In this document: positions 1 through 64,000 of the stretch, piece by piece
How the letters are laid out: the number at the start of each line of letters is the position of its first letter
Position numbering within the stretch: position 1 is the stretch's first letter
Assembly (NCBI GenBank): GCA_022763185.1
Contig: JALEGL010000003.1
Coordinates: 62,001-126,000 of the forward strand
Source: a bacterium
GTDB taxonomy: Bacteria; Bdellovibrionota_G; JALEGL01
Length of the DNA: 64,000 nucleotides
Direction: 5' to 3'
The notes under the pieces: model-generated
What the model was told of the DNA's origin: nothing
The model's input: the letters and a program-made list of their open reading frames with translations, nothing else
The model's database searches: none
Program-made: the position numbers and the translations under genes

Positions 1-6
1 ATTTCA

Positions 7-918
7 ATGGCTAATGCATTAGAAAAAAAACAAGAAGAAAGAATAATTGTTGAAGGAACATCTTTATGGAAAGATGCTTACCGACGTTTAAAGAAGAACA
101 AGCCAGCCATGATTTGTGCCTATATTGTGCTATTTTTAGTGCTTTTATGTTTTTTAGGGCCATGGATTATCAATGAGTTTTTTCCAGACTATGCTTACAG
201 AAAAACAGACTTGGTTTTAAAAGCGCAGCCACCTTCATTGAAGCATTGGTTTGGAACAGACTTTTTGGGGCGTGACTTGTTTTCAAGAGTGTTGATGGGT
301 GGACAGATCAGTATCAAAATTGGTTTGATAGCCGCCATTGTTGCCGCCATTTTTGGTACGGTCTATGGTGCTATTTCAGGTTATGCGTCACGCAGAGTTG
401 ATAATCTTATGATGCGCTTTGTAGATGTGATGTATTCTTTGCCTTACATGTTCTTGGTGATTATTTTTATTACCATGACCGACAGTAAAAGCGAAATGCT
501 ACTTTTTGCAGCCTTGGGGCTTGTGGGTTGGTTGACCACAGCCAGGATTGTAAGGGGGCAAGTGTTGGGCTTAAAAAACAGAGAGTTTGTTCTGGCCGCA
601 AAAAGTGTTGGGGTGAGCTCAGCCGGTATTATTTTTAAGCATTTGATTCCTAACACACTTGGTCCCGTGATTATTTATTTTACGCTCACTGTGCCAACCA
701 TGATTTTACAGGAAGCCTTTTTATCCTTTTTAGGTTTAGGTGTTCAGCCTCCAAAACCAAGTTTGGGTTCTTTGATTAACGACGGTGCCAATCATATGAT
801 TGCTTTTTGGTGGGAGTTGGTTTTCCCAGGTATGTTTATGGCAATTTTATTGTTTTGTTTAAACTTTTTAGGTGATGGGGTCAGAGACGCTTTGGATCCT
901 CAAATGAGGAAGGACTAA
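7..918 (+). CDS. Oligopeptide/dipeptide ABC transporter permease (OppC/DppC family)
   Basis: Inner-membrane permease of a peptide-type ABC importer. A cytoplasmic N-terminus (residues 1-33) leads into a first membrane helix at about 35-55. The family segment GTDFLGRDLFSR follows at 83-94, then five further helices. The EAA loop that docks on the ATPases is at about 194-216 (FVLAAKSVGVSSAGIIFKHL), and the C-terminus carries the typical FLGDGVRDALDP at 287-298. The length of 303 aa is normal for OppC. It lies 6 bases before the first ATPase gene, and a DppB/OppB-type permease gene would be expected just outside the window. The substrate (oligopeptide, dipeptide or other) cannot be told from sequence. 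Confidence 0.93.
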   Translation: MANALEKKQEERIIVEGTSLWKDAYRRLKKNKPAMICAYIVLFLVLLCFLGPWIINEFFPDYAYRKTDLVLKAQPPSLKHWFGTDFLGRDLFSRVLMGGQISIKIGLIAAIVAAIFGTVYGAISGYASRRVDNLMMRFVDVMYSLPYMFLVIIFITMTDSKSEMLLFAALGLVGWLTTARIVRGQVLGLKNREFVLAAKSVGVSSAGIIFKHLIPNTLGPVIIYFTLTVPTMILQEAFLSFLGLGVQPPKPSLGSLINDGANHMIAFWWELVFPGMFMAILLFCLNFLGDGVRDALDPQMRKD

Positions 919-924
919 ATTATT

Positions 925-1893
925 ATGTCAAACGTATTGAGTATTAATAACTTAAAAACATATTTTAAAACAGAAGATGGAGTTGTCAAAGCCTGTGATG
1001 GTGTTTCTTATGAGCTTAAAAAGGGAGAAGTTTTAGGTGTCGTTGGAGAGAGTGGTAGTGGTAAGTCTGTAACCGCAATGTCAGTTATGCAATTGGTGCC
1101 GCAGCCTCCGGGCTATTATGCTGGGGGAGAGATTATTTTTGAAGGCAAGGACTTGTTGAAATTATCTCAAAAACAAATGCGTGATATCAGAGGTGAGAGT
1201 ATTTCTATGATCTTTCAAGATCCAATGACTGCTTTAAACCCTTATCTAAAAATTGGTACACAATTGATTGAAGTATTGGTTAGACATAAAAAAATGAGTT
1301 CCGATGCTGCTTTTAAGCGTTCTGTAGAGATGATGGCTAAAACCGGTATTCCTATGCCAGATAAACGGATGAATATGTATCCGCACGAGTTATCGGGTGG
1401 TTTAAGGCAAAGGGTAATGATTGCCATGGCGCTTTTAAATGAGCCAAGTGTCTTGATTGCCGATGAACCAACAACAGCACTTGATGTAACCATTCAGGCA
1501 CAAATATTGGATTTAATTAAGGAGTTGAATCACAATTTTGGTACCAGTGTTATTTTTATCAGTCATGATTTGGGTGTGGTTGCAGGGATGACGGATAGGA
1601 TAGCTGTGATGTATGGGGGAAGAGTGGTTGAAACAGCTTCTACTCCGGCTTTGTTTAAAAATCCATCACATCCTTATACAAAAGCACTTTTATCCAGTAT
1701 CCCACGTTTGGATGAAGAAAAAGGATCTGCATTAAAACCCATTAAAGGATTGCCACCAAGTTTAGAAAACTTACCCAGTGGTTGTTACTTTCATCCAAGA
1801 TGTCCAAAAAAAGTAGAGCGTTGTGAACACAGCTACCCGGAAAGAAAAACGATTGGAGAAGGTCACTGGGCAACATGTTGGGAAATTGAGTAG
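925..1893 (+). CDS. Oligopeptide/dipeptide ABC transporter ATP-binding protein (OppD/DppD family)
   Basis: Cytoplasmic ATPase that powers peptide import with the next gene. Walker A is GESGSGKS (41-48), the ABC signature LSGGLRQR (156-163), Walker B VLIADE (176-181) and the H-loop His214. The C-terminal oligopeptide-transporter extension carries four cysteines at 287, 293, 300 and 318. The same arrangement binds an iron-sulfur cluster in a characterised mycobacterial OppD; whether it does here is inference. The 322 aa length is normal. It sits between the permease gene and the second ATPase gene in one operon. Confidence 0.94.
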   Translation: MSNVLSINNLKTYFKTEDGVVKACDGVSYELKKGEVLGVVGESGSGKSVTAMSVMQLVPQPPGYYAGGEIIFEGKDLLKLSQKQMRDIRGESISMIFQDPMTALNPYLKIGTQLIEVLVRHKKMSSDAAFKRSVEMMAKTGIPMPDKRMNMYPHELSGGLRQRVMIAMALLNEPSVLIADEPTTALDVTIQAQILDLIKELNHNFGTSVIFISHDLGVVAGMTDRIAVMYGGRVVETASTPALFKNPSHPYTKALLSSIPRLDEEKGSALKPIKGLPPSLENLPSGCYFHPRCPKKVERCEHSYPERKTIGEGHWATCWEIE

Positions 1894-1927
1894 TATGAGT
1901 TTTAGTACGAATGATGGAGATTGAATC

Positions 1928-2896
1928 ATGAGTGAAAATATTTTAAAAGTTGAAGATCTTAAAGTACATTTTAAATTAAGACAAAAAGGTATCTTTACAT
2001 CTGAAGTGCAAACAGTGAAAGCTGTAGATGGTGTGAGTTTTGAAGTAAAAAAGGGTGAAACCTTAGGTTTGGTAGGAGAAAGTGGCTGTGGAAAATCCAC
2101 GTTAGGCCGCGCTATTTTACAGTTAATTAAACCAACATCGGGCAAGGTATTTTTTGAAGATCAAGAAATTACCGCCATGAGAAACTTGCAAAAGATGCGT
2201 AAAAAAATGCAGATCATTTTTCAAGATCCTTATGCATCTCTAAATCCAAGAATGACGGTTGAAAGTATTATCTCAGAACCTTTAAAAACATTTAATATAG
2301 CAGAAGGTTCAGAGCTTACACGTAAAGTACAAGAGCTTATGGAAATGGTGGGTTTAAGGCCGCAATATATCAGACGCTATCCACATGAATTTTCTGGTGG
2401 ACAAAGACAAAGAATTGGAATTGCTAGAGCTATTGCTCTTAATCCTGATTTGATCATTGCCGATGAACCCATCAGTGCTTTGGATGTTTCTATTCAAGCT
2501 CAGATTTTAAACTTGATGCAAGATTTGCAAAAAGAGTTGGACTTAACCTATATCTTTATTGCCCATGATTTGGCTGCAGTCAGACATATCAGTGATAGAG
2601 TTGCCGTTATGTATTTAGGCAAATTGGCTGAAGTAGGGACTGCGGATGAAATCATTAAAAATCCGCAACATCCGTATACCAAAGCCTTGATTTCAGCGAT
2701 TCCAATCCCTGACCCAGCCATTGAGAAAAATAAACAAAAAACTGTTTTAAAAGGCGATGTTCCTAGCCCAATAAACCCACCTAAAGGCTGTAGATTTCAT
2801 ACGCGTTGTCCAATTGCAATCGATAAATGCAGCCAAGAGATTCCTTTGCTTGAAAACAAAGAGCAGCGCTTGGTAGCTTGTCATGAGGTAAGATAA
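1928..2896 (+). CDS. Oligopeptide/dipeptide ABC transporter ATP-binding protein (OppF/DppF family)
   Basis: Second ATPase of the heterodimeric peptide importer. It has Walker A GESGCGKST (50-58), signature FSGGQRQR (155-162), Walker B LIIADE (175-180) and H-loop His213. The OppF-type C-terminal tail again has four conserved cysteines, ending with Cys318. It starts 34 bases after the OppD-like gene and is the last gene of the operon; the next gene is on the opposite strand. No clear hairpin terminator is visible in the 60-base convergent gap. Confidence 0.94.
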   Translation: MSENILKVEDLKVHFKLRQKGIFTSEVQTVKAVDGVSFEVKKGETLGLVGESGCGKSTLGRAILQLIKPTSGKVFFEDQEITAMRNLQKMRKKMQIIFQDPYASLNPRMTVESIISEPLKTFNIAEGSELTRKVQELMEMVGLRPQYIRRYPHEFSGGQRQRIGIARAIALNPDLIIADEPISALDVSIQAQILNLMQDLQKELDLTYIFIAHDLAAVRHISDRVAVMYLGKLAEVGTADEIIKNPQHPYTKALISAIPIPDPAIEKNKQKTVLKGDVPSPINPPKGCRFHTRCPIAIDKCSQEIPLLENKEQRLVACHEVR

Positions 2897-2956
2897 AAGT
2901 AGCCAGGTAAATCGCACCAGCGCAAGGATATGCAAAAAAAAATTAGTTGCTCTCTT

Positions 2957-4159
2957 TTAGAGAATTAGCTCGCTTACAATTTTATTTTCACTTTCTAAGG
3001 TTTTATGAACGGGACAGCGATCAGCTATTTCCAGTAGACGTTGGCGTTGTTCTGGAGTTAGTTCGCCTTGTATATGGATTTTTCTGTGAATAAAATCAAT
3101 TTTTCCTGTTGTTGTTTCGCAATCTTTGCAGTCTTTGGCATAGATTTTTTCATGGGTCAGCATGATTTTTATGCTGTCGAGCTTAAGTTTTTTGTGTTTG
3201 GCGTACATTCTTAATGTCATGGATGTGCAGGCACCCAAGGATGCTAAAAGCAAGTCATAAGGATTTGGGCCAAGATCTTTTCCGCCAAGCGTTTGTGGCT
3301 CATCAGCAATTATAGTGTGGTTAGCTGTGCTGATTCTTTGAGTGAAAGGTTGTTTGATTTCTTCTACAATGACGCTCCCAGGTTGAAGTTGCTCTAAGGT
3401 GGGGTCATGTGCAGGCAAGTGGCGATCAAACCAACTGGCAATCAGTTGTCCTACATAGAGGGCATCTTCTTTTTTGCTGAGCAAATGATCTGCTTGGTCT
3501 AAGCTGACAAAATTCTTGGGGTGCGTGAGCTTTTCATACAGTTTCTGCGCATGATTTATGCTGACAATAGTATCAACGGGAGAGTGAAAAATTAAAGTGT
3601 CTGCATTGTTTTGTGAAAGCTGTTTTTCTAAATCAATATGTTGAATATCCTGCATAAACTGACTGCAAAGTTTAAAAGGTTTTTGGCCTAATTTAAATAG
3701 GTAATGGTCGCTTTGTTTTTCAAGATGTTTTTCAAGGTGTGAAGGGTGGCTGGGTGCTCCAATAGTGACCAAACCTTTGAGTTGAGGGATTGTATGGGCG
3801 ATAGCTAAAGCCGCGGTTCCTCCTAGGCTGTGTCCAATGAGAAGTGATGGACTTTGATAGTGGGTTTGCATAAAATCAATGGCAGCTTGTAAATCTTGTA
3901 AATTTGAACTGAAATTGGTTTTAGAAAACTCTCCCTGGCTGGAACCCAAGCCGGTAAAATCAAAGCGCAAACTGGCAATACCTTTATTAGCCAGTTCTTT
4001 GGATACTCTTGCAGCAATAGCAATGTCTTTAGAGCAGGTAAAGCAGTGAACAAAAAGAGCATAGCTGCGTATAGGTGAAAAGAGGGGTAGGTCAATTTTT
4101 GCACTCAAAGTTTGATTTTGGGCATTATTAAATTGAATAGCTTGGGTTTGTATTAGCAT
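2957..4159 (-). CDS. Fused alpha/beta hydrolase - OsmC family protein
   Basis: Two domains in one 400-aa chain. Residues 1-250 are an alpha/beta hydrolase with the nucleophile elbow GHSLGG (Ser111) and plausible acid and base at Asp196 (SPVDT) and His225 (ADHLL). Residues 265-400 are an OsmC/Ohr-type domain with the two reactive cysteines of the family at Cys311 (LGACTSMT) and Cys382 (DRCPVHK). OsmC proteins reduce organic hydroperoxides through such a cysteine pair. Hydrolase-OsmC fusions exist as a recognised architecture, but the physiological substrate is unknown. A role in dealing with peroxidised esters is inference. The gene is monocistronic. Confidence 0.9.
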   Translation of the reverse strand: MLIQTQAIQFNNAQNQTLSAKIDLPLFSPIRSYALFVHCFTCSKDIAIAARVSKELANKGIASLRFDFTGLGSSQGEFSKTNFSSNLQDLQAAIDFMQTHYQSPSLLIGHSLGGTAALAIAHTIPQLKGLVTIGAPSHPSHLEKHLEKQSDHYLFKLGQKPFKLCSQFMQDIQHIDLEKQLSQNNADTLIFHSPVDTIVSINHAQKLYEKLTHPKNFVSLDQADHLLSKKEDALYVGQLIASWFDRHLPAHDPTLEQLQPGSVIVEEIKQPFTQRISTANHTIIADEPQTLGGKDLGPNPYDLLLASLGACTSMTLRMYAKHKKLKLDSIKIMLTHEKIYAKDCKDCETTTGKIDFIHRKIHIQGELTPEQRQRLLEIADRCPVHKTLESENKIVSELIL

Positions 4160-4275
4160 AAGCTTTCTCCGTAGAATGATTTATCATGCAAATCTATTCA
4201 CTTTCAGTTCATTTTGCTAGTATATTATTTCAATGCAACATTATTCTCTTTTGTTCCAAAAGAAAGGAAGATTTT

Positions 4276-4794
4276 ATGAGTAAAAAGTTATTGGTTTTAT
4301 GTTTATGCCTTGGTTTAGCGGCACCTTCAATGGTGTTTGCCAAAAAAAGAGCTAAAAAACAATCCCAAAGAATTAAGCAAAGCGTAAAAAGTGGCCAGTT
4401 AACCAAAGAAGAAGCAGTAGGACTTCGTGAAGATGGCAAGGCCATTAGAGAAGAAGTGAAGTCAGCTAAAGCAGATGGTACAGTTGACCAAGCAGAGAGA
4501 GCTAAAATAAAAGAAATGCGTCAAGAGCGTTCTAAGAAAATTTATCAAGAAAAGCATGACGAAGAGCGAATGCTATCAAAAGATAAAAGAAAAAAAATGA
4601 AGCAAGCCGTACGTTCAGGTAAGATGACTTCAGAACAAGCCAAGGAAATAGAATCTGAAAGCATGAAAATTAGAGAGCAACGCAAGTCGTTTATGAAAAA
4701 TGATAATAAGATTGATGAGCAAGAGCGTGAACAGCTTAAAAAAATGCGTGAAGCACTTCGTGCAAAAACAAAGTCTTACATGAAAGAGGAATAA
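4276..4794 (+). CDS. Secreted, highly charged protein with two tandem repeats
   Basis: The start is placed at the ATG preceded by AAAGGAAG. It gives 172 aa with a clean signal peptide (residues 1-22, ending MVFAKK). An in-frame upstream start at 4186 would bury this signal sequence. The mature part is almost wholly Lys/Glu/Arg/Gln helix and consists of two similar units of about 70 residues. Each begins with a basic helix (RIKQSVKSGQLTKEEA, then KMKQAVRSGKMTSEQA) and ends with an acidic or Asp-bearing turn followed by a helix (DGTVDQAERAKIKEMR, then DNKIDEQEREQLKKMR). No known family is recognised. It is probably periplasmic. Two hairpin terminators follow the gene. Confidence 0.8.
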   Translation: MSKKLLVLCLCLGLAAPSMVFAKKRAKKQSQRIKQSVKSGQLTKEEAVGLREDGKAIREEVKSAKADGTVDQAERAKIKEMRQERSKKIYQEKHDEERMLSKDKRKKMKQAVRSGKMTSEQAKEIESESMKIREQRKSFMKNDNKIDEQEREQLKKMREALRAKTKSYMKEE

Positions 4795-4801
4795 AATACT
4801 G

Positions 4802-4820
4802 AAACTGTGTCACAGTTTTT
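4802..4820 (+). terminator. Rho-independent terminator (first of two)
   Basis: AAACTG pairs with CAGTTT around a short TGTCA loop and runs into a T tract. It lies just after the repeat-protein gene stop. Confidence 0.55.
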
Positions 4821-4825
4821 TTAGA

Positions 4826-4851
4826 AAAGGCGCTTGAATAAGCGCCTTTTT
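4826..4851 (+). terminator. Rho-independent terminator (second of two)
   Basis: AGGCGCTT, loop GAAT, AAGCGCCT, then a T tract. This is a strong GC-rich stem following the repeat-protein gene. Confidence 0.85.
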
Positions 4852-4978
4852 ATTTGAAGGCTTAAAATGCATTTGTAAGACTTAGAAAAATATTTAAGTT
4901 TTGCTTGTTGCGTCTCAAACCTAAGATTAAAAATTAGATTGCAATCGCATGAAGTCAGGGTTATGAAGCATAAGTACT

Positions 4979-6115
4979 ATGAAAGAAATGCAAAAAACCC
5001 TCAAGCTTGGTATTGTTGGTGGTGGGCAGTTGGCAAAAATGATGTTGCACGTTGCACAGCGCTTGGGGCTGCATACTGGAGTTTTAGATCCCAACAGAGA
5101 ATGTCCAGCAGCTGCTATGGCACATGAATACAAAGAGGCCAGTTTTTCTGACGGTCAGGCTATTTTAGAGTTTGCAAATGATTATGACTTTGTCACTTAC
5201 GATTTAGAACATGTAAATGTTGATGAGTTATTAAAAGAAAGCTGCGCAGTTAAAGATAAATTTTTTCCCAAACCAGAAACATTGAATCTTATTCAGGATA
5301 AGTTGGTTCAAAAAAAGTTTTACCTTTCTCATAATTTGCCTACAGCAAAGTTGTTGCAAGTCGATAGCACCCCTTACCCATGTATATGGAAAGCGCGGAA
5401 AGGGGGTTATGATGGTTACGGTGTAGCCCAACTCAAATCAAAAGAAGATTTTTTAAATTTTAAAGATAAAGTTCCATATCTGCTAGAAGAAAAAATAAAC
5501 ATTCAAAAAGAACTTTCAGTGGTGGTTGCAAGAGCTAAAAATGGCCAGATGGTTCATTATCCGGTGGTAGAAATGCTGGTGGATCAAGAAAAAAATATAC
5601 TTGATCACTCCTGTAGCCCCGCCCAGATTGATGATCAGCTTAGTTCTCAAGCCATTGCTATTGCTTGTAAAGTTGTTGAGAAGCTAGAAGATGTTGGCTT
5701 GTTTGCAGTAGAGCTGTTGTTGGATCAAGATGATAAAATCTTAATTAATGAAATAGCTCCAAGACCGCATAACTCTGGGCACCATACAATTGAAGGCTTC
5801 AATATCTCGCAGTTTGAACTGCATTTACGGGCTGTATGCGGATTTCCACTTATTAAGCCTGTTGCAAATAAAGCCTACAGTGGTGTTTTAAATTTGTTAG
5901 CAGACCTTTCCTATAAAGGTGAGGTGGAAATAGATGGTTTTACACAAACGATGTCTATGCAAAATGTATATTTACATATCTATGGTAAGCAACAAGCAAA
6001 GCCTGGAAGAAAAATGGGGCATGTGACTGTTTTGGCCGACAGCTATGAGGAGCTTGTGCAAAATATTGATCAGCTGAAGCAGTTGATCAATGTGAGAGGT
6101 AAGGAGAAGGTATAG
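4979..6115 (+). CDS. purK: N5-carboxyaminoimidazole ribonucleotide synthetase
   Basis: ATP-grasp enzyme that joins bicarbonate to AIR in de novo purine synthesis, giving N5-CAIR for PurE. The N-terminal nucleotide-fold loop [12 protein letters not shown] is at about residue 10. The ATP-grasp core has [12 protein letters not shown] and the [12 protein letters not shown] strand. The metal/ATP site [16 protein letters not shown] follows. At 378 aa it is typical for PurK. A second in-frame ATG at 4988 preceded by AAAGAA is a possible alternative start. purE begins 1 base after the stop. Confidence 0.95.
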
Positions 6116-6116
6116 T

Positions 6117-6596
6117 ATGGTTGGAATAATTATGGGCAGTGACTCTGATTTAAAAGTGATGTCCGCAGCTAAAGATACTTTAGGTGAACTGGGTCTTGCT
6201 TATGAAATGAATATTGTATCGGCACATCGGACACCGCAAAGAATGTTTGATTATGCAAGGGATGCTAAAAAAAGAGGTTTAAAGGTTATTATTGCTGGAG
6301 CTGGTGGAGCAGCGCACCTGCCAGGCATGGTTGCTTCTATAACTTCTTTGCCAGTGATCGGTGTACCGATTAAGGCAACAGATATGATGGGTTTGGATGC
6401 ATTATTGTCAATTGTTCAAATGCCTGGTGGAGTTCCTGTGGCAACTGTAGCGGTCGACAATGCAAAAAATGCGGCTATTCTTGCTGCAAAGATTGTTGCC
6501 TTAAGTGATGATAAGCTTGAACAGGCTTTGGAAAAATATACTGAGGATATGAAGACGACTGTTTTATCTAAAGCTCAAAAAATGGGAGATTATTGA
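6117..6596 (+). CDS. purE: N5-carboxyaminoimidazole ribonucleotide mutase (class I PurE)
   Basis: Moves the carboxyl group of N5-CAIR to give CAIR, the step after PurK. Signature stretches are visible: MGSDSDL near the N-terminus, SAHRTP at about 39-44, and the glycine-rich [14 protein letters not shown] loop. The length of 159 aa is normal. Pairing with purK supports the bacterial two-step class I route. It is followed after 1 base by a fur-family gene, so the three genes are probably cotranscribed. Confidence 0.96.
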
Positions 6597-6597
6597 T

Positions 6598-7029
6598 ATG
6601 CCTGATAAAAGTAACTTAGATCTTCTTAATGAATATATTAAAAAAAAGGGCTTAAGGTACTCCAAGCAAAGAGAAGTGATTGCTAAAGCTTTTTTTAAAG
6701 CGCAAGATCATATTGAAGTGGAAGATTTGTTTGCTAAGATCCAGAAAGAAGATGCAAAGATTGGTATAGCTACAGTTTATCGTACACTTAACTTACTTAA
6801 AGAGTGTGGCTTAGCGGTTAAAAGAGATTTTGATACGGGTATCATTGTTTATGAGAAAGCTCAGAAGAAACACCATGATCATTTGATATGCATAGAGTGT
6901 GAGAAAATTGTTGAATTTGAAGAGGAAAAAATTGAGCGCTTGCAAGATAAAGTTGCGGTAGACCACGGCTTTAAATTGACCTTTCATAAGATGGAACTTT
7001 ATGGTCTGTGCTCTGCATGTCAATCGTAA
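6598..7029 (+). CDS. Fur family metal-responsive transcriptional regulator
   Basis: 143-aa repressor-type regulator with an N-terminal winged helix (residues 10-85, recognition region ATVYRTLNLL) and a C-terminal dimerisation and metal domain. Metal ligands of the family are present: the HHDH cluster at 92-95, Cys98/Cys101 and Cys138/Cys141 (structural zinc). This looks like Fur itself, but PerR or Zur cannot be excluded by reading alone. It sits between purE (1 base) and the redox sensor kinase gene (7 bases), an unusual operon place for Fur. Confidence 0.9.
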   Translation: MPDKSNLDLLNEYIKKKGLRYSKQREVIAKAFFKAQDHIEVEDLFAKIQKEDAKIGIATVYRTLNLLKECGLAVKRDFDTGIIVYEKAQKKHHDHLICIECEKIVEFEEEKIERLQDKVAVDHGFKLTFHKMELYGLCSACQS

Positions 7030-7036
7030 GTAGTTT

Positions 7037-8296
7037 ATGATTCCTCGTCGGCCAATACCAGTAACAGAGCCTTTTTTATTAAAGTTGCGCTGGCTGATAA
7101 GAATTCGCTGGTTTGCAATATTGGGTCAAGCGTCGGTCACTTGGGTTGTTTTATTTGTTTGGGAAATTCTTTTACCCGTTGAGTTTTTTTTGGGTGTTCT
7201 TGCCGTCAATACAATGAGTAACATTCTGGCTATGATACTGATGCACAGAAAGTTTATCAATAGAGATTCAATTCTTAAAGCCTTGTTGCTTTATGACGTT
7301 TTGTCTTTGACAGCACTTTTATGGTTCTCTGGTGGTCTGTATAATCCATTTAAATACATGTACTTGATTTACATAGCACTTTCCGCCCTAATTCTAAGGT
7401 CTTGGTGGAAATGGTTTTTAGTGGTGATTAGCGTTGCATGTTATGCGTTTTTATACTGGTCGCCGGTACCAGATGATTTTATTGCCTACATGCGCGCTAA
7501 ACCTATTGGCGAAGTGGCCGCCTTTTTGGTTGCTGTTGGATTTATTTCTTCTTCAGTTTATAAATTGACCCAGTCCTTGTTGTACGGAGAAAAGGTAATG
7601 CAAACTTTACGAGAAAAACAGTGGCAAAGTGAAAAGTTGAATTCATTGGCAACCTTGGCTGGTGGAGCAGCGCATGAATTGGCAACGCCCTTGTCTACTA
7701 TAGCAATCTCAGCCAAAGAGTTGGAAAAACGTCTTGCCAAGTACGATGGTTTTAAATTTGAAAAAATGGATGCCCGTCTCATCCGTGATGAGGTGAAAAA
7801 ATGTCAGACAATTTTGCGCAATATGTCAACTAAGTCAGGTGAGTTGCATGGAGAAACTGTACAGCTTTACAATTTAGAGCAAATGATGCATGAGTCTGCT
7901 TCAGAGTATAAAAATGATGTCGAGATTCAGTCGGATTTGCCCAAAGATACAAAAATAAAAATATCAGTCAAAACCTGTGCTATGGTTTTAACATCTTTAT
8001 TGAAAAATGCTGTACAGGCCAATGGGACTAAAAAAGTTTTGTTTAAGGCCAGCAAACAAAGAAATCATCTGATGCTTGAAATACAAGATTTTGGTGAGGG
8101 AATGAGTGGAGAAGTGTTGCAAAGAATTGGTGAACCTTTTTTTTCACTGAAAGAGCCCGGTCAAGGGATGGGGCTAGGAGTCTATATTGCTAGTGCTTAC
8201 ATTGACAGTATTGGTGGGGAAATTGTTTATGATTCAGTGATTGGGCAAGGGACAAAAGTGACATTGAAACTTCCGTTAAACATGATAGAGGGATGA
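7037..8296 (+). CDS. RegB/PrrB-type redox sensor histidine kinase
   Basis: Membrane histidine kinase with about six N-terminal helices (residues 15-180) and a cytoplasmic kinase core. Three RegB hallmarks are visible. The quinone-site heptad GGLYNPF is at 99-105. The H-box has GGAAHELATPLSTI with His213. A cysteine sits in the dimerisation helix (RDEVKKCQTILRNMS, Cys256), at the place of the redox-active Cys of Rhodobacter RegB. The ATP lid has N-box LLKNAVQA, then DFGEGMSG and GQGMGLGVYI. In studied bacteria RegB senses the quinone pool and oxygen and phosphorylates RegA. The stop codon overlaps the start of the response regulator gene by 4 bases. Confidence 0.92.
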   Translation: MIPRRPIPVTEPFLLKLRWLIRIRWFAILGQASVTWVVLFVWEILLPVEFFLGVLAVNTMSNILAMILMHRKFINRDSILKALLLYDVLSLTALLWFSGGLYNPFKYMYLIYIALSALILRSWWKWFLVVISVACYAFLYWSPVPDDFIAYMRAKPIGEVAAFLVAVGFISSSVYKLTQSLLYGEKVMQTLREKQWQSEKLNSLATLAGGAAHELATPLSTIAISAKELEKRLAKYDGFKFEKMDARLIRDEVKKCQTILRNMSTKSGELHGETVQLYNLEQMMHESASEYKNDVEIQSDLPKDTKIKISVKTCAMVLTSLLKNAVQANGTKKVLFKASKQRNHLMLEIQDFGEGMSGEVLQRIGEPFFSLKEPGQGMGLGVYIASAYIDSIGGEIVYDSVIGQGTKVTLKLPLNMIEG

Positions 8297-8850
8297 CGAT
8301 GGACAATAAAACGATTAGCTTTTTAGTGCTGGATGATAACGACAGTTTTAGAATGCGGATGCGCGTTGGTTTAGAGGATCGTGGATTTGAAGTCTTTGAA
8401 GGGCGTAATGTTGATGAAGGTGTTAGAATAATTAGTCGTCATCCAGTTCAATATGCTGTGGTTGACCTTAGAATGCCTGGTGGAACTGGCTTGGACTTTT
8501 TAAAGCAGATACAAGGCATGAAGCATGGCTGTAAAATTCTTATTTTAACGGGCTATGGAAGCATTGCAACAGCAACACAGGCCATTCATTTAGGGGCTGT
8601 GAATTACTTACAAAAACCCGTTGACTTGGATGATATTTTAAGAGCATTCAATGAAGATTTTCAAAAAATTACGCCAAGGCCACAGGATATTGAAACACCA
8701 TCTTTGGAGCAGATAGAGTGGGAGCATATTCAAAGAGTGCTGGAGGATTGTGATGGAAATATCACTCAAGCTGCAAAAAAAATGGGCATGCATCGCCGAA
8801 CATTACAGAGAAAGCTTAAAAAATATGCACCGATGAAAAGAGATATTTAA
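8293..8850 (+). CDS. RegA/PrrA-type response regulator
   Basis: 185-aa response regulator with an N-terminal receiver and a C-terminal Fis-type helix-turn-helix. The phospho-acceptor is Asp58 (AVVDLRMPGG), with the acidic pair LDDND near residue 14 and the conserved Lys in LQKPVD. The HTH at about 150-180 (NITQAAKKMGMHRRTLQRKLKK) is the RegA-type recognition helix. It overlaps the kinase gene by ATGA, so the pair is translationally coupled. It lies 129 bases upstream of the respiratory supercluster, its most likely target. That regulatory link is inferred from position and from known RegA regulons. Confidence 0.93.
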   Translation: MTMDNKTISFLVLDDNDSFRMRMRVGLEDRGFEVFEGRNVDEGVRIISRHPVQYAVVDLRMPGGTGLDFLKQIQGMKHGCKILILTGYGSIATATQAIHLGAVNYLQKPVDLDDILRAFNEDFQKITPRPQDIETPSLEQIEWEHIQRVLEDCDGNITQAAKKMGMHRRTLQRKLKKYAPMKRDI

Positions 8851-8979
8851 TAGATCTTTTGAAGAATAAATATTTTTTTGTCTAAGTTAAGTTATTGAAA
8901 ATAATAAAGAAATAAAAGAACATTATGTCGCAGTGTTAAATTCTTTACCTCTTTTTAGTTTTGTTGTAACACCTGCTGC

Positions 8980-9627
8980 GTGAAACCAATTTTTTCGAAA
9001 AATATTAATAAGTTATTGATGTTTATCCCGCTAGCTATTGCTATAGGTGGCGGTTTTGTAACAGTTTTTGTTTGGTACTATATGTCGCCTTATTATTACG
9101 AGGTGGGCTATGTTCCTAAGCAGCCAATCCAGTATAGTCATGCTCTGCATGCAGGTGAGTTAGGTATTGATTGTCGGTATTGCCATTCTACGGTAGATAA
9201 AGACTTTACAGCCTCAATTCCATCAACGGCCACTTGCATGAACTGTCATACATTGATTAAGTCAGACAGTGAAAAAATTGCGCCATTAAAGTACAGCTAT
9301 GACAACAATCTTCCAGTTGAGTGGGTCAGGGTACATGATTTGCCTGAGTATTCAAAGTTCAATCATGCGGTTCATGTAAAAGCGCAAATAGGTTGTGCTT
9401 CTTGTCATGGGGATATCCAAAATATGGAAGTCGTTTACAAGTCTCAGCCTTTAAGTATGGGCTGGTGTTTGGATTGTCACCGTAACCCACAGAAACACGT
9501 GCGACCAAAGTCTGAAATATACAACACCAGTTGGAAACCAGGAAAAGATCATCAGCAGTGGGCTGAGAAATTTATAAAAGAGAACAATATTAAAGGTCCG
9601 GAGAATTGTACAGCATGTCACTACTAA
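8980..9627 (+). CDS. actA: Alternative Complex III subunit ActA, pentaheme cytochrome c
   Basis: Periplasm-facing cytochrome of the quinol:cytochrome c oxidoreductase ACIII. One N-terminal membrane anchor (about residues 12-35) is followed by five CXXCH haem-binding motifs at 65-69, 86-90, 139-143, 163-167 and 210-214, the number known for ActA. The predicted start is GTG; no other start lies between it and the upstream in-frame stop, and no good ribosome site is visible. It is the first gene of the act operon, and its 3' end overlaps actB. Confidence 0.92.
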   Translation: MKPIFSKNINKLLMFIPLAIAIGGGFVTVFVWYYMSPYYYEVGYVPKQPIQYSHALHAGELGIDCRYCHSTVDKDFTASIPSTATCMNCHTLIKSDSEKIAPLKYSYDNNLPVEWVRVHDLPEYSKFNHAVHVKAQIGCASCHGDIQNMEVVYKSQPLSMGWCLDCHRNPQKHVRPKSEIYNTSWKPGKDHQQWAEKFIKENNIKGPENCTACHY

Positions 9628-12578
9628 AAAATATGGCAAACAATGCCCAAAGCATTAACGTTGATTTTATTGATGAACCAAAACAATGGAAAAGTTTGGA
9701 TGAATATGCTCAGAGCCCTGAGTTTGAAAAGTTTCTCCACAACGAATTCCCTGAAGGAGCAGCTTACTTAGAGGATGCGGTATCCAGAAGAAACTTTATT
9801 AAGTTGATTGGAGCTTCTTTAGCGTTTGCCGGTTTAAGCAGCTGTAGAACACCTAAAGAAGTGATTGTTCCTTATGTTCATGATCCTGAAGGGGTTGTTC
9901 CTGGAAGAGCTAAGTATTATGCTACTTGGTTTAGGCAAGGAAGAAAGGCTTGGCCTATTTTAGCCGAGTCATCTGATGGAAGACCAACAAAAATTGAAGG
10001 GAATCCACTGTCTAAACGAACAGGTAAGGCAACTTCAGCTTTTGCGCAAGCATCTATACTGTCCATGTTTGACCAAGATCGACTAAAAACACCGAAGCAC
10101 GCTGAAAAAACAAAGTCATGGAATGAGTTTAATCAATTTTGGGCCGGTTTATCAAAGAAACATCAAGCAACATCCGGTGCAAACCTTTACATTGTTGCGG
10201 GTGCCACGAGTTCACCAAGCGTGACCAAACAAAAAGAAAAGCTATTAAGTCAGTATCCAAAAATGAATTGGTTAGATTATGAAATGTTTGATCAAGTCAA
10301 TGAGTCGGCGGCGCTTAATGGACATAGGGCTGTGTATGACCTGTCCAAAGCAAAAGTGATTGTCAGTTTAAACTCAGACTTTATGCAATTTGGTGATGAT
10401 AGCTTAAAAATGAGTCGTGACTATGCAAAGGGTCGTAAGGTTGAAGATAATAATAATACAATGAACAGATTGTATGTTTATGAAACTGCCATGACGCTAA
10501 CGGGAAGTAATGCAGACCACAGGCTTGCCTTAACCTACGATCAAGTAGAGCATTTTGTTATAGCCTTGGCACAAAGATTAAATATTGAGACAAATAATGG
10601 TGATAGCAATGCCGTTGTTTTAACGGAAAAAGGTAAAAAGCATTTAGACGCTTTAGTCAAAGACTTGATGGCCAACAAGGGTGAATCTGTTTTGTTAGCT
10701 GGAACGCAGCACTCTTCCTATATTCATGCGCTTGTTTATAAGATCAATGAACGTTTGGGGAATAATGGTCAAGCGGTAGAGTATGTGTACAAAGGTGAAA
10801 GCCAGTCCCCGCAAGCTACTTTAGATGAATGGATACTTCAGACCACAGGTAGAAATGATTATACAGTTGTTTGTATTGATACAAATCCGATTTATGCTTT
10901 TGCCGGTAAAGAAAAAGTACAAAACTTTTTTGCCCAAGCAGAACATAAAATTGCTTTGAGTTACGATCTCAATGAAACTCAAGCATGGGCACAATGGCAG
11001 CTACCACTTTCGCATGATCTAGAATCGTGGTCTGATGCTCAATCACTTATTGGTGAGCAGGGTGTTGTTCAGCCATTGATTGAGCCTCTATTTAATTCAA
11101 AATCATCATTAGAATTTTTAGCCATATTGAACGGACAACAAGATGCTTATGCTTTAAATTTGGTCAAGCAAACCTGGGCCAATCAGTTTGGTTTAAGCTC
11201 TATAAGCTCAACGGCCTTTGAAAAAAAATGGACTGAGTTGTTGAATAAAGGTTTGACTATGGGTTCAAGTAATGCCCGTCGTACTGTGGGGTCAGTCAGT
11301 GTAAAGCGTCCTTTAAATACAAAAAAAAGTGATGTGTCTGTATATGTTGTGCCGTCATCATCTACTTATGATGGTCAGTATGCAAATAATGCCTGGTTAC
11401 AAGAAACACCTGATCCAATTACCAAAGTGACTTGGGATAATCCTGCTTTAGTTTCAACGCAATTAGCAAAAAAGATGAACCTTAAAGACGGTCAGCTGCT
11501 TGAGTTGGATGTTGAAGGAAGAAAGTTACGTTTACCAGTGATGGTTGTTCCTGGAACAGCTAAAGATACGGTTGTTTTAACTTTGGGCTATGGCCGCAAA
11601 ATTGCGGGCTGTGTGGGTAAAAACGTTGGTGTTAATGTTGCGCCTCTCTTGCCCATCGGCCAATATAATTCTGGTGCTAAGCTTAATAGTGTTGGTGGGG
11701 AAGAAAAAATAGCCACTACACAAAATCATGGCAGTATGGAAGGTCGTCCTATTGTAAGATCTGCCAGCTTGAAGAAGTTTTTGGAACATCCAAAGTTTGC
11801 TCAGGAAATGGTAGAGCATCCACCGCTGGAATCTTTATGGAAAGAAAAAGATTATAATAGTGGTTACCAGTGGGGAATGAGCATTGACTTAAATGCTTGT
11901 ATTGGTTGTACGTCTTGTGCCGTAGCTTGTCAGAGCGAAAACAATATTCCTGTTGTAGGTAAAGATCAAGTTCTTGCCGGAAGAGATATGAATTGGATGC
12001 GTATTGACCGTTACTTTGAGGGTAGTCCAGAAGATCCTCAGGTGGTTCATCAACCAGTTATGTGCCAACATTGTGAAAATGCACCTTGTGAGCAAGTGTG
12101 TCCTGTTAATGCAACGGTGCATGACGATGAAGGTTTAAACGCTATGGTTTATAATCGTTGTATTGGAACACGGTACTGTTCTAACAACTGTCCTTATAAA
12201 GTGCGTAAGTTTAACTTCTTAAACTACACCAAAGATACGCCAGAGTTACAGAAAATGGCCTTTAATCCTAATGTTACTGTACGTACTCGTGGGGTAATGG
12301 AAAAGTGTACGTTCTGTGTTCAGCGTATCAACGAGAAAAAATTTGCTGCTAAAGTTGATGGCAGGGAACTTAAGGACGGCGAAGTTAAAACTGCGTGTCA
12401 GGAAGTATGTCCGACTGAAGCCATTACCTTTGGTAATATTTTAGATAAAAGCAGCCAAGTGGTTAAAGAAAAAAGCTCACCAAGGAACTATGCTTTATTG
12501 GCTGAACTTAACACAAAACCAAGAACAACCTATTTAGCAAAATTAAGAAACCCTAACCCAGAGCTTGAAGGAATTTAA
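9615..12578 (+). CDS. actB: Alternative Complex III subunit ActB (molybdopterin-like domain fused to iron-sulfur domain)
   Basis: Large peripheral subunit, 987 aa from the ATG placed 11 bases after GGAG; it overlaps actA by 13 bases. An internal twin-arginine-like signal [10 protein letters not shown] lies at about 57-66, well inside the N-terminus, as is typical for ActB, and ends GLSSC at 73-77. Residues about 80-720 are a molybdopterin-oxidoreductase fold that in known ACIII structures holds no molybdenum. The C-terminal part binds iron-sulfur clusters through [11 protein letters not shown] (from Cys761), [14 protein letters not shown] (from Cys817), [12 protein letters not shown] (from Cys849) and CTFC...CQEVCP. 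The fused B1/B2 form matches known complexes. Confidence 0.93.
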
Positions 12579-12580
12579 GT

Positions 12581-13975
12581 ATGCAAGAGTTGGTCAAAAA
12601 TACAGAGACTGAGCAAAAATTAACGCTCAAGTACATCACCGAAAAAGTCACATCTTTAATGGATGGGGTAGGGATACCTAAGTATTGGCCATTTGCTTTG
12701 GCTTTTGCTGTGTCCTTCGTGTTGGTTTTGTTTGGTTCAATTGGTTACTTGGTATTTAAAGGAACAGGGATTTGGGGGCTGCAAACACCCAATGCTTGGG
12801 GTTGGGCTATTATTAACTTTGTGTTTTGGGTGGGTATTGGTCACGCCGGAACATTGATCTCAGCTATTTTATTTTTAACTCGACAAAACTGGCGGACGTC
12901 GATTAACCGTTCAGCAGAAGCGATGACCATTTTTGCGGTTATTTGTGCTTTGGTGTTTCCAACTATTCACGTCGGTCGGGTTTGGTTTTTGCATTGGACC
13001 ATGCCTATTCCTAACCAAATGAACATGTGGCCAAATTTCAGAAGTCCTTTGATGTGGGATGTTTTTGCAGTCAGTGTCTATTTTACAGTATCGCTCATGT
13101 TTTGGTTTGTTGGTTTTATTCCTGATTTTGCAACCATTCGCGATCGCAGTACCAATATCATTAAAAAAAGAATCTTTGGTGTTTTGGCATTGGGTTGGAG
13201 ATTTAGTCACCGACATTGGCAAAACTATGAGAAAGCCTATTTAATTTTGGCAGGTATAGCAACACCCTTAGTGTTGTCTGTCCACTCTGTGGTGAGTTTT
13301 GACTTTGCGGTCAGTCAGGTGCCAGGTTGGCATACCACCATTTTCCCACCTTATTTTGTTGCTGGTGCTATTTTTTCAGGTTTTGGGATGGTGTTAACTT
13401 TAATGATTCTCGCCCGTAAACTTTTAGGTCTTAAGTCATTCATTACCATGGGGCATTTGGATAAAATTTGTAAAATTCTTTTGGCTACGGGTTTGATGGT
13501 GGGCTATGCCTATACCATTGAGTTTTTTGTGGCCTGGTACAGTGGCAATGAATATGAATCTTTTATTTTCCAGCAGCGTGCTTTTGGTCACTATGCTTGG
13601 GCTTATTGGATTATGTTCAGCTGTAACGTATTTGTTCCACAAATTTTTTGGTTTAAAAAAGTTCGTCAAAGCATTCCAATTATGTTCGTTGCTTCTATTT
13701 TGGTTAATGTGGGCATGTGGTTTGAGCGCTTTGTGATCGTTATTTCTTCGTTGTCTCAGGACTTTTTGCCTTCAAGCTGGGGATTTTTTAAACCCACCAT
13801 TTGGGATATTTCTACCTTTGCAGGGACCTTTGGTTTGTTTTTTACTTCTATTTTGTTGTTCATTCGCTTTTTACCTGTGGTTGCCATGGCAGAAGTCAAA
13901 GGCACTTTACCAGATAGTCAGCCGCACCATCATGATGAACATGAACAGCATAAAAACCATCCGGAGGAAGTGTAA
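12581..13975 (+). CDS. actC: Alternative Complex III subunit ActC, NrfD/PsrC-like membrane protein
   Basis: Integral membrane subunit with about ten helices across 464 aa, of the NrfD/PsrC family that carries the quinol site in ACIII. Typical membrane segments include [18 protein letters not shown] and [19 protein letters not shown], both well conserved in the family. The C-terminus is His- and Glu-rich ([16 protein letters not shown]). The gene follows actB by 2 bases and its stop overlaps the actD start by 1 base (TAATG). Confidence 0.93.
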
Positions 13976-14523
13976 TGGCTAAAAATCTTGTTGGGCTTGT
14001 GGCCAGATTTAATAAACCCGAGACTTTGCTCAAGGCCGTTAAATCTGTAAAAATCAAAGGCTATAAAAAATTCGATGCGCATACACCCTATGCCGTTCAT
14101 GGTTTAGATGATGCTATGGGGCTTAAGCCTTCTGTTCTAGGGTGGATAGCTGCTGTTGGTGCGCTAGGCGGAGGTTTATCTATTTTTGCTTTACAAGCGT
14201 ATACCAGTGCCGTTGACTATAAGATAGTTGTTTCTGGTAAGCCGCTATTAAGTTTTCAAGCTTTTGTACCCATCACTTTTGAGATAACAATTTTAGGTGC
14301 AGCAATTTTCACTGTGTTGGGAATGTTTGCATTAAATCAACTTCCCATGTTGTATCATCCATTATTTCATTCTGATGTCATTGCTCAAACCGGCGATGAT
14401 GTTTTTGCTATCAGTATAGATGCCAAAGATCCTATGTTTGACAGTAGTGAAACTGCAGATACTTTAAAGAGTTTAGGTGCAGATTTTGTTGAGCATGTTT
14501 ATGAAGGAGAAGAAAGTGAATAA
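13975..14523 (+). CDS. actD: Alternative Complex III subunit ActD (DUF3341 family)
   Basis: 182-aa subunit with a cytoplasmic N-terminal region (residues 1-55), two membrane helices (about 57-80 and 97-123) and an acidic C-terminal tail. The segment HTPYAVHGLDDAMGLKPS-LGW is the family hallmark, recognisable in ActD of other bacteria. The role is structural within the membrane part of ACIII. It overlaps actC by 1 base, and its 3' end overlaps the next gene by 8 bases. Confidence 0.9.
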   Translation: MAKNLVGLVARFNKPETLLKAVKSVKIKGYKKFDAHTPYAVHGLDDAMGLKPSVLGWIAAVGALGGGLSIFALQAYTSAVDYKIVVSGKPLLSFQAFVPITFEITILGAAIFTVLGMFALNQLPMLYHPLFHSDVIAQTGDDVFAISIDAKDPMFDSSETADTLKSLGADFVEHVYEGEESE

Positions 14524-15118
14524 TTTTCTTACGCAGAAAAGCCTTGTTTTTGTTGTGCTGTTGATCATCTCAGCTGTTTTGAGTTCATGCTTGAGGGGTC
14601 AGCCTTCAGAAAAACCTCCCTTTCATGTGTTTTTGGATATGGACGATCAGCCCAAGTACCAAGCTTTTGAAAAGAATGATTTTTTTGATGATGGTTCTGC
14701 TATGCGTAAACCGGTAACAGGGACACGTGAGTTTATGCAAAAAGATTGGGCAGCAGTGAATGGTAATAACCCTTTAAAAGCAGATAAAGAAACCTTATTG
14801 ATGGGACAAGAACGTTATAATATTTATTGCTCTCCATGTCATGGCATGGTGGGAGATGGAAAAGGAATTGTTGCTAAGCGCGGTGCCAAATTTGGTTATG
14901 TAGCACCAAGCAGTTTGCATGATGCTTTAATTAAAGAAAAAAATGATGCACATTATTTTGATGTGATTACCAATGGTATCAGAAATATGGGACCTTATGG
15001 ATCACGGACCAATGCTCAAGAGCGTTGGGCAATAGTTCATTATGTTCGCGCTTTGCAGTTAAGTCAAGATGCACCCAGCAAGAATGTTCCAGAAAAATAT
15101 TTGAGCGAAAATAGATAG
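14516..15118 (+). CDS. actE: Alternative Complex III subunit ActE, lipoprotein monohaem cytochrome c
   Basis: The start is taken as GTG, seven bases after AAGGAG. It gives a 200-aa protein with a lipoprotein signal ending VLSSC (Cys near residue 25). A longer reading frame from 14477 lacks a ribosome site and would bury the signal. One haem motif CSPCHG is present, followed by a typical class I cytochrome fold with an axial Met candidate in RNMGPYG. ActE passes electrons from ActA towards the terminal oxidase. It overlaps actD by 8 bases. Confidence 0.9.
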   Translation: MNNFLTQKSLVFVVLLIISAVLSSCLRGQPSEKPPFHVFLDMDDQPKYQAFEKNDFFDDGSAMRKPVTGTREFMQKDWAAVNGNNPLKADKETLLMGQERYNIYCSPCHGMVGDGKGIVAKRGAKFGYVAPSSLHDALIKEKNDAHYFDVITNGIRNMGPYGSRTNAQERWAIVHYVRALQLSQDAPSKNVPEKYLSENR

Positions 15119-15138
15119 TCACCAGGGAGAAAGACACA

Positions 15139-16308
15139 GTGGAAATTCAAAAGTACAAAAATACTAAAAAAGCCTTCAATTTTCAATTTGCTGGGGCCAT
15201 CGTTCTTGCAGCTTCTTTGCTTGGTGGATTGGGGCATAAAAAAGAGTTTATGTTTTCCTTTTTGACCAGCAGTTTTTTTTGGTTAACCATTGGCTTAGGG
15301 GCCTTGTTCTTTGTTTTTTTACATCACCTGGTTAGTGCCAAGTGGAGCGTTGTCGTGAGACGTTTTGCAGAACAAACCATGACCGTTATTCCATGGATTG
15401 GTTTGATCATGTTGCCTGTATTGATTATTGGAGCACAGCACTTGTTTCCTTGGGCAGACCCACATTTGGCTGCTCATGATCACTTGATTCATAAAAAACA
15501 AGCTTATTTGAATTTACCCTTTTTTAACATTAGGGCCGTTGTCTACTTTTTGGTATGGACAGTTTTAGCGCTGGTTGTTACCAAGACATCTATCAAGCAT
15601 GATGAAACGGGTGATGAAAGGCTAATGGGCAAAATGAAAGGCTTAAGTGCTGGTGGAACTTTGCTGTTTGCCTTGACGGCTACTTTTGCGGCGTTTGATT
15701 GGATTATGTCTTTGGATCCACACTGGTACTCAACTATTTTTGGAATTTATGTTTTTGCTGGTTGTCTTGTAGCGGTGATGTCATTTTTATCCATTATTAC
15801 CTTGTACCTTCATGGTCAGGGTTATATGAAAAATATGATTACTCATGAGCACTATCAAGACTTAGGTAAACTCTTGTTTGCTTTTACGTGTTTTTGGGCT
15901 TACATCGCTTTTTCACAATACGTTTTGATTTGGTACGGTAATATCCCTGAAGAAACCATTTGGTATGCGCATCGTTGGGAAGGTACTTGGAAGTGGGCAT
16001 CCTTGTTTTTAGTCCTTGGGCATTTTATTGTTCCGTTTATCTTTTTGTTGCCACGCCCGATGAAACGCAACAGAAAAGTTTTGATAGGTTTTTCTATTTG
16101 GATGCTTTTTATGCACTTTGTAGACTTAGCCTGGTTGATTTATCCAAATATTTATCATCATGGGTATCATTTTCACTGGTATGATTTCACATTGATGCTT
16201 GGTTTTGGTTTGTTTTTTGTGGGTAGGGTGTTGTTTAATTTATCAAAAGCATCAATTTATCCAGTGAATGATCCTTTGTTAAAAGAGTCAATTCATAGCA
16301 TGAGCTAA
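15139..16308 (+). CDS. actF: Alternative Complex III subunit ActF, integral membrane protein
   Basis: 389-aa polytopic protein with about ten helices, structurally related to ActC within ACIII. Recognisable family stretches include AAFDWIMSLDPHWYSTIFGIY and the ILIWYGNIPEET-type motif (here VLIWYGNIPEETIWY). The start is GTG, eight bases after GGGAGA. It follows actE by 20 bases and precedes a small membrane protein gene by 12 bases. Confidence 0.92.
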   Translation: MEIQKYKNTKKAFNFQFAGAIVLAASLLGGLGHKKEFMFSFLTSSFFWLTIGLGALFFVFLHHLVSAKWSVVVRRFAEQTMTVIPWIGLIMLPVLIIGAQHLFPWADPHLAAHDHLIHKKQAYLNLPFFNIRAVVYFLVWTVLALVVTKTSIKHDETGDERLMGKMKGLSAGGTLLFALTATFAAFDWIMSLDPHWYSTIFGIYVFAGCLVAVMSFLSIITLYLHGQGYMKNMITHEHYQDLGKLLFAFTCFWAYIAFSQYVLIWYGNIPEETIWYAHRWEGTWKWASLFLVLGHFIVPFIFLLPRPMKRNRKVLIGFSIWMLFMHFVDLAWLIYPNIYHHGYHFHWYDFTLMLGFGLFFVGRVLFNLSKASIYPVNDPLLKESIHSMS

Positions 16309-16320
16309 AAGGAGGGTGTC

Positions 16321-16602
16321 ATGAGTCAACTTGATTATGAAAAAGAAGATGTTTCCGTTAGTAAAATAGCTATTTACAGTTTGTTACCAGTTATTTTTTT
16401 AGTAGTTAGTATTTTAGGCGTTCATTATTTCTTAAAAAGAGCTCAGTTTAAAACCTCACTTTTTGTGAATAAAGCAAATACGGGTGAAGTTACTAATCTT
16501 GAAATTAATGCGAAACGTCAGCTTAGGTCCTATGTGAAGAAAGACAATGGTAATTACACTATTCCAATTGATCGGGCTATAGGTATTTATATTCAAGAAT
16601 AG
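16321..16602 (+). CDS. Small single-pass membrane protein in the ACIII-oxidase operon
   Basis: 93 aa with a very strong ribosome site (AAGGAGGGTGTC before ATG). A cytoplasmic N-terminus (MSQLDYEKEDVSVSK) leads into one membrane helix at about 18-38, then a polar C-terminal region of 55 residues ending in a hydrophobic strand. No cysteine, no haem motif and no known family were recognised. Position between actF and the SCO chaperone gene suggests a subunit or assembly factor of ACIII or the oxidase; this is inference. Confidence 0.75.
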   Translation: MSQLDYEKEDVSVSKIAIYSLLPVIFLVVSILGVHYFLKRAQFKTSLFVNKANTGEVTNLEINAKRQLRSYVKKDNGNYTIPIDRAIGIYIQE

Positions 16603-16616
16603 GTTTTGGTTGTCTT

Positions 16617-17417
16617 GTGGAGCGGTTTTTTTTCAGTTTGTTATTATGCTTAGGCTGTATTTACCAGCCAAGCTTAGCCGTAGCCCAAGAAATTAAAGAT
16701 TCAGTTGATGAGCTAGAAAATGTTCAGATAGAAGAAAAACTTGGGCAGTACATTGATTTAGGTTTGGCCTTTGTTGATCAAGACGGCAAAAGGGTAAAAT
16801 TAAAAGATGTTTTTCCTAAAGATAAGCCAACCATCCTTTCTCTTGTTTACTATGAATGCCCCATGCTGTGTACATTGGTTCTAAATGGTATAACGGAAGT
16901 ACTAGAAAAGCTTAAATTTGTTCCAGGAAAAGACTTCAGTTTAGTTAGTGTAAGTATTGATGAGCAAGAAACTCCAGATCTTGCTAAAACCAAACAAAAA
17001 CTTTATTTGCAAGAAGCAGGAATAAAAAATGCTCAGGCTTGGCCATTTTTAGTAGGAGATAGAAACAATATAAAAGCTTTAGCAAATTCTGTTGGGTTTA
17101 ATTTTGAATATGATGAGTCCATCGATGAATATGCACATCCTGCAGTGTTTTTTATTATTAGCCCTTCTGGCAAAGTTTCACGTTACTTTTACGGTGTTCA
17201 GCATAAGCCCGCAAACCTACGCTTGGCTTTGACTGAAGCTAGTGAAGGAAAAGTAGGAACAGCATTTGATAAATTTTTACTTTATTGTTATCGCTATGAC
17301 CCTGATTCAAAGGGCTATGTTTTAGTGGCATGGAAAGTCATGCGTATCTCAGCCTTGATTTCAGTAATTGCTATTGTATTACTGTTATTAGGCTTAAAGA
17401 AAAGGGAAAAAATTTAA
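16617..17417 (+). CDS. SCO1/SenC-type copper chaperone
   Basis: Membrane-anchored thioredoxin-like protein that delivers copper to the CuA centre of subunit II. The copper site is visible: CPMLC (CxxxC, in YYECPMLCTLVLNG) plus the distal His in DEYAHPAVFFII. An N-terminal signal segment is followed by the SCO domain (about 45-210), and there is an extra C-terminal membrane helix at about 240-262. The start is GTG, 14 bases after the upstream stop, without a clear ribosome site. Its place between actF and coxB fits oxidase assembly. Confidence 0.92.
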   Translation: MERFFFSLLLCLGCIYQPSLAVAQEIKDSVDELENVQIEEKLGQYIDLGLAFVDQDGKRVKLKDVFPKDKPTILSLVYYECPMLCTLVLNGITEVLEKLKFVPGKDFSLVSVSIDEQETPDLAKTKQKLYLQEAGIKNAQAWPFLVGDRNNIKALANSVGFNFEYDESIDEYAHPAVFFIISPSGKVSRYFYGVQHKPANLRLALTEASEGKVGTAFDKFLLYCYRYDPDSKGYVLVAWKVMRISALISVIAIVLLLLGLKKREKI

Positions 17418-17493
17418 GTTTAATGTGACAATACGTCCAACAAAACGAATTTGGTTAATATTAAATAAAAATTGATGTATAGGAATAACAAAA

Positions 17494-17547
17494 ATGAAAC
17501 AGCAAAAAAAACAGTTATTGATTAGTGTTTTAGGAGTATGGTCATGA
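17494..17547 (+). CDS. 17-codon leader ORF coupled to coxB
   Basis: ATG at 17494, nine bases after AGGA, opens [17 protein letters not shown] and ends with TGA at 17545-17547. The stop overlaps the coxB start codon as ATGA, and the coxB ribosome site (AGGAG, 17532-17536) lies inside the leader. The peptide has a basic N-terminus and a short hydrophobic half. Translation of the leader could open or couple coxB translation. The reading frame is seen directly; that it is translated is inference. Confidence 0.4.
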   Translation: MKQQKKQLLISVLGVWS

Positions 17548-18494
17548 ATGGTCTTTTGAAATATATTATGCCAGAAGCAGCTTCTAGCTTTGCCACGGAT
17601 GTGGATCAGCTGATATTTTTTATTTTTCTGTTATCGGCATTTTTCTTTTTCTTAATCGTGTTTGTAGGCTTAGCTTTTGTAGTTAAGTTTAAAAGAAAAA
17701 AAGGTGACAAATACACCTTAGCCTTAAGTGATAACAAAACGCTTGAAATTGTATGGACGGTCATCCCTAGTATTTTGTTGGTGGCTATTTTTGTTTGGGG
17801 CGTTAAAGTTTATCTTGATCAACAAATCATTCCACAGCGGGCTATGGAGGTTAAGGTTACAGGACAAAAATGGTTTTGGACTTTTGCTTACGATGATGGA
17901 ATTGTCAGTACAGGTGAAATGGTGGTTCCTGTTAATCAGCCGGTCAAAATTTTATTGTCTTCAAAGGATGTTTTGCACTCCTTCTTTGTTCCAGCCTTTC
18001 GTGTTAAGCAAGATGCATTACCTAATAGATACACTGCCCTGTGGTTTACTCCAACTAAAGTTGGTGAGTTCCCAATGTATTGCACAGAGTACTGTGGCAC
18101 CAGTCACTCTGAAATGGTTGCCAATATTAAAGTAGTAGAACAAGCAGCATATGATGCATGGAAAGAAGAGCAAGCCAGTGCAGCAGGTGCAGGGATGTCT
18201 CCGGTTGAGTTGGGTAAAAAAATCTATCAAAAAAATGCCTGTTTCACATGTCATAGTTTAGACGGCTCTAATAAAATAGGCCCATCATGGCTTGGAGCTT
18301 ATGGAAGTGTAAGAAAACTGGCAGATGGTTCTGAGGTCATCATTGATGAGAACTACATCCGTGAATCAATTTTAAATCCAATGGCAAAAATAGCTCAAGG
18401 GTATCAGCCAGTGATGCCAACGTATCAAGGTATTTTAAATGAAACGCAAATTGATGGCGTGATTGCCTATATTAAAGAACTCAATCAAGAGTGA
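17544..18494 (+). CDS. coxB: Cytochrome c oxidase subunit II with fused cytochrome c domain
   Basis: Start chosen at the ATG seven bases after AGGAG; the in-frame ATG six bases earlier is too close to that site. 316 aa: two membrane helices (about 23-48 and 70-92), then the cupredoxin CuA domain with His145, Cys180, Cys184, His188 and Met191 ([12 protein letters not shown]). A C-terminal cytochrome c domain carries the haem motif CFTCH at 233-237. This fused form defines caa3-type oxidases, which take electrons straight from ACIII. It follows the SCO gene by about 125 bases. Confidence 0.95.
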
Positions 18495-18504
18495 GGATAA
18501 AGCA

Positions 18505-20121
18505 ATGAGAACAACGCAAATAACAGAAGAAAATCAAAATTACTTGAGTCATCACAAAGGTTTAAAGTCATGGCTATTTACGCTTGATCATAAGCGTATA
18601 GGTTTAATGTTCTTGGGAGCCATCTTAAGCTTTTTCTTATTGGGAGGCTTGCTTGCCTTGGGTGTTCGTTTAGAATTATTTGCGCCTGGCAAGCAGTTGA
18701 TGGATGCAGATACTTACAATAAGTTTTTTACCATGCATGGTATGATCATGGTTTTCTTATTTATTGTTCCGTCAACACCCTCAGCTTTAGGTAACTTTGT
18801 ATTACCCATGATGGTTGGTGCAAAAGATGTGGCTTTCCCACGTTTGAATTTATTGAGCTTTTATATTTATATGGCTGGAGCAATTCTTGCCTTATCCACG
18901 CTAATATTTGGTGGTCTAGATACAGGTTGGACGTTTTATACACCTTACAGCTCACAAATTGCAGGGCCGGTTATCATTATGGGTTTGGCTGTGTTTATTA
19001 TGGGCTTTTCGTCTATTTTAACCGGTCTAAATTTTATTGTAACCATCCATAAATTGAGAGCACCAGGTATGACTTGGTTTGATATGCCATTGTTTCTGTG
19101 GGCCATGTATGCAACGTCAGTTATTCAGGTGTTGGCAACTCCAGTTATTGGTATCACCATGTTACTGTTGGTTTTTGAAAGAGCTTTTGGTGTGGGTATT
19201 TTTGATCCACAAATGGGCGGCGATCCAGTGCTTTTTCAACACTTTTTTTGGTTTTACTCACACCCAGTTGTATACATCATGATCCTGCCTGCTATGGGTA
19301 TTGTCAGTGAAGTCATTGCGGTGTTTTCGCACAAAAAAATATTTGGTTATAAGCCCATTGCTTATTCAAGTGTTGCAATTGCTGGAGTAAGCTTTTTGGT
19401 TTGGGGACATCACATGTTTGTCAGTGGTCAGTCTTCCTATGCCGCGCTCTTATTCAGTTTATTAACCTTTGCGGTTGCGGTACCAACTGCCATTAAAGTG
19501 TTTAGCTGGATTGCAACCATGTACAGAGGTTCAATTGATTTAAGAACACCCATGATTTATGCTTTATCATTTTTGTTTTTATTTACCATTGGTGGTTTAA
19601 CAGGTGTGTTTTTAGGCGCCATTGCTGTTGATGTGCACTTGCATGATACTTATTTTGTTGTGGCCCACTTTCATTATGTGATGTTTGGTGGAGCTGTTGT
19701 AGCCTTTTTAGGAGGCTTACATTATTGGTGGCCTAAAATGACCGGAAAAATGTACAATGAGTGTTGGGGTCGTATTGGCGCAGTATTGGTCTGGTTCTCT
19801 TTTAACTTAACGTTTATGCCACAATTTTTAGCAGGCTTTAAAGGTATGCCTAGACGTTACTACAATTATGATCCTAGTTATGAAATTTATAATCAGCTTT
19901 CAACCATTGGCTCAACTTTGCTGGGGATTGGATTTTTTATTGTTGCTATTAATTTATTGATGAGCTTGAAAAAATCAGCTGCAAAAGCACCAGATAATCC
20001 TTGGGGTGCATTAACCATGGAATGGGAGTCAAGTTCTCCTCCTTATCATGAGAATTTTAGAGAACAACCAGTTTTAAAACATGGCCCATATGATTTTGAA
20101 AAAGTAGAGGTAGAAGCATGA
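18505..20121 (+). CDS. coxA: Cytochrome c oxidase subunit I
   Basis: 538-aa catalytic subunit with about twelve helices. The low-spin haem ligands are His78 (TMHGM) and His390. CuB ligands are His253, His302 and His303, with the cross-linking Tyr257 (YSHPVVY). The high-spin haem ligand is His388 (VAHFHYV). Helix VI reads YSHPVVY, lacking the Glu of type A1 enzymes and carrying the Tyr-Ser pair of type A2 haem-copper oxidases. Start chosen at the ATG after GAGGATAAA; the longer frame would overlap coxB. It precedes coxC with a 4-base ATGA overlap. Confidence 0.95.
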
Positions 20122-20756
20122 GCGGAAAAACAGGATATTTAGCACATCACTTTGCAGAACTGGATCAACAAAAAGAGTCTGCCAAGCTGGGCATGTGGTT
20201 ATTTTTGTTGACTGAGATTTTATTGTTTGGCGGTGTTTTTGTTGCTTATGCAGTATTTAGATCTTTGTATCCAGAAACGTTCATTAATGCTCATAAGCAA
20301 TTGGATGTTGTAATGGGTGGAATCAATACCTTGGTTTTGATTGCCAGTTCTTTGACCGTAGCCCTAGCAATTAGAGAGATTCAACTGAATCGTCGAAAAA
20401 ATTGTACCTATTTACTTTTGACAACAATTATTTTAGCCGGTGTGTTTTTGGTGATTAAATACTTTGAATACAGCCACAAAATTCATGCAGGCTTATTGCC
20501 CGGAAAATTTTTCACTTATACAGGTATTGAAGGTACCAATCCACATTTGTTCTTTTCATTGTATTTTCTATTGACCGGTATTCATGCCTTGCACATTGTT
20601 ATTGGTATGGCTGTTTTAACTTGGGTTATGATAAAAAATCACAAAGGTCATTTTTCAGGTGAATACTATGTGCCTGTAGAAATGGGTGGTTTATATTGGC
20701 ACTTGGTGGATTTGATTTGGATCTTCCTATTTCCGCTGTTGTATTTGATTGGATAA
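20118..20756 (+). CDS. coxC: Cytochrome c oxidase subunit III
   Basis: 212-aa membrane protein with five helices, the short form of subunit III. Family motifs include [22 protein letters not shown] near the N-terminus, [13 protein letters not shown] in the middle and [20 protein letters not shown] at the C-terminus. It stabilises the catalytic subunit and proton uptake. The start overlaps the coxA stop by ATGA. coxD follows after 14 bases. Confidence 0.95.
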
Positions 20757-20770
20757 GAGGAGAAAGAGCT

Positions 20771-21163
20771 ATGAGTACAAAACACGAACATCACGTCTTG
20801 CCTTTAAAAGTTTACTTGGCTGTAGCTGGGGCACTATTCTTTTTAACTGCAGTGACCGTAGGCGTTTCATACATTGATTTTAACGCTATTACGGGTATAT
20901 CAGGTTTAAACTTGGTGATTGCCATGTTGGTAGCAACCATCAAAGGAACTTTGGTTGCTCTTATTTTTATGCACTTATGGTTTGATGACAAGCTTTACTC
21001 ACTTGCTTTTGTTGTTGGGCTGGTTATCTTGGGTATTTTTATTTCTGTTACTTTGTTGGATGTGGAGAAAAGAAGAGGTTCTTATGATGAGCGTCTCAAT
21101 CAACCCATTGTTGAACAGGTAGAGTATAAAAAGGCAGATGAACAGCATCAACAAGATCATTAA
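20771..21163 (+). CDS. coxD: Cytochrome c oxidase subunit IV family protein
   Basis: 130 aa with three membrane helices (about 12-33, 43-68 and 78-98). The stretch TIKGTLVALIFMHLWFDDKLY is typical of prokaryotic subunit IV. The start is the ATG eight bases after AGGAG. A longer in-frame reading into coxC is not supported by a ribosome site. It is the last gene of the cluster, followed by a strong terminator. Confidence 0.9.
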   Translation: MSTKHEHHVLPLKVYLAVAGALFFLTAVTVGVSYIDFNAITGISGLNLVIAMLVATIKGTLVALIFMHLWFDDKLYSLAFVVGLVILGIFISVTLLDVEKRRGSYDERLNQPIVEQVEYKKADEQHQQDH

Positions 21164-21184
21164 GTATAGGTAAAAGTTAAAATA

Positions 21185-21214
21185 AAAAAGCCGCTTATTC
21201 AAGCGGCTTTTTTT
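21185..21214 (+). terminator. Rho-independent terminator, likely bidirectional
   Basis: AGCCGCTT, loop ATTC, AAGCGGCT, flanked by an A tract on the left and a T tract on the right. It can stop the oxidase operon and also the convergent minus-strand gene. Confidence 0.9.
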
Positions 21215-21266
21215 ATTGTATAATATAACAAAGCCATTGTTAAAGACTTTTGTAAAATAGAAAGTG

Positions 21267-22409
21267 TCAGTGTAACTCAATACTTAAGCCAACAGGAAAA
21301 TGATCTGAAACACCCTGTTTACTGATAAAGTTGTAGCTTTTAGGTTTTTTATCTTTGTCTTGCATGATGAAATTATGGTTTAAGATTTCAAAACTGTTTG
21401 GTTTGTACTCCCAGTGCTTTTGATCAGCAAAGTTTTTGCTTAATAATATGACATCTAAAAATGACCATGAGTTTTTCTTGGCGTAATAGTTACTGCCAAG
21501 ATTGGTTTTTTGAGCATATTTTTTTGAACTTAAATGCGGTGTTAGCCATTGTTGTTGCGCAATCCGTTCAAATACCAAACTCTGATTGCTTTCTTCACGG
21601 GTAATATTAAAGTCTCCAGCTGCAATGTGATAATCAGCGTGGGCATGTTTTTTTTGTAGAGTGTTCAAGTAATGAAGCGCTTGCTGCCGCAACTGTTTTG
21701 GATGATAGGGCGCAGGAAAATGAATACTGTAGGCAGCAAGGGTTTTTCCATCACCTAAGCTATATTGAGCGTATAAAATGCCTCTTGTATCTTTTTTACG
21801 ACGCTTTGAGATGCTTTTAAAAGGTATTTGAAATAAATGAGCTTTGCTTTTAAGAGGAAGCTTGCTCATAATAGCAACATCAATACCACGTTTGTCTTCC
21901 CCTTCAATAAGTGAGATGGATGTAAACTGTTGTTTTTTGGGTAGCAGCGTATTTAATGTATGTAAGACATGAATGTTTTCTATTTCTTGCAAAAAAAGTA
22001 AGTCTGGACCTTTACCATTGTTTTGTAGGGCAATGACGTGAGCTATATTTTTTAATTTTGTTTCATAGGCTGTTTTATCCCAATTTAAATCAAAACATTG
22101 TTTTCGCCATTTGTAGTGGCTGAGTTTTGCACAATGGGCTTTATGTTTCTTGTTTTTTTTTAAAGCATAAGGCAGGAAGGTGGCATCATCTTTTTTTGGG
22201 TCATCTTGAATATCAAACAAATTTTCTACATTGTAAGTCATGATGAATAACTCTTTTTTTTCTGAAAGGTTATTCTGAGCAGGTAATAGTGGATTGATAC
22301 ATGCTGAATGAGTCAGCAATAGAAAGAGTATAAAGATAAGTGTTGCGCAAGAATGTTTATGTTTAGGCATGGTGAGCATCATAGCACACAGAAGATAAAG
22401 ATTGCTCAT
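21267..22409 (-). CDS. Endonuclease/exonuclease/phosphatase (EEP) family lipoprotein
   Basis: Metal-dependent phosphoesterase fold with the EEP motifs in order: TYNVENLF (Asn), LLFLQEIENI (Glu), AAGDFNI (Asp/Asn) and GVSDHFPV (Asp-His). The substrate (nucleic acid or phosphoester) cannot be told. A lipoprotein signal ends LLTHSAC. The ATG at 22409 overlaps the upstream gene stop as ATGA. An internal ATG at 22370 would give a more ordinary 24-residue signal (MPKHKHSCATLIF...), so the start is uncertain. It is probably periplasmic or outer-membrane anchored. Confidence 0.85.
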   Translation of the reverse strand: MSNLYLLCAMMLTMPKHKHSCATLIFILFLLLTHSACINPLLPAQNNLSEKKELFIMTYNVENLFDIQDDPKKDDATFLPYALKKNKKHKAHCAKLSHYKWRKQCFDLNWDKTAYETKLKNIAHVIALQNNGKGPDLLFLQEIENIHVLHTLNTLLPKKQQFTSISLIEGEDKRGIDVAIMSKLPLKSKAHLFQIPFKSISKRRKKDTRGILYAQYSLGDGKTLAAYSIHFPAPYHPKQLRQQALHYLNTLQKKHAHADYHIAAGDFNITREESNQSLVFERIAQQQWLTPHLSSKKYAQKTNLGSNYYAKKNSWSFLDVILLSKNFADQKHWEYKPNSFEILNHNFIMQDKDKKPKSYNFISKQGVSDHFPVGLSIELH

Positions 22410-22774
22410 ACTTGTAAAGCAAGATTCATTTTATCAAGAATGGCCTTAAAATTTTCTGTCCTTTCAAAGTAATAGGCTATGCCTTGTCGATGAAGCAATA
22501 GTTTATCTTGGTTTGAAAGGTGGGTTGAAAAAATCAAACATGGTTTTTGATAGAGTATTTGAGTCCTTAAGTCTGAAAATAAACGATGTTTGAATAATTT
22601 GAACTCACAAAACACAAGATCATGGTTTGTTTGATTTTCGCACACCTGTTCCAAATTTGAATAGTGAGTCACTTTATGGTTGGCGCTTTCTAATAAACGG
22701 CTAAAGATCTTAGCAAACTCTAATTGGGTATCTAAGTAGAGAATAGCTGTTTTTTTGATTTTATTTGTCTGCAT
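22406..22774 (-). CDS. Degenerate response-regulator receiver-like protein
   Basis: 122-aa stand-alone protein with a CheY-like alternation of strands and helices (ILYLD at 11-15, DLVFCEFKLF at 52-61, KPCLIFST at 77-84, GIAYYFER at 98-105). Key positions are altered. Only one acid of the usual pair remains (Asp15). The phospho-acceptor is Glu57 instead of Asp. The usual Lys-Pro is replaced by ER at about 104-105. It is therefore unlikely to be phosphorylated and may be a constitutive partner or pseudo-receiver. It overlaps the EEP gene by 4 bases. Confidence 0.65.
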   Translation of the reverse strand: MQTNKIKKTAILYLDTQLEFAKIFSRLLESANHKVTHYSNLEQVCENQTNHDLVFCEFKLFKHRLFSDLRTQILYQKPCLIFSTHLSNQDKLLLHRQGIAYYFERTENFKAILDKMNLALQV

Positions 22775-22916
22775 GCAACTCCTTTTTTAAGGAGTAAGTG
22801 CAAGATATGATCCAAGTAATATTTAGGCAGTCATGTAAATTAAGACTTATAAAAAAATATTATATAAACAGAGATCTAATTTTTTTCAACTTCAGTTGGC
22901 GGTAAAGTACAAAGAA

Positions 22917-23426
22917 CTAGTTTGTTTGTACGGTAGTACAAAAGTTTCCTTCAATGAACCCCGAAGCGCCGCCAAATCCAACATTAAGATAAAAGTCTTT
23001 CATGCAAACATCTCCACCAATAGCATTGGTGATTTTAGAAAAATTAACGATACTTAGGTCAAGGACGCCATTGGTATTGCCATTAATGATAAGATCAATT
23101 GAATCCATTGGAAGTGTAAAAGGATCTAAATTTTCATTGAGATAATTGTCATGCAAGTCAATGACATTATAGACTTTAAATGTAATGGTATTGGTGAGAT
23201 CCGTTCCATTTCTAAATTGAAGCACACAAGTCATGCCATTAACAACACCGCCATTGTTTTCATCGCCATAAAGCACATTAAAACAGTCGACATTATCAAT
23301 GCCCACTTCTTGTTCCTGGGTGGAGCCCAAAACCATTCTTACAGAACCAAACTGATTATTTGAACATGATGTTATAAAGCTTAAAATTAAGCACAGTATC
23401 ATAAAGTTTGAGGTATGTTTTTTCAT
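22917..23426 (-). CDS. Small lipoprotein of unknown function
   Basis: Start placed at the ATG after GGGAG. It gives 169 aa with a lipoprotein signal ending SFITSC (lipobox Cys near 21). An upstream in-frame start at 23483 would put 19 residues before the signal. The mature part is beta-rich with a few cysteines and no recognised domain (segments such as CFNVLYGDENNGG and CVLQFRNGTDLTNTITFKVYN). It is divergent from the CHU_C protein gene. Confidence 0.7.
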   Translation of the reverse strand: MKKHTSNFMILCLILSFITSCSNNQFGSVRMVLGSTQEQEVGIDNVDCFNVLYGDENNGGVVNGMTCVLQFRNGTDLTNTITFKVYNVIDLHDNYLNENLDPFTLPMDSIDLIINGNTNGVLDLSIVNFSKITNAIGGDVCMKDFYLNVGFGGASGFIEGNFCTTVQTN

Positions 23427-23655
23427 AAAGCCAACTCCCACATATTTTTTATGCAATGTATCATTTTGTTTAAAACATTTCAAGATATATGCCAGTTGTA
23501 AATTACTGTTATATCAAGTGCTTGTGAGCTTGTTGGTATGCAATTTTGAAGTTAATTGAGACAGCTGTGTCCGGATTAATTGCTAACAATATCCCATAAT
23601 TCAACGAATATAGTGCATTGCATTATATATGGATTTTTGGTAATAGTTTGGTTGT

Positions 23656-25257
23656 ATGAAAACAACACAGCTTTTTTTACTATCCTTTTTATTATCTCCA
23701 TTAATTCAAGCACAAACAATATCTGGTCAATGTAACGAAACATATGATTTCGATTCCTCTGTGATTAATAGTGAATTGAATTATTACTTTCCCCCTAATA
23801 CATTAAACTTAACACGAACATTTTTTGTTTCTACATATGGAGCTATGGCAAACCTTTCATTTTATTTTAATGATGACTTTAAAACTAAAATGAACTTTTT
23901 AAACAATTATGAAAATCTAATGTATCATGCCTGCACATATGAAGCTAATGGTGAAAGTAGTGATGACTGTATTCGTGGGCCGGTAAAATTAATATTAGAT
24001 GGAAATAACCCTCCTCAAATTATTCGTAAAGATCAGCTGCTAGCAACAGGTGAAATTGATAGTAATTTACAGTTTATTGATGCGCCAGAAAATTTTCCTA
24101 AAAAAGATGGATTAAAAGTTGAAATTAAATTGCCTGAAGATATTTGTCACCTAAGAATAGAGAGGGACTATGTCCTTTTGGTTAATACGCAGACCACTCC
24201 GACAACAAAACATATTTCTGGACACCTTTTTTGCCCTGACAATGATGGATGTACTGGAGATATTGGTAGTTTATCGATCATCTCTCATGAGTGCAAACCT
24301 CATTTACAGGCTTGCTTTGGTGATCCTATTTGGGAAATGCCAAACGGAGAAATAAATGAGGGTGATTTACTAGAACTCACCTTACCCGGTGTATACAATG
24401 TAACCGGGCAGTATAGTAATGCTTGTAATGTTTCAGCAACGATGGAGTTGGCAGAAGATTTTTTTGTCATGCCTGAACTTAGTATAGACAAAAGTGGGCC
24501 AGGCAGCAATGCTTGCAATCTTCAAGAAAATCAACTGACCTTAAAATCGAATACTCCAAGTATTGCCATTGATGGTTTAGAAACCCAGTGGCGTCATTCT
24601 GATGGTTCAAGTTCTCAAGGCAATCCTACCGTAACATCTACTCCAGGAGAACATACTGCTAAGATAATATACAGTGGTTTTTGTTTAGAACAAACATCAG
24701 ATGTAGCGTGTAACCCTGATATTGATGTTGCTGCAACTGAAAAGCCAAGCAGTTTGTGTGAGGGAGGCAAAGAACTTTCTATTTGTTCTGAAGCGCAAAA
24801 TATTCATTGGAAAAAACCTGATCAACTCGGGCTGATAGCAACCGAAACACTGATTGCTGACACCCCTGGCACATACACAGTAACAGCAGTCGATTCATTT
24901 AACTGTCAATTGGAAGGATCCTATCAAGAAGACGGTGTATTTTTACAAGAAATCGAAAACAATACTTTGTATGTACCCAATGCATTTAGTCCCAATGGTG
25001 ATGGAAATAATGATGTTTTTACTGCGTATAGTGCGGTTGGAAGTAAAATTACCATTGTAGATTTTAAGGTGTTTTCTCGTTGGGGCGAGTTGATATATGA
25101 CAAAAACAATCTTCAAGTCAATAACCCAGCCTTAGCCTGGGATGGTAAAATTAAAGGCGAGATGGGTCAGCAAGGGACCTACACCTATAAAATAGTTTAT
25201 AAGCTTCCTGAGTGTGAAGAAAAACAACTAGAAGGGGATGTTACGCTTATTCGTTAA
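23656..25257 (+). CDS. Secreted protein with gliding-motility-associated C-terminal domain (CHU_C type)
   Basis: 533 aa. A Sec signal (residues 1-20, ending LIQAQT) is followed by a cysteine-containing region of unknown fold and Ig-like segments at about 250-410. The last 95 residues carry the CHU_C pattern: LYVPNAFSPNGDGNNDVFTA, then a FKVFSRWGELIYD strand, AWDGKIKGEMGQQGTYTYKI, and VTLIR at the end. In Bacteroidota this domain marks proteins exported by the type IX system and attached to the surface. Its presence here is unusual if the host is not Bacteroidota. No other type IX component lies in the window. Confidence 0.85.
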   Translation: MKTTQLFLLSFLLSPLIQAQTISGQCNETYDFDSSVINSELNYYFPPNTLNLTRTFFVSTYGAMANLSFYFNDDFKTKMNFLNNYENLMYHACTYEANGESSDDCIRGPVKLILDGNNPPQIIRKDQLLATGEIDSNLQFIDAPENFPKKDGLKVEIKLPEDICHLRIERDYVLLVNTQTTPTTKHISGHLFCPDNDGCTGDIGSLSIISHECKPHLQACFGDPIWEMPNGEINEGDLLELTLPGVYNVTGQYSNACNVSATMELAEDFFVMPELSIDKSGPGSNACNLQENQLTLKSNTPSIAIDGLETQWRHSDGSSSQGNPTVTSTPGEHTAKIIYSGFCLEQTSDVACNPDIDVAATEKPSSLCEGGKELSICSEAQNIHWKKPDQLGLIATETLIADTPGTYTVTAVDSFNCQLEGSYQEDGVFLQEIENNTLYVPNAFSPNGDGNNDVFTAYSAVGSKITIVDFKVFSRWGELIYDKNNLQVNNPALAWDGKIKGEMGQQGTYTYKIVYKLPECEEKQLEGDVTLIR

Positions 25258-25538
25258 TCCATTGAGTGATATTGAATTTGAGTAATAGCAAAAATTATTA
25301 TAAGTAATAATAATATTTTAAGAACGATATAATGAATGAATACTATTTCTTAAAGTTTATCACCTCAATGACGTGATTCAATTATTGGATGAAATCTTAA
25401 AGTGTTTAGTCGTGCCAGGTGTTTTTATTCCAGCTACGTTTATAATATTTATGAAAGTTTTTAATGATACAGCGTCACTTGGGCCTATTTATTGCGCAAA
25501 GCATTAATTTTAAGCGCTTGATTTCATTAAGATTATTA
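25258..25538. other. AT-rich intergenic stretch, no gene seen
   Basis: No reading frame, RNA or strong hairpin could be supported between the CHU_C protein stop and the sigma-54 promoter match. Confidence 0.6.
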
Positions 25539-25554
25539 TGGCATAAATTTTGCC
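25539..25554 (+). promoter_or_regulatory. Putative sigma-54 (-24/-12) promoter
   Basis: TGGCATAAATTTTGCC matches the consensus TGGCAYRNNNNTTGCW at every fixed position except the last. GG and GC are ten bases apart as required. Transcription would begin near 25565, right at the start region of the lipoprotein gene, giving an almost leaderless message. Confidence 0.5.
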
Positions 25555-25561
25555 TAATCTA

Positions 25562-26398
25562 ATGAGTATGGAATCATATTTATGCATTTTCAAAAATATA
25601 GCTTTATCAATAATACTTGTTTTATCGCTTCAATACTGTGCTTATGATGATACTCAAACAACATCTCTACCTGATCAAGAGTTTTATGTTGCGGATGTTG
25701 CACCAGGTTATCAATCAACAGTAAGTTCAGGTCCAGATAAAAAAATAACTTTGGTGTTCAGCATGCCAGTAGAGCCAAGTACGATATTGCCTAACACCGG
25801 TAATGTGTCTTTTATTCAAGATATCAATGGTGTAGCTACTGATTTGAGCCATGTATTAACAATAAGTGAGATAAGCAACGTTGTAACATTCCATGTTAAT
25901 TATGCTTTGGCGATGAGAGCTGATTATACTTTGAACATCAGCAATAATGTGAAGTCTATAGGTAATGGTATGAATCTAAGAAGCCCAGTCTTACATCAAT
26001 TTAATACGGGTGGGGGGTATACTCAAGGTGGTGTGGGCAATACTGTGCCAGGCAGTCCGTATATTTTAGAGTATAAGCTTGTTCGTGAATGTATATCCAA
26101 TGGCACAGGTCAACAAGAGGTGGCATACATAGAAGTCAAGTTTAATGAGGTACTCATGCTTCCTCCAAAAGCACAAGTTAAAAAAACATTAAGCACGCAG
26201 TCTTGGAGTGCTGAGCAAGATATGCAGGCAAAAGAGGGTGACATGTCCGTGATGATTCTTAATGTAGATCCACCTGAATATGATTTGCAAGGCTACAAAA
26301 TTCGCTTTAGCAGTACAGCAGTAACAGACTTAGAAGGACTCCATATGAGTAGCTTTGAAAGCCAGGGAATATATCAAGTCTTTGGTGGTTGCAATTAA
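25562..26398 (+). CDS. Lipoprotein with Ig-like (Big_5/SbsA-type) domain
   Basis: 278 aa from this ATG; a second ATG at 25568 and a TTG at 25550 are alternatives, and none has a clear ribosome site. The N-terminal signal ends LSLQYC, a slightly atypical lipobox. Residues about 40-155 resemble bacterial Ig-like domains of the Big_5 type (ITLVFSMPVEPSTI, then FHVNYALAMRADYTLNIS and HQFNTGG). The rest is beta-rich, with few cysteines. Probably a surface or periplasmic protein of unknown role. A sigma-54-like promoter lies directly upstream. Confidence 0.75.
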   Translation: MSMESYLCIFKNIALSIILVLSLQYCAYDDTQTTSLPDQEFYVADVAPGYQSTVSSGPDKKITLVFSMPVEPSTILPNTGNVSFIQDINGVATDLSHVLTISEISNVVTFHVNYALAMRADYTLNISNNVKSIGNGMNLRSPVLHQFNTGGGYTQGGVGNTVPGSPYILEYKLVRECISNGTGQQEVAYIEVKFNEVLMLPPKAQVKKTLSTQSWSAEQDMQAKEGDMSVMILNVDPPEYDLQGYKIRFSSTAVTDLEGLHMSSFESQGIYQVFGGCN

Positions 26399-26422
26399 AA
26401 CATATTAAGAGATACAAAGTGT

Positions 26423-26772
26423 TTGAAATTTAGATTTAATGCTTTGATTGTAGAAAACAAAGAAAAATACCATGAATACATACCGTCAAAAAGAAAAGAG
26501 CTGTTGGATTGGCTGTAAAGAAACAATGATGAGTTTTACCCAGAATCTGTAAGAAAGGCCTTAAGAAAACACTGTTTTATATTTGGGAAAGACGCAAAGC
26601 CAAAGGCTGGTCTCAGACTAAGCTTGCGCAAAAAATGGGAGTTTCACAAAGTAGAATTGCACAAATAGAGTCTGGTGTGGGTACAGCCAAAATTACTTTT
26701 GATGTGCTTTTGCAAGTACTCAGTAGTCTTGGCTGTGATTTTAAAATCGTTCTTAAAAAAGAAGCTGCCTGA
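26423..26772 (+). pseudogene. Broken XRE-type helix-turn-helix regulator gene
   Basis: A frame from TTG at 26423 (LKFRFNALIVENKEKYHEY...) runs to an in-frame TAA at 26516-26518 and continues past it (NNDEFYPESVRKALRK). It must shift by one base in the A run at 26566-26569 to reach a clear XRE helix-turn-helix (GWSQTKLAQKMGVSQSRIA then QIESG), ending at TGA 26770-26772. The joined product would be about 115 aa, like an antitoxin-type regulator. One nonsense change and one lost base suggest a decayed gene. The C-terminal HTH part alone might still be made from the ATG at 26634. No toxin gene is seen beside it. Confidence 0.65.
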
Positions 26773-26780
26773 GGTTAGTA

Positions 26781-27356
26781 TTAAAAATCTTCCTCACAAC
26801 TAGTTTCACCAGTTAAAGTAAAACGATACTCAACAATAATTTTATCTTCTTCCGCTTTTTCCAACTTACAGAAGTTATATCCACCGATTGTAAACTCAGA
26901 CCCACTATAACTATCAGCATCACTTGAACCGCTTGTTGCAAAGCCATTCATTCCAATACGTGCTAATGATCTAGATAATGCCTCAAAAATATCCCTTTCT
27001 GCAAATGGACCTAAGTTTTCTTTTACAAAACAATGATATGTAGATTTGGCTCGAAAACAAATCAAACCAGCTGCAGATTGTCTTTTTTCTGGTTTTATGT
27101 GTTGTTGAATGCTCTGTTCAATACTTACAAAATTGTATTCCGTATTATCTGCACTATTAATAATCTCATTAACACTCAAGATTTGTACTTGACTGTCACT
27201 CCCTGCAATAGCAGTTCCACCACCTTGTTGATAAGGAGTCTGCAATGCTTCAAAAATTGCTTTAGCACTACTCCCACTAATATAGACTCTATCATTATCT
27301 TGCGCAAAGGAAGGTAATGATATTAATATAGCTAAACTTAATAAAAACTTTTTCAT
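26781..27356 (-). CDS. Secreted protein of unknown function
   Basis: 191 aa with a Sec signal (residues 1-18, ending SLPSFAQ). The mature part begins DNDRVYISGSSAKAIFEALQ and has four cysteines, two close together (LICFRAKSTYHCF), one in YNFCKLEK and one near the C-terminus (GETSCEEDF). No family is recognised. It is convergent with the broken XRE gene and has no operon partner. Confidence 0.75.
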   Translation of the reverse strand: MKKFLLSLAILISLPSFAQDNDRVYISGSSAKAIFEALQTPYQQGGGTAIAGSDSQVQILSVNEIINSADNTEYNFVSIEQSIQQHIKPEKRQSAAGLICFRAKSTYHCFVKENLGPFAERDIFEALSRSLARIGMNGFATSGSSDADSYSGSEFTIGGYNFCKLEKAEEDKIIVEYRFTLTGETSCEEDF

Positions 27357-27644
27357 GACTTAAAATTCCCCTTTAAAAATTTAATAATCTCGTTCGTTAA
27401 TCGATATTATTATAAAAATATCGATACAACTCTACATTATATGACATATTTTGACGCAAAAAGAAATCGCTCATTTTATCTATAAATTTAGCAAGCCAAA
27501 AAGTAGCCACTTGATAGCCAAGTCCTGTGATGTTGCGTGTTTTTGTGTGACGATTCTTACGGAGTGATTTGGTAAGTTGTTGAAACTCTTTGGTTTATAT
27601 TTTAACTACTTACCTGCTTTTGAATACTTTTTATCTGAATCGTA

Positions 27645-27729
27645 TGGTACCGATGGAGAGACTCGAACTCCCACGGGTTGCCCCACTGGTGCCTAAAACC
27701 AGCGTGTCTACCAATTCCACCACATCGGC
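27645..27729 (-). tRNA. tRNA-Leu (anticodon UAG)
   Basis: 85 nt including an encoded CCA end. The acceptor stem GCCGATG pairs with CATCGGT. The anticodon loop TTTAGGC has TAG in the central position. There is a long variable arm and a T loop reading GTTCGAGTC. Type II structure fits leucine. Confidence 0.95.
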
Positions 27730-27966
27730 ACGGTGAATGGAGTTTCTAGTATGTTTCACCCAAAAACTCAAGTTTTTAATCACGCTTATTTTAAAAGATG
27801 AAATTCTAATTGATGAATTTTTTGGAGTCGCACCGTCTCGGCTTGCTTTTGGCAGGCCTCCGGGCATTACGTCACAAAAAGCGATGCTTTTTGTTCCTCC
27901 TAAACCGGGATTACGTTCAAGGACTTATAATGTAACACCATTTTTCCCCCTAACGGGATCAAAAAA

Positions 27967-28043
27967 TGGTGGGCCATGAGGGAGTCGAACCCCCGACCCT
28001 CAGGTTCGAAGCCTGATGCTCTATCCAGCTGAGCTAATGACCC
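27967..28043 (-). tRNA. tRNA-Arg (anticodon UCG)
   Basis: 77 nt with encoded CCA. The acceptor GGGTCAT pairs with ATGGCCC, including a T-G wobble. The anticodon loop CTTCGAA gives TCG. The T arm reads GGGGGTTCGACTCCC. It lies upstream of the Leu tRNA on the same strand, separated by 237 bases. Confidence 0.95.
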
Positions 28044-28173
28044 GTCCGTCTGTTTTCTAAAGGGAAAAACGCTTTTCCCTTGCAAACAAAAAGCGCGGTT
28101 TTTGTTTTCTCACCCTTTGCGGTCGAATTCGGCACAGGGCCTCTTCTCCAATACAAAAGGTGAGTCGAAAAAA

Positions 28174-28443
28174 CTATTCGGCTTTTTCTTCTTTTTTCTC
28201 TTCTGCTGCTGCAGGAGTTTCTTCTTTTGCTTCAGGCGCGGCAGCTTCAGTTTTTGCTTCTTCAGCTGGAGCTTCTGGTTCTGGAGCTTTTTTAGGTTCA
28301 ACCAATTTAATCAGTTTTTCTTTAAGTAAGATATTGACTTTATCTTCGCCATTGACCCATTGATTTTGCTTGTTTTTTACGCCAAAACGTCCTGAACGTT
28401 TTTTATAAACTGTATATTCTTTGGTTTTTTTTACTTTTTCCAT
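28174..28443 (-). CDS. Small basic/acidic conserved protein with Ala-Glu-rich tail
   Basis: 89 aa preceded by a perfect AAAGGAG site. The N-terminal half (YTVYKKRSGRFGVKNKQNQW to LLKEKLIKL, residues about 10-48) looks like a compact conserved domain of unknown function. The C-terminal half is a low-complexity tail of Ala, Glu, Pro and Lys. It is probably cytoplasmic. No function is assigned. Confidence 0.75.
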   Translation of the reverse strand: MEKVKKTKEYTVYKKRSGRFGVKNKQNQWVNGEDKVNILLKEKLIKLVEPKKAPEPEAPAEEAKTEAAAPEAKEETPAAAEEKKEEKAE

Positions 28444-28529
28444 GATTACTCCTTTAGTGCATTGGTCACAGCAATGCTTAAAAAGTTTCTTATATTCAAC
28501 TGCTTATTGTGCTATGTCAACTAGCAAAT

Positions 28530-29804
28530 ATGCATACACAAAGCAAGAAAGATATATTGGGTGGGCTAACAACTTTTTTAACCATGGCTTACATTGTTGT
28601 GGTTAACCCTAGTGTTATTGCTCAACCTGGGACAGGGATGAGTTTTGCTGGAGTCATGACGGCTACGGTTTTGTTGGCATTTACCATGACTTTACTGATG
28701 GGTTTGTATGCCAAGTTGCCTTTTGCGGTTGCACCGGGTTTAGGCGTGAATGCTTTTTTTACTTACACCATTGTATTGGGTAAAGGTGTTGCATGGCCGA
28801 TAGCTCTTGGAGCAGTGTTTTGGGCAGGAGTATTATTTTTACTCTGTTCAGTGTTCAATATTCGTGAAAAAATTGTGATGGCCATTCCACAGAATATACG
28901 CGAAGCTCTGGCTGTAGGTTTGGGCTTATTTTTGGCTTTTATCGGCTTAAAAAATATGGGGGTAGTGGCTCCAGATCCAGATACCTTTGTAAAGTTGGGT
29001 GAGATTAATCTGGAAGTTATCTTGGCTTTGTTGGCCATGATATTGACTGCTTTTTTATTGATGCGGGGTTGGAACAGTGCTTACTTACTGACCATTGTTA
29101 TATCGACAATCGTAGCCAAACTTTTGGGTCAGGTAGAATGGCCTGAACAGTTTTTTAGCATGCCAGACTTTAAATCAGTGTTTATGGCCTTTGAGCCTTG
29201 GCAAGCGCTTAAGCTCAGTTTATTGCCTACCATTATTTCTATTTTTTTCACCGATATGTTTGACTCGCTTTCTACTTTTGTTGGTGTGGCAAAGGCAACA
29301 GATATGGAAAACAGTGAGGGGGAACCCAAAAACTTAAAACAAGGTTTGATTGTAGATGCTTTGGCCACCTTGTTTGCTGGAGTTTTTGGCACATCATCAG
29401 GAACGGCTTACATGGAAAGTGCGGTTGGCATCAAAGCCGGAGGTAAAACCGGATTAAGTGCGATTGTTACGGCCTTATGTTTTTTGCCCTGTTTTTTTAT
29501 TGCGCCAATGGTGGCCATTATTCCAGGCTATGTATCTGGAGCAATTTTGGTTTTGGTGGGCATGGCCATGTTTCAATCGGTTAAAGATATGAATTTTGCG
29601 CGTTATGAAGAAGCTATTCCTAATTTTATGGTTATTTTATTGATACCTTTAACCTTCTCCATCACACACGGTATTTTGTGGGGCTTTATCAGTCATACCA
29701 TTTTGTTTGTTTTGGCAGGTAGACAAAAAGAAGTTTCACTGACCATGTATATTTTAGCCATGATTTCCATGGCGCTGATTGTTATGGAGCAAATGGGTGT
29801 TTAA
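28530..29804 (+). CDS. NCS2/AzgA-type purine permease
   Basis: 424-aa polytopic transporter of the AzgA-like branch (guanine, hypoxanthine or adenine uptake by proton symport). Early helices carry GGLTTFLTMAYIVVVNP and FAVAPGLGVNAFFTY, the latter a substrate-helix signature. TDMFDSLSTFVGVA and GTSSGTAYMESAVGIKAGGKTG are also family motifs. Start taken at the ATG; an upstream GTG at 28509 is possible. It is divergent from the small basic protein. The downstream exporter gene overlaps its 3' end by 8 bases. Confidence 0.9.
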   Translation: MHTQSKKDILGGLTTFLTMAYIVVVNPSVIAQPGTGMSFAGVMTATVLLAFTMTLLMGLYAKLPFAVAPGLGVNAFFTYTIVLGKGVAWPIALGAVFWAGVLFLLCSVFNIREKIVMAIPQNIREALAVGLGLFLAFIGLKNMGVVAPDPDTFVKLGEINLEVILALLAMILTAFLLMRGWNSAYLLTIVISTIVAKLLGQVEWPEQFFSMPDFKSVFMAFEPWQALKLSLLPTIISIFFTDMFDSLSTFVGVAKATDMENSEGEPKNLKQGLIVDALATLFAGVFGTSSGTAYMESAVGIKAGGKTGLSAIVTALCFLPCFFIAPMVAIIPGYVSGAILVLVGMAMFQSVKDMNFARYEEAIPNFMVILLIPLTFSITHGILWGFISHTILFVLAGRQKEVSLTMYILAMISMALIVMEQMGV

Positions 29805-30429
29805 AGATTTAGCACCAATTTTTCTTATCCACTTGTTGGCTCTGTCAAGTCCAGGTCCTGACTTTGCAGTGGTTCTGAAAAACAGTTTTGAATCGCAAAA
29901 AAAAGCCTTGTTCACAGCTCTAGGCATAACATGTGGCTTAATAGGACATGTGACATTAGCCATTGTTGGCTTAGGGGTTCTTTTGCAGCAAACCTTATGG
30001 TTGAGCCAGGCAATTCAAATCTTAGGTGCTCTATACTTGTTTTATTTAGGGGTAAAAATATTTTTAAAATCCAAACCTCACAACAAGACTACAAGCAGTA
30101 AAGTAGCCCAAGATCAATTGGCATTTAAATCATCTCAAGGCGGCTTTAAAGAAGGGTTTTGGGTCAATGTCCTCAATCCAAAAGCCGGTATGTTTATCAT
30201 GAGTCTATTTGCGCAAATGGCGAACTCAGGCAAAGTCTTGCAAACACAGCTTGTTTTAGCCGGCTTTATTCTCACCAGCGCGTGGGTGTGGTTTTCTACA
30301 GTGGCTTTATTTTTGAATATTTCTTATATAAGAGCCATTTTTTTAAAAAATGTGCCAGCAGTCGAAAAGTTAATGGCCTGCATGCTCATCGTGTTTGCCT
30401 GCATCATTTTAAAAAGAACTATGTTGTAA
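29797..30429 (+). CDS. LysE/RhtB family amino-acid exporter
   Basis: 210 aa with about six helices and the family signature HLLALSSPGPDFAVVLKNS at the N-terminus, followed by LGITCGLIGHVTLAIVGLG. A second conserved stretch, GFKEGFWVNVLNPKAGMF, is also typical. The start is GTG, seven bases after GGAG. It overlaps the purine permease gene by 8 bases, suggesting cotranscription. The exported substrate is not predictable. Confidence 0.88.
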   Translation: MFKDLAPIFLIHLLALSSPGPDFAVVLKNSFESQKKALFTALGITCGLIGHVTLAIVGLGVLLQQTLWLSQAIQILGALYLFYLGVKIFLKSKPHNKTTSSKVAQDQLAFKSSQGGFKEGFWVNVLNPKAGMFIMSLFAQMANSGKVLQTQLVLAGFILTSAWVWFSTVALFLNISYIRAIFLKNVPAVEKLMACMLIVFACIILKRTML

Positions 30430-30559
30430 TGAATACCTATAAGAATAAATAGCAAAGTAGGTTGTTTTTATGAAGGCTGGCTATTAGGGGTAGGTGCCCG
30501 CAAAAACTTCACCTCTCATAAAAACAATTAAGTCCTGTACTTTACAAATTATTCAAGTT

Positions 30560-31159
30560 TTATTTGTTGCTCATCCAGCTTTTGAGCATATTCAATCCAG
30601 TGTTGGCCAGATCATCACTGATAGAGCCATCACCATCTTGATCAAGCAGTTGGTTAACCAAGCCCATGTTGTTTGGGTTTTGCTCAGTAGCTTGGCTGAT
30701 AGAACTTGTTAATAAGGCAGTTAAAGAAGTAGCATTAAAATTAGATTGTTTGACCTTTGAACCCAGCATACCCATAAGAATGGGTGTGGCCAACTGTATG
30801 ATTTGATTGATCTGGCTGTTGTCTAAATTAGAACCTTTATTGAAAAATTGCTGAACCAGGTTGGTTTTTGAGCCAAAAACATGACCTAAGATTTTCATAC
30901 CATCGTTAGAGGTTTCATCGGTCATGGCTGAGCTGATATTATTCAAGATAGAGCCGGTATGCTTTTGATTAAGAGCGTTCAATAAGGACTCTGCACCACT
31001 CGACTGATTGGCATTGCGCGCGAGACCTTGCGTTAATACGGGCAAAAAACTTTGAACCAAGCTGTTGACATCTTCTGTGTTGACACCAACTTTGCTTGCT
31101 ATAGCAGAGGCTTCTTGCTGACCAAATTGTGATGATAAAATGTTAAGTATGTTTTCCAT
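30560..31159 (-). CDS. DUF937 family protein with EF-hand-like C-terminus
   Basis: 199 aa, helical. The N-terminus (ILSSQFGQQEASAIASKVGV then SLVQSFLPVLTQGLARN) matches the DUF937 pattern, and ATPILMGMLGSKVKQ continues it. Near the C-terminus DQDGDGSISDDL resembles a calcium-binding loop, as in some members of the family. Function is unknown. Monocistronic. Confidence 0.8.
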   Translation of the reverse strand: MENILNILSSQFGQQEASAIASKVGVNTEDVNSLVQSFLPVLTQGLARNANQSSGAESLLNALNQKHTGSILNNISSAMTDETSNDGMKILGHVFGSKTNLVQQFFNKGSNLDNSQINQIIQLATPILMGMLGSKVKQSNFNATSLTALLTSSISQATEQNPNNMGLVNQLLDQDGDGSISDDLANTGLNMLKSWMSNK

Positions 31160-31520
31160 AGATTAGCAAGTTAATTAAAAGTTTAGAGATTAGCAAATGG
31201 ATTTTATAAATATAAAACTTATTTTTTTTTGAAATTGATTATTGATTTAAGTTTATCTTGTGCTGACTTTCAAGTTACAGACCTTATTGAGGAACCAAGT
31301 CCAGAGCAATTTTCAGTTGTTGCGATATGTTATTTAGAGAATCAAGATGGTTTAGGGATATTTGAAGTATGTTCAGTATAAGCGATAGTAAGGAAAGAAT
31401 AAAATGGAACCTTAGCAAAGCTAAATAGCAACTTTTATACAAATACATCCTCAAGTTATTTGGTTTATTAAGAAAACAGCGAGGCTAAAAAAACAAGCCT
31501 GCATCCTCGGTATACTTAAA
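31160..31520. other. Non-coding stretch with a possible lipoprotein-like remnant
   Basis: No clear gene. A 51-codon frame at 31229-31381 (+) starting with TTG reads LKLIIDLSLSCADFQVTDL and ends FEVCSV; it resembles the tail of a lipoprotein signal plus a short acidic peptide, but has no ribosome site. It may be a remnant or chance. Confidence 0.3.
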
Positions 31521-31550
31521 TTGCTGGCTTTTTTAAAGTGAATGTACAAT
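31521..31550 (+). promoter_or_regulatory. Putative sigma-70-type promoter of dxs
   Basis: TTGCTG (31521-31526), 18 bases, TACAAT (31545-31550), about 90 bases upstream of the dxs start. Confidence 0.4.
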
Positions 31551-31640
31551 TTTTTTTTTACTTAAATAGTTGTATTTAAAAATTAAAAATCAGAAAAAGT
31601 GCAAGTTGCTCTAAAAGTTAGAACATGGTAGGACATTAAC

Positions 31641-33620
31641 GTGAGTTCTACAAAAAAATATATCCCAGGTTCATTATTGCAAAGCATTGATAATCCATAT
31701 CAAATGCGAGACAAGTTAGAGGTTAAACAACTTCCTCAGCTCTGTCAGGAGCTTAGACAGTACATTATTGATATTGTGTCGGAGCAAGGTGGGCATCTTG
31801 GAGCCAGTCTAGGTGTCATTGAAATGACCGTGGCCTTGCATTACGCGTACAATACCCCTAAAGACCAATTGGTCTGGGATGTGGGGCATCAAGCCTATGC
31901 TCATAAGATTTTAACGGAAAGAAGAGATGTTTTTCCAAGCAACCGTAAATATGGGGGGATCAGCGGTTTTCCAAAGCGAAGTGAAAGCGAGTATGATACT
32001 TTTGGTGTAGGACACTCATCAACGTCTATTTCAGCTGCTTTAGGTATGGCTGTGGCCAGTAAACTTACACCCAATGATGATCGCAAGTCTATTGCCGTTA
32101 TAGGGGATGGCGCCATGAATGCTGGCTTATCATTTGAAGCTTTAAATCACGGCGGTGTTGAAGAAGCCGATATATTGGTGGTTCTTAATGACAACTGCAT
32201 GAGTATTGACCCCAATGTGGGTGCACTAAAAGAGTACTTGTCTCATATTACTGCCAGTCATACCTATAACAGAATTAAAGACGAAGTCTGGGGTTTGTTG
32301 GGCAAGATTTCCAATTACGGACCGGACCCAAGAGCCGTTGTTCAACGTTTAACCGATATTCTAAAAAACTCAGTTTTAAAAGAAAGTAACTTTTTTGAAT
32401 CTCTTAAGTGGCGTTACTTTGGTCCCATTGATGGCCATAATGTTGAGCATATGGTGCGCATGTTTAAAGATTTAAAAGATATTCCTGGACCCAAACTTTT
32501 ACATTGCATTACCACCAAAGGTAAGGGTTATCAGCCAGCTGAAGATGGTTCGGCCACGGTTTGGCATGCCCCAGGATTGTTTGATAAAAGCAATGGTGAA
32601 ATCATTAAATCCAGTAAAACTGAGCCACAGCCGCCAAAGTTTCAAGATGTATTTGGCCATACTTTGGTTGAGCTTGCTAAGAAAAATAAAAAAATTGCAG
32701 GTGTTACGCCTGCCATGCCTACCGGTTGCTCATTAAAGTTTATGATGGAAGAAATTCCAGAAAGAAGTTTTGATGTTGGGATTGCCGAGCAGCATGCGGT
32801 TACGTTCTCAGCAGGTTTAGCCACACAAGGTATGATTCCATTTTGTAATATTTATTCTAGCTTTATGCAAAGAGCGTATGACCAAGTCATTCACGATGTA
32901 GCTTTGCAAGACTTGAATGTTGTTTTTTGCTTAGACCGCGGAGGTCTAGTAGGGGCTGATGGTGCAACTCATCATGGAGCTTATGACATTGCGTATATGC
33001 GCTGTATCCCAAACATGATTGTAGCCTGTCCTATGGATGAGATTGAACTGCGCAACTTGATGTATACAGCGCAAGCAGATGGTCATGGACCTTTTTCTAT
33101 TCGTTACCCAAGGGGGCAAGGTGTGATTGCAGATTGGCAGCAAGCTTTTGAAGTGATCAATATTGGTCAGGGTAGACAGTTAACCGAAGGTGACGATCTT
33201 GCAATTTTAAGCATTGGCGCTATTGGTAATGAAGCAAGCAAAGCCATCGCGGAATTAAAAAAGCAAGGCATTAACGTCGCTCATTATGATATGCGTTTTG
33301 TGAAGCCTATTGATGAGGTGCTTTTGCACACAGTGTTTAAGCAGTATGACAAAGTGATTACTTTGGAAGATGGCTGTCTTCAAGGTGGCTTTGGATCAGC
33401 TGTCCTTGAGTTTATGGCAGATCATCATTATCATGCAAAGCTCGTGCGTTTAGGTATTCCAGATCGCTATATTCAGCATGGTACCCAGCAAGAGCTATAT
33501 AAAGAGTGTGGCTATGATGCAGAAAGTATTGCTGAGACTTGCTTGCAACAATTAAAATCCAAGCAAAAAAAAACAGCGTCTATAGCAAAAAAACAAGCTC
33601 TCATGAGTGAAGCGATATAA
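31641..33620 (+). CDS. dxs: 1-deoxy-D-xylulose-5-phosphate synthase
   Basis: Thiamine-diphosphate enzyme that condenses pyruvate and glyceraldehyde 3-phosphate, the first step of the MEP isoprenoid pathway. ThDP and substrate-site residues are visible: His52 (GGHLG), His83 (VGHQAYAHKI), His125 (VGHSSTS), the GDGAMN motif at 155-160 with Asn184 for the magnesium ion, and the second-domain IAEQHAVTFSAGLA. 659 aa, slightly longer than the usual 620-640 because of a short Lys-rich tail. The start is GTG, seven bases after AGGA. Stand-alone. Confidence 0.96.
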   Translation: MSSTKKYIPGSLLQSIDNPYQMRDKLEVKQLPQLCQELRQYIIDIVSEQGGHLGASLGVIEMTVALHYAYNTPKDQLVWDVGHQAYAHKILTERRDVFPSNRKYGGISGFPKRSESEYDTFGVGHSSTSISAALGMAVASKLTPNDDRKSIAVIGDGAMNAGLSFEALNHGGVEEADILVVLNDNCMSIDPNVGALKEYLSHITASHTYNRIKDEVWGLLGKISNYGPDPRAVVQRLTDILKNSVLKESNFFESLKWRYFGPIDGHNVEHMVRMFKDLKDIPGPKLLHCITTKGKGYQPAEDGSATVWHAPGLFDKSNGEIIKSSKTEPQPPKFQDVFGHTLVELAKKNKKIAGVTPAMPTGCSLKFMMEEIPERSFDVGIAEQHAVTFSAGLATQGMIPFCNIYSSFMQRAYDQVIHDVALQDLNVVFCLDRGGLVGADGATHHGAYDIAYMRCIPNMIVACPMDEIELRNLMYTAQADGHGPFSIRYPRGQGVIADWQQAFEVINIGQGRQLTEGDDLAILSIGAIGNEASKAIAELKKQGINVAHYDMRFVKPIDEVLLHTVFKQYDKVITLEDGCLQGGFGSAVLEFMADHHYHAKLVRLGIPDRYIQHGTQQELYKECGYDAESIAETCLQQLKSKQKKTASIAKKQALMSEAI

Positions 33621-33686
33621 GTTATTTTTCCAATAAAGAAATGAACGTTCTGGTTGCGTAAAAATTACACGCTAAATGTGAAGTCA

Positions 33687-34346
33687 TTACTCACAGGCAC
33701 CCAAGCCGCTAGTATTGACTTCTGATTTGGCCCATAAGGTTTCTTTTTCACCTTTTTCCCCCATTTTGGGTTGATAAATAAGACCATCTTGGCTGATTTC
33801 AAGTTCTCGGGCCTTTGCGTTTGGATCTAAGTAGCTTGAGCTGATCACAACTTGATAATGCCAGGGAACACAATTAAAACTTTGATCGGTAGGCACGGAA
33901 ATGGATTGACCACAGCTCCCAGAGTTTGAACACAGCATAGGGTTACCATTTTCATCAATCCAGAGTTTACAGCTGTTGCTGATATTTAGACTGCAATTGG
34001 CAATAGAAAGAGGTGATTCAATGGCTTGCTGATAGGTTGCCAATACAGCATCTGTGCCGCCACAAGAGTTGGCATTTTGTCCATGGTCTTCATTGTCATC
34101 TAAGTAAACCACAATACTTTCTCCATCCGAAAAATCCAAACAAGTCCATAAGCCCCGGCGCTGCGCTTCGTTTTGTGCTTTAATAATGGCAGACTCAAGA
34201 TCTAAAAGAGAACGTCGTAGTGCTTGCTTTGCACGCATACCAGAATAGGCTTGTGTTCCCAGCAAAATAATTGTGGCTGCAATCACTAAGGTGAGCATGA
34301 GTTCAATCAAAGTTAATCCTAAACGTTTATTGTTGAGTATTTTCAC
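33687..34346 (-). CDS. Type II secretion/type IV pilus pseudopilin (GspH/FimT-like)
   Basis: 219 aa with a prepilin N-terminus: short basic leader MKILNNKRLG, cleavage before LTLIELMLTLVIAATII, and the conserved Glu at the fifth mature position. The globular part has four or more cysteines (WTCLDF, SCGG, NCSL, SCKL, CSNSGSCG) and a FNCVPWHY segment, in keeping with a GspH-like fold. The start is GTG. It is divergent from the deaminase gene. No other pilin gene lies next to it. Confidence 0.8.
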   Translation of the reverse strand: MKILNNKRLGLTLIELMLTLVIAATIILLGTQAYSGMRAKQALRRSLLDLESAIIKAQNEAQRRGLWTCLDFSDGESIVVYLDDNEDHGQNANSCGGTDAVLATYQQAIESPLSIANCSLNISNSCKLWIDENGNPMLCSNSGSCGQSISVPTDQSFNCVPWHYQVVISSSYLDPNAKARELEISQDGLIYQPKMGEKGEKETLWAKSEVNTSGLGACE

Positions 34347-34392
34347 TGTTATTAACTATACCATTAATTTTTTGATATACTCAACAATTGCT

Positions 34393-35121
34393 ATGGATGA
34401 TCAATTTAATCTTACAATATCTGCTCCAAAACGCTGGGATCAATTTTTACAAACATCTGAAAGCTTTGTTGAGGACAAGAATTTTTTAAAGGTCTTAATT
34501 AACTTTATGCAAGATGAGATGCGTTTTTGTAAACAAAATCAACAAGCTTACGGTCCTTTTGCGGCAATGGTGGCCATTCCACAAGAGGTTGTTTTTTTAG
34601 ATGGTTCAAAAAAAATAATGGGTGATGACTATTTTAAGCAGAAAGAAAGAGCAGGCATAAAAGAAGTGTTGTCTTGGCGGCCAATCAGTATTGGCTGCAA
34701 TCAGGTGGTTGCAACTGGACAAGCTATTTTGCATGGTGAAGTGGTAGCTGCCGTTAGAGCAGGTCAGTACTTTAAGGATAATGGTTTTCTTGAGCCGTAT
34801 GATTTTTCAAAAAATCATTGTTTATTGGCCACAACCAGTGCCCCTTGTGAGATGTGTTTGAATGTTATTAAATGGCTAAAGCCAAAAAAAATAATTGCTG
34901 GGGGATCTCGTTTGGATACCTATGAACATACCTGTTTTAATGAAGGGCTTACAGATGAAGGTTTGACTATTTTAAAGGCGAGTCAAAATTATCCTGAGCA
35001 AGAATCCTGGGTAGAAGAGCTCGATACTTGGGGTATTAAAGTGAGCGCAGGTGTTATGCGTAGTCAGGTGATTGAAGAAATTTTAAAGCCCTACGATGGG
35101 GTTATTTATCAGCCAGAATAA
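34393..35121 (+). CDS. Cytidine/deoxycytidylate/guanine deaminase-superfamily protein
   Basis: 242 aa from the ATG; the longer frame overlaps the pseudopilin gene and is unlikely. The zinc and catalytic motifs are HGE (114-116, HGEVVAAVRAG) and PCEMC (Cys152, Cys155) in TTSAPCEMCLNVIKWLKPKKI. It is longer than TadA or typical guanine deaminase, with an N-terminal region of about 50 residues. The substrate base or nucleoside is not known. It converges with the Ppx gene and overlaps it by 13 bases. Confidence 0.85.
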   Translation: MDDQFNLTISAPKRWDQFLQTSESFVEDKNFLKVLINFMQDEMRFCKQNQQAYGPFAAMVAIPQEVVFLDGSKKIMGDDYFKQKERAGIKEVLSWRPISIGCNQVVATGQAILHGEVVAAVRAGQYFKDNGFLEPYDFSKNHCLLATTSAPCEMCLNVIKWLKPKKIIAGGSRLDTYEHTCFNEGLTDEGLTILKASQNYPEQESWVEELDTWGIKVSAGVMRSQVIEEILKPYDGVIYQPE

Positions 35122-36056
35122 TGATCAAGTACATCAAACAGTTTGCCGTAGCGGATGCCTCTATCGTAAACTTGAATATGGTCTGTTTTAAAAAAGTGCA
35201 TTAGGCATTCAATGATGATGAGTCCTGGTAAGATAACATCGGCTCTTTTTGGATCTATGCCAGGGAGTTGTTTGATTTGGTCAATAGCTAAAGGCAATAT
35301 CTGTTTAATGCTATCAGCAATATTTTTTTTGGATAGTTTAAAACCATTCACGTGATCTGAAGCATAGGTTTTGAGTTGAAGCAGCATGGAAGCGCTCTGA
35401 GTAAAGGAACCCGCCGTACCATAGAAGTTTGTGTTGGCGGGGGGTTGAATTGTACAGGCAGTTAGTTGTTTTAGGATGTGTTGACGCGCTAAATCAAGTC
35501 CCTCAAGTGAAGGGCTAGGTTTAAAAAACATATCCAATAATTTTACTGTACCAAATTTTATGCTTTGACTTTCTTTTAGATGGTTTTGGTGTCCTAAAGC
35601 AATTTCTGTTGAGCCACCGCCAATATCAAATAAAATATTTTTACTGGCCAAAGGGTAGCAATCTTTGAGTGATAAATAGCTTAAGCGTGCTTCTTCTTGT
35701 CCAGAAATGATCTCTATGGAACCAGAAGAAAAAACTTTTTCCAATATTGAGACAACTTCTTTCTGGTTTTTTGCTTCTCGGATGGCACTGCTGGCAGTAA
35801 TAAAAATATGGTAAGGCAGGTGATGATCATCTAAAATTGTTTTACAGGTTTGAAGGTCGTTGTAGGCACGCTCAATGGCCTGTTTTTTGATAGTTTTACT
35901 TTGGGCAAAGCCTTCCCCCAAACGAGGCATAAAATAATGATCAAACAAAAACTTTAATTGTTTATTTTGATAGTGTGCACCTAACATTAACAGTGAGTTG
36001 GTGCCTATATCAATGGTAGCGACAATAGATTCGTTAAGGGTCTGTTTTTTATGCAT
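35109..36056 (-). CDS. Ppx/GppA family phosphatase
   Basis: 315 aa with the actin-like ATPase fold: phosphate-1 motif TIDIGTNSLLML near residue 15, ITASSAIREAKN, and phosphate-2 motif FDIGGGSTEIAL. The family hydrolyses polyphosphate or the pppGpp 5' phosphate. At 315 aa it is the short form lacking the HD-like C-terminal domain of full-length E. coli Ppx and GppA, so the precise substrate is open. Confidence 0.9.
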   Translation of the reverse strand: MHKKQTLNESIVATIDIGTNSLLMLGAHYQNKQLKFLFDHYFMPRLGEGFAQSKTIKKQAIERAYNDLQTCKTILDDHHLPYHIFITASSAIREAKNQKEVVSILEKVFSSGSIEIISGQEEARLSYLSLKDCYPLASKNILFDIGGGSTEIALGHQNHLKESQSIKFGTVKLLDMFFKPSPSLEGLDLARQHILKQLTACTIQPPANTNFYGTAGSFTQSASMLLQLKTYASDHVNGFKLSKKNIADSIKQILPLAIDQIKQLPGIDPKRADVILPGLIIIECLMHFFKTDHIQVYDRGIRYGKLFDVLDHYSG

Positions 36057-36156
36057 GATATGGATGGTATTACAATCAACCTTCTTAAGTTATGTCAATG
36101 GCGAGATATCTGGATAAAAAATAGTAAAAAATAAAAATTATGTTAATCCTTTAAGG

Positions 36157-37395
36157 ATGAAAAAAAATAGTTTTTTGCAATACTTAAGTTTTATTGGTCC
36201 AGGTATTGTTTTAGCGGCAACCGGTATTGGTTCAGGAGATATGATTGCAACTGCTGTTGGTGGAGCAAATTTTGGGACCGGTATTTTATGGAGTGTAGGC
36301 TTGGGCGTTACTCTAAAATTTGCATTGAATGAATCCATGGCAAGATTTCAGTTGGCCACTGGAGAAACCATTTTAGAAGCCTGGATGAAGTACCTTCATC
36401 GTTCAGTGGGGATTGTTTTTTTAATTTATTTATTGTTGTGGAGTTTTATTGTTGCAGCAGCAACTGTATCTGCCACCGGCCTTGCTGCGCATACACTTTT
36501 TCCTAGTTTAAGCGTTGCTCAATGGGCAGTGATACATAGTGTAGTTGCCTATGTTTTGGTTAAGTTAGGGAGTTATCATTTTCTTGAGCAACTTATGAAA
36601 ATTTTGGTTGCCGGGATGTTTATCCTTATTGTCTATTGTGCTTGGAGTTTAGGCGTGTCCTGGAATACATTGCAAGGCTTCATACCATCAATTAATGCAA
36701 AGCATATGATCTCCGTATTCAGTATTGTTGGAGCTGTAGGTGGGAGTGTGACATTGTTAAGTTATAGCTATTGGATGCAAGAAAGAAAGTGGGAGGGCTT
36801 AAGTTATTTAAAAGCAGTACGTTTGGATTTGTTTGTCGCTTATGCATTGACCGGATGTTTTTGTGCAGCGGTTGTTATGATTGCGAGTAGAGTAGAGAGT
36901 AGTGCCTTACAAAATGGAAATATTGTGATTGCACTGGCAGAGCAAATTGAATTGGCTAGCAATCAGCTTGGAAAAAAATTATTTATTTGGGGATTTTGGG
37001 CAGCCGTTTTTTCTTCAGTTTTAGGTGTATGGCAAGGGGTGCCATATATTTTTCAAAACTTCATGCAATGCCAAAGGCAGAACAAACATGCAAAAAATTC
37101 CAATCGTATCTTAAGCTTTGTTCATCAGCATGCTTACCATCTGTTTCTTTGTTATTTGGCTTTCCCACCGTTACTGTTGTTGCTGTTCAATAAACCAATT
37201 TGGGTGGTTATTGTTTATACTTTGGTTGGGGCTTTATTTATGCCATTTTTAGCTTTGAGTTTGTTTTTGCTCAACAACAGAAAAAAATTAATGCATACAG
37301 CGCGGAACCAATTTTTCAGTAACTTTGCTCTGATATTTTGCCTGCTGATGTTTATTGCTATGGCAATCTATAAAATTTCTAAATTAAAGTTCTAG
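36157..37395 (+). CDS. NRAMP-family transporter lacking the usual metal-site motifs
   Basis: 412-aa membrane protein with about eleven helices and the NRAMP fold. The first helix reads LAATGIGSGDMIATAVGG (about 19-36) where classical NRAMPs have the metal-binding DPGN. Helix 6 reads VGGSVTLLSYSYWMQE where MPHN is expected. Both motifs that bind Mn/Fe are therefore absent. The protein is probably a divergent branch with another ion or solute. No ribosome site stronger than AAGGA is seen before the ATG. Confidence 0.82.
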   Translation: MKKNSFLQYLSFIGPGIVLAATGIGSGDMIATAVGGANFGTGILWSVGLGVTLKFALNESMARFQLATGETILEAWMKYLHRSVGIVFLIYLLLWSFIVAAATVSATGLAAHTLFPSLSVAQWAVIHSVVAYVLVKLGSYHFLEQLMKILVAGMFILIVYCAWSLGVSWNTLQGFIPSINAKHMISVFSIVGAVGGSVTLLSYSYWMQERKWEGLSYLKAVRLDLFVAYALTGCFCAAVVMIASRVESSALQNGNIVIALAEQIELASNQLGKKLFIWGFWAAVFSSVLGVWQGVPYIFQNFMQCQRQNKHAKNSNRILSFVHQHAYHLFLCYLAFPPLLLLLFNKPIWVVIVYTLVGALFMPFLALSLFLLNNRKKLMHTARNQFFSNFALIFCLLMFIAMAIYKISKLKF

Positions 37396-37423
37396 AGCTA
37401 AGTGTAAGCAACGATCAATACTG

Positions 37424-38752
37424 CTAGTTATTAGGACTCCATTTAGGCATGCTGTGATGCCAGGAAGACTTTTTAGAAATTTGCTTTAGGTTGCTACCGT
37501 CTGGCCGCATGGTCCAAATTTGATACGTTCCAGAACGATTAGAGGCAAAGGCAATCAAATGACCACCCGGGGACCAGGTAGGGTCAATATTATCTCTGGC
37601 GTCATAGGTTCGGCGAATGGGTAAAGTTCCATTTTCAACATCAAAAACAAAAATGTCATACTCACCATCCGTGTCCATACCGGCAAAGGCAATATACTTA
37701 CTATCTGGAGACCATGCCGGAGAGGTGTTATCTTTTCCTTTAAAGGTCAGTTGTTTTGCTGTTCCACCATTTCTGGGCATGACAAAAATTTGTACACTGC
37801 CATTGCGATTAGAAATAAAGGCAATTTTTTTACCGTCTGGTGAAAAGCTGGGACTGACGTCATTGGCCCAGTGAGTGGTGAGACGATGGGCAATGCGTCC
37901 ATTTAAACTTAAGAGATAAAGCTCTGGATTCCCATCTTTGGTTAAGGTCGTTGCCAAGAACTGACCCCACGGGTCAATGTCTAAGCCAATCATCATCCCT
38001 TTTTTAGGTGCAACCATGGGAGTATGACGTTTGGTGTTTAGATCATAAGCATAAACTCTGGGTGTTTTATTATTTTTAAACGCAGTGTAATACAGTTTAT
38101 TTCTTTTTTTATCCCATGAAGGGGATAAAACAATTGAGTTATCTCTTGTAATCTGTTGCACATTTTTACCGTCAATATCCATGGTGCATAGCTCTTTATG
38201 AACTTTTGCTTTGCAAATAAATGCGAGCTTACTGTTAAAGAAACCGGATTCACCGGTTAAGGTTTCTACTACAGCATCAGCAAATTTATGCGCCATACTG
38301 TCAATGGTAGCAATGGAGCCGGCATACTTTTTTTCCAACAATAAACTTTTGGACAAAACATCAAAAAGTTTAGCATGCAAAACAAATTTACCATCGCGTC
38401 TTTTGCTGTATTGTGTTTTAACTAAAGCCAAGGCATCAAGAACAGCCCAATTGGCAAAGTCTATACTTTGTGAGTCAAACTTTTTTTCAGAATCTTTTTC
38501 TAAAAAAGCTTTTTTAGGAATAAAACGAAATACACTCAAAGTCATCAAGTCAGACTTTAGCGTATTGTTAAAGGTGTCTTGAACAGTTAAGCTTTGGTAG
38601 CGTCTGCTTGATGTGAATGGCGTATCAATAGCAATGGGATAAGACGCCTTGCTGGCTCGGGTGATATCAATGATCACTTGACCATGAGCATAGCCGGCCA
38701 AGCATAAGATTGTTAGTAAGACATAAACGACATATTTTTTTGTTCTCATCAT
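37424..38752 (-). CDS. tolB: Tol-Pal system protein TolB
   Basis: Periplasmic beta-propeller of the Tol-Pal envelope system. A signal peptide ends AGYAHG (about 24). An N-terminal alpha/beta domain (about 25-160) is followed by propeller blades with repeats such as SPSFSPDGKKIAFISNR, TSPAWSPDSKYIAFAG and IDPTWSPGGHLIAFASNR. At 442 aa it is a usual length. It is the last of four genes tolQ-tolR-tolA/tonB-tolB on this strand; pal is not adjacent. Confidence 0.95.
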   Translation of the reverse strand: MMRTKKYVVYVLLTILCLAGYAHGQVIIDITRASKASYPIAIDTPFTSSRRYQSLTVQDTFNNTLKSDLMTLSVFRFIPKKAFLEKDSEKKFDSQSIDFANWAVLDALALVKTQYSKRRDGKFVLHAKLFDVLSKSLLLEKKYAGSIATIDSMAHKFADAVVETLTGESGFFNSKLAFICKAKVHKELCTMDIDGKNVQQITRDNSIVLSPSWDKKRNKLYYTAFKNNKTPRVYAYDLNTKRHTPMVAPKKGMMIGLDIDPWGQFLATTLTKDGNPELYLLSLNGRIAHRLTTHWANDVSPSFSPDGKKIAFISNRNGSVQIFVMPRNGGTAKQLTFKGKDNTSPAWSPDSKYIAFAGMDTDGEYDIFVFDVENGTLPIRRTYDARDNIDPTWSPGGHLIAFASNRSGTYQIWTMRPDGSNLKQISKKSSWHHSMPKWSPNN

Positions 38753-38767
38753 AGATAGACCTTTGTT

Positions 38768-39511
38768 TTAGAGTTTTAAGCTTAGATTAACGATAAATTC
38801 TTGTTCAGACAAGGCTTTAGCAATTCCTTGTGGCGGCTGGGGAAGCGGATTCGACTTCTTAACAGCACGTAAGGCGGCACTGTCAAAGCTAACATTGCCT
38901 GAAGATTGTTTAACTTTTGGATTTAAAATATTACCTTGCGAATCAATAAAAAAACTAATGGATGTTTTATAGGTATCGCTTTTATTCAACCAATAAAAAT
39001 TAGGGTAGATATGATCATCAATTTGTTTTTTGTAGCGGCTAAATTGAGGGTTACCCATCAAGCTTCCTTGGCCGCTGGGGCCTGAGGGGACGCCTTTTTT
39101 TTCAGTACTTTGGTCAGAGGCAAAGTTATCAAGCCTTGGCGTGGGTTTGATATCTTCTTCTAAGTCCAAAGCATCAATAGCCGATTGGAGCTTGTTTGCA
39201 TTACTTTTATCTGATTTGACGGGGTCCTTTTTCTTCAATGTCCGGCTCAGAGGATCGGCTTTTGCAGAGGTTTTTTTCTGAACCTTGGGCTGCTGAATTT
39301 CTGGCCCAGGTAGTTTATCTTCTGCTGTTTTAGGTGGAGCCATAACAACTTCAGACCATAAAACATTCATGCCTGCGGATTCTTGCTCAATTTTAAAAGT
39401 GTTTTTACTTAGCTTTAATGAAAACACGGTAAAAAATAGGAGACCATGCCCAGCAACAGAGAGCATTAGCATGGAGTGAAAAGAGTCTTTTTTTACTCGT
39501 TGGTGATGCAT
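38768..39511 (-). CDS. TonB/TolA-like energy-transducing protein
   Basis: 247 aa with an N-terminal membrane helix (about 13-29), a Pro/Lys-rich periplasmic linker (residues 55-155) and a TonB C-terminal-like domain. That domain holds ISFFIDSQGNILNPKVKQSSGN, then FDSAALRAVKKSNPLPQPP. Its place between tolR and tolB suggests it does the TolA job. The C-terminal fold is more TonB-like by sequence, common in bacteria where TolA is short. The order is seen; the role is inferred. Confidence 0.85.
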   Translation of the reverse strand: MHHQRVKKDSFHSMLMLSVAGHGLLFFTVFSLKLSKNTFKIEQESAGMNVLWSEVVMAPPKTAEDKLPGPEIQQPKVQKKTSAKADPLSRTLKKKDPVKSDKSNANKLQSAIDALDLEEDIKPTPRLDNFASDQSTEKKGVPSGPSGQGSLMGNPQFSRYKKQIDDHIYPNFYWLNKSDTYKTSISFFIDSQGNILNPKVKQSSGNVSFDSAALRAVKKSNPLPQPPQGIAKALSEQEFIVNLSLKL

Positions 39512-39519
39512 GAATACCG

Positions 39520-39942
39520 TTAGGATTGCTCCGGTCCGTCTGTGACCATGCCCATTTTATTAATCCCTGCATTTTTGACTAAGGCCATGATCTGTACAAC
39601 AAAACCATAAGGGATGGTCTTGTCTGCTTGTAGAAAAATTTCTTTATTTTTTTTGTTGGCATAAATGGCTTTAAGTTTGCTTTCTAAACGATCTAAAGCA
39701 ATGGTCTGCCCTTGAATATGAACTTTTTTATATTTATCAACAATTAAAATAATGTCATTTTCTTTAGCGTTGATGCTTTGCTTGGCTTGTGTTTGTGGAA
39801 GCTCCACATCAACTTGCTGTTGAATGAGTGGCGCGGCTACCATAAAGATGATCAATAAAACCAACATCACATCCACTAAAGGAGTAACGTTGATTTCTGC
39901 TAAAACAGTGTCGCTATCATTGGAGTTGTTGCTAAATGCCAT
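39520..39942 (-). CDS. tolR: TolR/ExbD family proton-channel subunit
   Basis: 140 aa with one helix near the N-terminus (INVTPLVDVMLVLLIIFMVAAPL) containing the conserved Asp24 of the proton pathway, and a small periplasmic domain. It forms the motor with TolQ. It begins 2 bases after tolQ and is followed 8 bases later by the TonB/TolA-like gene. Confidence 0.92.
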   Translation of the reverse strand: MAFSNNSNDSDTVLAEINVTPLVDVMLVLLIIFMVAAPLIQQQVDVELPQTQAKQSINAKENDIILIVDKYKKVHIQGQTIALDRLESKLKAIYANKKNKEIFLQADKTIPYGFVVQIMALVKNAGINKMGMVTDGPEQS

Positions 39943-39944
39943 AC

Positions 39945-40628
39945 TTACTCTTGAATTTTTGCCCGTTTTAAAGCGTTTAAAAAATCTAAACCAAAATGCT
40001 GCATGTTACGTTTTACTTGACCTAGTAGGGCATTGCAGTAGTTGTATCCGATGGCTGCCGGAATAGCAGCAAACAAACCTAGGGCAGTCGCAATTAAGGC
40101 TTCAGAAATACCCGGTGCCACCACGGCTAAGTTTGTGGCACCTTTAGCGCCAATATTCAAAAATGAATTCATGATTCCCCATACAGTACCAAATAGGCCA
40201 ATAAAGGGGGCAGCACTGGCAGTTGTAGCTAAAAAGCTTAAACGCTTAGCCAAATCACCAGTTTGTTGTGAAATGGATTTTTCAATGCTGCGCTCTAAAC
40301 TTTCTTTGATTTGTGCAAAGGGAATGCTTTTCATTCGGTGTTCGCCATAACTTTGTTCGAGTTTTTTATATTCAGTATAACTTTGCATGTAGAGAGCTGC
40401 TGTAGCACTGTAAGTCATTTGATGCGCTTTCTTATAGGCTGCATCTAAACTAGGTCCATCCCAAAAGTACTTGGAAAATTCATTGGATTTAGCCAGTGTT
40501 TTTATGAGTAAAGATCGTTTATTAAAAATAATCCCCCAAGAAACAATTGAAAAAATAACCAAAACCAACATGACCAGTTTAACCACGGGCCCTGCATTTA
40601 AAATGAGGTGGGCAATATTAAATTCCAT
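39945..40628 (-). CDS. tolQ: TolQ/ExbB family proton-channel subunit
   Basis: 227 aa with three helices. The family core RLSFLATTASAAPFIGLFGTVWGIMNSF and the APGISEALIATALGLFAAIPA stretch are diagnostic. First gene of the tol operon. It is divergent from a small protein gene linked to ftsE, with the promoters likely between them. Confidence 0.94.
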   Translation of the reverse strand: MEFNIAHLILNAGPVVKLVMLVLVIFSIVSWGIIFNKRSLLIKTLAKSNEFSKYFWDGPSLDAAYKKAHQMTYSATAALYMQSYTEYKKLEQSYGEHRMKSIPFAQIKESLERSIEKSISQQTGDLAKRLSFLATTASAAPFIGLFGTVWGIMNSFLNIGAKGATNLAVVAPGISEALIATALGLFAAIPAAIGYNYCNALLGQVKRNMQHFGLDFLNALKRAKIQE

Positions 40629-40763
40629 AGATTAAACAAGTTACCAAACCCAAAGGTACTGTCAAAAAATAAAGAATGTGTCTGTCGTATTTTTGTCTGG
40701 CTTAATAGGATGAATCTTAAAATACGCCTGGCACTTTTTAAAAGTCTGTGTAAAATACTCAAG

Positions 40764-41024
40764 ATGTTACCGGGCTACAATCATAATTTAAATGTTGAGG
40801 GGGTTGTTTTTCATGTTCAAACAGAAGATAGAGGTGGCGTTAGTGCGTATGTAGAAACGCAAGTTTTTGTTAACGGCGCAATTATTCATGTTGAAAAGCT
40901 ATCTTACAAGCCAAATGATAAACAGGATGATATTATTCGCCTGATGCAAAATCAACACAAGTCGGTTTTAAAAAAACTGTCTCAAAAGTCAATTTTGGCT
41001 ATGGAGAGATATATCAAAAAATGA
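40764..41024 (+). CDS. Small conserved protein upstream of ftsE
   Basis: 86 aa starting MLPGYNHNLNVEGVVFHVQTED; in-frame extensions up to 40608 overlap tolQ and lack support, though an ATG at 40710 is possible. The sequence GYNHNLNVEGVVFHVQTEDRG followed by VETQVFVNGAIIHVEKLSYK resembles a small conserved beta-rich protein seen in deltaproteobacterial genomes; function unknown. The stop overlaps the ftsE start by ATGA, so translation is coupled. Confidence 0.72.
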   Translation: MLPGYNHNLNVEGVVFHVQTEDRGGVSAYVETQVFVNGAIIHVEKLSYKPNDKQDDIIRLMQNQHKSVLKKLSQKSILAMERYIKK

Positions 41025-41677
41025 TTAGTTTGTTTCAAGTCAGTAAAGCCTATACACCTGGAGAAGATGTTTTAAATGGTCTTAGCCTGGATATTCAAAA
41101 AGGTGATTTCATTTGTCTTACCGGTAAAAGTGGTGCAGGAAAAACCACTTTATTAAAAATGATTTTTTGTGAAGACTTTCCAGACAGCGGCCAAGTCATC
41201 ATTGATGGGCGCAATATTTCTCGAGTCAATAGAAGAGATATCGCCCGGTTGCGTCGGAGTATCGGGGTAGTTTTTCAGGATTATAAGTTGATTGATGAGT
41301 ATACAGTCTATGATAATATAGCTTTGCGCTTACGTATTCTTGGAGAGAAAAAAAATAGTATTGAGGAAAAGGTTGAAGAAATTTTATCCATGGTTGGCCT
41401 AGAACACAGAAGAGATCATTTGCCAACTGCTTTATCCGGAGGCGAACAACAAAGAGTGGCCATTGCAAGGGCATTGGTCAACCATCCAAAAATTCTTTTA
41501 GCAGATGAACCAACAGGGAATTTAGATGAACAAAAATCCAAAGACATTATTGAGCTATTAAAGTTTATAAACTTACGTGGGACAACAATTTTGATGGTTA
41601 CGCATAACCATGCATTAATCAACATGATTCACAAACGTCATATTCATTTAGATCATGGCAAAGTGGGTGAGTCATGA
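41021..41677 (+). CDS. ftsE: Cell division ATP-binding protein FtsE
   Basis: 218-aa ABC ATPase. Walker A GKSGAGKTT (35-43), signature LSGGEQQR, Walker B ILLADEPTGNLD and the H-loop VTHNH are present. With FtsX it forms a non-transporting complex that regulates peptidoglycan hydrolases at the septum. It overlaps the upstream small gene and the downstream ftsX, each by 4 bases. Confidence 0.95.
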   Translation: MISLFQVSKAYTPGEDVLNGLSLDIQKGDFICLTGKSGAGKTTLLKMIFCEDFPDSGQVIIDGRNISRVNRRDIARLRRSIGVVFQDYKLIDEYTVYDNIALRLRILGEKKNSIEEKVEEILSMVGLEHRRDHLPTALSGGEQQRVAIARALVNHPKILLADEPTGNLDEQKSKDIIELLKFINLRGTTILMVTHNHALINMIHKRHIHLDHGKVGES

Positions 41678-42567
41678 ATATTTCTGGCTCATTAAAATAC
41701 TTTGTTGGTCTAGCATTTAAAAGTTTATGGAAAGATAAACGCGTTCATTTTCAATCTATTTTTTCTTTGTATTTGGTATTGATGTGTATTTTATCTTTAC
41801 TGTTTTTAAGCCAAAATTTGCAACAGACTATTGCTAACATGTCATCTCAAGTACAAATATCCGTTTACATGAATGAAAAAGCAAGTGGCGATGATATCAA
41901 GCAGATGCAAAAAGCACAATGTAGAGATAGTTTCATTGATACTTGTCGCATCATCAGTCAATCTGAAGCTAAAAAAAAATTTTTAGACAGTAATCCAAAT
42001 CTTAAAGCTACGGTTGAACATTTAGAGGGTAACCCTTTTCCCAGTTCAATTGAAATTTTAATCAAAAAAGACTTCAATGATGAAACTGTACTGAACCGCA
42101 AAATTCAGTACTTAAAAACCTTGTCACTGGTAGAAGAGGTGGTTAGTGACCAGGTTTTAGCCAAAAAATGGTTTACCATTTTAAAAATTTTGAGATGGGC
42201 TTTGGCTTGGGTATTAATTTTTTCTTTTTTAGTTTTGTTAGGGATCACTTCACATGTTGTGGGTTTATTAACGTATATGAAACAAAAACAAATAGAAATC
42301 ATGAGTTTAATTGGTGCAACCGATGCAATGGTAGCCATTACTTTTATGACTTGTGCTGTGATGAATAGCCTGATTGCTTTGTTTTTAGCTTTAGCTAGTT
42401 TTGCTATTTTGCTTAAGTGGTTACAGACCTACTTACAGAATGCATTGAATATGCCTTGGATTAGTTTAAGTTATTTCAATATATGGATATTATTGTTTAT
42501 GACAGTGTTTGCATTTTTTATTGGTAGTCTTGGCGGTTACCTAGGAGTCAAAAGGTTTTTAAAATGA
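41674..42567 (+). CDS. ftsX: Cell division protein FtsX
   Basis: 297 aa with four helices: one near residue 30, then a periplasmic domain (about 50-165), then three (about 170-195, 225-255 and 270-290). The pattern WALAWVLIFSFLVLLGITSHVVGLLTYMKQKQIEIMSLIGATDAM is typical. It transmits FtsE ATP hydrolysis to the periplasmic partner. It overlaps the envC-like gene by 4 bases. Confidence 0.94.
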   Translation: MNISGSLKYFVGLAFKSLWKDKRVHFQSIFSLYLVLMCILSLLFLSQNLQQTIANMSSQVQISVYMNEKASGDDIKQMQKAQCRDSFIDTCRIISQSEAKKKFLDSNPNLKATVEHLEGNPFPSSIEILIKKDFNDETVLNRKIQYLKTLSLVEEVVSDQVLAKKWFTILKILRWALAWVLIFSFLVLLGITSHVVGLLTYMKQKQIEIMSLIGATDAMVAITFMTCAVMNSLIALFLALASFAILLKWLQTYLQNALNMPWISLSYFNIWILLFMTVFAFFIGSLGGYLGVKRFLK

Positions 42568-43688
42568 GTTGGATAAACAAACTTCAAAGTTTGTTATTGC
42601 TGGGCTGCATATTTTTTTTTCAACATCAGCTTTTTGCGCAAGAAAATAAAATTAAGCAAATTAAAGGCAAGATAAAACAAGAACAAAGAAAGTTAGCAGA
42701 AGTTAAGAGCAGAGAAAATTCTATTTTAAAACAGCTTAAACGATTTGATTTACGTTTAGAAGAATTGCAAGAAGAGCTTAGGCAGGGAAAAAAGAAACTT
42801 AAAAGTATCAATCAAAAAATTGCACATATTAAGAGCGATATTGTTAAAACAGAACAGAAAAAAAAAGCTTTAGATCAACAAGTTTCACAGCAACTCAAAG
42901 ATACGTATAAATATGGTAAGCCACAAGAGGTGCTAGATGTATTTAATTTTGAGGAAGTTCAATGGGCAAGGCGAAACGAAAGAGTTTATCAACTTTGGTT
43001 CAAACATCAATATGCCATTCTTTTGCAAAGTGAGAAGCTTTTAGCCCAATTGGAGCAACAACAAAACAAATTACAACTAGCCAAGGTTAAACAAGATAAA
43101 AACTTAAAAGAGTTAGCTGCAAATGAAAAAAAACTAAAGCAGCAAAGAATGGAAAAAGACACTTTGTTGAAACGTGTTTTATCACAAAAAGAATTTTATG
43201 AAAAAAACATTGCTGAATTAAAAGTTGCTGAAAAAAAAATGAATCGACTCATGCAGTCTTTGCGGTCAAAAAAAATACCAGACAGTCAGTTTGCCAAGCT
43301 TAAGGGCGACTTACCTTGGCCAACATCCGGTAAAGTGTTTCAAAAATATGGAGCCCACTACGATCAAACACTAAAGGTTAAGCTTTATAGAAAAGGTATA
43401 CGCATACGCGCAAAAAAAGATGCGGAAGTAAGGGCTATTCATGATGGAAGGGTGGTTTATGCAGGATGGTTTGATGGCTATGGAAGAGTTGTTATTTTAG
43501 ATCATGGAAGCGGATACTTTTCGTTGTATGCACATTTGGGTAAGGTGTTTAAAGATAAAAATCAAACGGTCATTGTTGGCGATATTATCGGTTATGTAGG
43601 TGATACGGGTACCGTTTATGGCAATCATTTGTATTTTGAATTAAGGCAAAAAGGCTTAACCATTGATCCACTAAGCTGGTTAGAATAA
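42564..43688 (+). CDS. EnvC-like murein hydrolase activator (coiled coil plus degenerate LytM domain)
   Basis: 374 aa: signal peptide ending LFAQ, a long coiled coil (about residues 28-245) and a C-terminal M23/LytM domain (about 255-374). In active LytM enzymes zinc and catalysis need an HxGxD and an HxH motif. Here the first reads RKGIRI and the last GNHLYFE, so the first His, the Asp and the second His of HxH are lost, while LYAHLG is kept. This loss matches activators such as EnvC that switch on amidases. Overlap with ftsX supports the FtsEX-EnvC arrangement. Confidence 0.9.
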   Translation: MSWINKLQSLLLLGCIFFFQHQLFAQENKIKQIKGKIKQEQRKLAEVKSRENSILKQLKRFDLRLEELQEELRQGKKKLKSINQKIAHIKSDIVKTEQKKKALDQQVSQQLKDTYKYGKPQEVLDVFNFEEVQWARRNERVYQLWFKHQYAILLQSEKLLAQLEQQQNKLQLAKVKQDKNLKELAANEKKLKQQRMEKDTLLKRVLSQKEFYEKNIAELKVAEKKMNRLMQSLRSKKIPDSQFAKLKGDLPWPTSGKVFQKYGAHYDQTLKVKLYRKGIRIRAKKDAEVRAIHDGRVVYAGWFDGYGRVVILDHGSGYFSLYAHLGKVFKDKNQTVIVGDIIGYVGDTGTVYGNHLYFELRQKGLTIDPLSWLE

Positions 43689-43758
43689 AGTCTATATGTC
43701 CCCAAGAAAAACAGAAAAATGTAGCATCACTGCAATGCAATATGGTAGGATGTCAATG

Positions 43759-44115
43759 ATGTTCACGCATGAAAAAAGATTGTCACGAAGGTTTCAAACT
43801 AAAATAGCCGTTTATGCAAAAGACACCAAGGGATTGAACTTTGGAGTCATCCGCGATTTATCCCGATCAGGTGCTTACATTGAAACCAATGATTTAAGAA
43901 ATGTGGGTATGGATTATAGTTTTATTTTATCCAATGGAGTCATTTCTTCTCCAGTGACAGCAAAAATTGTTAGGGTCAATAATGCTTTATTTGAAGGCGG
44001 ACAGTCTGGTTTAGCTGTAGATTTTTCTGAGAATTTGAGACCCATGGCCAAACGTTTGCGAGATGATCTTATTTTGTACTTGATGAATGAGAAATATCAA
44101 CGCATGTGGGCTTGA
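43759..44115 (+). CDS. PilZ domain protein
   Basis: Start placed at the ATG eight bases after AGGA, giving 118 aa; starts at 43696 and 43756 are also possible. A stand-alone PilZ domain with the c-di-GMP-binding pair RLSRRF (about residues 6-11) and DLSRSG (about 33-38, RDLSRSGAYIET), then the AVDF strand. Probably a cyclic di-GMP effector, with target unknown. It follows the envC-like gene closely, and may be cotranscribed. Confidence 0.85.
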   Translation: MFTHEKRLSRRFQTKIAVYAKDTKGLNFGVIRDLSRSGAYIETNDLRNVGMDYSFILSNGVISSPVTAKIVRVNNALFEGGQSGLAVDFSENLRPMAKRLRDDLILYLMNEKYQRMWA

Positions 44116-44298
44116 AGTATAGCACCAAAGCAATAAAACATATTATAAACATGGAGTTTCTTATGCTAGTCATGTGAGACAGCCATGTCGCGAATAGAGT
44201 CTTGAAAACTAATTCTATCTGTGGTATAAGTGCCTCACTATATTGGGAATAAATAAAAATAAATTTTTAACTACGATTTAATTGCAGGGGGAAGCGCA

Positions 44299-47193
44299 AT
44301 TTTTAGACTTGATCTAAAAAAGAATTTAGAGATACACCGTTCATTTTTTTTACTGGTTTTACTTGTTTTAAGTTTAGGTAATATTGGCCGAGCTAAGGCC
44401 AATGCAAATTCAAACTTAAGTTATGCAGAAGCACTTGTTAGGCGCGCACATGATCGCGCTATTCAAGTTAACAATGCAGGCATAAACATCAGATATGATC
44501 AACGTTTGAATCATATCTTAACTGAGTTGCGTTCTGTGAGAGCTTCTCTTAGTCACGGACAACAAAAACAGCTTCTGATGTATATGGCCGAAAAACATCG
44601 TCGTTTACATATACCCAGAAACACATTTAATTCCAGACAGTTTTTTCAGAGCCGCGCTTTCTATGGTTCAGCATTTGTTCTTGGTTTTTTCTCGATGGAG
44701 ATGATTCGATTTTTTAACAGCCCTTATACGCGTTTTGAAGATTGCATGCATTTGCTGGAGATTATGCCAGAGCTGACCAAACGTTATATTACCTTTAATA
44801 TAGGGTTTTACTCTTCTCAAGCCATATACAGTGTAATTGCACGATCTTTAACTCAAAAGCTTATCACTCAGAATAGTAGCTTGTTGTTTAATGCTTTGTC
44901 CAAACATGTTCAATTATCTGCAGCGGCTACAAAAATTTGGGGCAAGGCTTTTTTAAGAACCACGGTATCCTATGCCGTGGGTTTAATGCTTAACGCAATG
45001 CTTTACAATAGAGAGAATAGACAAAGTGACTACTGGCAACAAATGTTTGAGTACACGGGGAGTGTTTTGGTGGCCAATGCAGCCACAGCACCGTTTTTTC
45101 TAAAAGCAAGGCATTATGTCAAGGAAATGAAATATTTGCGTTATGTGAAACCCTTGGCAAGAACTGCTAAAGCCGGTTTTAATGCTGGAAAGCATATAGC
45201 CAAGACCAACTTTTTTACTCTTTTTGCTATTGGTATGGTTGAGGTTGTTTTGGTTTGGGATACGATTCCTGCATTTTTTCAAGACCTACGTAACGCTGGA
45301 AAAGTTGAAGGAGCATTAGGCTGGGAGATGGCTCGAGCCGATGCATTGCTTAAAAATCGTGAAAAAATGCCAAAGTTTCCAAGGAGAAATCAAGTTGTGT
45401 GTCAGCAAAGTTTATCGCAACTTCATTTTTATACTTGCGTACAGCAACGTCTTTTAGCCGATGTAAAACATTATTTATTGCGCAGAAGCCTACAGCAAGA
45501 GATTAAAGATTTAAAGCAGCTGCAATATATAGAAAGTGTCTACGACACCAATAATAATTATGCCGAATTTATTGGCAGAATGGGGGACGACTTTAAAGTG
45601 ATCAACCCGTTTAAAGTGGATCGCGGCTATATTCCTTGGGAGCACTACAAAAAAGATATGCATATTTTAATGGAGCGTTATCAAGAATATCATACGGAAT
45701 TTAGAAAAAAGTACCAGAATGAACTCAACACCTGGATGCAAGAAGTGAATGCTACGCTTAAAGAAGTGCACAGTATTAACATGAATATGATTAGCATGAT
45801 TTTTAATGCTGAGCATAGTGAACAAAATGTTGCTCAAGTTTTACAAAGCTATGAGCAGATGGCGCAAGATAAAAGTGATCTCATGTTTGATGAGGTCTAT
45901 AAAAAATCGTCTTATGGAAGGAACTTTTCTAATGATAGACCTAGAGATCATTCTCTTGGTGCTTTGTTGTCAGGTCGCTTTGGTGAAAAAAAACAAAACT
46001 ACCACAAAGATCGCACCTTAAGTGGAAAAGATTTTGTTGAAAGACTTTTAGAGGTGGCCAATAATAAACTGTGGCTTAGAGATTTAAATCGGATGCCCAA
46101 CTTAAAACCTGGCGAGCTGTTTAAAGCTTATGCTTATTTTTTATACGATCAAGAGCAGCAACTTAGAAAAAAATTAGAACAAAACCTACCCGATGATGAA
46201 TGTGAAAAACTACAGGCCATGCTGGCTCAACTATCTGCCATTAAAGTGGAGTTTGAAGTTTTACTTTCTGGTTGGTTTAATGAAATTGAGCTTCCAGATA
46301 ATAGAAGTTTTAAGCCTGCCAGCGTTCATTTGGGGCAGCCTGTTGCTGTTTATTCTGGAGGTGTTTTTAATGAAAGCGGTTATCCAGGCTTAGAGGCAAT
46401 GTTTGCCGATGTAAGAGGAGACAACTATGTTGGAGATATCTTCAGTGAAGCCGAGAGTTACTTTTCTGAACTATCTAAAAAAAGCTGGCCTGGTTTGTTT
46501 GAGTATGGCGTGGAAAGCTTAGAAGATTTGACGCACAAGTTTAGTACATTTAGTAATAACCTGTCGTCACGCTCTGTAACGTTACAGATGTATGGTGACA
46601 TAAGTGATGCTGCAAGAATACAAAAAGCTAGAGTGTTAAAGGCTTTGGCTGCTAGGTCGAGTAATGTATTGTTTGAAAAAGACTATGATTTAGACAAGCA
46701 AGAGGTATGGGATCAAGTGGGCTTGCATATTTGGGATTTGTTATGGATTAATCGGAACTCTTTGAATAAAAAGAATCATGCTTCTGTAACAGCTCAACAA
46801 GACAGTGTTTATCAAAAGATAACTACCTATGACAATGAAACTTCGCCTTGTAGAATGGTTTGGAGAGGTCAGTATGAAAAATACAAGCACTTTTTCTATG
46901 ATGAATTTAAAGAGGGGTTAACCTATCTTGGATTTCAGTGTACATGGAAGGGATGCCAGCAAGAAGAAATTTCTAATATAATCAATCCAGAAGAAAGTGT
47001 TGCTTGGAAAATATACGATAATTCAGCCATTAGCTTTCAACTGTTTAAAAAGCGTGCGGATCAAAGTTTGGGGATTAGCCCACAATATGATGCACAAGGT
47101 AATTTAGCTTTATCTAGCACTGCATTTCAATCGATGTTAGTGCGTTTTAAGGGTATGATGAATAATTTTGAGCAACGTTACTGCATGCAGTAA
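44299..47193 (+). CDS. Large secreted/membrane protein of unknown function with probable ATT start
   Basis: A frame open from an upstream TAA has no ATG, GTG or TTG until 44506. Starting there loses a perfect signal peptide. The ATT at 44299 is six bases after AGGGGGA and gives FRLDLKKNLEIHR, then FFLLVLLVLSLG and cleavage near RAKA (964 aa). ATT is a rare but real start (infC, pcnB in E. coli). The body has probable helices at about 117-135, 216-232, 250-268 and 303-325, followed by a long soluble region rich in charged residues. No known domain was recognised. It may sit in the envelope. Confidence 0.7.
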   Translation: MFRLDLKKNLEIHRSFFLLVLLVLSLGNIGRAKANANSNLSYAEALVRRAHDRAIQVNNAGINIRYDQRLNHILTELRSVRASLSHGQQKQLLMYMAEKHRRLHIPRNTFNSRQFFQSRAFYGSAFVLGFFSMEMIRFFNSPYTRFEDCMHLLEIMPELTKRYITFNIGFYSSQAIYSVIARSLTQKLITQNSSLLFNALSKHVQLSAAATKIWGKAFLRTTVSYAVGLMLNAMLYNRENRQSDYWQQMFEYTGSVLVANAATAPFFLKARHYVKEMKYLRYVKPLARTAKAGFNAGKHIAKTNFFTLFAIGMVEVVLVWDTIPAFFQDLRNAGKVEGALGWEMARADALLKNREKMPKFPRRNQVVCQQSLSQLHFYTCVQQRLLADVKHYLLRRSLQQEIKDLKQLQYIESVYDTNNNYAEFIGRMGDDFKVINPFKVDRGYIPWEHYKKDMHILMERYQEYHTEFRKKYQNELNTWMQEVNATLKEVHSINMNMISMIFNAEHSEQNVAQVLQSYEQMAQDKSDLMFDEVYKKSSYGRNFSNDRPRDHSLGALLSGRFGEKKQNYHKDRTLSGKDFVERLLEVANNKLWLRDLNRMPNLKPGELFKAYAYFLYDQEQQLRKKLEQNLPDDECEKLQAMLAQLSAIKVEFEVLLSGWFNEIELPDNRSFKPASVHLGQPVAVYSGGVFNESGYPGLEAMFADVRGDNYVGDIFSEAESYFSELSKKSWPGLFEYGVESLEDLTHKFSTFSNNLSSRSVTLQMYGDISDAARIQKARVLKALAARSSNVLFEKDYDLDKQEVWDQVGLHIWDLLWINRNSLNKKNHASVTAQQDSVYQKITTYDNETSPCRMVWRGQYEKYKHFFYDEFKEGLTYLGFQCTWKGCQQEEISNIINPEESVAWKIYDNSAISFQLFKKRADQSLGISPQYDAQGNLALSSTAFQSMLVRFKGMMNNFEQRYCMQ

Positions 47194-47267
47194 AAATAGA
47201 AGTGTATGCGACATCAACTCCCCACTTTTTTATTTCTTCTTTTTAAAAAATGTGTAAACTAAAGACT

Positions 47268-48650
47268 ATGGCCAATGACACAAAAATAATTCGTTCTGGT
47301 GAGCAACCCACTATGCTCATGATACCCAAATGTAAAATAGTTGTAACCGATAAAAATGAAAAAACATCAACCCATGAAATTGATAAAGGTAGGATCGTAA
47401 TTGGAGGCTCTGAAAGCTGCGACCTACAAATTAAAGATGATACGGTTTCCAGGCAGCATGCTGAAATTATCAAAATGAAAGAAGGTTACCTTATCCGTGA
47501 CCTTGATTCTACCAATGGTACTTATGTGGGAGGACTCAAGGTTAAAGAGGCTTATTTATCACCGCAATCAATTATAAAGATTGGTAAAAGCAGTATTCAG
47601 TTTACCCCTTTGGATGAAGAGCTGGAAATTTATCCGTCCAAAAACGATCATTATGCCGGTCTCATTGGTAAATCTTTGCAAATGCGCAAGATTTTTGGGG
47701 TTTTGGACAAAGTATCTCCAACCAATGTCTCTGTGGTGATTACCGGTGAAACGGGTACTGGGAAAGAATTGGTGGCCAAAGCCATTCACGACACCTCTAA
47801 GCGCAATAAATCACCTTTCATTGTTTTTGATTGCGGGGCTGTTGCAGAAAACTTGATAGAGTCTGAGCTGTTTGGTCATGAAAAAGGATCATTTACCGGG
47901 GCTACGGCCACGCGACAAGGGGCATTTGAGTTGGCAGATGGCGGAACCCTATTTTTGGATGAGTTGGGTGAGCTGTCGGTTGATTTGCAACCTAAGTTGT
48001 TAAGAGCCCTTGAGAGCGGAGATATTAAAAGAGTAGGGGCGGACAGAAGTAAAAAAGTCAATGTCAGGGTGGTGGCAGCCACCAACCGCAATTTGAAAGA
48101 AGAGGTTAAGAAAGGCAATTTTAGAGAAGACTTGTATTTTCGTTTATCCGTGGTGGAAGTGCACTTGCCGCCATTGCGTAAGCGTAAAGATGACATTAAA
48201 CTCTTGATTGATCATTTTTTTGAGTTGGCCAAAGCCGATAATCCAGATAAAAAAGTGATTTCCATTGGCCATGATGCCAAACAATTGTTGGAGGGCTATG
48301 CCTGGCCAGGCAATATCAGGGAGCTAAAAAACGCCATTGATAGAGCTTACAGCTTCTGTGACGGGCATGAGGTCATGGTTGAGCATTTACCGGATTATAT
48401 AAGCGGTGGTGGAGCCGCCAGTGCTGACACCAGTACAGGTTTTGCTTTGGGTGGTAGTGGAGTTGATACGGATTTGCCTTTTAAAGAAGCCAAGGAGCGT
48501 TGGGTGGAATCTTTTGAAAAAGACTATCTCATTGATTTACTTAAAAAGAATGATCTTAATATTTCTAAAGCCGCCAAACAAGCCGGGATTGATCGAAAAT
48601 CCGTGCAGCGCTTGCTTAAAAAGTATGATCTGAACGTTAAAGATTTATGA
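47268..48650 (+). CDS. FHA-domain sigma-54-dependent transcriptional activator
   Basis: 460 aa: an FHA domain (about 40-115, SRQHAEI and STNGTYV), an AAA+ sigma-54 activator core with Walker A GETGTGKE (160-167), the sigma-54-contact loop GSFTGA (207-212, where most have GAFTGA) and Walker B GGTLFLDELGEL (from 225), then a Fis-type HTH at the C-terminus (NISKAAKQAGIDRKSVQRLLKK). FHA domains bind phosphothreonine, so a Ser/Thr kinase may control it. An ATG 18 bases earlier is an alternative start. It overlaps the next gene by ATGA. Confidence 0.92.
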   Translation: MANDTKIIRSGEQPTMLMIPKCKIVVTDKNEKTSTHEIDKGRIVIGGSESCDLQIKDDTVSRQHAEIIKMKEGYLIRDLDSTNGTYVGGLKVKEAYLSPQSIIKIGKSSIQFTPLDEELEIYPSKNDHYAGLIGKSLQMRKIFGVLDKVSPTNVSVVITGETGTGKELVAKAIHDTSKRNKSPFIVFDCGAVAENLIESELFGHEKGSFTGATATRQGAFELADGGTLFLDELGELSVDLQPKLLRALESGDIKRVGADRSKKVNVRVVAATNRNLKEEVKKGNFREDLYFRLSVVEVHLPPLRKRKDDIKLLIDHFFELAKADNPDKKVISIGHDAKQLLEGYAWPGNIRELKNAIDRAYSFCDGHEVMVEHLPDYISGGGAASADTSTGFALGGSGVDTDLPFKEAKERWVESFEKDYLIDLLKKNDLNISKAAKQAGIDRKSVQRLLKKYDLNVKDL

Positions 48651-48937
48651 AAAAAGACATTGAACAAGCATGGCTAAGCTTTAAAGATATACCTTTTCCT
48701 AAGGCAGCGCTTAAAAGCTTTGATTTAGTCAGTTTGGATAGCTTTATGGCTGGTTTGTTGGAGAAATATATAGATTCTAAGTTTGATCGTGAAGACGTGC
48801 TGTTGTTAAAGCAGCTTTCTATGGATTTGGAGTTGAAAATCAATTATCTTAAAAGTGAAAACACACCCCAGCAAGATTTGATAGACTATTTCAGTCAATT
48901 AAGAGTCATTGTACAGCAAGTGGAACAACGGTTTTAG
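48647..48937 (+). CDS. Small helical protein coupled to the sigma-54 activator
   Basis: 96 aa, all predicted helix (FDLVSLDSFMAGLLEKYIDSK, then LLKQLSMDLELKINYLKSE). No family is recognised, no signal or membrane segment. The start overlaps the activator gene stop (ATGA), which suggests translation in fixed ratio and perhaps a shared function. It is convergent with the minus-strand lipoprotein gene. Confidence 0.7.
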   Translation: MKKDIEQAWLSFKDIPFPKAALKSFDLVSLDSFMAGLLEKYIDSKFDREDVLLLKQLSMDLELKINYLKSENTPQQDLIDYFSQLRVIVQQVEQRF

Positions 48938-48956
48938 CATCGATTGAATGAACAAT

Positions 48957-48987
48957 AAAAAAGGCCATGCATAGGTGCATAGCCTTT
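48957..48987 (-). terminator. Terminator of the minus-strand lipoprotein gene
   Basis: On the minus strand AAAGGC...ATGCA pairs with TGCAT...GCCTTT with one mismatch, then runs into TTTTTTATT. Confidence 0.7.
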
Positions 48988-49012
48988 GAGTTGGATAAGT
49001 TTTTGTGGTTGT

Positions 49013-50266
49013 TTAACACCCCACTTGAGCACTGTTGGCGTTACAGAAAGTACGTGTGCCACTGTCTGAACCGCTGCTAATGTGTAAATATTGTTTTTGA
49101 AACTCCTGTCTGTTACTAAATGAGTTTTGACTGTTTTGAACTTCAGCACCACTGGTGCCAGGGTTCTTATTTTCTAAGACCTGGTTGTTGGTTGCAGAAT
49201 TTCCAAATTCAGTATCTGTAAACATGGCACTGGCAACATTAAAGTTATCCATGCCCAAATCAAGCTGATTATTTGCTGCATAATAACGCATTTTTTTGGG
49301 TTGACCATCGACATAAATGGTGTACTCATCTTCAGGTTCTAAATTAAAGCTGTTACCTGCTTTACTAAATCCCATATCTTTGGGGTTGAATGGGTAAACA
49401 TGAAAAGTTTGCGCATTATGCAATTGAAATGCAATGTAAGATTGCTCTTGAGAGGCTGAATTACACTTAGCATAAAAATTGGCCGCAGTAATAGTTATGG
49501 GCTTTTCATGCGAGTTGTATTTAGATTTCATTTGTAAAGCTATTTTGGTATCTGAAGTATTGTTGTCGTTACTCGCATCGTGAACGTAGGAAGCATTAAG
49601 ACACATCAATAGTTTTTTTCCGTAAGCTATATTTTTCATTGTGGCAATGCTTTCACCTTTGGCTTCCAATTCAAATTGTAAAGATGCAAGACCTCTGTAT
49701 TCTCCGGACGGTACATTGCCCATAAATTTCTTCAAAAACAAACGATGTTTCTTTAAACTTCCTGAATTGATACTGCTTTCACCGTCAAGAGGTTTTCCGC
49801 CCGGGCTGGTAACATTTAAAGCTTTTTTGGCATAGGTTTTTAACCATTCACCATGAATATTTTCATTTTTTAAATCTTTCACAATACTGAGAACTTCTTT
49901 CCCCACTACAGCCAACAAAGCCCCCCAAAATTGACCACCATTTTCTTCTACCCCTTGTTGCTCGTTGCAAGCTAAAGAATCTGCTTGGGTTATTGGGGTT
50001 TGGCATTGATCAGTGAAACCTGCAGTTGGGTAAGTTGTTGAACATTTGCCATCGGGTTCAACATAACCGCCAAGGGCTAAACATGTTTCTTCATTGTAGA
50101 GTGCCATAGCGTCTTCAGGGTTATCACCATTTTGCAGTTTGTGAATCCCTGAACCGTAGTCCGGTATGGCAGGTGCACAGAATGTTAAGCTTAGCATAGA
50201 AATAGCCAACGCCCCATGAGCTATTATTGTTTTAAGTGTTGCTTTCATTTTCATTTTCTCATCCAT
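49013..50266 (-). CDS. Large lipoprotein of unknown function
   Basis: 417 aa with a signal ending LSLTFC (lipobox Cys about 30). Cysteine-rich near the N-terminus (ETCLALGGYV then DGKCSTTY, QCQTPI, ACNEQQ), then a mainly beta-type region with few recognisable motifs and a Ser/Asn-rich C-terminus ending RTFCNANSAQVGC. No domain is recognised. Internal ATGs at 50254 and 50248 are possible starts. Monocistronic. Confidence 0.75.
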   Translation of the reverse strand: MDEKMKMKATLKTIIAHGALAISMLSLTFCAPAIPDYGSGIHKLQNGDNPEDAMALYNEETCLALGGYVEPDGKCSTTYPTAGFTDQCQTPITQADSLACNEQQGVEENGGQFWGALLAVVGKEVLSIVKDLKNENIHGEWLKTYAKKALNVTSPGGKPLDGESSINSGSLKKHRLFLKKFMGNVPSGEYRGLASLQFELEAKGESIATMKNIAYGKKLLMCLNASYVHDASNDNNTSDTKIALQMKSKYNSHEKPITITAANFYAKCNSASQEQSYIAFQLHNAQTFHVYPFNPKDMGFSKAGNSFNLEPEDEYTIYVDGQPKKMRYYAANNQLDLGMDNFNVASAMFTDTEFGNSATNNQVLENKNPGTSGAEVQNSQNSFSNRQEFQKQYLHISSGSDSGTRTFCNANSAQVGC

Positions 50267-50476
50267 GCCTAATTATATAACAAGATGCATGCCAAAAGTT
50301 TTCTTATCTAAATAGTTGAAATTAAATGTATAAAATACGTATCGTGGCTGTGCAAAATTTAGGCGTCTTTACTTTTTTTGGGACATGAGCGGCTTCAAAA
50401 CAAAGATAATATCAACATAGGCTTGAACATAGGTTTTCTAATGGGGCAATAGATAAAAGGCTTGCGTGGATTGGAT

Positions 50477-51043
50477 TTATTTCAAGTCCTCTAGCCATTG
50501 CTCAATGGAGTGCAGGAGTTGATCTTCTGTGCCATTGTTATGGATGACATGATCAGATTGAGATTCTTTGTAAGCCAGGGGCAATTGCTGTTGAATAATT
50601 TTTTCTGCCATTTCCGTGCTGTGTTCATCTCTTGCCATCAATCTCTCTAGCTGAACTTTGGGACTGCATGAGATGCAGCATACATGGTCAAAAGGGTAAA
50701 TATGCCTGGATTCAAACAACAGGGGAATGACAACAAACAGGTAGGGGCCTTGCGGCTTTTTCTGAAAGCCTTGAATTTTCTGTAAAATGTTGCGGTAAAC
50801 GCGGGGGTGCAGATGCTGTTCAAGGATATGTTTTTGTGTTTCGTTATTAAAAACAATGCTTCTAAGCTCGCGTTTATCTAAAGTACCAAAGGTATGAAGA
50901 ATAAAATTTTTTGTTTCTTCAGTGTTATAAAGCGCTTTAACCTCTTCATCAGCATCAATAAGGGGGTGGCCAAGTTGAACTAGATATTTGGAAACCATGC
51001 TTTTTCCACAGGCAATTCCGCCAGTCATTCCAATAACTTTCAT
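50477..51043 (-). CDS. coaE: Dephospho-CoA kinase
   Basis: 188 aa, last step of coenzyme A synthesis. P-loop GGIACGKS at 8-15, the DADEEV substrate loop at about 35-40, and FVVIPLLFES, typical of the family, are visible. Slightly short at the C-terminus but complete. It stands alone, about 175 bases from the divergent purQ gene. Confidence 0.93.
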   Translation of the reverse strand: MKVIGMTGGIACGKSMVSKYLVQLGHPLIDADEEVKALYNTEETKNFILHTFGTLDKRELRSIVFNNETQKHILEQHLHPRVYRNILQKIQGFQKKPQGPYLFVVIPLLFESRHIYPFDHVCCISCSPKVQLERLMARDEHSTEMAEKIIQQQLPLAYKESQSDHVIHNNGTEDQLLHSIEQWLEDLK

Positions 51044-51217
51044 AGATTGAAAATCATACTACTGTTTGCATATTTTCAGTCAAAGAAAAAGTAAGTGTCC
51101 ATCGCTTTTGTGTCAAAACAAGTGTTAAGGTATTCAGCATGGATTAAAAAAGACGGATTTTTTTCTAAAATAAATAGATATTGACCAAAACACTGAAAGA
51201 CTCTAGATTGCTCGGGT

Positions 51218-51940
51218 ATGACATTATCACAGGCAAAAAAAGCGCAAGTAGGGGTTGTGGTTTTTCCTGGAACCAATTGTGACCAGGAAACCTATCATGT
51301 GTTTGACACACTTATGGGACTAAACACTCAGTATCACTGGCATGACGAGGCTTTATCTGCAGAGGATTACAATCTTTTGGTTTTGCCTGGTGGTTTTTCC
51401 TATGGAGACTATTTACGTTCTGGAGCCATGGCCAAGTTTTCCCCAGCTTTAGAGAATATTCAAGATTTTATTGCCCAAGGGGGGCATGTTTTAGGCATTT
51501 GCAATGGTTTTCAAATCCTCTTGGAATTGGGCTTGCTGCCTGGGGCACTCACCCGCAACAAAGAGGCAAAATTTATCAGTGATAAGGTCTATCTTAAGGT
51601 TGAAAACAATGACAACCCCTTTTTGAACCAGTATCAACAGCAGCAAGTTATTCAGCTGCCCATTGCCCATGCCGATGGTCGTTATTATGCAGATGAAGAA
51701 ACTTTAAACACCTTAGAAAATAAAGGCCAAGTGGTCTTAAGATACTGTGATCAAGACGGTCAACTTAATGATACAAGCAATGTCAACGGTTCAAAACATG
51801 CCATTGCCGGCTTGATCAGTGAAAATAAACAAGTAATGGGCTTGATGCCGCATCCCGAACGTTGCTGTGAAGCCGTTTTAGGGTGTGATCAAGGTAAAGC
51901 ATTTTTTAATTCAATTCATAACTTATGGAACAAATCGTAA
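51218..51940 (+). CDS. purQ: Phosphoribosylformylglycinamidine synthase, glutaminase subunit
   Basis: 240-aa class I glutamine amidotransferase that feeds ammonia to PurL in purine synthesis. The nucleophile is Cys95 in LGICNGFQIL, preceded by PGGFSYGDYLRSGA; the His-Glu pair is in MPHPERCCE near the C-terminus. Small-type PurQ, so PurS and small PurL should exist elsewhere. It overlaps meaB by 16 bases, an odd pairing of pathways. Confidence 0.94.
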   Translation: MTLSQAKKAQVGVVVFPGTNCDQETYHVFDTLMGLNTQYHWHDEALSAEDYNLLVLPGGFSYGDYLRSGAMAKFSPALENIQDFIAQGGHVLGICNGFQILLELGLLPGALTRNKEAKFISDKVYLKVENNDNPFLNQYQQQQVIQLPIAHADGRYYADEETLNTLENKGQVVLRYCDQDGQLNDTSNVNGSKHAIAGLISENKQVMGLMPHPERCCEAVLGCDQGKAFFNSIHNLWNKS

Positions 51941-52854
51941 ATCAATTGTTAGCCGGTGATAGACGGGCACTAGCGCGCTTGTTATCGATTGTTGAAGAAC
52001 AAAATCCCAAAGCCTTTGACGCTTTGGAGTTATTGTGGGGTAAAAGTCAACAAGCTCCTAGCGTTGGGATAACCGGTCCAGCAGGAGCCGGGAAAAGTAC
52101 TTTGGTGGATGCATCCATCAAACATTTGCGCGATCAAAATAAAAAAGTGGGTGTGGTGGCTGTTGATCCAACCAGTCCATTTACCGGTGGTGCTGTTTTA
52201 GGTGATAGAATTCGCATGCAGCGACACAGTGGCGATGAAAATGTGTACATCCGAAGCATGGGCAGTCGTGGTAAAACAGGCGGTATTTCTTTTGCGACCA
52301 GGGCTTTTATTCATCTTTTATCTGCTTTTGGTTTAGAAGAGCTTATGGTGGAAACCGTGGGCGCTGGTCAAAGTGAGACTTCAGTTGTTGAAGTGGTGGA
52401 TACCACGGTGGTGGTCTTGGTCCCAGAAGCTGGAGATGCCATTCAAGCACTTAAAGCAGGAATGCTTGAAATTGCTGATGTTTATGTGGTGAATAAAAAA
52501 GACAGAGATGGTGCAGATCAAGTGGTGTTTGATATTGAATCCATGTTATCCATGGGTTCCAATAAAAGTGCATGGCAACCCAAAATCATTCAAACTCAAG
52601 CTACAAACGGTGAAGGTGTGGATGAGCTGTGGCAAGCCATCAATGAGCACAGGGCGTTTTTAAAACAAGATCAAAAATCAGAAAAAGAACTGTTACGTAG
52701 CCGCAAGCGTGAGCTCAGAGAACTTTTAGAGATGCTGCTGCTGTACAGAACACAAAAAATTTTGGATGAGGACAAGAGCCTTAAAGAAAAGCTAATTCAA
52801 TCGGATTCACCCAATTTATATACATTGGCAGCAGCGCTGCTTAAAAACATATAA
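51925..52854 (+). CDS. meaB: Methylmalonyl-CoA mutase-associated GTPase MeaB (ArgK family)
   Basis: 309-aa G3E-type GTPase. Walker A GPAGAGKST at 51-59; switch region TVGAGQSETSVVEVVDTTVVV (a family mark, Walker B about 150); NKKD nucleotide specificity motif. It gates cobalamin loading and protects methylmalonyl-CoA mutase. No mutase gene lies nearby. It overlaps purQ by 16 bases. Confidence 0.92.
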   Translation: MEQIVNQLLAGDRRALARLLSIVEEQNPKAFDALELLWGKSQQAPSVGITGPAGAGKSTLVDASIKHLRDQNKKVGVVAVDPTSPFTGGAVLGDRIRMQRHSGDENVYIRSMGSRGKTGGISFATRAFIHLLSAFGLEELMVETVGAGQSETSVVEVVDTTVVVLVPEAGDAIQALKAGMLEIADVYVVNKKDRDGADQVVFDIESMLSMGSNKSAWQPKIIQTQATNGEGVDELWQAINEHRAFLKQDQKSEKELLRSRKRELRELLEMLLLYRTQKILDEDKSLKEKLIQSDSPNLYTLAAALLKNI

Positions 52855-52871
52855 GTATTGATTAGATATTA

Positions 52872-52904
52872 AAATGCAACACAGTGTTTTGATGTGTTGC
52901 ATTT
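52872..52904. terminator. Perfect 12-bp inverted repeat between convergent genes
   Basis: AAATGCAACACA and TGTGTTGCATTT around a 9-base loop, just after the meaB stop and before the convergent lipoprotein gene. No strong T tract follows, so termination is likely but not certain. Confidence 0.6.
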
Positions 52905-52951
52905 AAAATATACATAGGGCTGTAACATTTTTTTTTAATGAAATAAAACTA

Positions 52952-53446
52952 TTAAGGGTTGCATCCAGGAGTTTCATTTCTAGCGTTGTCAATAAAGATC
53001 TTGATTAGATCATGCATAGCTTGTCCGCTACCGTTTATAAATTTATAATATGTCTGATTGGGTGTTGAGCCAGTTAAAAAGTATATTTTTTCACCAGCAA
53101 CGATAACATAAGCATTTGGACCGTCAGCAGAGTATACAGAACTATCTGCTATTGCATAGTTTGCTGAATCCATAGCAGTGATTAAGCTATCCATCATATC
53201 TGTATTTAAGGCATAGCTGATAGAGCATTGTTCAGTATTATCGGAATTGTGAATGTCTCCAGTGATGGTAGACTCTACAAGGTTCACTGTAATATTGTTG
53301 TGATTTACAAATCCAAGAGGGGTAAATCCACCGCCACTGTAATATTCAAAACTATCAAGTTCTTCAGTATTGATTGTAAAAGTCGACTGATCTGAACACG
53401 ATGCTAAAAACATAAGACTTAAAAACATAGTTAAGGTTATTTTCAT
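52952..53446 (-). CDS. Small lipoprotein of unknown function
   Basis: Start at the ATG six bases after AGGAG gives 164 aa; an upstream start at 53464 is less likely. The lipoprotein signal ends MFLASC. The mature part includes FTINTEELDSFEYYSGGGFTP and ends ETPGCNP; no domain is recognised. It is divergent from the TIGR02147 regulator gene. Confidence 0.75.
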   Translation of the reverse strand: MKITLTMFLSLMFLASCSDQSTFTINTEELDSFEYYSGGGFTPLGFVNHNNITVNLVESTITGDIHNSDNTEQCSISYALNTDMMDSLITAMDSANYAIADSSVYSADGPNAYVIVAGEKIYFLTGSTPNQTYYKFINGSGQAMHDLIKIFIDNARNETPGCNP

Positions 53447-53622
53447 GGTTTTCTCCTTTTCCATCTCAGGGCATTATTTTATGTCTAAAATTATAAAGCG
53501 TATTAAAATTTGTTTGTGATTAAAGTGCCCCTTTTGAGAGATTTTTTTAACAAATGTTAAAAAATAGACTTGGATGTTGCGCAAGAGTGGAGTATTACTG
53601 ATATAATAAAGAAGTAGCCACC

Positions 53623-54453
53623 ATGAAAGAGATCAATTTATTTGCATATATGAACTATCGGAACTTCTTAAGAGATTTCTACCAGCTCAAAAAGCGCAAT
53701 TCAAAATCGTTTAGCTATAAACTTTTTGCGGAAAAAGCAGGCTTAAACTCACCCAATTACATGAAACTGATTATGGATGGGAAGCGTAACCTTACTTACA
53801 AAAATTTAAGAGGTTTTTGTGAAGCCTTAGAGTTTGATGAAAAGCAAGCAGAATTTTTTAAAAATTTGGTCTTGTTCAATCAAGCCAAAACAGAAAAAGA
53901 TAGAGCTTTTTATCAAAAACAAATGCGAGCTATTCTTGACCTGAAGCAAAAAAGTATATTGCAAAAAGATCAATACAGCGTTTATGCATCGTTTTATACC
54001 CTGGTGATTAAAGAAATTTTGTTGCTTAACCTTAAACAACAAAGTCCAAAGGCCATTGCAAAAAAGTTAAATTATGCACTTAGTCCAGAGCAAGTGAAAA
54101 CAGCGCTTGAAGAACTTGAATCCCTCCATCTGATTAAGAAAAACAGTGATGGGAATTATAGACCTGTTGAGCAAAGCATGCAGACCCCAAACTTGATAAA
54201 ATCCAGTAGAGTCTATGATTACTATCAACATCTCTTAAAGATTGCATCAGATGCCCTTAAAGAGCAAAGTGATGTGGAGCGTTGTTTTTCAACATTAACG
54301 GTAGCCGTTAATAAACAAGATTTACCCAAAGCATTTGAAATGATTCATGAATTTAGAGATCATTTAGATAAAATGTTTGTTAAATCAAAAAACTATAATG
54401 CAGTTTATCAGCTTTCAATACAGCTGTTTCGATTGGATAAGAATGATGAGTAA
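53623..54453 (+). CDS. TIGR02147 family protein (putative regulator)
   Basis: 276 aa. The N-terminal pattern NLFAYMNYRNFLRDFYQLKKRN-SFSYKLFAEKAGLNSPNYMKLIMDGKRNL is the TIGR02147 signature and contains an HTH-like segment (FAEKAGLNSPNYMKLIMDG, about 36-55). A middle helical region is followed by a winged-helix-like part (AIAKKLNYALSPEQVKTALEELESLHLIKK). These proteins are common in Bdellovibrionota and Fibrobacterota. The 3' end overlaps the next lipoprotein gene by 11 bases. DNA binding is inferred. Confidence 0.85.
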   Translation: MKEINLFAYMNYRNFLRDFYQLKKRNSKSFSYKLFAEKAGLNSPNYMKLIMDGKRNLTYKNLRGFCEALEFDEKQAEFFKNLVLFNQAKTEKDRAFYQKQMRAILDLKQKSILQKDQYSVYASFYTLVIKEILLLNLKQQSPKAIAKKLNYALSPEQVKTALEELESLHLIKKNSDGNYRPVEQSMQTPNLIKSSRVYDYYQHLLKIASDALKEQSDVERCFSTLTVAVNKQDLPKAFEMIHEFRDHLDKMFVKSKNYNAVYQLSIQLFRLDKNDE

Positions 54454-54904
54454 ATATAGTATAAAAATGATTGGTACAATACTGGCAATCTTTATGTCTT
54501 CTTGTGGAACTGGGACAGGAAACCCCAGTATTGCTACACCAATTAGTAGTTTCAATAATTTACTGAATAACTATCAAATGGATTTAGAGGACCTTGATGG
54601 AGTGGATTGCGGTGTTGTGGATGAGTCCAGTAATCAGTCAGAACAAGATTCTGCAAAAGAGTGCTTTTTTACCAATCATTATAACGGTAACGTGTGTCAA
54701 GAAACGCTTTATTTTATAGACCTTAATAATGCTGTAGATCAGCGATTTATGGCCTACGTTAAAGGCAAAGCCAATTGTGATGTTCAAGTGAGAATAATCT
54801 CGACCGATTCAACTTTTTTTATCGGTGAGGCCGATATGACCTGTAACACTTCAAGTGTAAATTATAACTCTACTTTAGAGCCATACCAAGTCTGTAACCT
54901 TTAA
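54443..54904 (+). CDS. Lipoprotein with C-GTGTGNP mature N-terminus
   Basis: 153 aa from ATG 54443 (ATG 54446 also possible); the longer frame would overlap the regulator gene. The signal ends IFMSSC and the mature chain begins GTGTGNPS, a motif recurrent in lipoproteins of predatory and related proteobacteria. The remainder has several cysteines (DCGVV, ECFFT, VCQET, NCDVQ, TCNT, VCNL). Function unknown. Overlap with the TIGR02147 gene implies coupled expression. Confidence 0.78.
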   Translation: MMSKYSIKMIGTILAIFMSSCGTGTGNPSIATPISSFNNLLNNYQMDLEDLDGVDCGVVDESSNQSEQDSAKECFFTNHYNGNVCQETLYFIDLNNAVDQRFMAYVKGKANCDVQVRIISTDSTFFIGEADMTCNTSSVNYNSTLEPYQVCNL

Positions 54905-54906
54905 TT

Positions 54907-54920
54907 GTCAAGAACTTGAC
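54907..54920. repeat. Short palindrome GTCAAG-AA-CTTGAC
   Basis: A 6-bp inverted repeat right after the lipoprotein stop. It may be an operator for the HNH gene downstream or chance. A related GTCAAGTT/AACTTGAC pair lies at 58918-58949. Confidence 0.3.
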
Positions 54921-54985
54921 CTTAGGCTTAAAAATAGGGACAATAGAGACATGGTCTTAAATTTCTCTATCATGGAGCTTATCGT

Positions 54986-55597
54986 TTGACTGGAGTTATG
55001 GCAGAGTCCAAAGTCTTGGTGTTGAATCGTTGCTTTTCTCCGATTCACATTACGTCTTTAAAACGTGCAATTTGCATGATTTATATGGATGTTGCCAAAA
55101 TCGTTGATGAGAATTTTCAGACTTTTGATTTTGAGTCTTGGTCAGAGTTGAGTGTTGCAAAGGATGAATCAGGTTTAGGCTTGGTGGATAAAATAATTAA
55201 AGTTCCCAGGGTCATTGTTTTACAAGTCTATGATAAATTACCCCGCAATACAGTTAAATTGAGTCGGCATAATATTTTTGTGCGCGATCAAAACACCTGT
55301 CAATATTGTGCAAAAGTATATCCTAAGTCAGAACTTAATTTGGATCATGTTGTCCCAAGAGTTAAAGGTGGGGTGACATCTTGGAAAAACATTGTGTGCA
55401 GTTGCATCAAATGTAACCTCAAAAAAGGTGGTCGCACTCCCAGTGAAGCGGGAATGAAGTTGCTCAAACAACCCAAAGCACCCAATTGGAAGGAAAGTTT
55501 ATTTTTTTCAATGCGTAAAAAAGTTTATGCAGAGTGGAAACCTTTTCTCAATGTGGTAGATTACAGTTATTGGAATACAGAACTAGAACAAACTTAG
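54986..55597 (+). CDS. HNH endonuclease family protein
   Basis: 203 aa. An N-terminal region (VLVLNRCFSPIHITSLKRA) is followed by the HNH zinc-type nuclease domain: CQYCAKVYPKSELNLDHVVPRVKGG, then SWKNIVCSCIKCNLKKGGRTP (two CxxC pairs, DH and N). Widespread in deltaproteobacterial and other genomes; role unknown. The start is TTG eight bases after GGAG; an ATG 12 bases later lies too close to another GGAG. Confidence 0.88.
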   Translation: MTGVMAESKVLVLNRCFSPIHITSLKRAICMIYMDVAKIVDENFQTFDFESWSELSVAKDESGLGLVDKIIKVPRVIVLQVYDKLPRNTVKLSRHNIFVRDQNTCQYCAKVYPKSELNLDHVVPRVKGGVTSWKNIVCSCIKCNLKKGGRTPSEAGMKLLKQPKAPNWKESLFFSMRKKVYAEWKPFLNVVDYSYWNTELEQT

Positions 55598-55612
55598 GCG
55601 GAGATGGATACC

Positions 55613-55879
55613 ATGAGTTTAATTAAAGATAACGAAGCAGCCAATCGTTTGGCTAGAGCCATTGCTTCTGACATTGCTTTGTACAATGAAGATAAAATCA
55701 AAAAAGGCATTGTTGAAGATAATTTATTTGAAGTGTTGAATGAAGAAATAGAAGAGGGTCGTAAGCATTACCAAAGTAAAGTTGATCCTGAAATTTTGCA
55801 AAGCTTTAATTTTTTTGAAAAAGCCTTGGTCGATGTTTTGATTCGTCGTGAAGGTCATTTACAATCTTCCATTTGGTAA
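55613..55879 (+). CDS. Small conserved protein (ARAIASDIALYN pattern)
   Basis: 88 aa with start ATG nine bases after GGAG. The sequence ANRLARAIASDIALYNEDKI, then IEEGRKHYQSKVDPEI and YFEKALVDV-like (here FFEKALVDVLIRREGH) is a conserved small helical protein in related bacteria; function unknown. It lies 15 bases after the HNH gene and 14 bases before the lipoprotein gene, so it is probably in one operon. Confidence 0.75.
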   Translation: MSLIKDNEAANRLARAIASDIALYNEDKIKKGIVEDNLFEVLNEEIEEGRKHYQSKVDPEILQSFNFFEKALVDVLIRREGHLQSSIW

Positions 55880-55893
55880 TTGAGAGTTGTTCA

Positions 55894-56697
55894 ATGTTGA
55901 CGCACATTAATACGAAATTTCTGTTCATAGGCTTTTTTATGCTGATTTTCTTCAGTGCGTGTGCATCTAAAACAGTGGCCATCAATAATTTAGAAGATGC
56001 AAAGAAAATGGATGACTTGCAAACACAAATAAAAATCTTAGAGAACCGTTTAGATCACGTCACAGATCAAATGAATGTTATGCGTGATGCCATGGAAACC
56101 ATGCAAGTGAAGTCAGAACAGGCAAAATCGGACTATGTACCATTAGATGAGACACAAACCAATGCAACACTGAAAGTAGCGTCAGAAAATTTTTTAGGTG
56201 TGGGTCAGTTAAAACCGGTAAAACAAGCTAAATGGACCAATGCCGACTTAAAAAATAAGTACTCAAGAGCAGTAAAAACAAAAGCAGCACCCACAAAAAA
56301 TAAGATAAAAAAAACCAACAAAGCCTTAAATTTGTACAATTCAGCTTATAAACTTTATCAAGTCGGTGAGTACAAAACAGCAAGAAAAAGTTTTTTAGAT
56401 TTTTTAAATGACTATCCCAAACATACCTATGCAGATAATGCCTTGTTTTGGTTGGCAGAGTCTTACTACAATGAAAGCAATTGCCCACAAGCATTACTAT
56501 ACTATGAGCGGGTGTTGAGTGAGTATCCACAAGAAAATAAAATTCCAGAGTCATTGTATAAAAAAACAGCCTGTTTGATCAAAACCTCGCAAGAAGATGA
56601 AGCAAAGCAGTCTTTATTAAGCTTAATTAAAACTTATCCAGGGCATCCCAGTACACAAAAAGCCAAGAAAAAATTTTTGGCCAAACTTGTTAACTAA
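55894..56697 (+). CDS. YbgF/CpoB-like lipoprotein with coiled coil and TPR repeats
   Basis: 267 aa from ATG 55894; a longer frame from 55873 is unlikely as it precedes the lipobox signal. The signal ends FFSAC (Cys near 23). Next a short coiled coil (QTQIKILENRLDHVTDQMN) and a Lys-rich linker, then three TPR-like units typical of YbgF (LYNSAYKLYQVGEYKTARKS; ALFWLAESYYNESNCPQALL; YKKTACLIKTSQEDEAKQSL). It may coordinate Tol-Pal with peptidoglycan synthesis. Placed away from the tol operon of this window. Confidence 0.82.
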   Translation: MLTHINTKFLFIGFFMLIFFSACASKTVAINNLEDAKKMDDLQTQIKILENRLDHVTDQMNVMRDAMETMQVKSEQAKSDYVPLDETQTNATLKVASENFLGVGQLKPVKQAKWTNADLKNKYSRAVKTKAAPTKNKIKKTNKALNLYNSAYKLYQVGEYKTARKSFLDFLNDYPKHTYADNALFWLAESYYNESNCPQALLYYERVLSEYPQENKIPESLYKKTACLIKTSQEDEAKQSLLSLIKTYPGHPSTQKAKKKFLAKLVN

Positions 56698-56738
56698 ACT
56701 TGTATAAGTTACGGCTTTAAGAGACAATTGTATAAAGC

Positions 56739-57953
56739 ATGAGAATTATAGTCAAAATGATGTTTGTTTGTCTGATGTTCATGAGTTTTGAATCACAGGC
56801 GCAAGCTTTAAACTCTCCCATTCCAAAACAACAACCTTCACAACAAGAAATATCAGATCAGCAAGCTGAAAGTAGTCAGCAGCAAACTACAACAATTCCT
56901 AACTATTCAGATATTGAAGTCTTGGGTCCACAAGGAGCGGCGTCCTCACAACGTCCAGGAACTTTACGCAATATTCCCAATCAAACCGGTGAATACATTA
57001 TTGTGAAAGGCGATACCTTATGGGATATTTGTGATCGATTATTGGATAACCCTTGGTACTGGCCAAAGTTATGGAAACTCAACACCTACATTGAAAACCC
57101 ACATTTGATTTACCCTGGTGACAAACTTTATTTTGATGAAGGGTCTAACCGTAGTTACCCTGATATGGGTTTTAGCAATAAAGACGAGGGTGGTAGAAGT
57201 AATCAGAATGCCTACAATGATCCTTATGCCAACAATGGTTTTTCAGGTAAGACCATTGTATACAACGATGGTTCAAAAATGGTGTTGCGCCCTATTTTTT
57301 TCTTGGCAGAAAAAAATTTAAAAATTCAAGGTCATATCAGTCATGCTCTGGCCAATAAAAGAGAGTTAACGGAAAGTGATCTTGTTTACATTAAAATGAA
57401 GCAAGGCATAGCTATGCCCAAGAAGGGGGATCGTTTTTACGTGGTGGAACATGTTTCCGAGCTGCATGCGCGGCAAAATACCCACTCAGGGAAATTGTAT
57501 GGAAAAATTATACGCAAGAACGCGGTTATTGAAGTCAAGTCTGTTGGGGTCAACACTATTGAGGCTGTTATTATCAGCAGTGATTATGCCATTAAGCGTG
57601 ATTTTGAATTTATTGCCTACCAACCACAAATTATCAGTTTTGATGTTGCAACAAGTAATAAAAATGTAAAAGCAAAAATACTAGGTGTCACCGATAACCA
57701 AATTATGATTCGTGATGGCGATTATGTGTTTATTGATATCGGTGAAAAAAGCCAATTAAAACCGGGAACCATTTTGTATGCGGTAAGAAAGGGAGATCCT
57801 TTGGTATCAGTAAAAGACAATAAAAACATGCCTGAGTTAACTTATGGCAAGCTGGTTTTGGTTGAAGTCTATAAAAACAGCTCTATGGCTTACGTCACCG
57901 ATGTTCGAGATGCGCTAGAAGTGGGCGAAATTTTAAAAACTTTTGTAGAGTAA
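56739..57953 (+). CDS. LysM-domain secreted protein
   Basis: 404 aa: signal peptide ending SQAQA, a Gln/Ser-rich linker (25-85), a LysM domain at about 85-135 (GEYIIVKGDTLWDICDRLLDN, YWPKLWKLNTYIENPHLIYPGDKL) and a long C-terminal region (145-404) of unknown fold. LysM binds peptidoglycan, so the protein should act in the periplasm. It lies 41 bases after the YbgF-like gene, and an envelope function is likely. Confidence 0.86.
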   Translation: MRIIVKMMFVCLMFMSFESQAQALNSPIPKQQPSQQEISDQQAESSQQQTTTIPNYSDIEVLGPQGAASSQRPGTLRNIPNQTGEYIIVKGDTLWDICDRLLDNPWYWPKLWKLNTYIENPHLIYPGDKLYFDEGSNRSYPDMGFSNKDEGGRSNQNAYNDPYANNGFSGKTIVYNDGSKMVLRPIFFLAEKNLKIQGHISHALANKRELTESDLVYIKMKQGIAMPKKGDRFYVVEHVSELHARQNTHSGKLYGKIIRKNAVIEVKSVGVNTIEAVIISSDYAIKRDFEFIAYQPQIISFDVATSNKNVKAKILGVTDNQIMIRDGDYVFIDIGEKSQLKPGTILYAVRKGDPLVSVKDNKNMPELTYGKLVLVEVYKNSSMAYVTDVRDALEVGEILKTFVE

Positions 57954-57966
57954 TCTATTTTTTGCA

Positions 57967-58887
57967 TTAATCAATATAGAGCTTATTTATAAAGTGATCT
58001 AAGTTTTCTATGGCTAGCAAATATAAATCATCAAAGTTATCAACCAAGGTTAAATTTTTTTCTAAAACTTTAACTTGGCCAGAGAATATCTCCTGATTAA
58101 AAAAATCAATTTGTCTGCTTATGCTTAATACATTTTGATTTGAAGTGCTTTGCATATGTTCTAGCTGCTTTTTAGATTGAATATTTTTATAGTTAGGTCC
58201 AGTGAGTCTAACGGCATTGAGTATAACATAATAAGTGTCTAATTCAGTGTCTCTGAGCATCGATAGACTAAAAAGAAAATTTTGTTGGTTTATGTTTATA
58301 TATTTATAGGGATAAGTGTGCTGATATGGCGCTCCCAATGCTTCAATCTGCATTCTTCTTTCTTGTTGACGATTTCTAAAAAAAAGTTCGCCGTTGCCTA
58401 GAGATTCATTAATTTGATGTTGCAAAGGTAAAGTAGATAGTTTTTGGGTAGAGGGCATACGAAGATGAAAAGGCGGGGTAAAATCAATGATATAGTCTTT
58501 TCCATCAAAGTTGACTTGAACAAAGCTGTGATTTGACCATAGATTCAGTTCATCTTTTCCTGCAACCAGATTAATGTGAATGGTATGATTGTTAGAGTGA
58601 TCTGATAAAAAATCAGTTAAATGGTTTTTTATATATACAGCTTGTCCATAACACTCATATCCATCTAAAACGTCTGAAAAATCATCATAAACTGTAAAGT
58701 AATTGCCACGATAATTGTTATGAATAGAAATGTCTTGAGTATTTAAAGCAAAACCATATTTTTCGGGCTTAATATTAGATCGAAGCTCTGTTATGGCATC
58801 AATTAAAAGTTTAGGCCACTGCTGTAAACTCTGAGCATAGGTGTTTTTCAAGGATATAAAAAAGATTAGTATCAAAAAATAACGCAT
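57967..58887 (-). CDS. Secreted protein with a possible transglutaminase/papain-like triad
   Basis: 306 aa with signal peptide ending NTYAQS. The order Cys79 (GYECYGQAVYI), His120 (LWSNHSFVQVNF) and Asp135 (KDYIIDFTPPF) is that of transglutaminase-like cysteine folds, but no domain match can be confirmed by eye. Function unknown. Divergent from dprA, and an inverted repeat GTCAAGTT...AACTTGAC lies between them. Confidence 0.7.
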   Translation of the reverse strand: MRYFLILIFFISLKNTYAQSLQQWPKLLIDAITELRSNIKPEKYGFALNTQDISIHNNYRGNYFTVYDDFSDVLDGYECYGQAVYIKNHLTDFLSDHSNNHTIHINLVAGKDELNLWSNHSFVQVNFDGKDYIIDFTPPFHLRMPSTQKLSTLPLQHQINESLGNGELFFRNRQQERRMQIEALGAPYQHTYPYKYININQQNFLFSLSMLRDTELDTYYVILNAVRLTGPNYKNIQSKKQLEHMQSTSNQNVLSISRQIDFFNQEIFSGQVKVLEKNLTLVDNFDDLYLLAIENLDHFINKLYID

Positions 58888-58917
58888 AGCATTGTATTAA
58901 TTGTTTTGCTAAGGGGC

Positions 58918-58949
58918 GTCAAGTTAAGATTTCTGATCCTGAACTTGAC
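58918..58949. promoter_or_regulatory. Inverted repeat GTCAAGTT ... AACTTGAC
   Basis: 8-bp arms with a 16-base spacer in the divergent region between the secreted protein gene and dprA. Operator-like; unproven. Confidence 0.35.
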
Positions 58950-58979
58950 CAATAAATACATAAAGCATAGTTATCGGAT

Positions 58980-60059
58980 GTGCAGCATGTATATTGGTTA
59001 GCGTATTCATTATTGCCAGGTTTGTCCTTGTTGAAAAAGCATCAGCTTTTACAGCAGTGTCAGAATTTTGCTGGTTTAGTGGAGCATTTAAAAAGCAAAC
59101 AGCATCCAAATCCGCAAATAGAAAAAATAATAAACGACTTACCCGACTTACCTATAGAGCAAGCCAAGCTTGAAATGGAAAAACTTCAGCGGCATGGGGC
59201 ATGGATGATGAGTGTTGAAGATGATGTTTACCCTCTGAGTTTAAAACAAATTGCAGATCCACCCTTGGTCTTATTTGGTCAAGGTGTTTTACCCCAATCG
59301 TATCAACATTACTTTGCAGTGGTGGGCACCCGGCGCCCATCGAGTTATGGCCAAAGAGTAGCAAAAAGTTTATGCAGAGATTTAAGCCAACAAGGTTTAG
59401 TCTTGGTGAGTGGTTTGGCTTTGGGTATAGACAGCATAGCACATCAAGTTTGTCTTGACCTGAATCAATCTACCATTGCAGTCTTAGGGCACGGTTTAGG
59501 AACCTGTTATCCCAAACAAAATGAAGTCATGATGCAGCAGATTTTATCTTCAGGTTGTGTGTTGACCGAGTATCTATATGACCAAAAGCCCAAAAATTAT
59601 CATTTTCCACAAAGAAATAGAATTGTTGCCGGTTTATCAAAAGGCTTGTTGTTGATTGAAGGGGCAAAAAAAAGTGGTGCCAGTATCACGGCAAGATTGG
59701 CCATTGAAAACAATAAAGATGTGTATGCAGTGCCCGGAATGATTGATTCGCCAACGGCGCACACGCCCAATTTGCTTATTTCTCAAGGGGCTAAAGTAGT
59801 GTTATCAGCGCAAGATATACTGGAAGACTTTGATCTGCAATTGAATACCAAAGAGACCGACCAACATTTGAGCAATCAAAGCCTGAGTAGCTTACAAAAA
59901 GATATCATAAGCTACTTGAGTAAAGAAGAAGGCGTTTTTGATGAAGTCTTACAAACAGAGTTGGATGTAAGTGATCAAGATTTGTTAACAGCCTTGGTTG
60001 ATTTAGAGCAGCAGGGCTTAATTGAGCGCCAGTTTAACGGCAGTTGGAGTAAAGTTTAA
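58980..60059 (+). CDS. dprA: DNA-processing protein DprA
   Basis: 359 aa, loads RecA onto single-stranded DNA during natural transformation. Rossmann-type core: VGTRRPSSYGQRVAKSL, then LVSGLALGIDSIAHQVCLD and LIEGAKKSGASITARLA. A C-terminal winged helix (about 300-359, SSLQKDIISYLSKEEGVFDE) is present. The start appears to be GTG, with no clear ribosome site. dprA often precedes topA, trmFO and xerC; here topA is absent. Confidence 0.93.
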   Translation: MQHVYWLAYSLLPGLSLLKKHQLLQQCQNFAGLVEHLKSKQHPNPQIEKIINDLPDLPIEQAKLEMEKLQRHGAWMMSVEDDVYPLSLKQIADPPLVLFGQGVLPQSYQHYFAVVGTRRPSSYGQRVAKSLCRDLSQQGLVLVSGLALGIDSIAHQVCLDLNQSTIAVLGHGLGTCYPKQNEVMMQQILSSGCVLTEYLYDQKPKNYHFPQRNRIVAGLSKGLLLIEGAKKSGASITARLAIENNKDVYAVPGMIDSPTAHTPNLLISQGAKVVLSAQDILEDFDLQLNTKETDQHLSNQSLSSLQKDIISYLSKEEGVFDEVLQTELDVSDQDLLTALVDLEQQGLIERQFNGSWSKV

Positions 60060-60078
60060 AGGCCATCATAAGCATTTC

Positions 60079-61470
60079 TCATAATGTCAGTTTGAACTGG
60101 TTTTTATGTTCAGAAGATTCTTCTGTTAAAGCGTCAATCGTGTAAGTTCCAGCTTCAAAATTGTTGTTTGTGAGTAACTGTTTTGTATAACTTTCTATAT
60201 CCTGTAAAGATAGATTTTCTTTGGATAAGTCAAAAGATTCCAGCAATCCTCCTTGTGCAGAGTAAACCTTGATGTTTTCATAATAGGCGGCAGGTATTCT
60301 CATTCCTAAGTTTTTAGCCCACTGGAGCAAAGTTGTATTTTTCCCTTCAGCAGTGCCAAGTGTGCTTTGCCAAACCCAATTGGTATTACATGCCTCATCG
60401 TGGGCATTTTCACTGAGAATTTGAATGGATTCAATATCTTTTTCAGACAAAGTCGTGTTACCTGTTGATACATTCAGTATAAATTGATGCAATAGAGATA
60501 ATGTCAGACTCCAATCATGCCCGGAACCCACCCATAAAAGAATGTTTTTTTCAGGATTGTTGAGCATCAATTGAGATAGTTTTTTTTGCATAAAAACTTC
60601 TCTAAAATGGTTAGTGATAAAGTTTCCAGCATAAAAGTACTTGTTTCGGTGCTTTTTATCAAACTCTTCATCGTAGTTGTAAGCTTCTGAAGTAAATAAA
60701 AGATCTGGACTAAGCCACTCAAAAGATTGACGAAATGGAGACGTTTCCTGCATCCAAAACTGGCTATTGTTCAAATTGTATTTTTTCCCATTTGAGGCAA
60801 TAAATTTATCAAAATAAACATGCGCAATTTTTTCAATCAAAGCAATCAGCGGTTCGCTGTATTTCTCTCTTATTTCAAGGGTATCACCTTTCAATTGGAT
60901 GTTAGAAAGCATTTGATTTAAATTTTTAAAATCAGCGTCTTTATCCTCCTCAATGTGGATAAAATCATCTAAAACCAAAGGCAAAGAATCTTTCGAAAAA
61001 CTTGAAGATACTTGAGTGTAGATAGGAGTAATAGACTGTGGGTACGCTCCTTTTAAAATATAGTGCGCATGCTGTAGAAAATTTTTTATATCTTCTATGA
61101 AAGCTTCGTAACCATGGAGCGCACTGAGTTCAAAATATTGGTTGAGCATTAGGTTGCTATCGTAAGCAAGAACAAAGAGCAGAGCGTAGTTACGCAGAAC
61201 TTCATCATCAATTTGCACAAAGAACTCAGATTGTTCTTCTTTATTGACCAGTTCCTTGGCAAAAATAGTATTAGACATTCCACTGTTGATATGAGTTTTA
61301 AAAATTTCTTCCATTTCAAGATGAGCGTTGTAGCATCCAACACCTTCAATGTCTCCGATATGCGCGTGTTCTGTGCCCCAGATAACAATGTTTCTTGCTT
61401 CAGCAGAAATATTGAACAGTAGGGAAAAAGATAGGATGAAAGATAAAATAAATTTTGACTTAAAATGCAT
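60079..61470 (-). CDS. Secreted protein of unknown function inserted between dprA and trmFO
   Basis: 463 aa from ATG 61470; a start at 61509 would add 13 residues before the signal. Sec signal ends ISAEA. The mature chain starts RNIVIWGTEHAHIGDIEGVG and later has ILLWVGSGHDWSLTLSLLHQF, two short His/Asp-bearing strands suggestive of an alpha/beta hydrolase-like or ChaN/TraB-like fold, but no family was confirmed. Opposite to both neighbours. Confidence 0.7.
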   Translation of the reverse strand: MHFKSKFILSFILSFSLLFNISAEARNIVIWGTEHAHIGDIEGVGCYNAHLEMEEIFKTHINSGMSNTIFAKELVNKEEQSEFFVQIDDEVLRNYALLFVLAYDSNLMLNQYFELSALHGYEAFIEDIKNFLQHAHYILKGAYPQSITPIYTQVSSSFSKDSLPLVLDDFIHIEEDKDADFKNLNQMLSNIQLKGDTLEIREKYSEPLIALIEKIAHVYFDKFIASNGKKYNLNNSQFWMQETSPFRQSFEWLSPDLLFTSEAYNYDEEFDKKHRNKYFYAGNFITNHFREVFMQKKLSQLMLNNPEKNILLWVGSGHDWSLTLSLLHQFILNVSTGNTTLSEKDIESIQILSENAHDEACNTNWVWQSTLGTAEGKNTTLLQWAKNLGMRIPAAYYENIKVYSAQGGLLESFDLSKENLSLQDIESYTKQLLTNNNFEAGTYTIDALTEESSEHKNQFKLTL

Positions 61471-61605
61471 AGCGTCATTTACCTTTTTCTGTGGTTTTTT
61501 GTCAAGCAAGAATTTAAATAATTTTTGTTGTACAGTTTTATATAGTTGTATTGAAAAAAATTAAGCGATAAGTGCATTAATCAATTACCAGGAGATATAC
61601 AGTTT

Positions 61606-62931
61606 ATGCAGAAAAAAATTAATGTTGTCGGTGCGGGTATGGCAGGCAGTGAAGCCGCTTTGTTACTGGCTAAAAAAGAGTTAAACGTAACTTTATGGGA
61701 GATGCGGCCCAAGGTTAAAACACCAGCGCATGAAACCGATAAATTTGCTGAAGTGGTCTGCAGCAATTCTTTGGGCGCGGATAATGAGTTTAGCGCCGGT
61801 AAAATCTTAAAAGATGAAATGCGCGCTTTTGGCTCCATTGTTTTAGAGGCTGCATTGCACTCGAGCGTGCCAGCCGGTAAAGCCTTGGCTGTGGATAGAG
61901 AGAAGTTTGCCCATTACATTACCCAAACCATCACAGAGCATCCAAACATTGAAGTTAAACGAGAAGAATTAAAAACAATCAATCCTGATGAGATCTATAT
62001 CTTGTCCACTGGGCCATTAACATCAGATGCTCTAGCAGAATCCTTAAAACACTATTTAAACAGAGATTCACTGTATTTTTATGACTCTATTTCTCCAATT
62101 ATTGAAGCCGATTCTATTGATTTAGATCAGTGTTATTTTGCCAGTCGCTATGAAGAAGATAAGGATGACTATTTAAATTGCCCTCTAAGCCAAGAGCAGT
62201 ATGAAACCTTGATTGCAGACATTAAGGCTGCAGAAAAAGTGGAAGCGCATAACTTTGAAGAATTAAAGTGTTTTGAGTCGTGTATGCCCATTGAAGTGAT
62301 TGTGGATAGAGGTGATCAGACTCTGGCTTTTGGCCCAATGAAGCCCGTAGGCTTGCCTGACCCCAAAACCGGAAAAATACCGTATGCCGTTTTACAATTG
62401 CGCAGAGAAAATGACCCAACCACCATGTACAACATGGTAGGCTTTCAAACTCGTATGAAATGGGGTGAGCAGAAACGTATTTTTAAAAAAATACCTGGAT
62501 TGCAAGACGCCGAGTTTGTGAGAATGGGCTCTTTGCATCGCAATACTTACATTGATTCTCCAAACTTGCTCAATGATAGGCTGCAACTTAAAAGTCATGA
62601 GAACATTTATTTTGCCGGTCAAATTACCGGTGTTGAAGGCTATGTTGAGTCAGCCGCCATGGGACAATGGGCAGCTTTGACGGTTGCTTCACGTTTGACA
62701 AACCAAGACTTAACTGTTCCTCCCAAAGAAACCGCCATGGGAGCTTTGATTGCATATATAACTGAGGGGCCTTTACATGGTGACTTTGCGCCCATCAACA
62801 CCAACTTTGGTTTGTTCCCACCTCTAGAGCTCAAAAAAAAGCTAAGAAAAAAAGACCGAAGAATTGCGCATTACAAGCGAGCCAAAGAACACTTTGAAGA
62901 ATGGTCCCAAAAAGTAGCCGGTACCTTTTAG
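61606..62931 (+). CDS. trmFO: Methylenetetrahydrofolate-tRNA-(uracil-5-)-methyltransferase TrmFO
   Basis: 441-aa FAD enzyme that makes 5-methyluridine at tRNA position 54 using methylene-THF. FAD loop GAGMAGSE at 9-16; the cysteines matching the known catalytic pair are at Cys52 (VVCSNSLGA) and Cys226 (KCFESCMPIE); AFGPMKPVGLPDPKTG and GQITGVEGYVESAAMG are typical. Strong GGAG site before the ATG. Close to xerC, as in many bacteria. Confidence 0.96.
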   Translation: MQKKINVVGAGMAGSEAALLLAKKELNVTLWEMRPKVKTPAHETDKFAEVVCSNSLGADNEFSAGKILKDEMRAFGSIVLEAALHSSVPAGKALAVDREKFAHYITQTITEHPNIEVKREELKTINPDEIYILSTGPLTSDALAESLKHYLNRDSLYFYDSISPIIEADSIDLDQCYFASRYEEDKDDYLNCPLSQEQYETLIADIKAAEKVEAHNFEELKCFESCMPIEVIVDRGDQTLAFGPMKPVGLPDPKTGKIPYAVLQLRRENDPTTMYNMVGFQTRMKWGEQKRIFKKIPGLQDAEFVRMGSLHRNTYIDSPNLLNDRLQLKSHENIYFAGQITGVEGYVESAAMGQWAALTVASRLTNQDLTVPPKETAMGALIAYITEGPLHGDFAPINTNFGLFPPLELKKKLRKKDRRIAHYKRAKEHFEEWSQKVAGTF

Positions 62932-63055
62932 TATCTAAAAAAAATGATCCATGTTCATGCCTCAGAACTTGCCATACCCAAAGATGTAATTGATTTTTTG
63001 TAAATCAGAGCCAAGCAAACAGTGCCTTTTAAATAGTTTATGTTACACTTGTTTG

Positions 63056-63952
63056 GTGGATTGTTTAGATCAGTTTTCTAATTATATTTTGTACGAAAGA
63101 AAACTGTCCGAACATACGCATAGGGCATACAGCAAAGACATAAAATCATTTTTTATGTATGTTTTGGCGCAAGATACACTTAGTTCTATTGATCTTATTG
63201 TACTCAGAAAAGTGAATAAAAAACATTTACAAAACTACCTGGGTAAAATGCATCGAAGTCACAGCGGTAAATCAAGGGCGCGGATTTTATCCAGCTTAAA
63301 AACATTTTTTAAATATGCTCATGCAAGAGGCTGGATACAGGAAAAGTTTTATGAGTCTGTAGAGGGGCCAAAAGTTAAGAAAAAAATCCCCGTTGTATTA
63401 AGTGAAGAAAAAGTCTTAGAACTTCTTCAGCAGGCTAAGTTTAAAGAAAAAACTCAAACGCGAGACAAAGCTATTTTAGAGCTGCTGTATGGCTCGGGTT
63501 TGCGAGTGTCGGAGCTGGTGGCATTAAATTGGCTTGATCTTGACTTAGCGCTTGCGGAAGTTAAGGTTTTAGGCAAAGGCAAGAAGCAGCGCATGATTCC
63601 TTTATCGCAACCGGCTCGAAAATATTTATCAGACTTGCAAAAAAAACCAGAAGAACAGCTTGATAAGCCGGGTCAGGCAGTTTTTAAAAATTTACGAGGA
63701 CAGCGGCTGACGGTGCGAGGGGTGTTTTATATTCTTAACCAATTGGCCTTAACGTGTTTGAGTCAAAGTCATATGAGTCCACATGTTTTAAGGCACAGCA
63801 TTGCCACGCATTTGCTCAACAGAGGAACCGATTTAAGGTTAATCCAAGAGCTTTTAGGACATGAAAATCTTCAGACCACTGAAATTTACACCCAAACAAG
63901 TTTAGAGCATCTGCAAAATGTCTATAAAAAATTTCACCCCAAAAGCGGTTGA
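63056..63952 (+). CDS. xerC: Tyrosine recombinase XerC
   Basis: 298 aa if started at GTG 63056, the normal XerC length. Longer frames from 62990 add a Cys-rich stretch with no match. SAM-like N-terminal domain (FSNYILYERKLSEHTHRAYSKDI) and catalytic residues Arg150 (GSGLRVSELVAL), Lys174, His243/Arg246 (HVLRHSIATHLL), His269 (LLGHENLQTTEIY) and Tyr278 are all present. It resolves chromosome dimers with XerD at dif. A new ATG is seen at 63992, so another gene may follow (often hslV). Confidence 0.94.
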   Translation: MDCLDQFSNYILYERKLSEHTHRAYSKDIKSFFMYVLAQDTLSSIDLIVLRKVNKKHLQNYLGKMHRSHSGKSRARILSSLKTFFKYAHARGWIQEKFYESVEGPKVKKKIPVVLSEEKVLELLQQAKFKEKTQTRDKAILELLYGSGLRVSELVALNWLDLDLALAEVKVLGKGKKQRMIPLSQPARKYLSDLQKKPEEQLDKPGQAVFKNLRGQRLTVRGVFYILNQLALTCLSQSHMSPHVLRHSIATHLLNRGTDLRLIQELLGHENLQTTEIYTQTSLEHLQNVYKKFHPKSG

Positions 63953-64000
63953 AAATAAGCTATTTTTCTTGGATGATGTAGAATTAACACAATGCTAGTT

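Follow-up and report, generated by a model that had tools for sequence, protein, structure and literature searches.

The window, that is, the whole stretch of 64,000 nucleotides that was analysed, contains a long orphan gene located between a PilZ-domain gene and a gene encoding an FHA plus sigma-54 activator protein (Table 1). The reading frame of the orphan gene is bounded by an in-frame TAA at 44260-44262 and by the TAA at 47191-47193, and a base-by-base check confirmed that it is open throughout. The sequence-only reading had stated that ATG, GTG and TTG are absent from the upstream stop to residue 70 and that an ATT at 44299 lies six bases after AGGGGGA. Both statements were confirmed: TTG 44506 (residue 70 if ATT 44299 is taken as residue 1) is the first canonical start codon in frame, and the spacer occupies positions 44293-44298. 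With ATT 44299 as start the product would have 964 amino acids and the N-terminus MFRLDLKKNLEIHRS FFLLVLLVLSLGNIG RAKA NA, the residues from the ATT being (M)FRLDLKKNLEIHRSFFLLVLLVLSLGNIGRAKANANS.

Table 1. Coordinates and features of the orphan gene, its candidate start codons and its neighbours (positions of the window).
Feature	Position	Strand	Basis and remarks
PilZ-domain gene, upstream	43696..44115	+	Pfam PilZ
TTG in frame 2	44282..44284	+	Joins the gene only with one base missing (G5 or T5 run); pairing -2.9 kcal/mol
Shine-Dalgarno AGGGGGA	44286..44292	+	Six pairs with the 16S tail, one of them G-U; -9.4 kcal/mol
Orphan gene	44299..47193	+	964 aa plus stop; translation; without family match
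Probable ATT start codon	44299..44301	+	Sole near-cognate codon in frame with a strong Shine-Dalgarno at proper spacing
Predicted Sec signal peptide	44299..44400	+	Translation, rule-based score; cleavage after AKA (residue 34) or ANA (residue 36)
ATA, alternative near-cognate start	44332..44334	+	23-residue signal peptide; Shine-Dalgarno only -1.5 kcal/mol
TTG, first canonical in-frame start	44506..44508	+	Rejected as main start: weak Shine-Dalgarno, no signal peptide, upstream coding score
FHA plus sigma-54 activator gene, downstream	47250..48650	+	Pfam; probable start ATG 47268

In base composition (GC3 0.34) and codon score the gene does not stand out from the rest of the genome. Whole-protein searches yielded no homologue in five genomes of the phylum, 385 relatives, GTDB contigs, viral contigs, phages or plasmids; a single weak match in genome G111 (17 bits, 29% over 102 aa) was dismissed as fortuitous. 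When 295 residues from the N-terminal portion were used to look for paralogues in the same genome, only the self-match was returned, and nothing above chance was detected for the 964-aa protein in Pfam, NCBIfam, PHROGs or the PDB sequences. Judged by these comparisons, the protein is an orphan in the collections searched. Hydrophobic stretches are located near residues 121-139, 217-235 and 305-323, and beyond them extends a long region, mainly helical according to a low-confidence model. The single-sequence AlphaFold2 model (pLDDT 39) was too poor to interpret and was not used for a fold search.

Whether so long a stretch devoid of canonical starts exceeds chance was judged against 624 long frames, taken from the 64 kb window and about 725 kb of other N-free stretches, which together cover about a third (~35%) of the 2.25-Mb genome. 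Between the upstream stop and the first canonical start lay 4.5 codons at the median and 31 at the 99th percentile; in the orphan gene this distance is 81 codons, the maximum of the sample, and this gene is the only one of the 624 with at least 69 codons before a canonical start. Given the codon usage of the genome, a run of 69 codons without ATG, GTG or TTG inside a gene has a probability of about 0.01. The absence of a canonical start over this length exceeds chance. Gaps of at least 40 codons occur in two further frames, whose upstream stretches score as non-coding (-0.27 and -0.33 per codon), versus +0.09 per codon for the stretch before TTG 44506. In windows of 20 codons, the scores were +3.4 (44359-44418) and +2.8 (44419-44478), the reference values being +2.6 (gene mean), -4.6 (wrong-frame mean) and 0.2 (wrong-frame 95th percentile). 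Positions 44359-44478 thus score like genes, and therefore coding begins well upstream of TTG 44506. The first 20 codons after the ATT (44299-44358) scored weakly (-1.5), which was counted against this start. As expected of an AUU-started gene, no usable canonical start precedes the coding region. The third of the genome that was scanned yielded no second ATT start, a further point counted against ATT 44299.

The 16S 3' end of the same genome carries the canonical anti-Shine-Dalgarno CCTCC. At ATT 44299 the duplex energy is -9.4 kcal/mol at a spacing of 6-7 nt; about 5% of the chosen gene starts pair this strongly, compared with 1.1% of internal near-cognate codons. The strong and properly spaced Shine-Dalgarno sequence looked for in AUU-started genes is present. 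The claim that the ATT start restores a signal peptide was borne out by a rule-based prediction. The predicted layout is KKNLEIHRS-FFLLVLLVLSLGNIG-RAKA-NA, with the positive n-region, hydrophobic h-region and A-x-A cleavage site of Sec substrates. Among gene starts 10.5% passed this test, compared with 1.0% of internal near-cognate codons, and in its strict A-x-A version the figures were 3.3% and 0.06%, respectively; a signal peptide combined with a Shine-Dalgarno as strong as that of ATT 44299 was found at none of 4762 internal near-cognate codons. The n-region from the ATT is long (15 residues), which was also counted against this start.

It is nearly certain that translation begins before TTG 44506, and by Shine-Dalgarno pairing, signal peptide and coding score ATT 44299 is the best-placed candidate initiator. 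These parts of the earlier interpretation were retained. Taken together, the evidence for a start at the 44299 location is strong, whereas the exact triplet is indicated by the Shine-Dalgarno spacing only. On this sequence evidence, ATT 44299 is probably the start of the orphan gene.

Among the other explanations considered, the one with most weight, although unlikely, is that ATG is the true or ancestral codon at 44299 and that ATT arose through misassembly or by recent mutation in the lineage. Everything except the third base is as in a normal start (Shine-Dalgarno, spacing and signal peptide), and the genome is a draft of 15 contigs represented once only. On the other hand, within the third of the genome that was scanned the starts of all other long frames look intact, and errors are therefore infrequent overall in that part. 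In the few genomes closely studied, about one AUU start is known in each besides infC. Because of this frequency, and because the sampled assembly has no other broken start, a true AUU is considered several times likelier than an ATG altered by error or mutation, as a rough judgement and not a computed value. Initiation at another near-cognate codon, chiefly ATA 44332, would give MHRSFFLLVLLVLSLGNIGRAKA, a signal peptide of more typical length, and this was counted against ATT 44299; however, the pairing upstream of the ATA amounts to -1.5 kcal/mol versus -9.4 kcal/mol at the ATT, and the strong Shine-Dalgarno would be left unused, which makes this reading quite improbable.

The least probable explanations, both very improbable, involve the two TTG codons. 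If one base were missing from the G5 (44287-44291) or the T5 (44300-44304) run, or if ribosome or polymerase slippage occurred there, translation could begin at TTG 44282, the only upstream start in another frame that can be joined by a single indel. Homopolymer runs are error-prone and frame 2 is open across both of them to the TAA at 44315, but the pairing upstream of this codon is weak (-2.9 kcal/mol), the well-placed Shine-Dalgarno at 44286 would fall inside the gene and the 623 other frames show no similar break at the start. TTG 44506, in turn, has in its favour being the first canonical start codon in frame, with the open frame upstream then due to chance; against it, the coding score extends upstream, its Shine-Dalgarno energy is -2.2 kcal/mol in the standard window (-6.4 kcal/mol with a longer pairing stretch allowed) and the signal peptide would be lost in the rule-based test.

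With initiation at ATT 44299, the strong AGGGGGA would position the 30S subunit so that the fMet-tRNA could be accepted on the AUU despite the third-base mismatch. The product, with its predicted N-terminal Sec signal peptide, would be exported and cleaved near AKA or ANA (residues 32-36). Initiation would be expected to be IF3-sensitive and to keep the yield constantly low, at roughly one tenth of that from ATG.

The proposed link to translational control of the infC type was not upheld. The infC gene of the same genome is located on another contig and has a GTG start; in two relatives (G004 and G001) the infC start is apparently TTG, and not ATT, ATA or ATC. The leader of the orphan gene showed no structure better than that of shuffled sequences (z-scores 0.19, -0.27 and 0.47), and a search against Rfam returned only sub-threshold chance matches. 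A hairpin with a perfect 6-bp stem, AATTGC-AGGGGGAAGC-GCAATT (44276-44310), with the Shine-Dalgarno in the loop and the ATT in the 3' arm, was discarded since shuffled sequences fold as well. No Pfam or NCBIfam match indicated a protein that is IF3 or acts on translation.

In two relatives, G001 and G003, the FHA-sigma-54 gene directly follows the PilZ gene, with gaps of about 150 and 240 bases, and the orphan gene is absent, which implies either a gain in the present genome or a loss in the relatives. No direct repeats of 9-12 bases were found to flank the orphan gene. The motif ATGCGACATNAANTCC is common to the window (47205-47225) and G003, just upstream of the FHA-sigma-54 gene; it is possibly a conserved promoter or operator, and its sharing would fit an insertion upstream of the sigma-54 gene's own promoter. 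A ctpA-like protease gene lies directly 5' of the PilZ gene in both relatives and is missing in the window from the interval (43688-43696) that separates the PilZ gene from the EnvC-like (M23 peptidase) gene. The host is an uncultured, deltaproteobacteria-like bacterium; the closest named organisms for the FHA-sigma-54 neighbour are Myxococcales and Deltaproteobacteria MAGs (about 50% identity). With about 48% identity to the FHA-sigma-54 gene of the window, a gene on the GTDB contig CAMAWH010000031.1 is similar to the deltaproteobacterial matches; the title of this record, Klebsiella pneumoniae, is probably wrong.

Starts of this kind have been described previously. In Staphylococcus aureus, the AUU of cvfC1 (61 aa), with an extended Shine-Dalgarno, yields about 10% of AUG, and both elements are conserved among staphylococci and were mapped by ribosome profiling (PMC13009471). 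The orphan gene resembles it in an AUU offset by a strong Shine-Dalgarno at proper spacing, whereas its start is predicted from the sequence. PncA/BBE22 of Borrelia burgdorferi also has an AUU start, and the restored part holds a catalytic residue, as confirmed by the crystal structure (PMC13398362); in both cases an AUU overlooked by automatic annotation restores a needed N-terminus, which in the orphan protein contains a predicted signal peptide instead of a catalytic residue. Escherichia coli infC and pcnB share the AUU start codon (PMC1780047), but infC is subject to an IF3 feedback loop and the orphan gene has no known link to translation. Streptomyces sigR, a regulator, has a GTC start that is IF3-repressed, as proven by mutation (PMC5472188); it is comparable in that a non-canonical start, here ATT, is expected to restrain expression. 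By analogy with cvfC1, PncA, infC and pcnB, the yield would be low and IF3-sensitive, with the strong Shine-Dalgarno compensating the weak codon.

AUU starts with strong Shine-Dalgarno sequences are already documented, and the orphan gene probably adds one of that type; its ATT start does not open a new mechanism. It is conceivable, but rather doubtful, that the AUU is a selected expression throttle on a lineage-specific exported envelope protein of 964 aa, encoded between PilZ and FHA-sigma-54 and absent in the two relatives. If the assignment of the start is right, the gene would join the few bacterial genes known to start with AUU, and gene callers limited to ATG, GTG and TTG would trim such signal peptides and thus misplace exported proteins in the cytoplasm.
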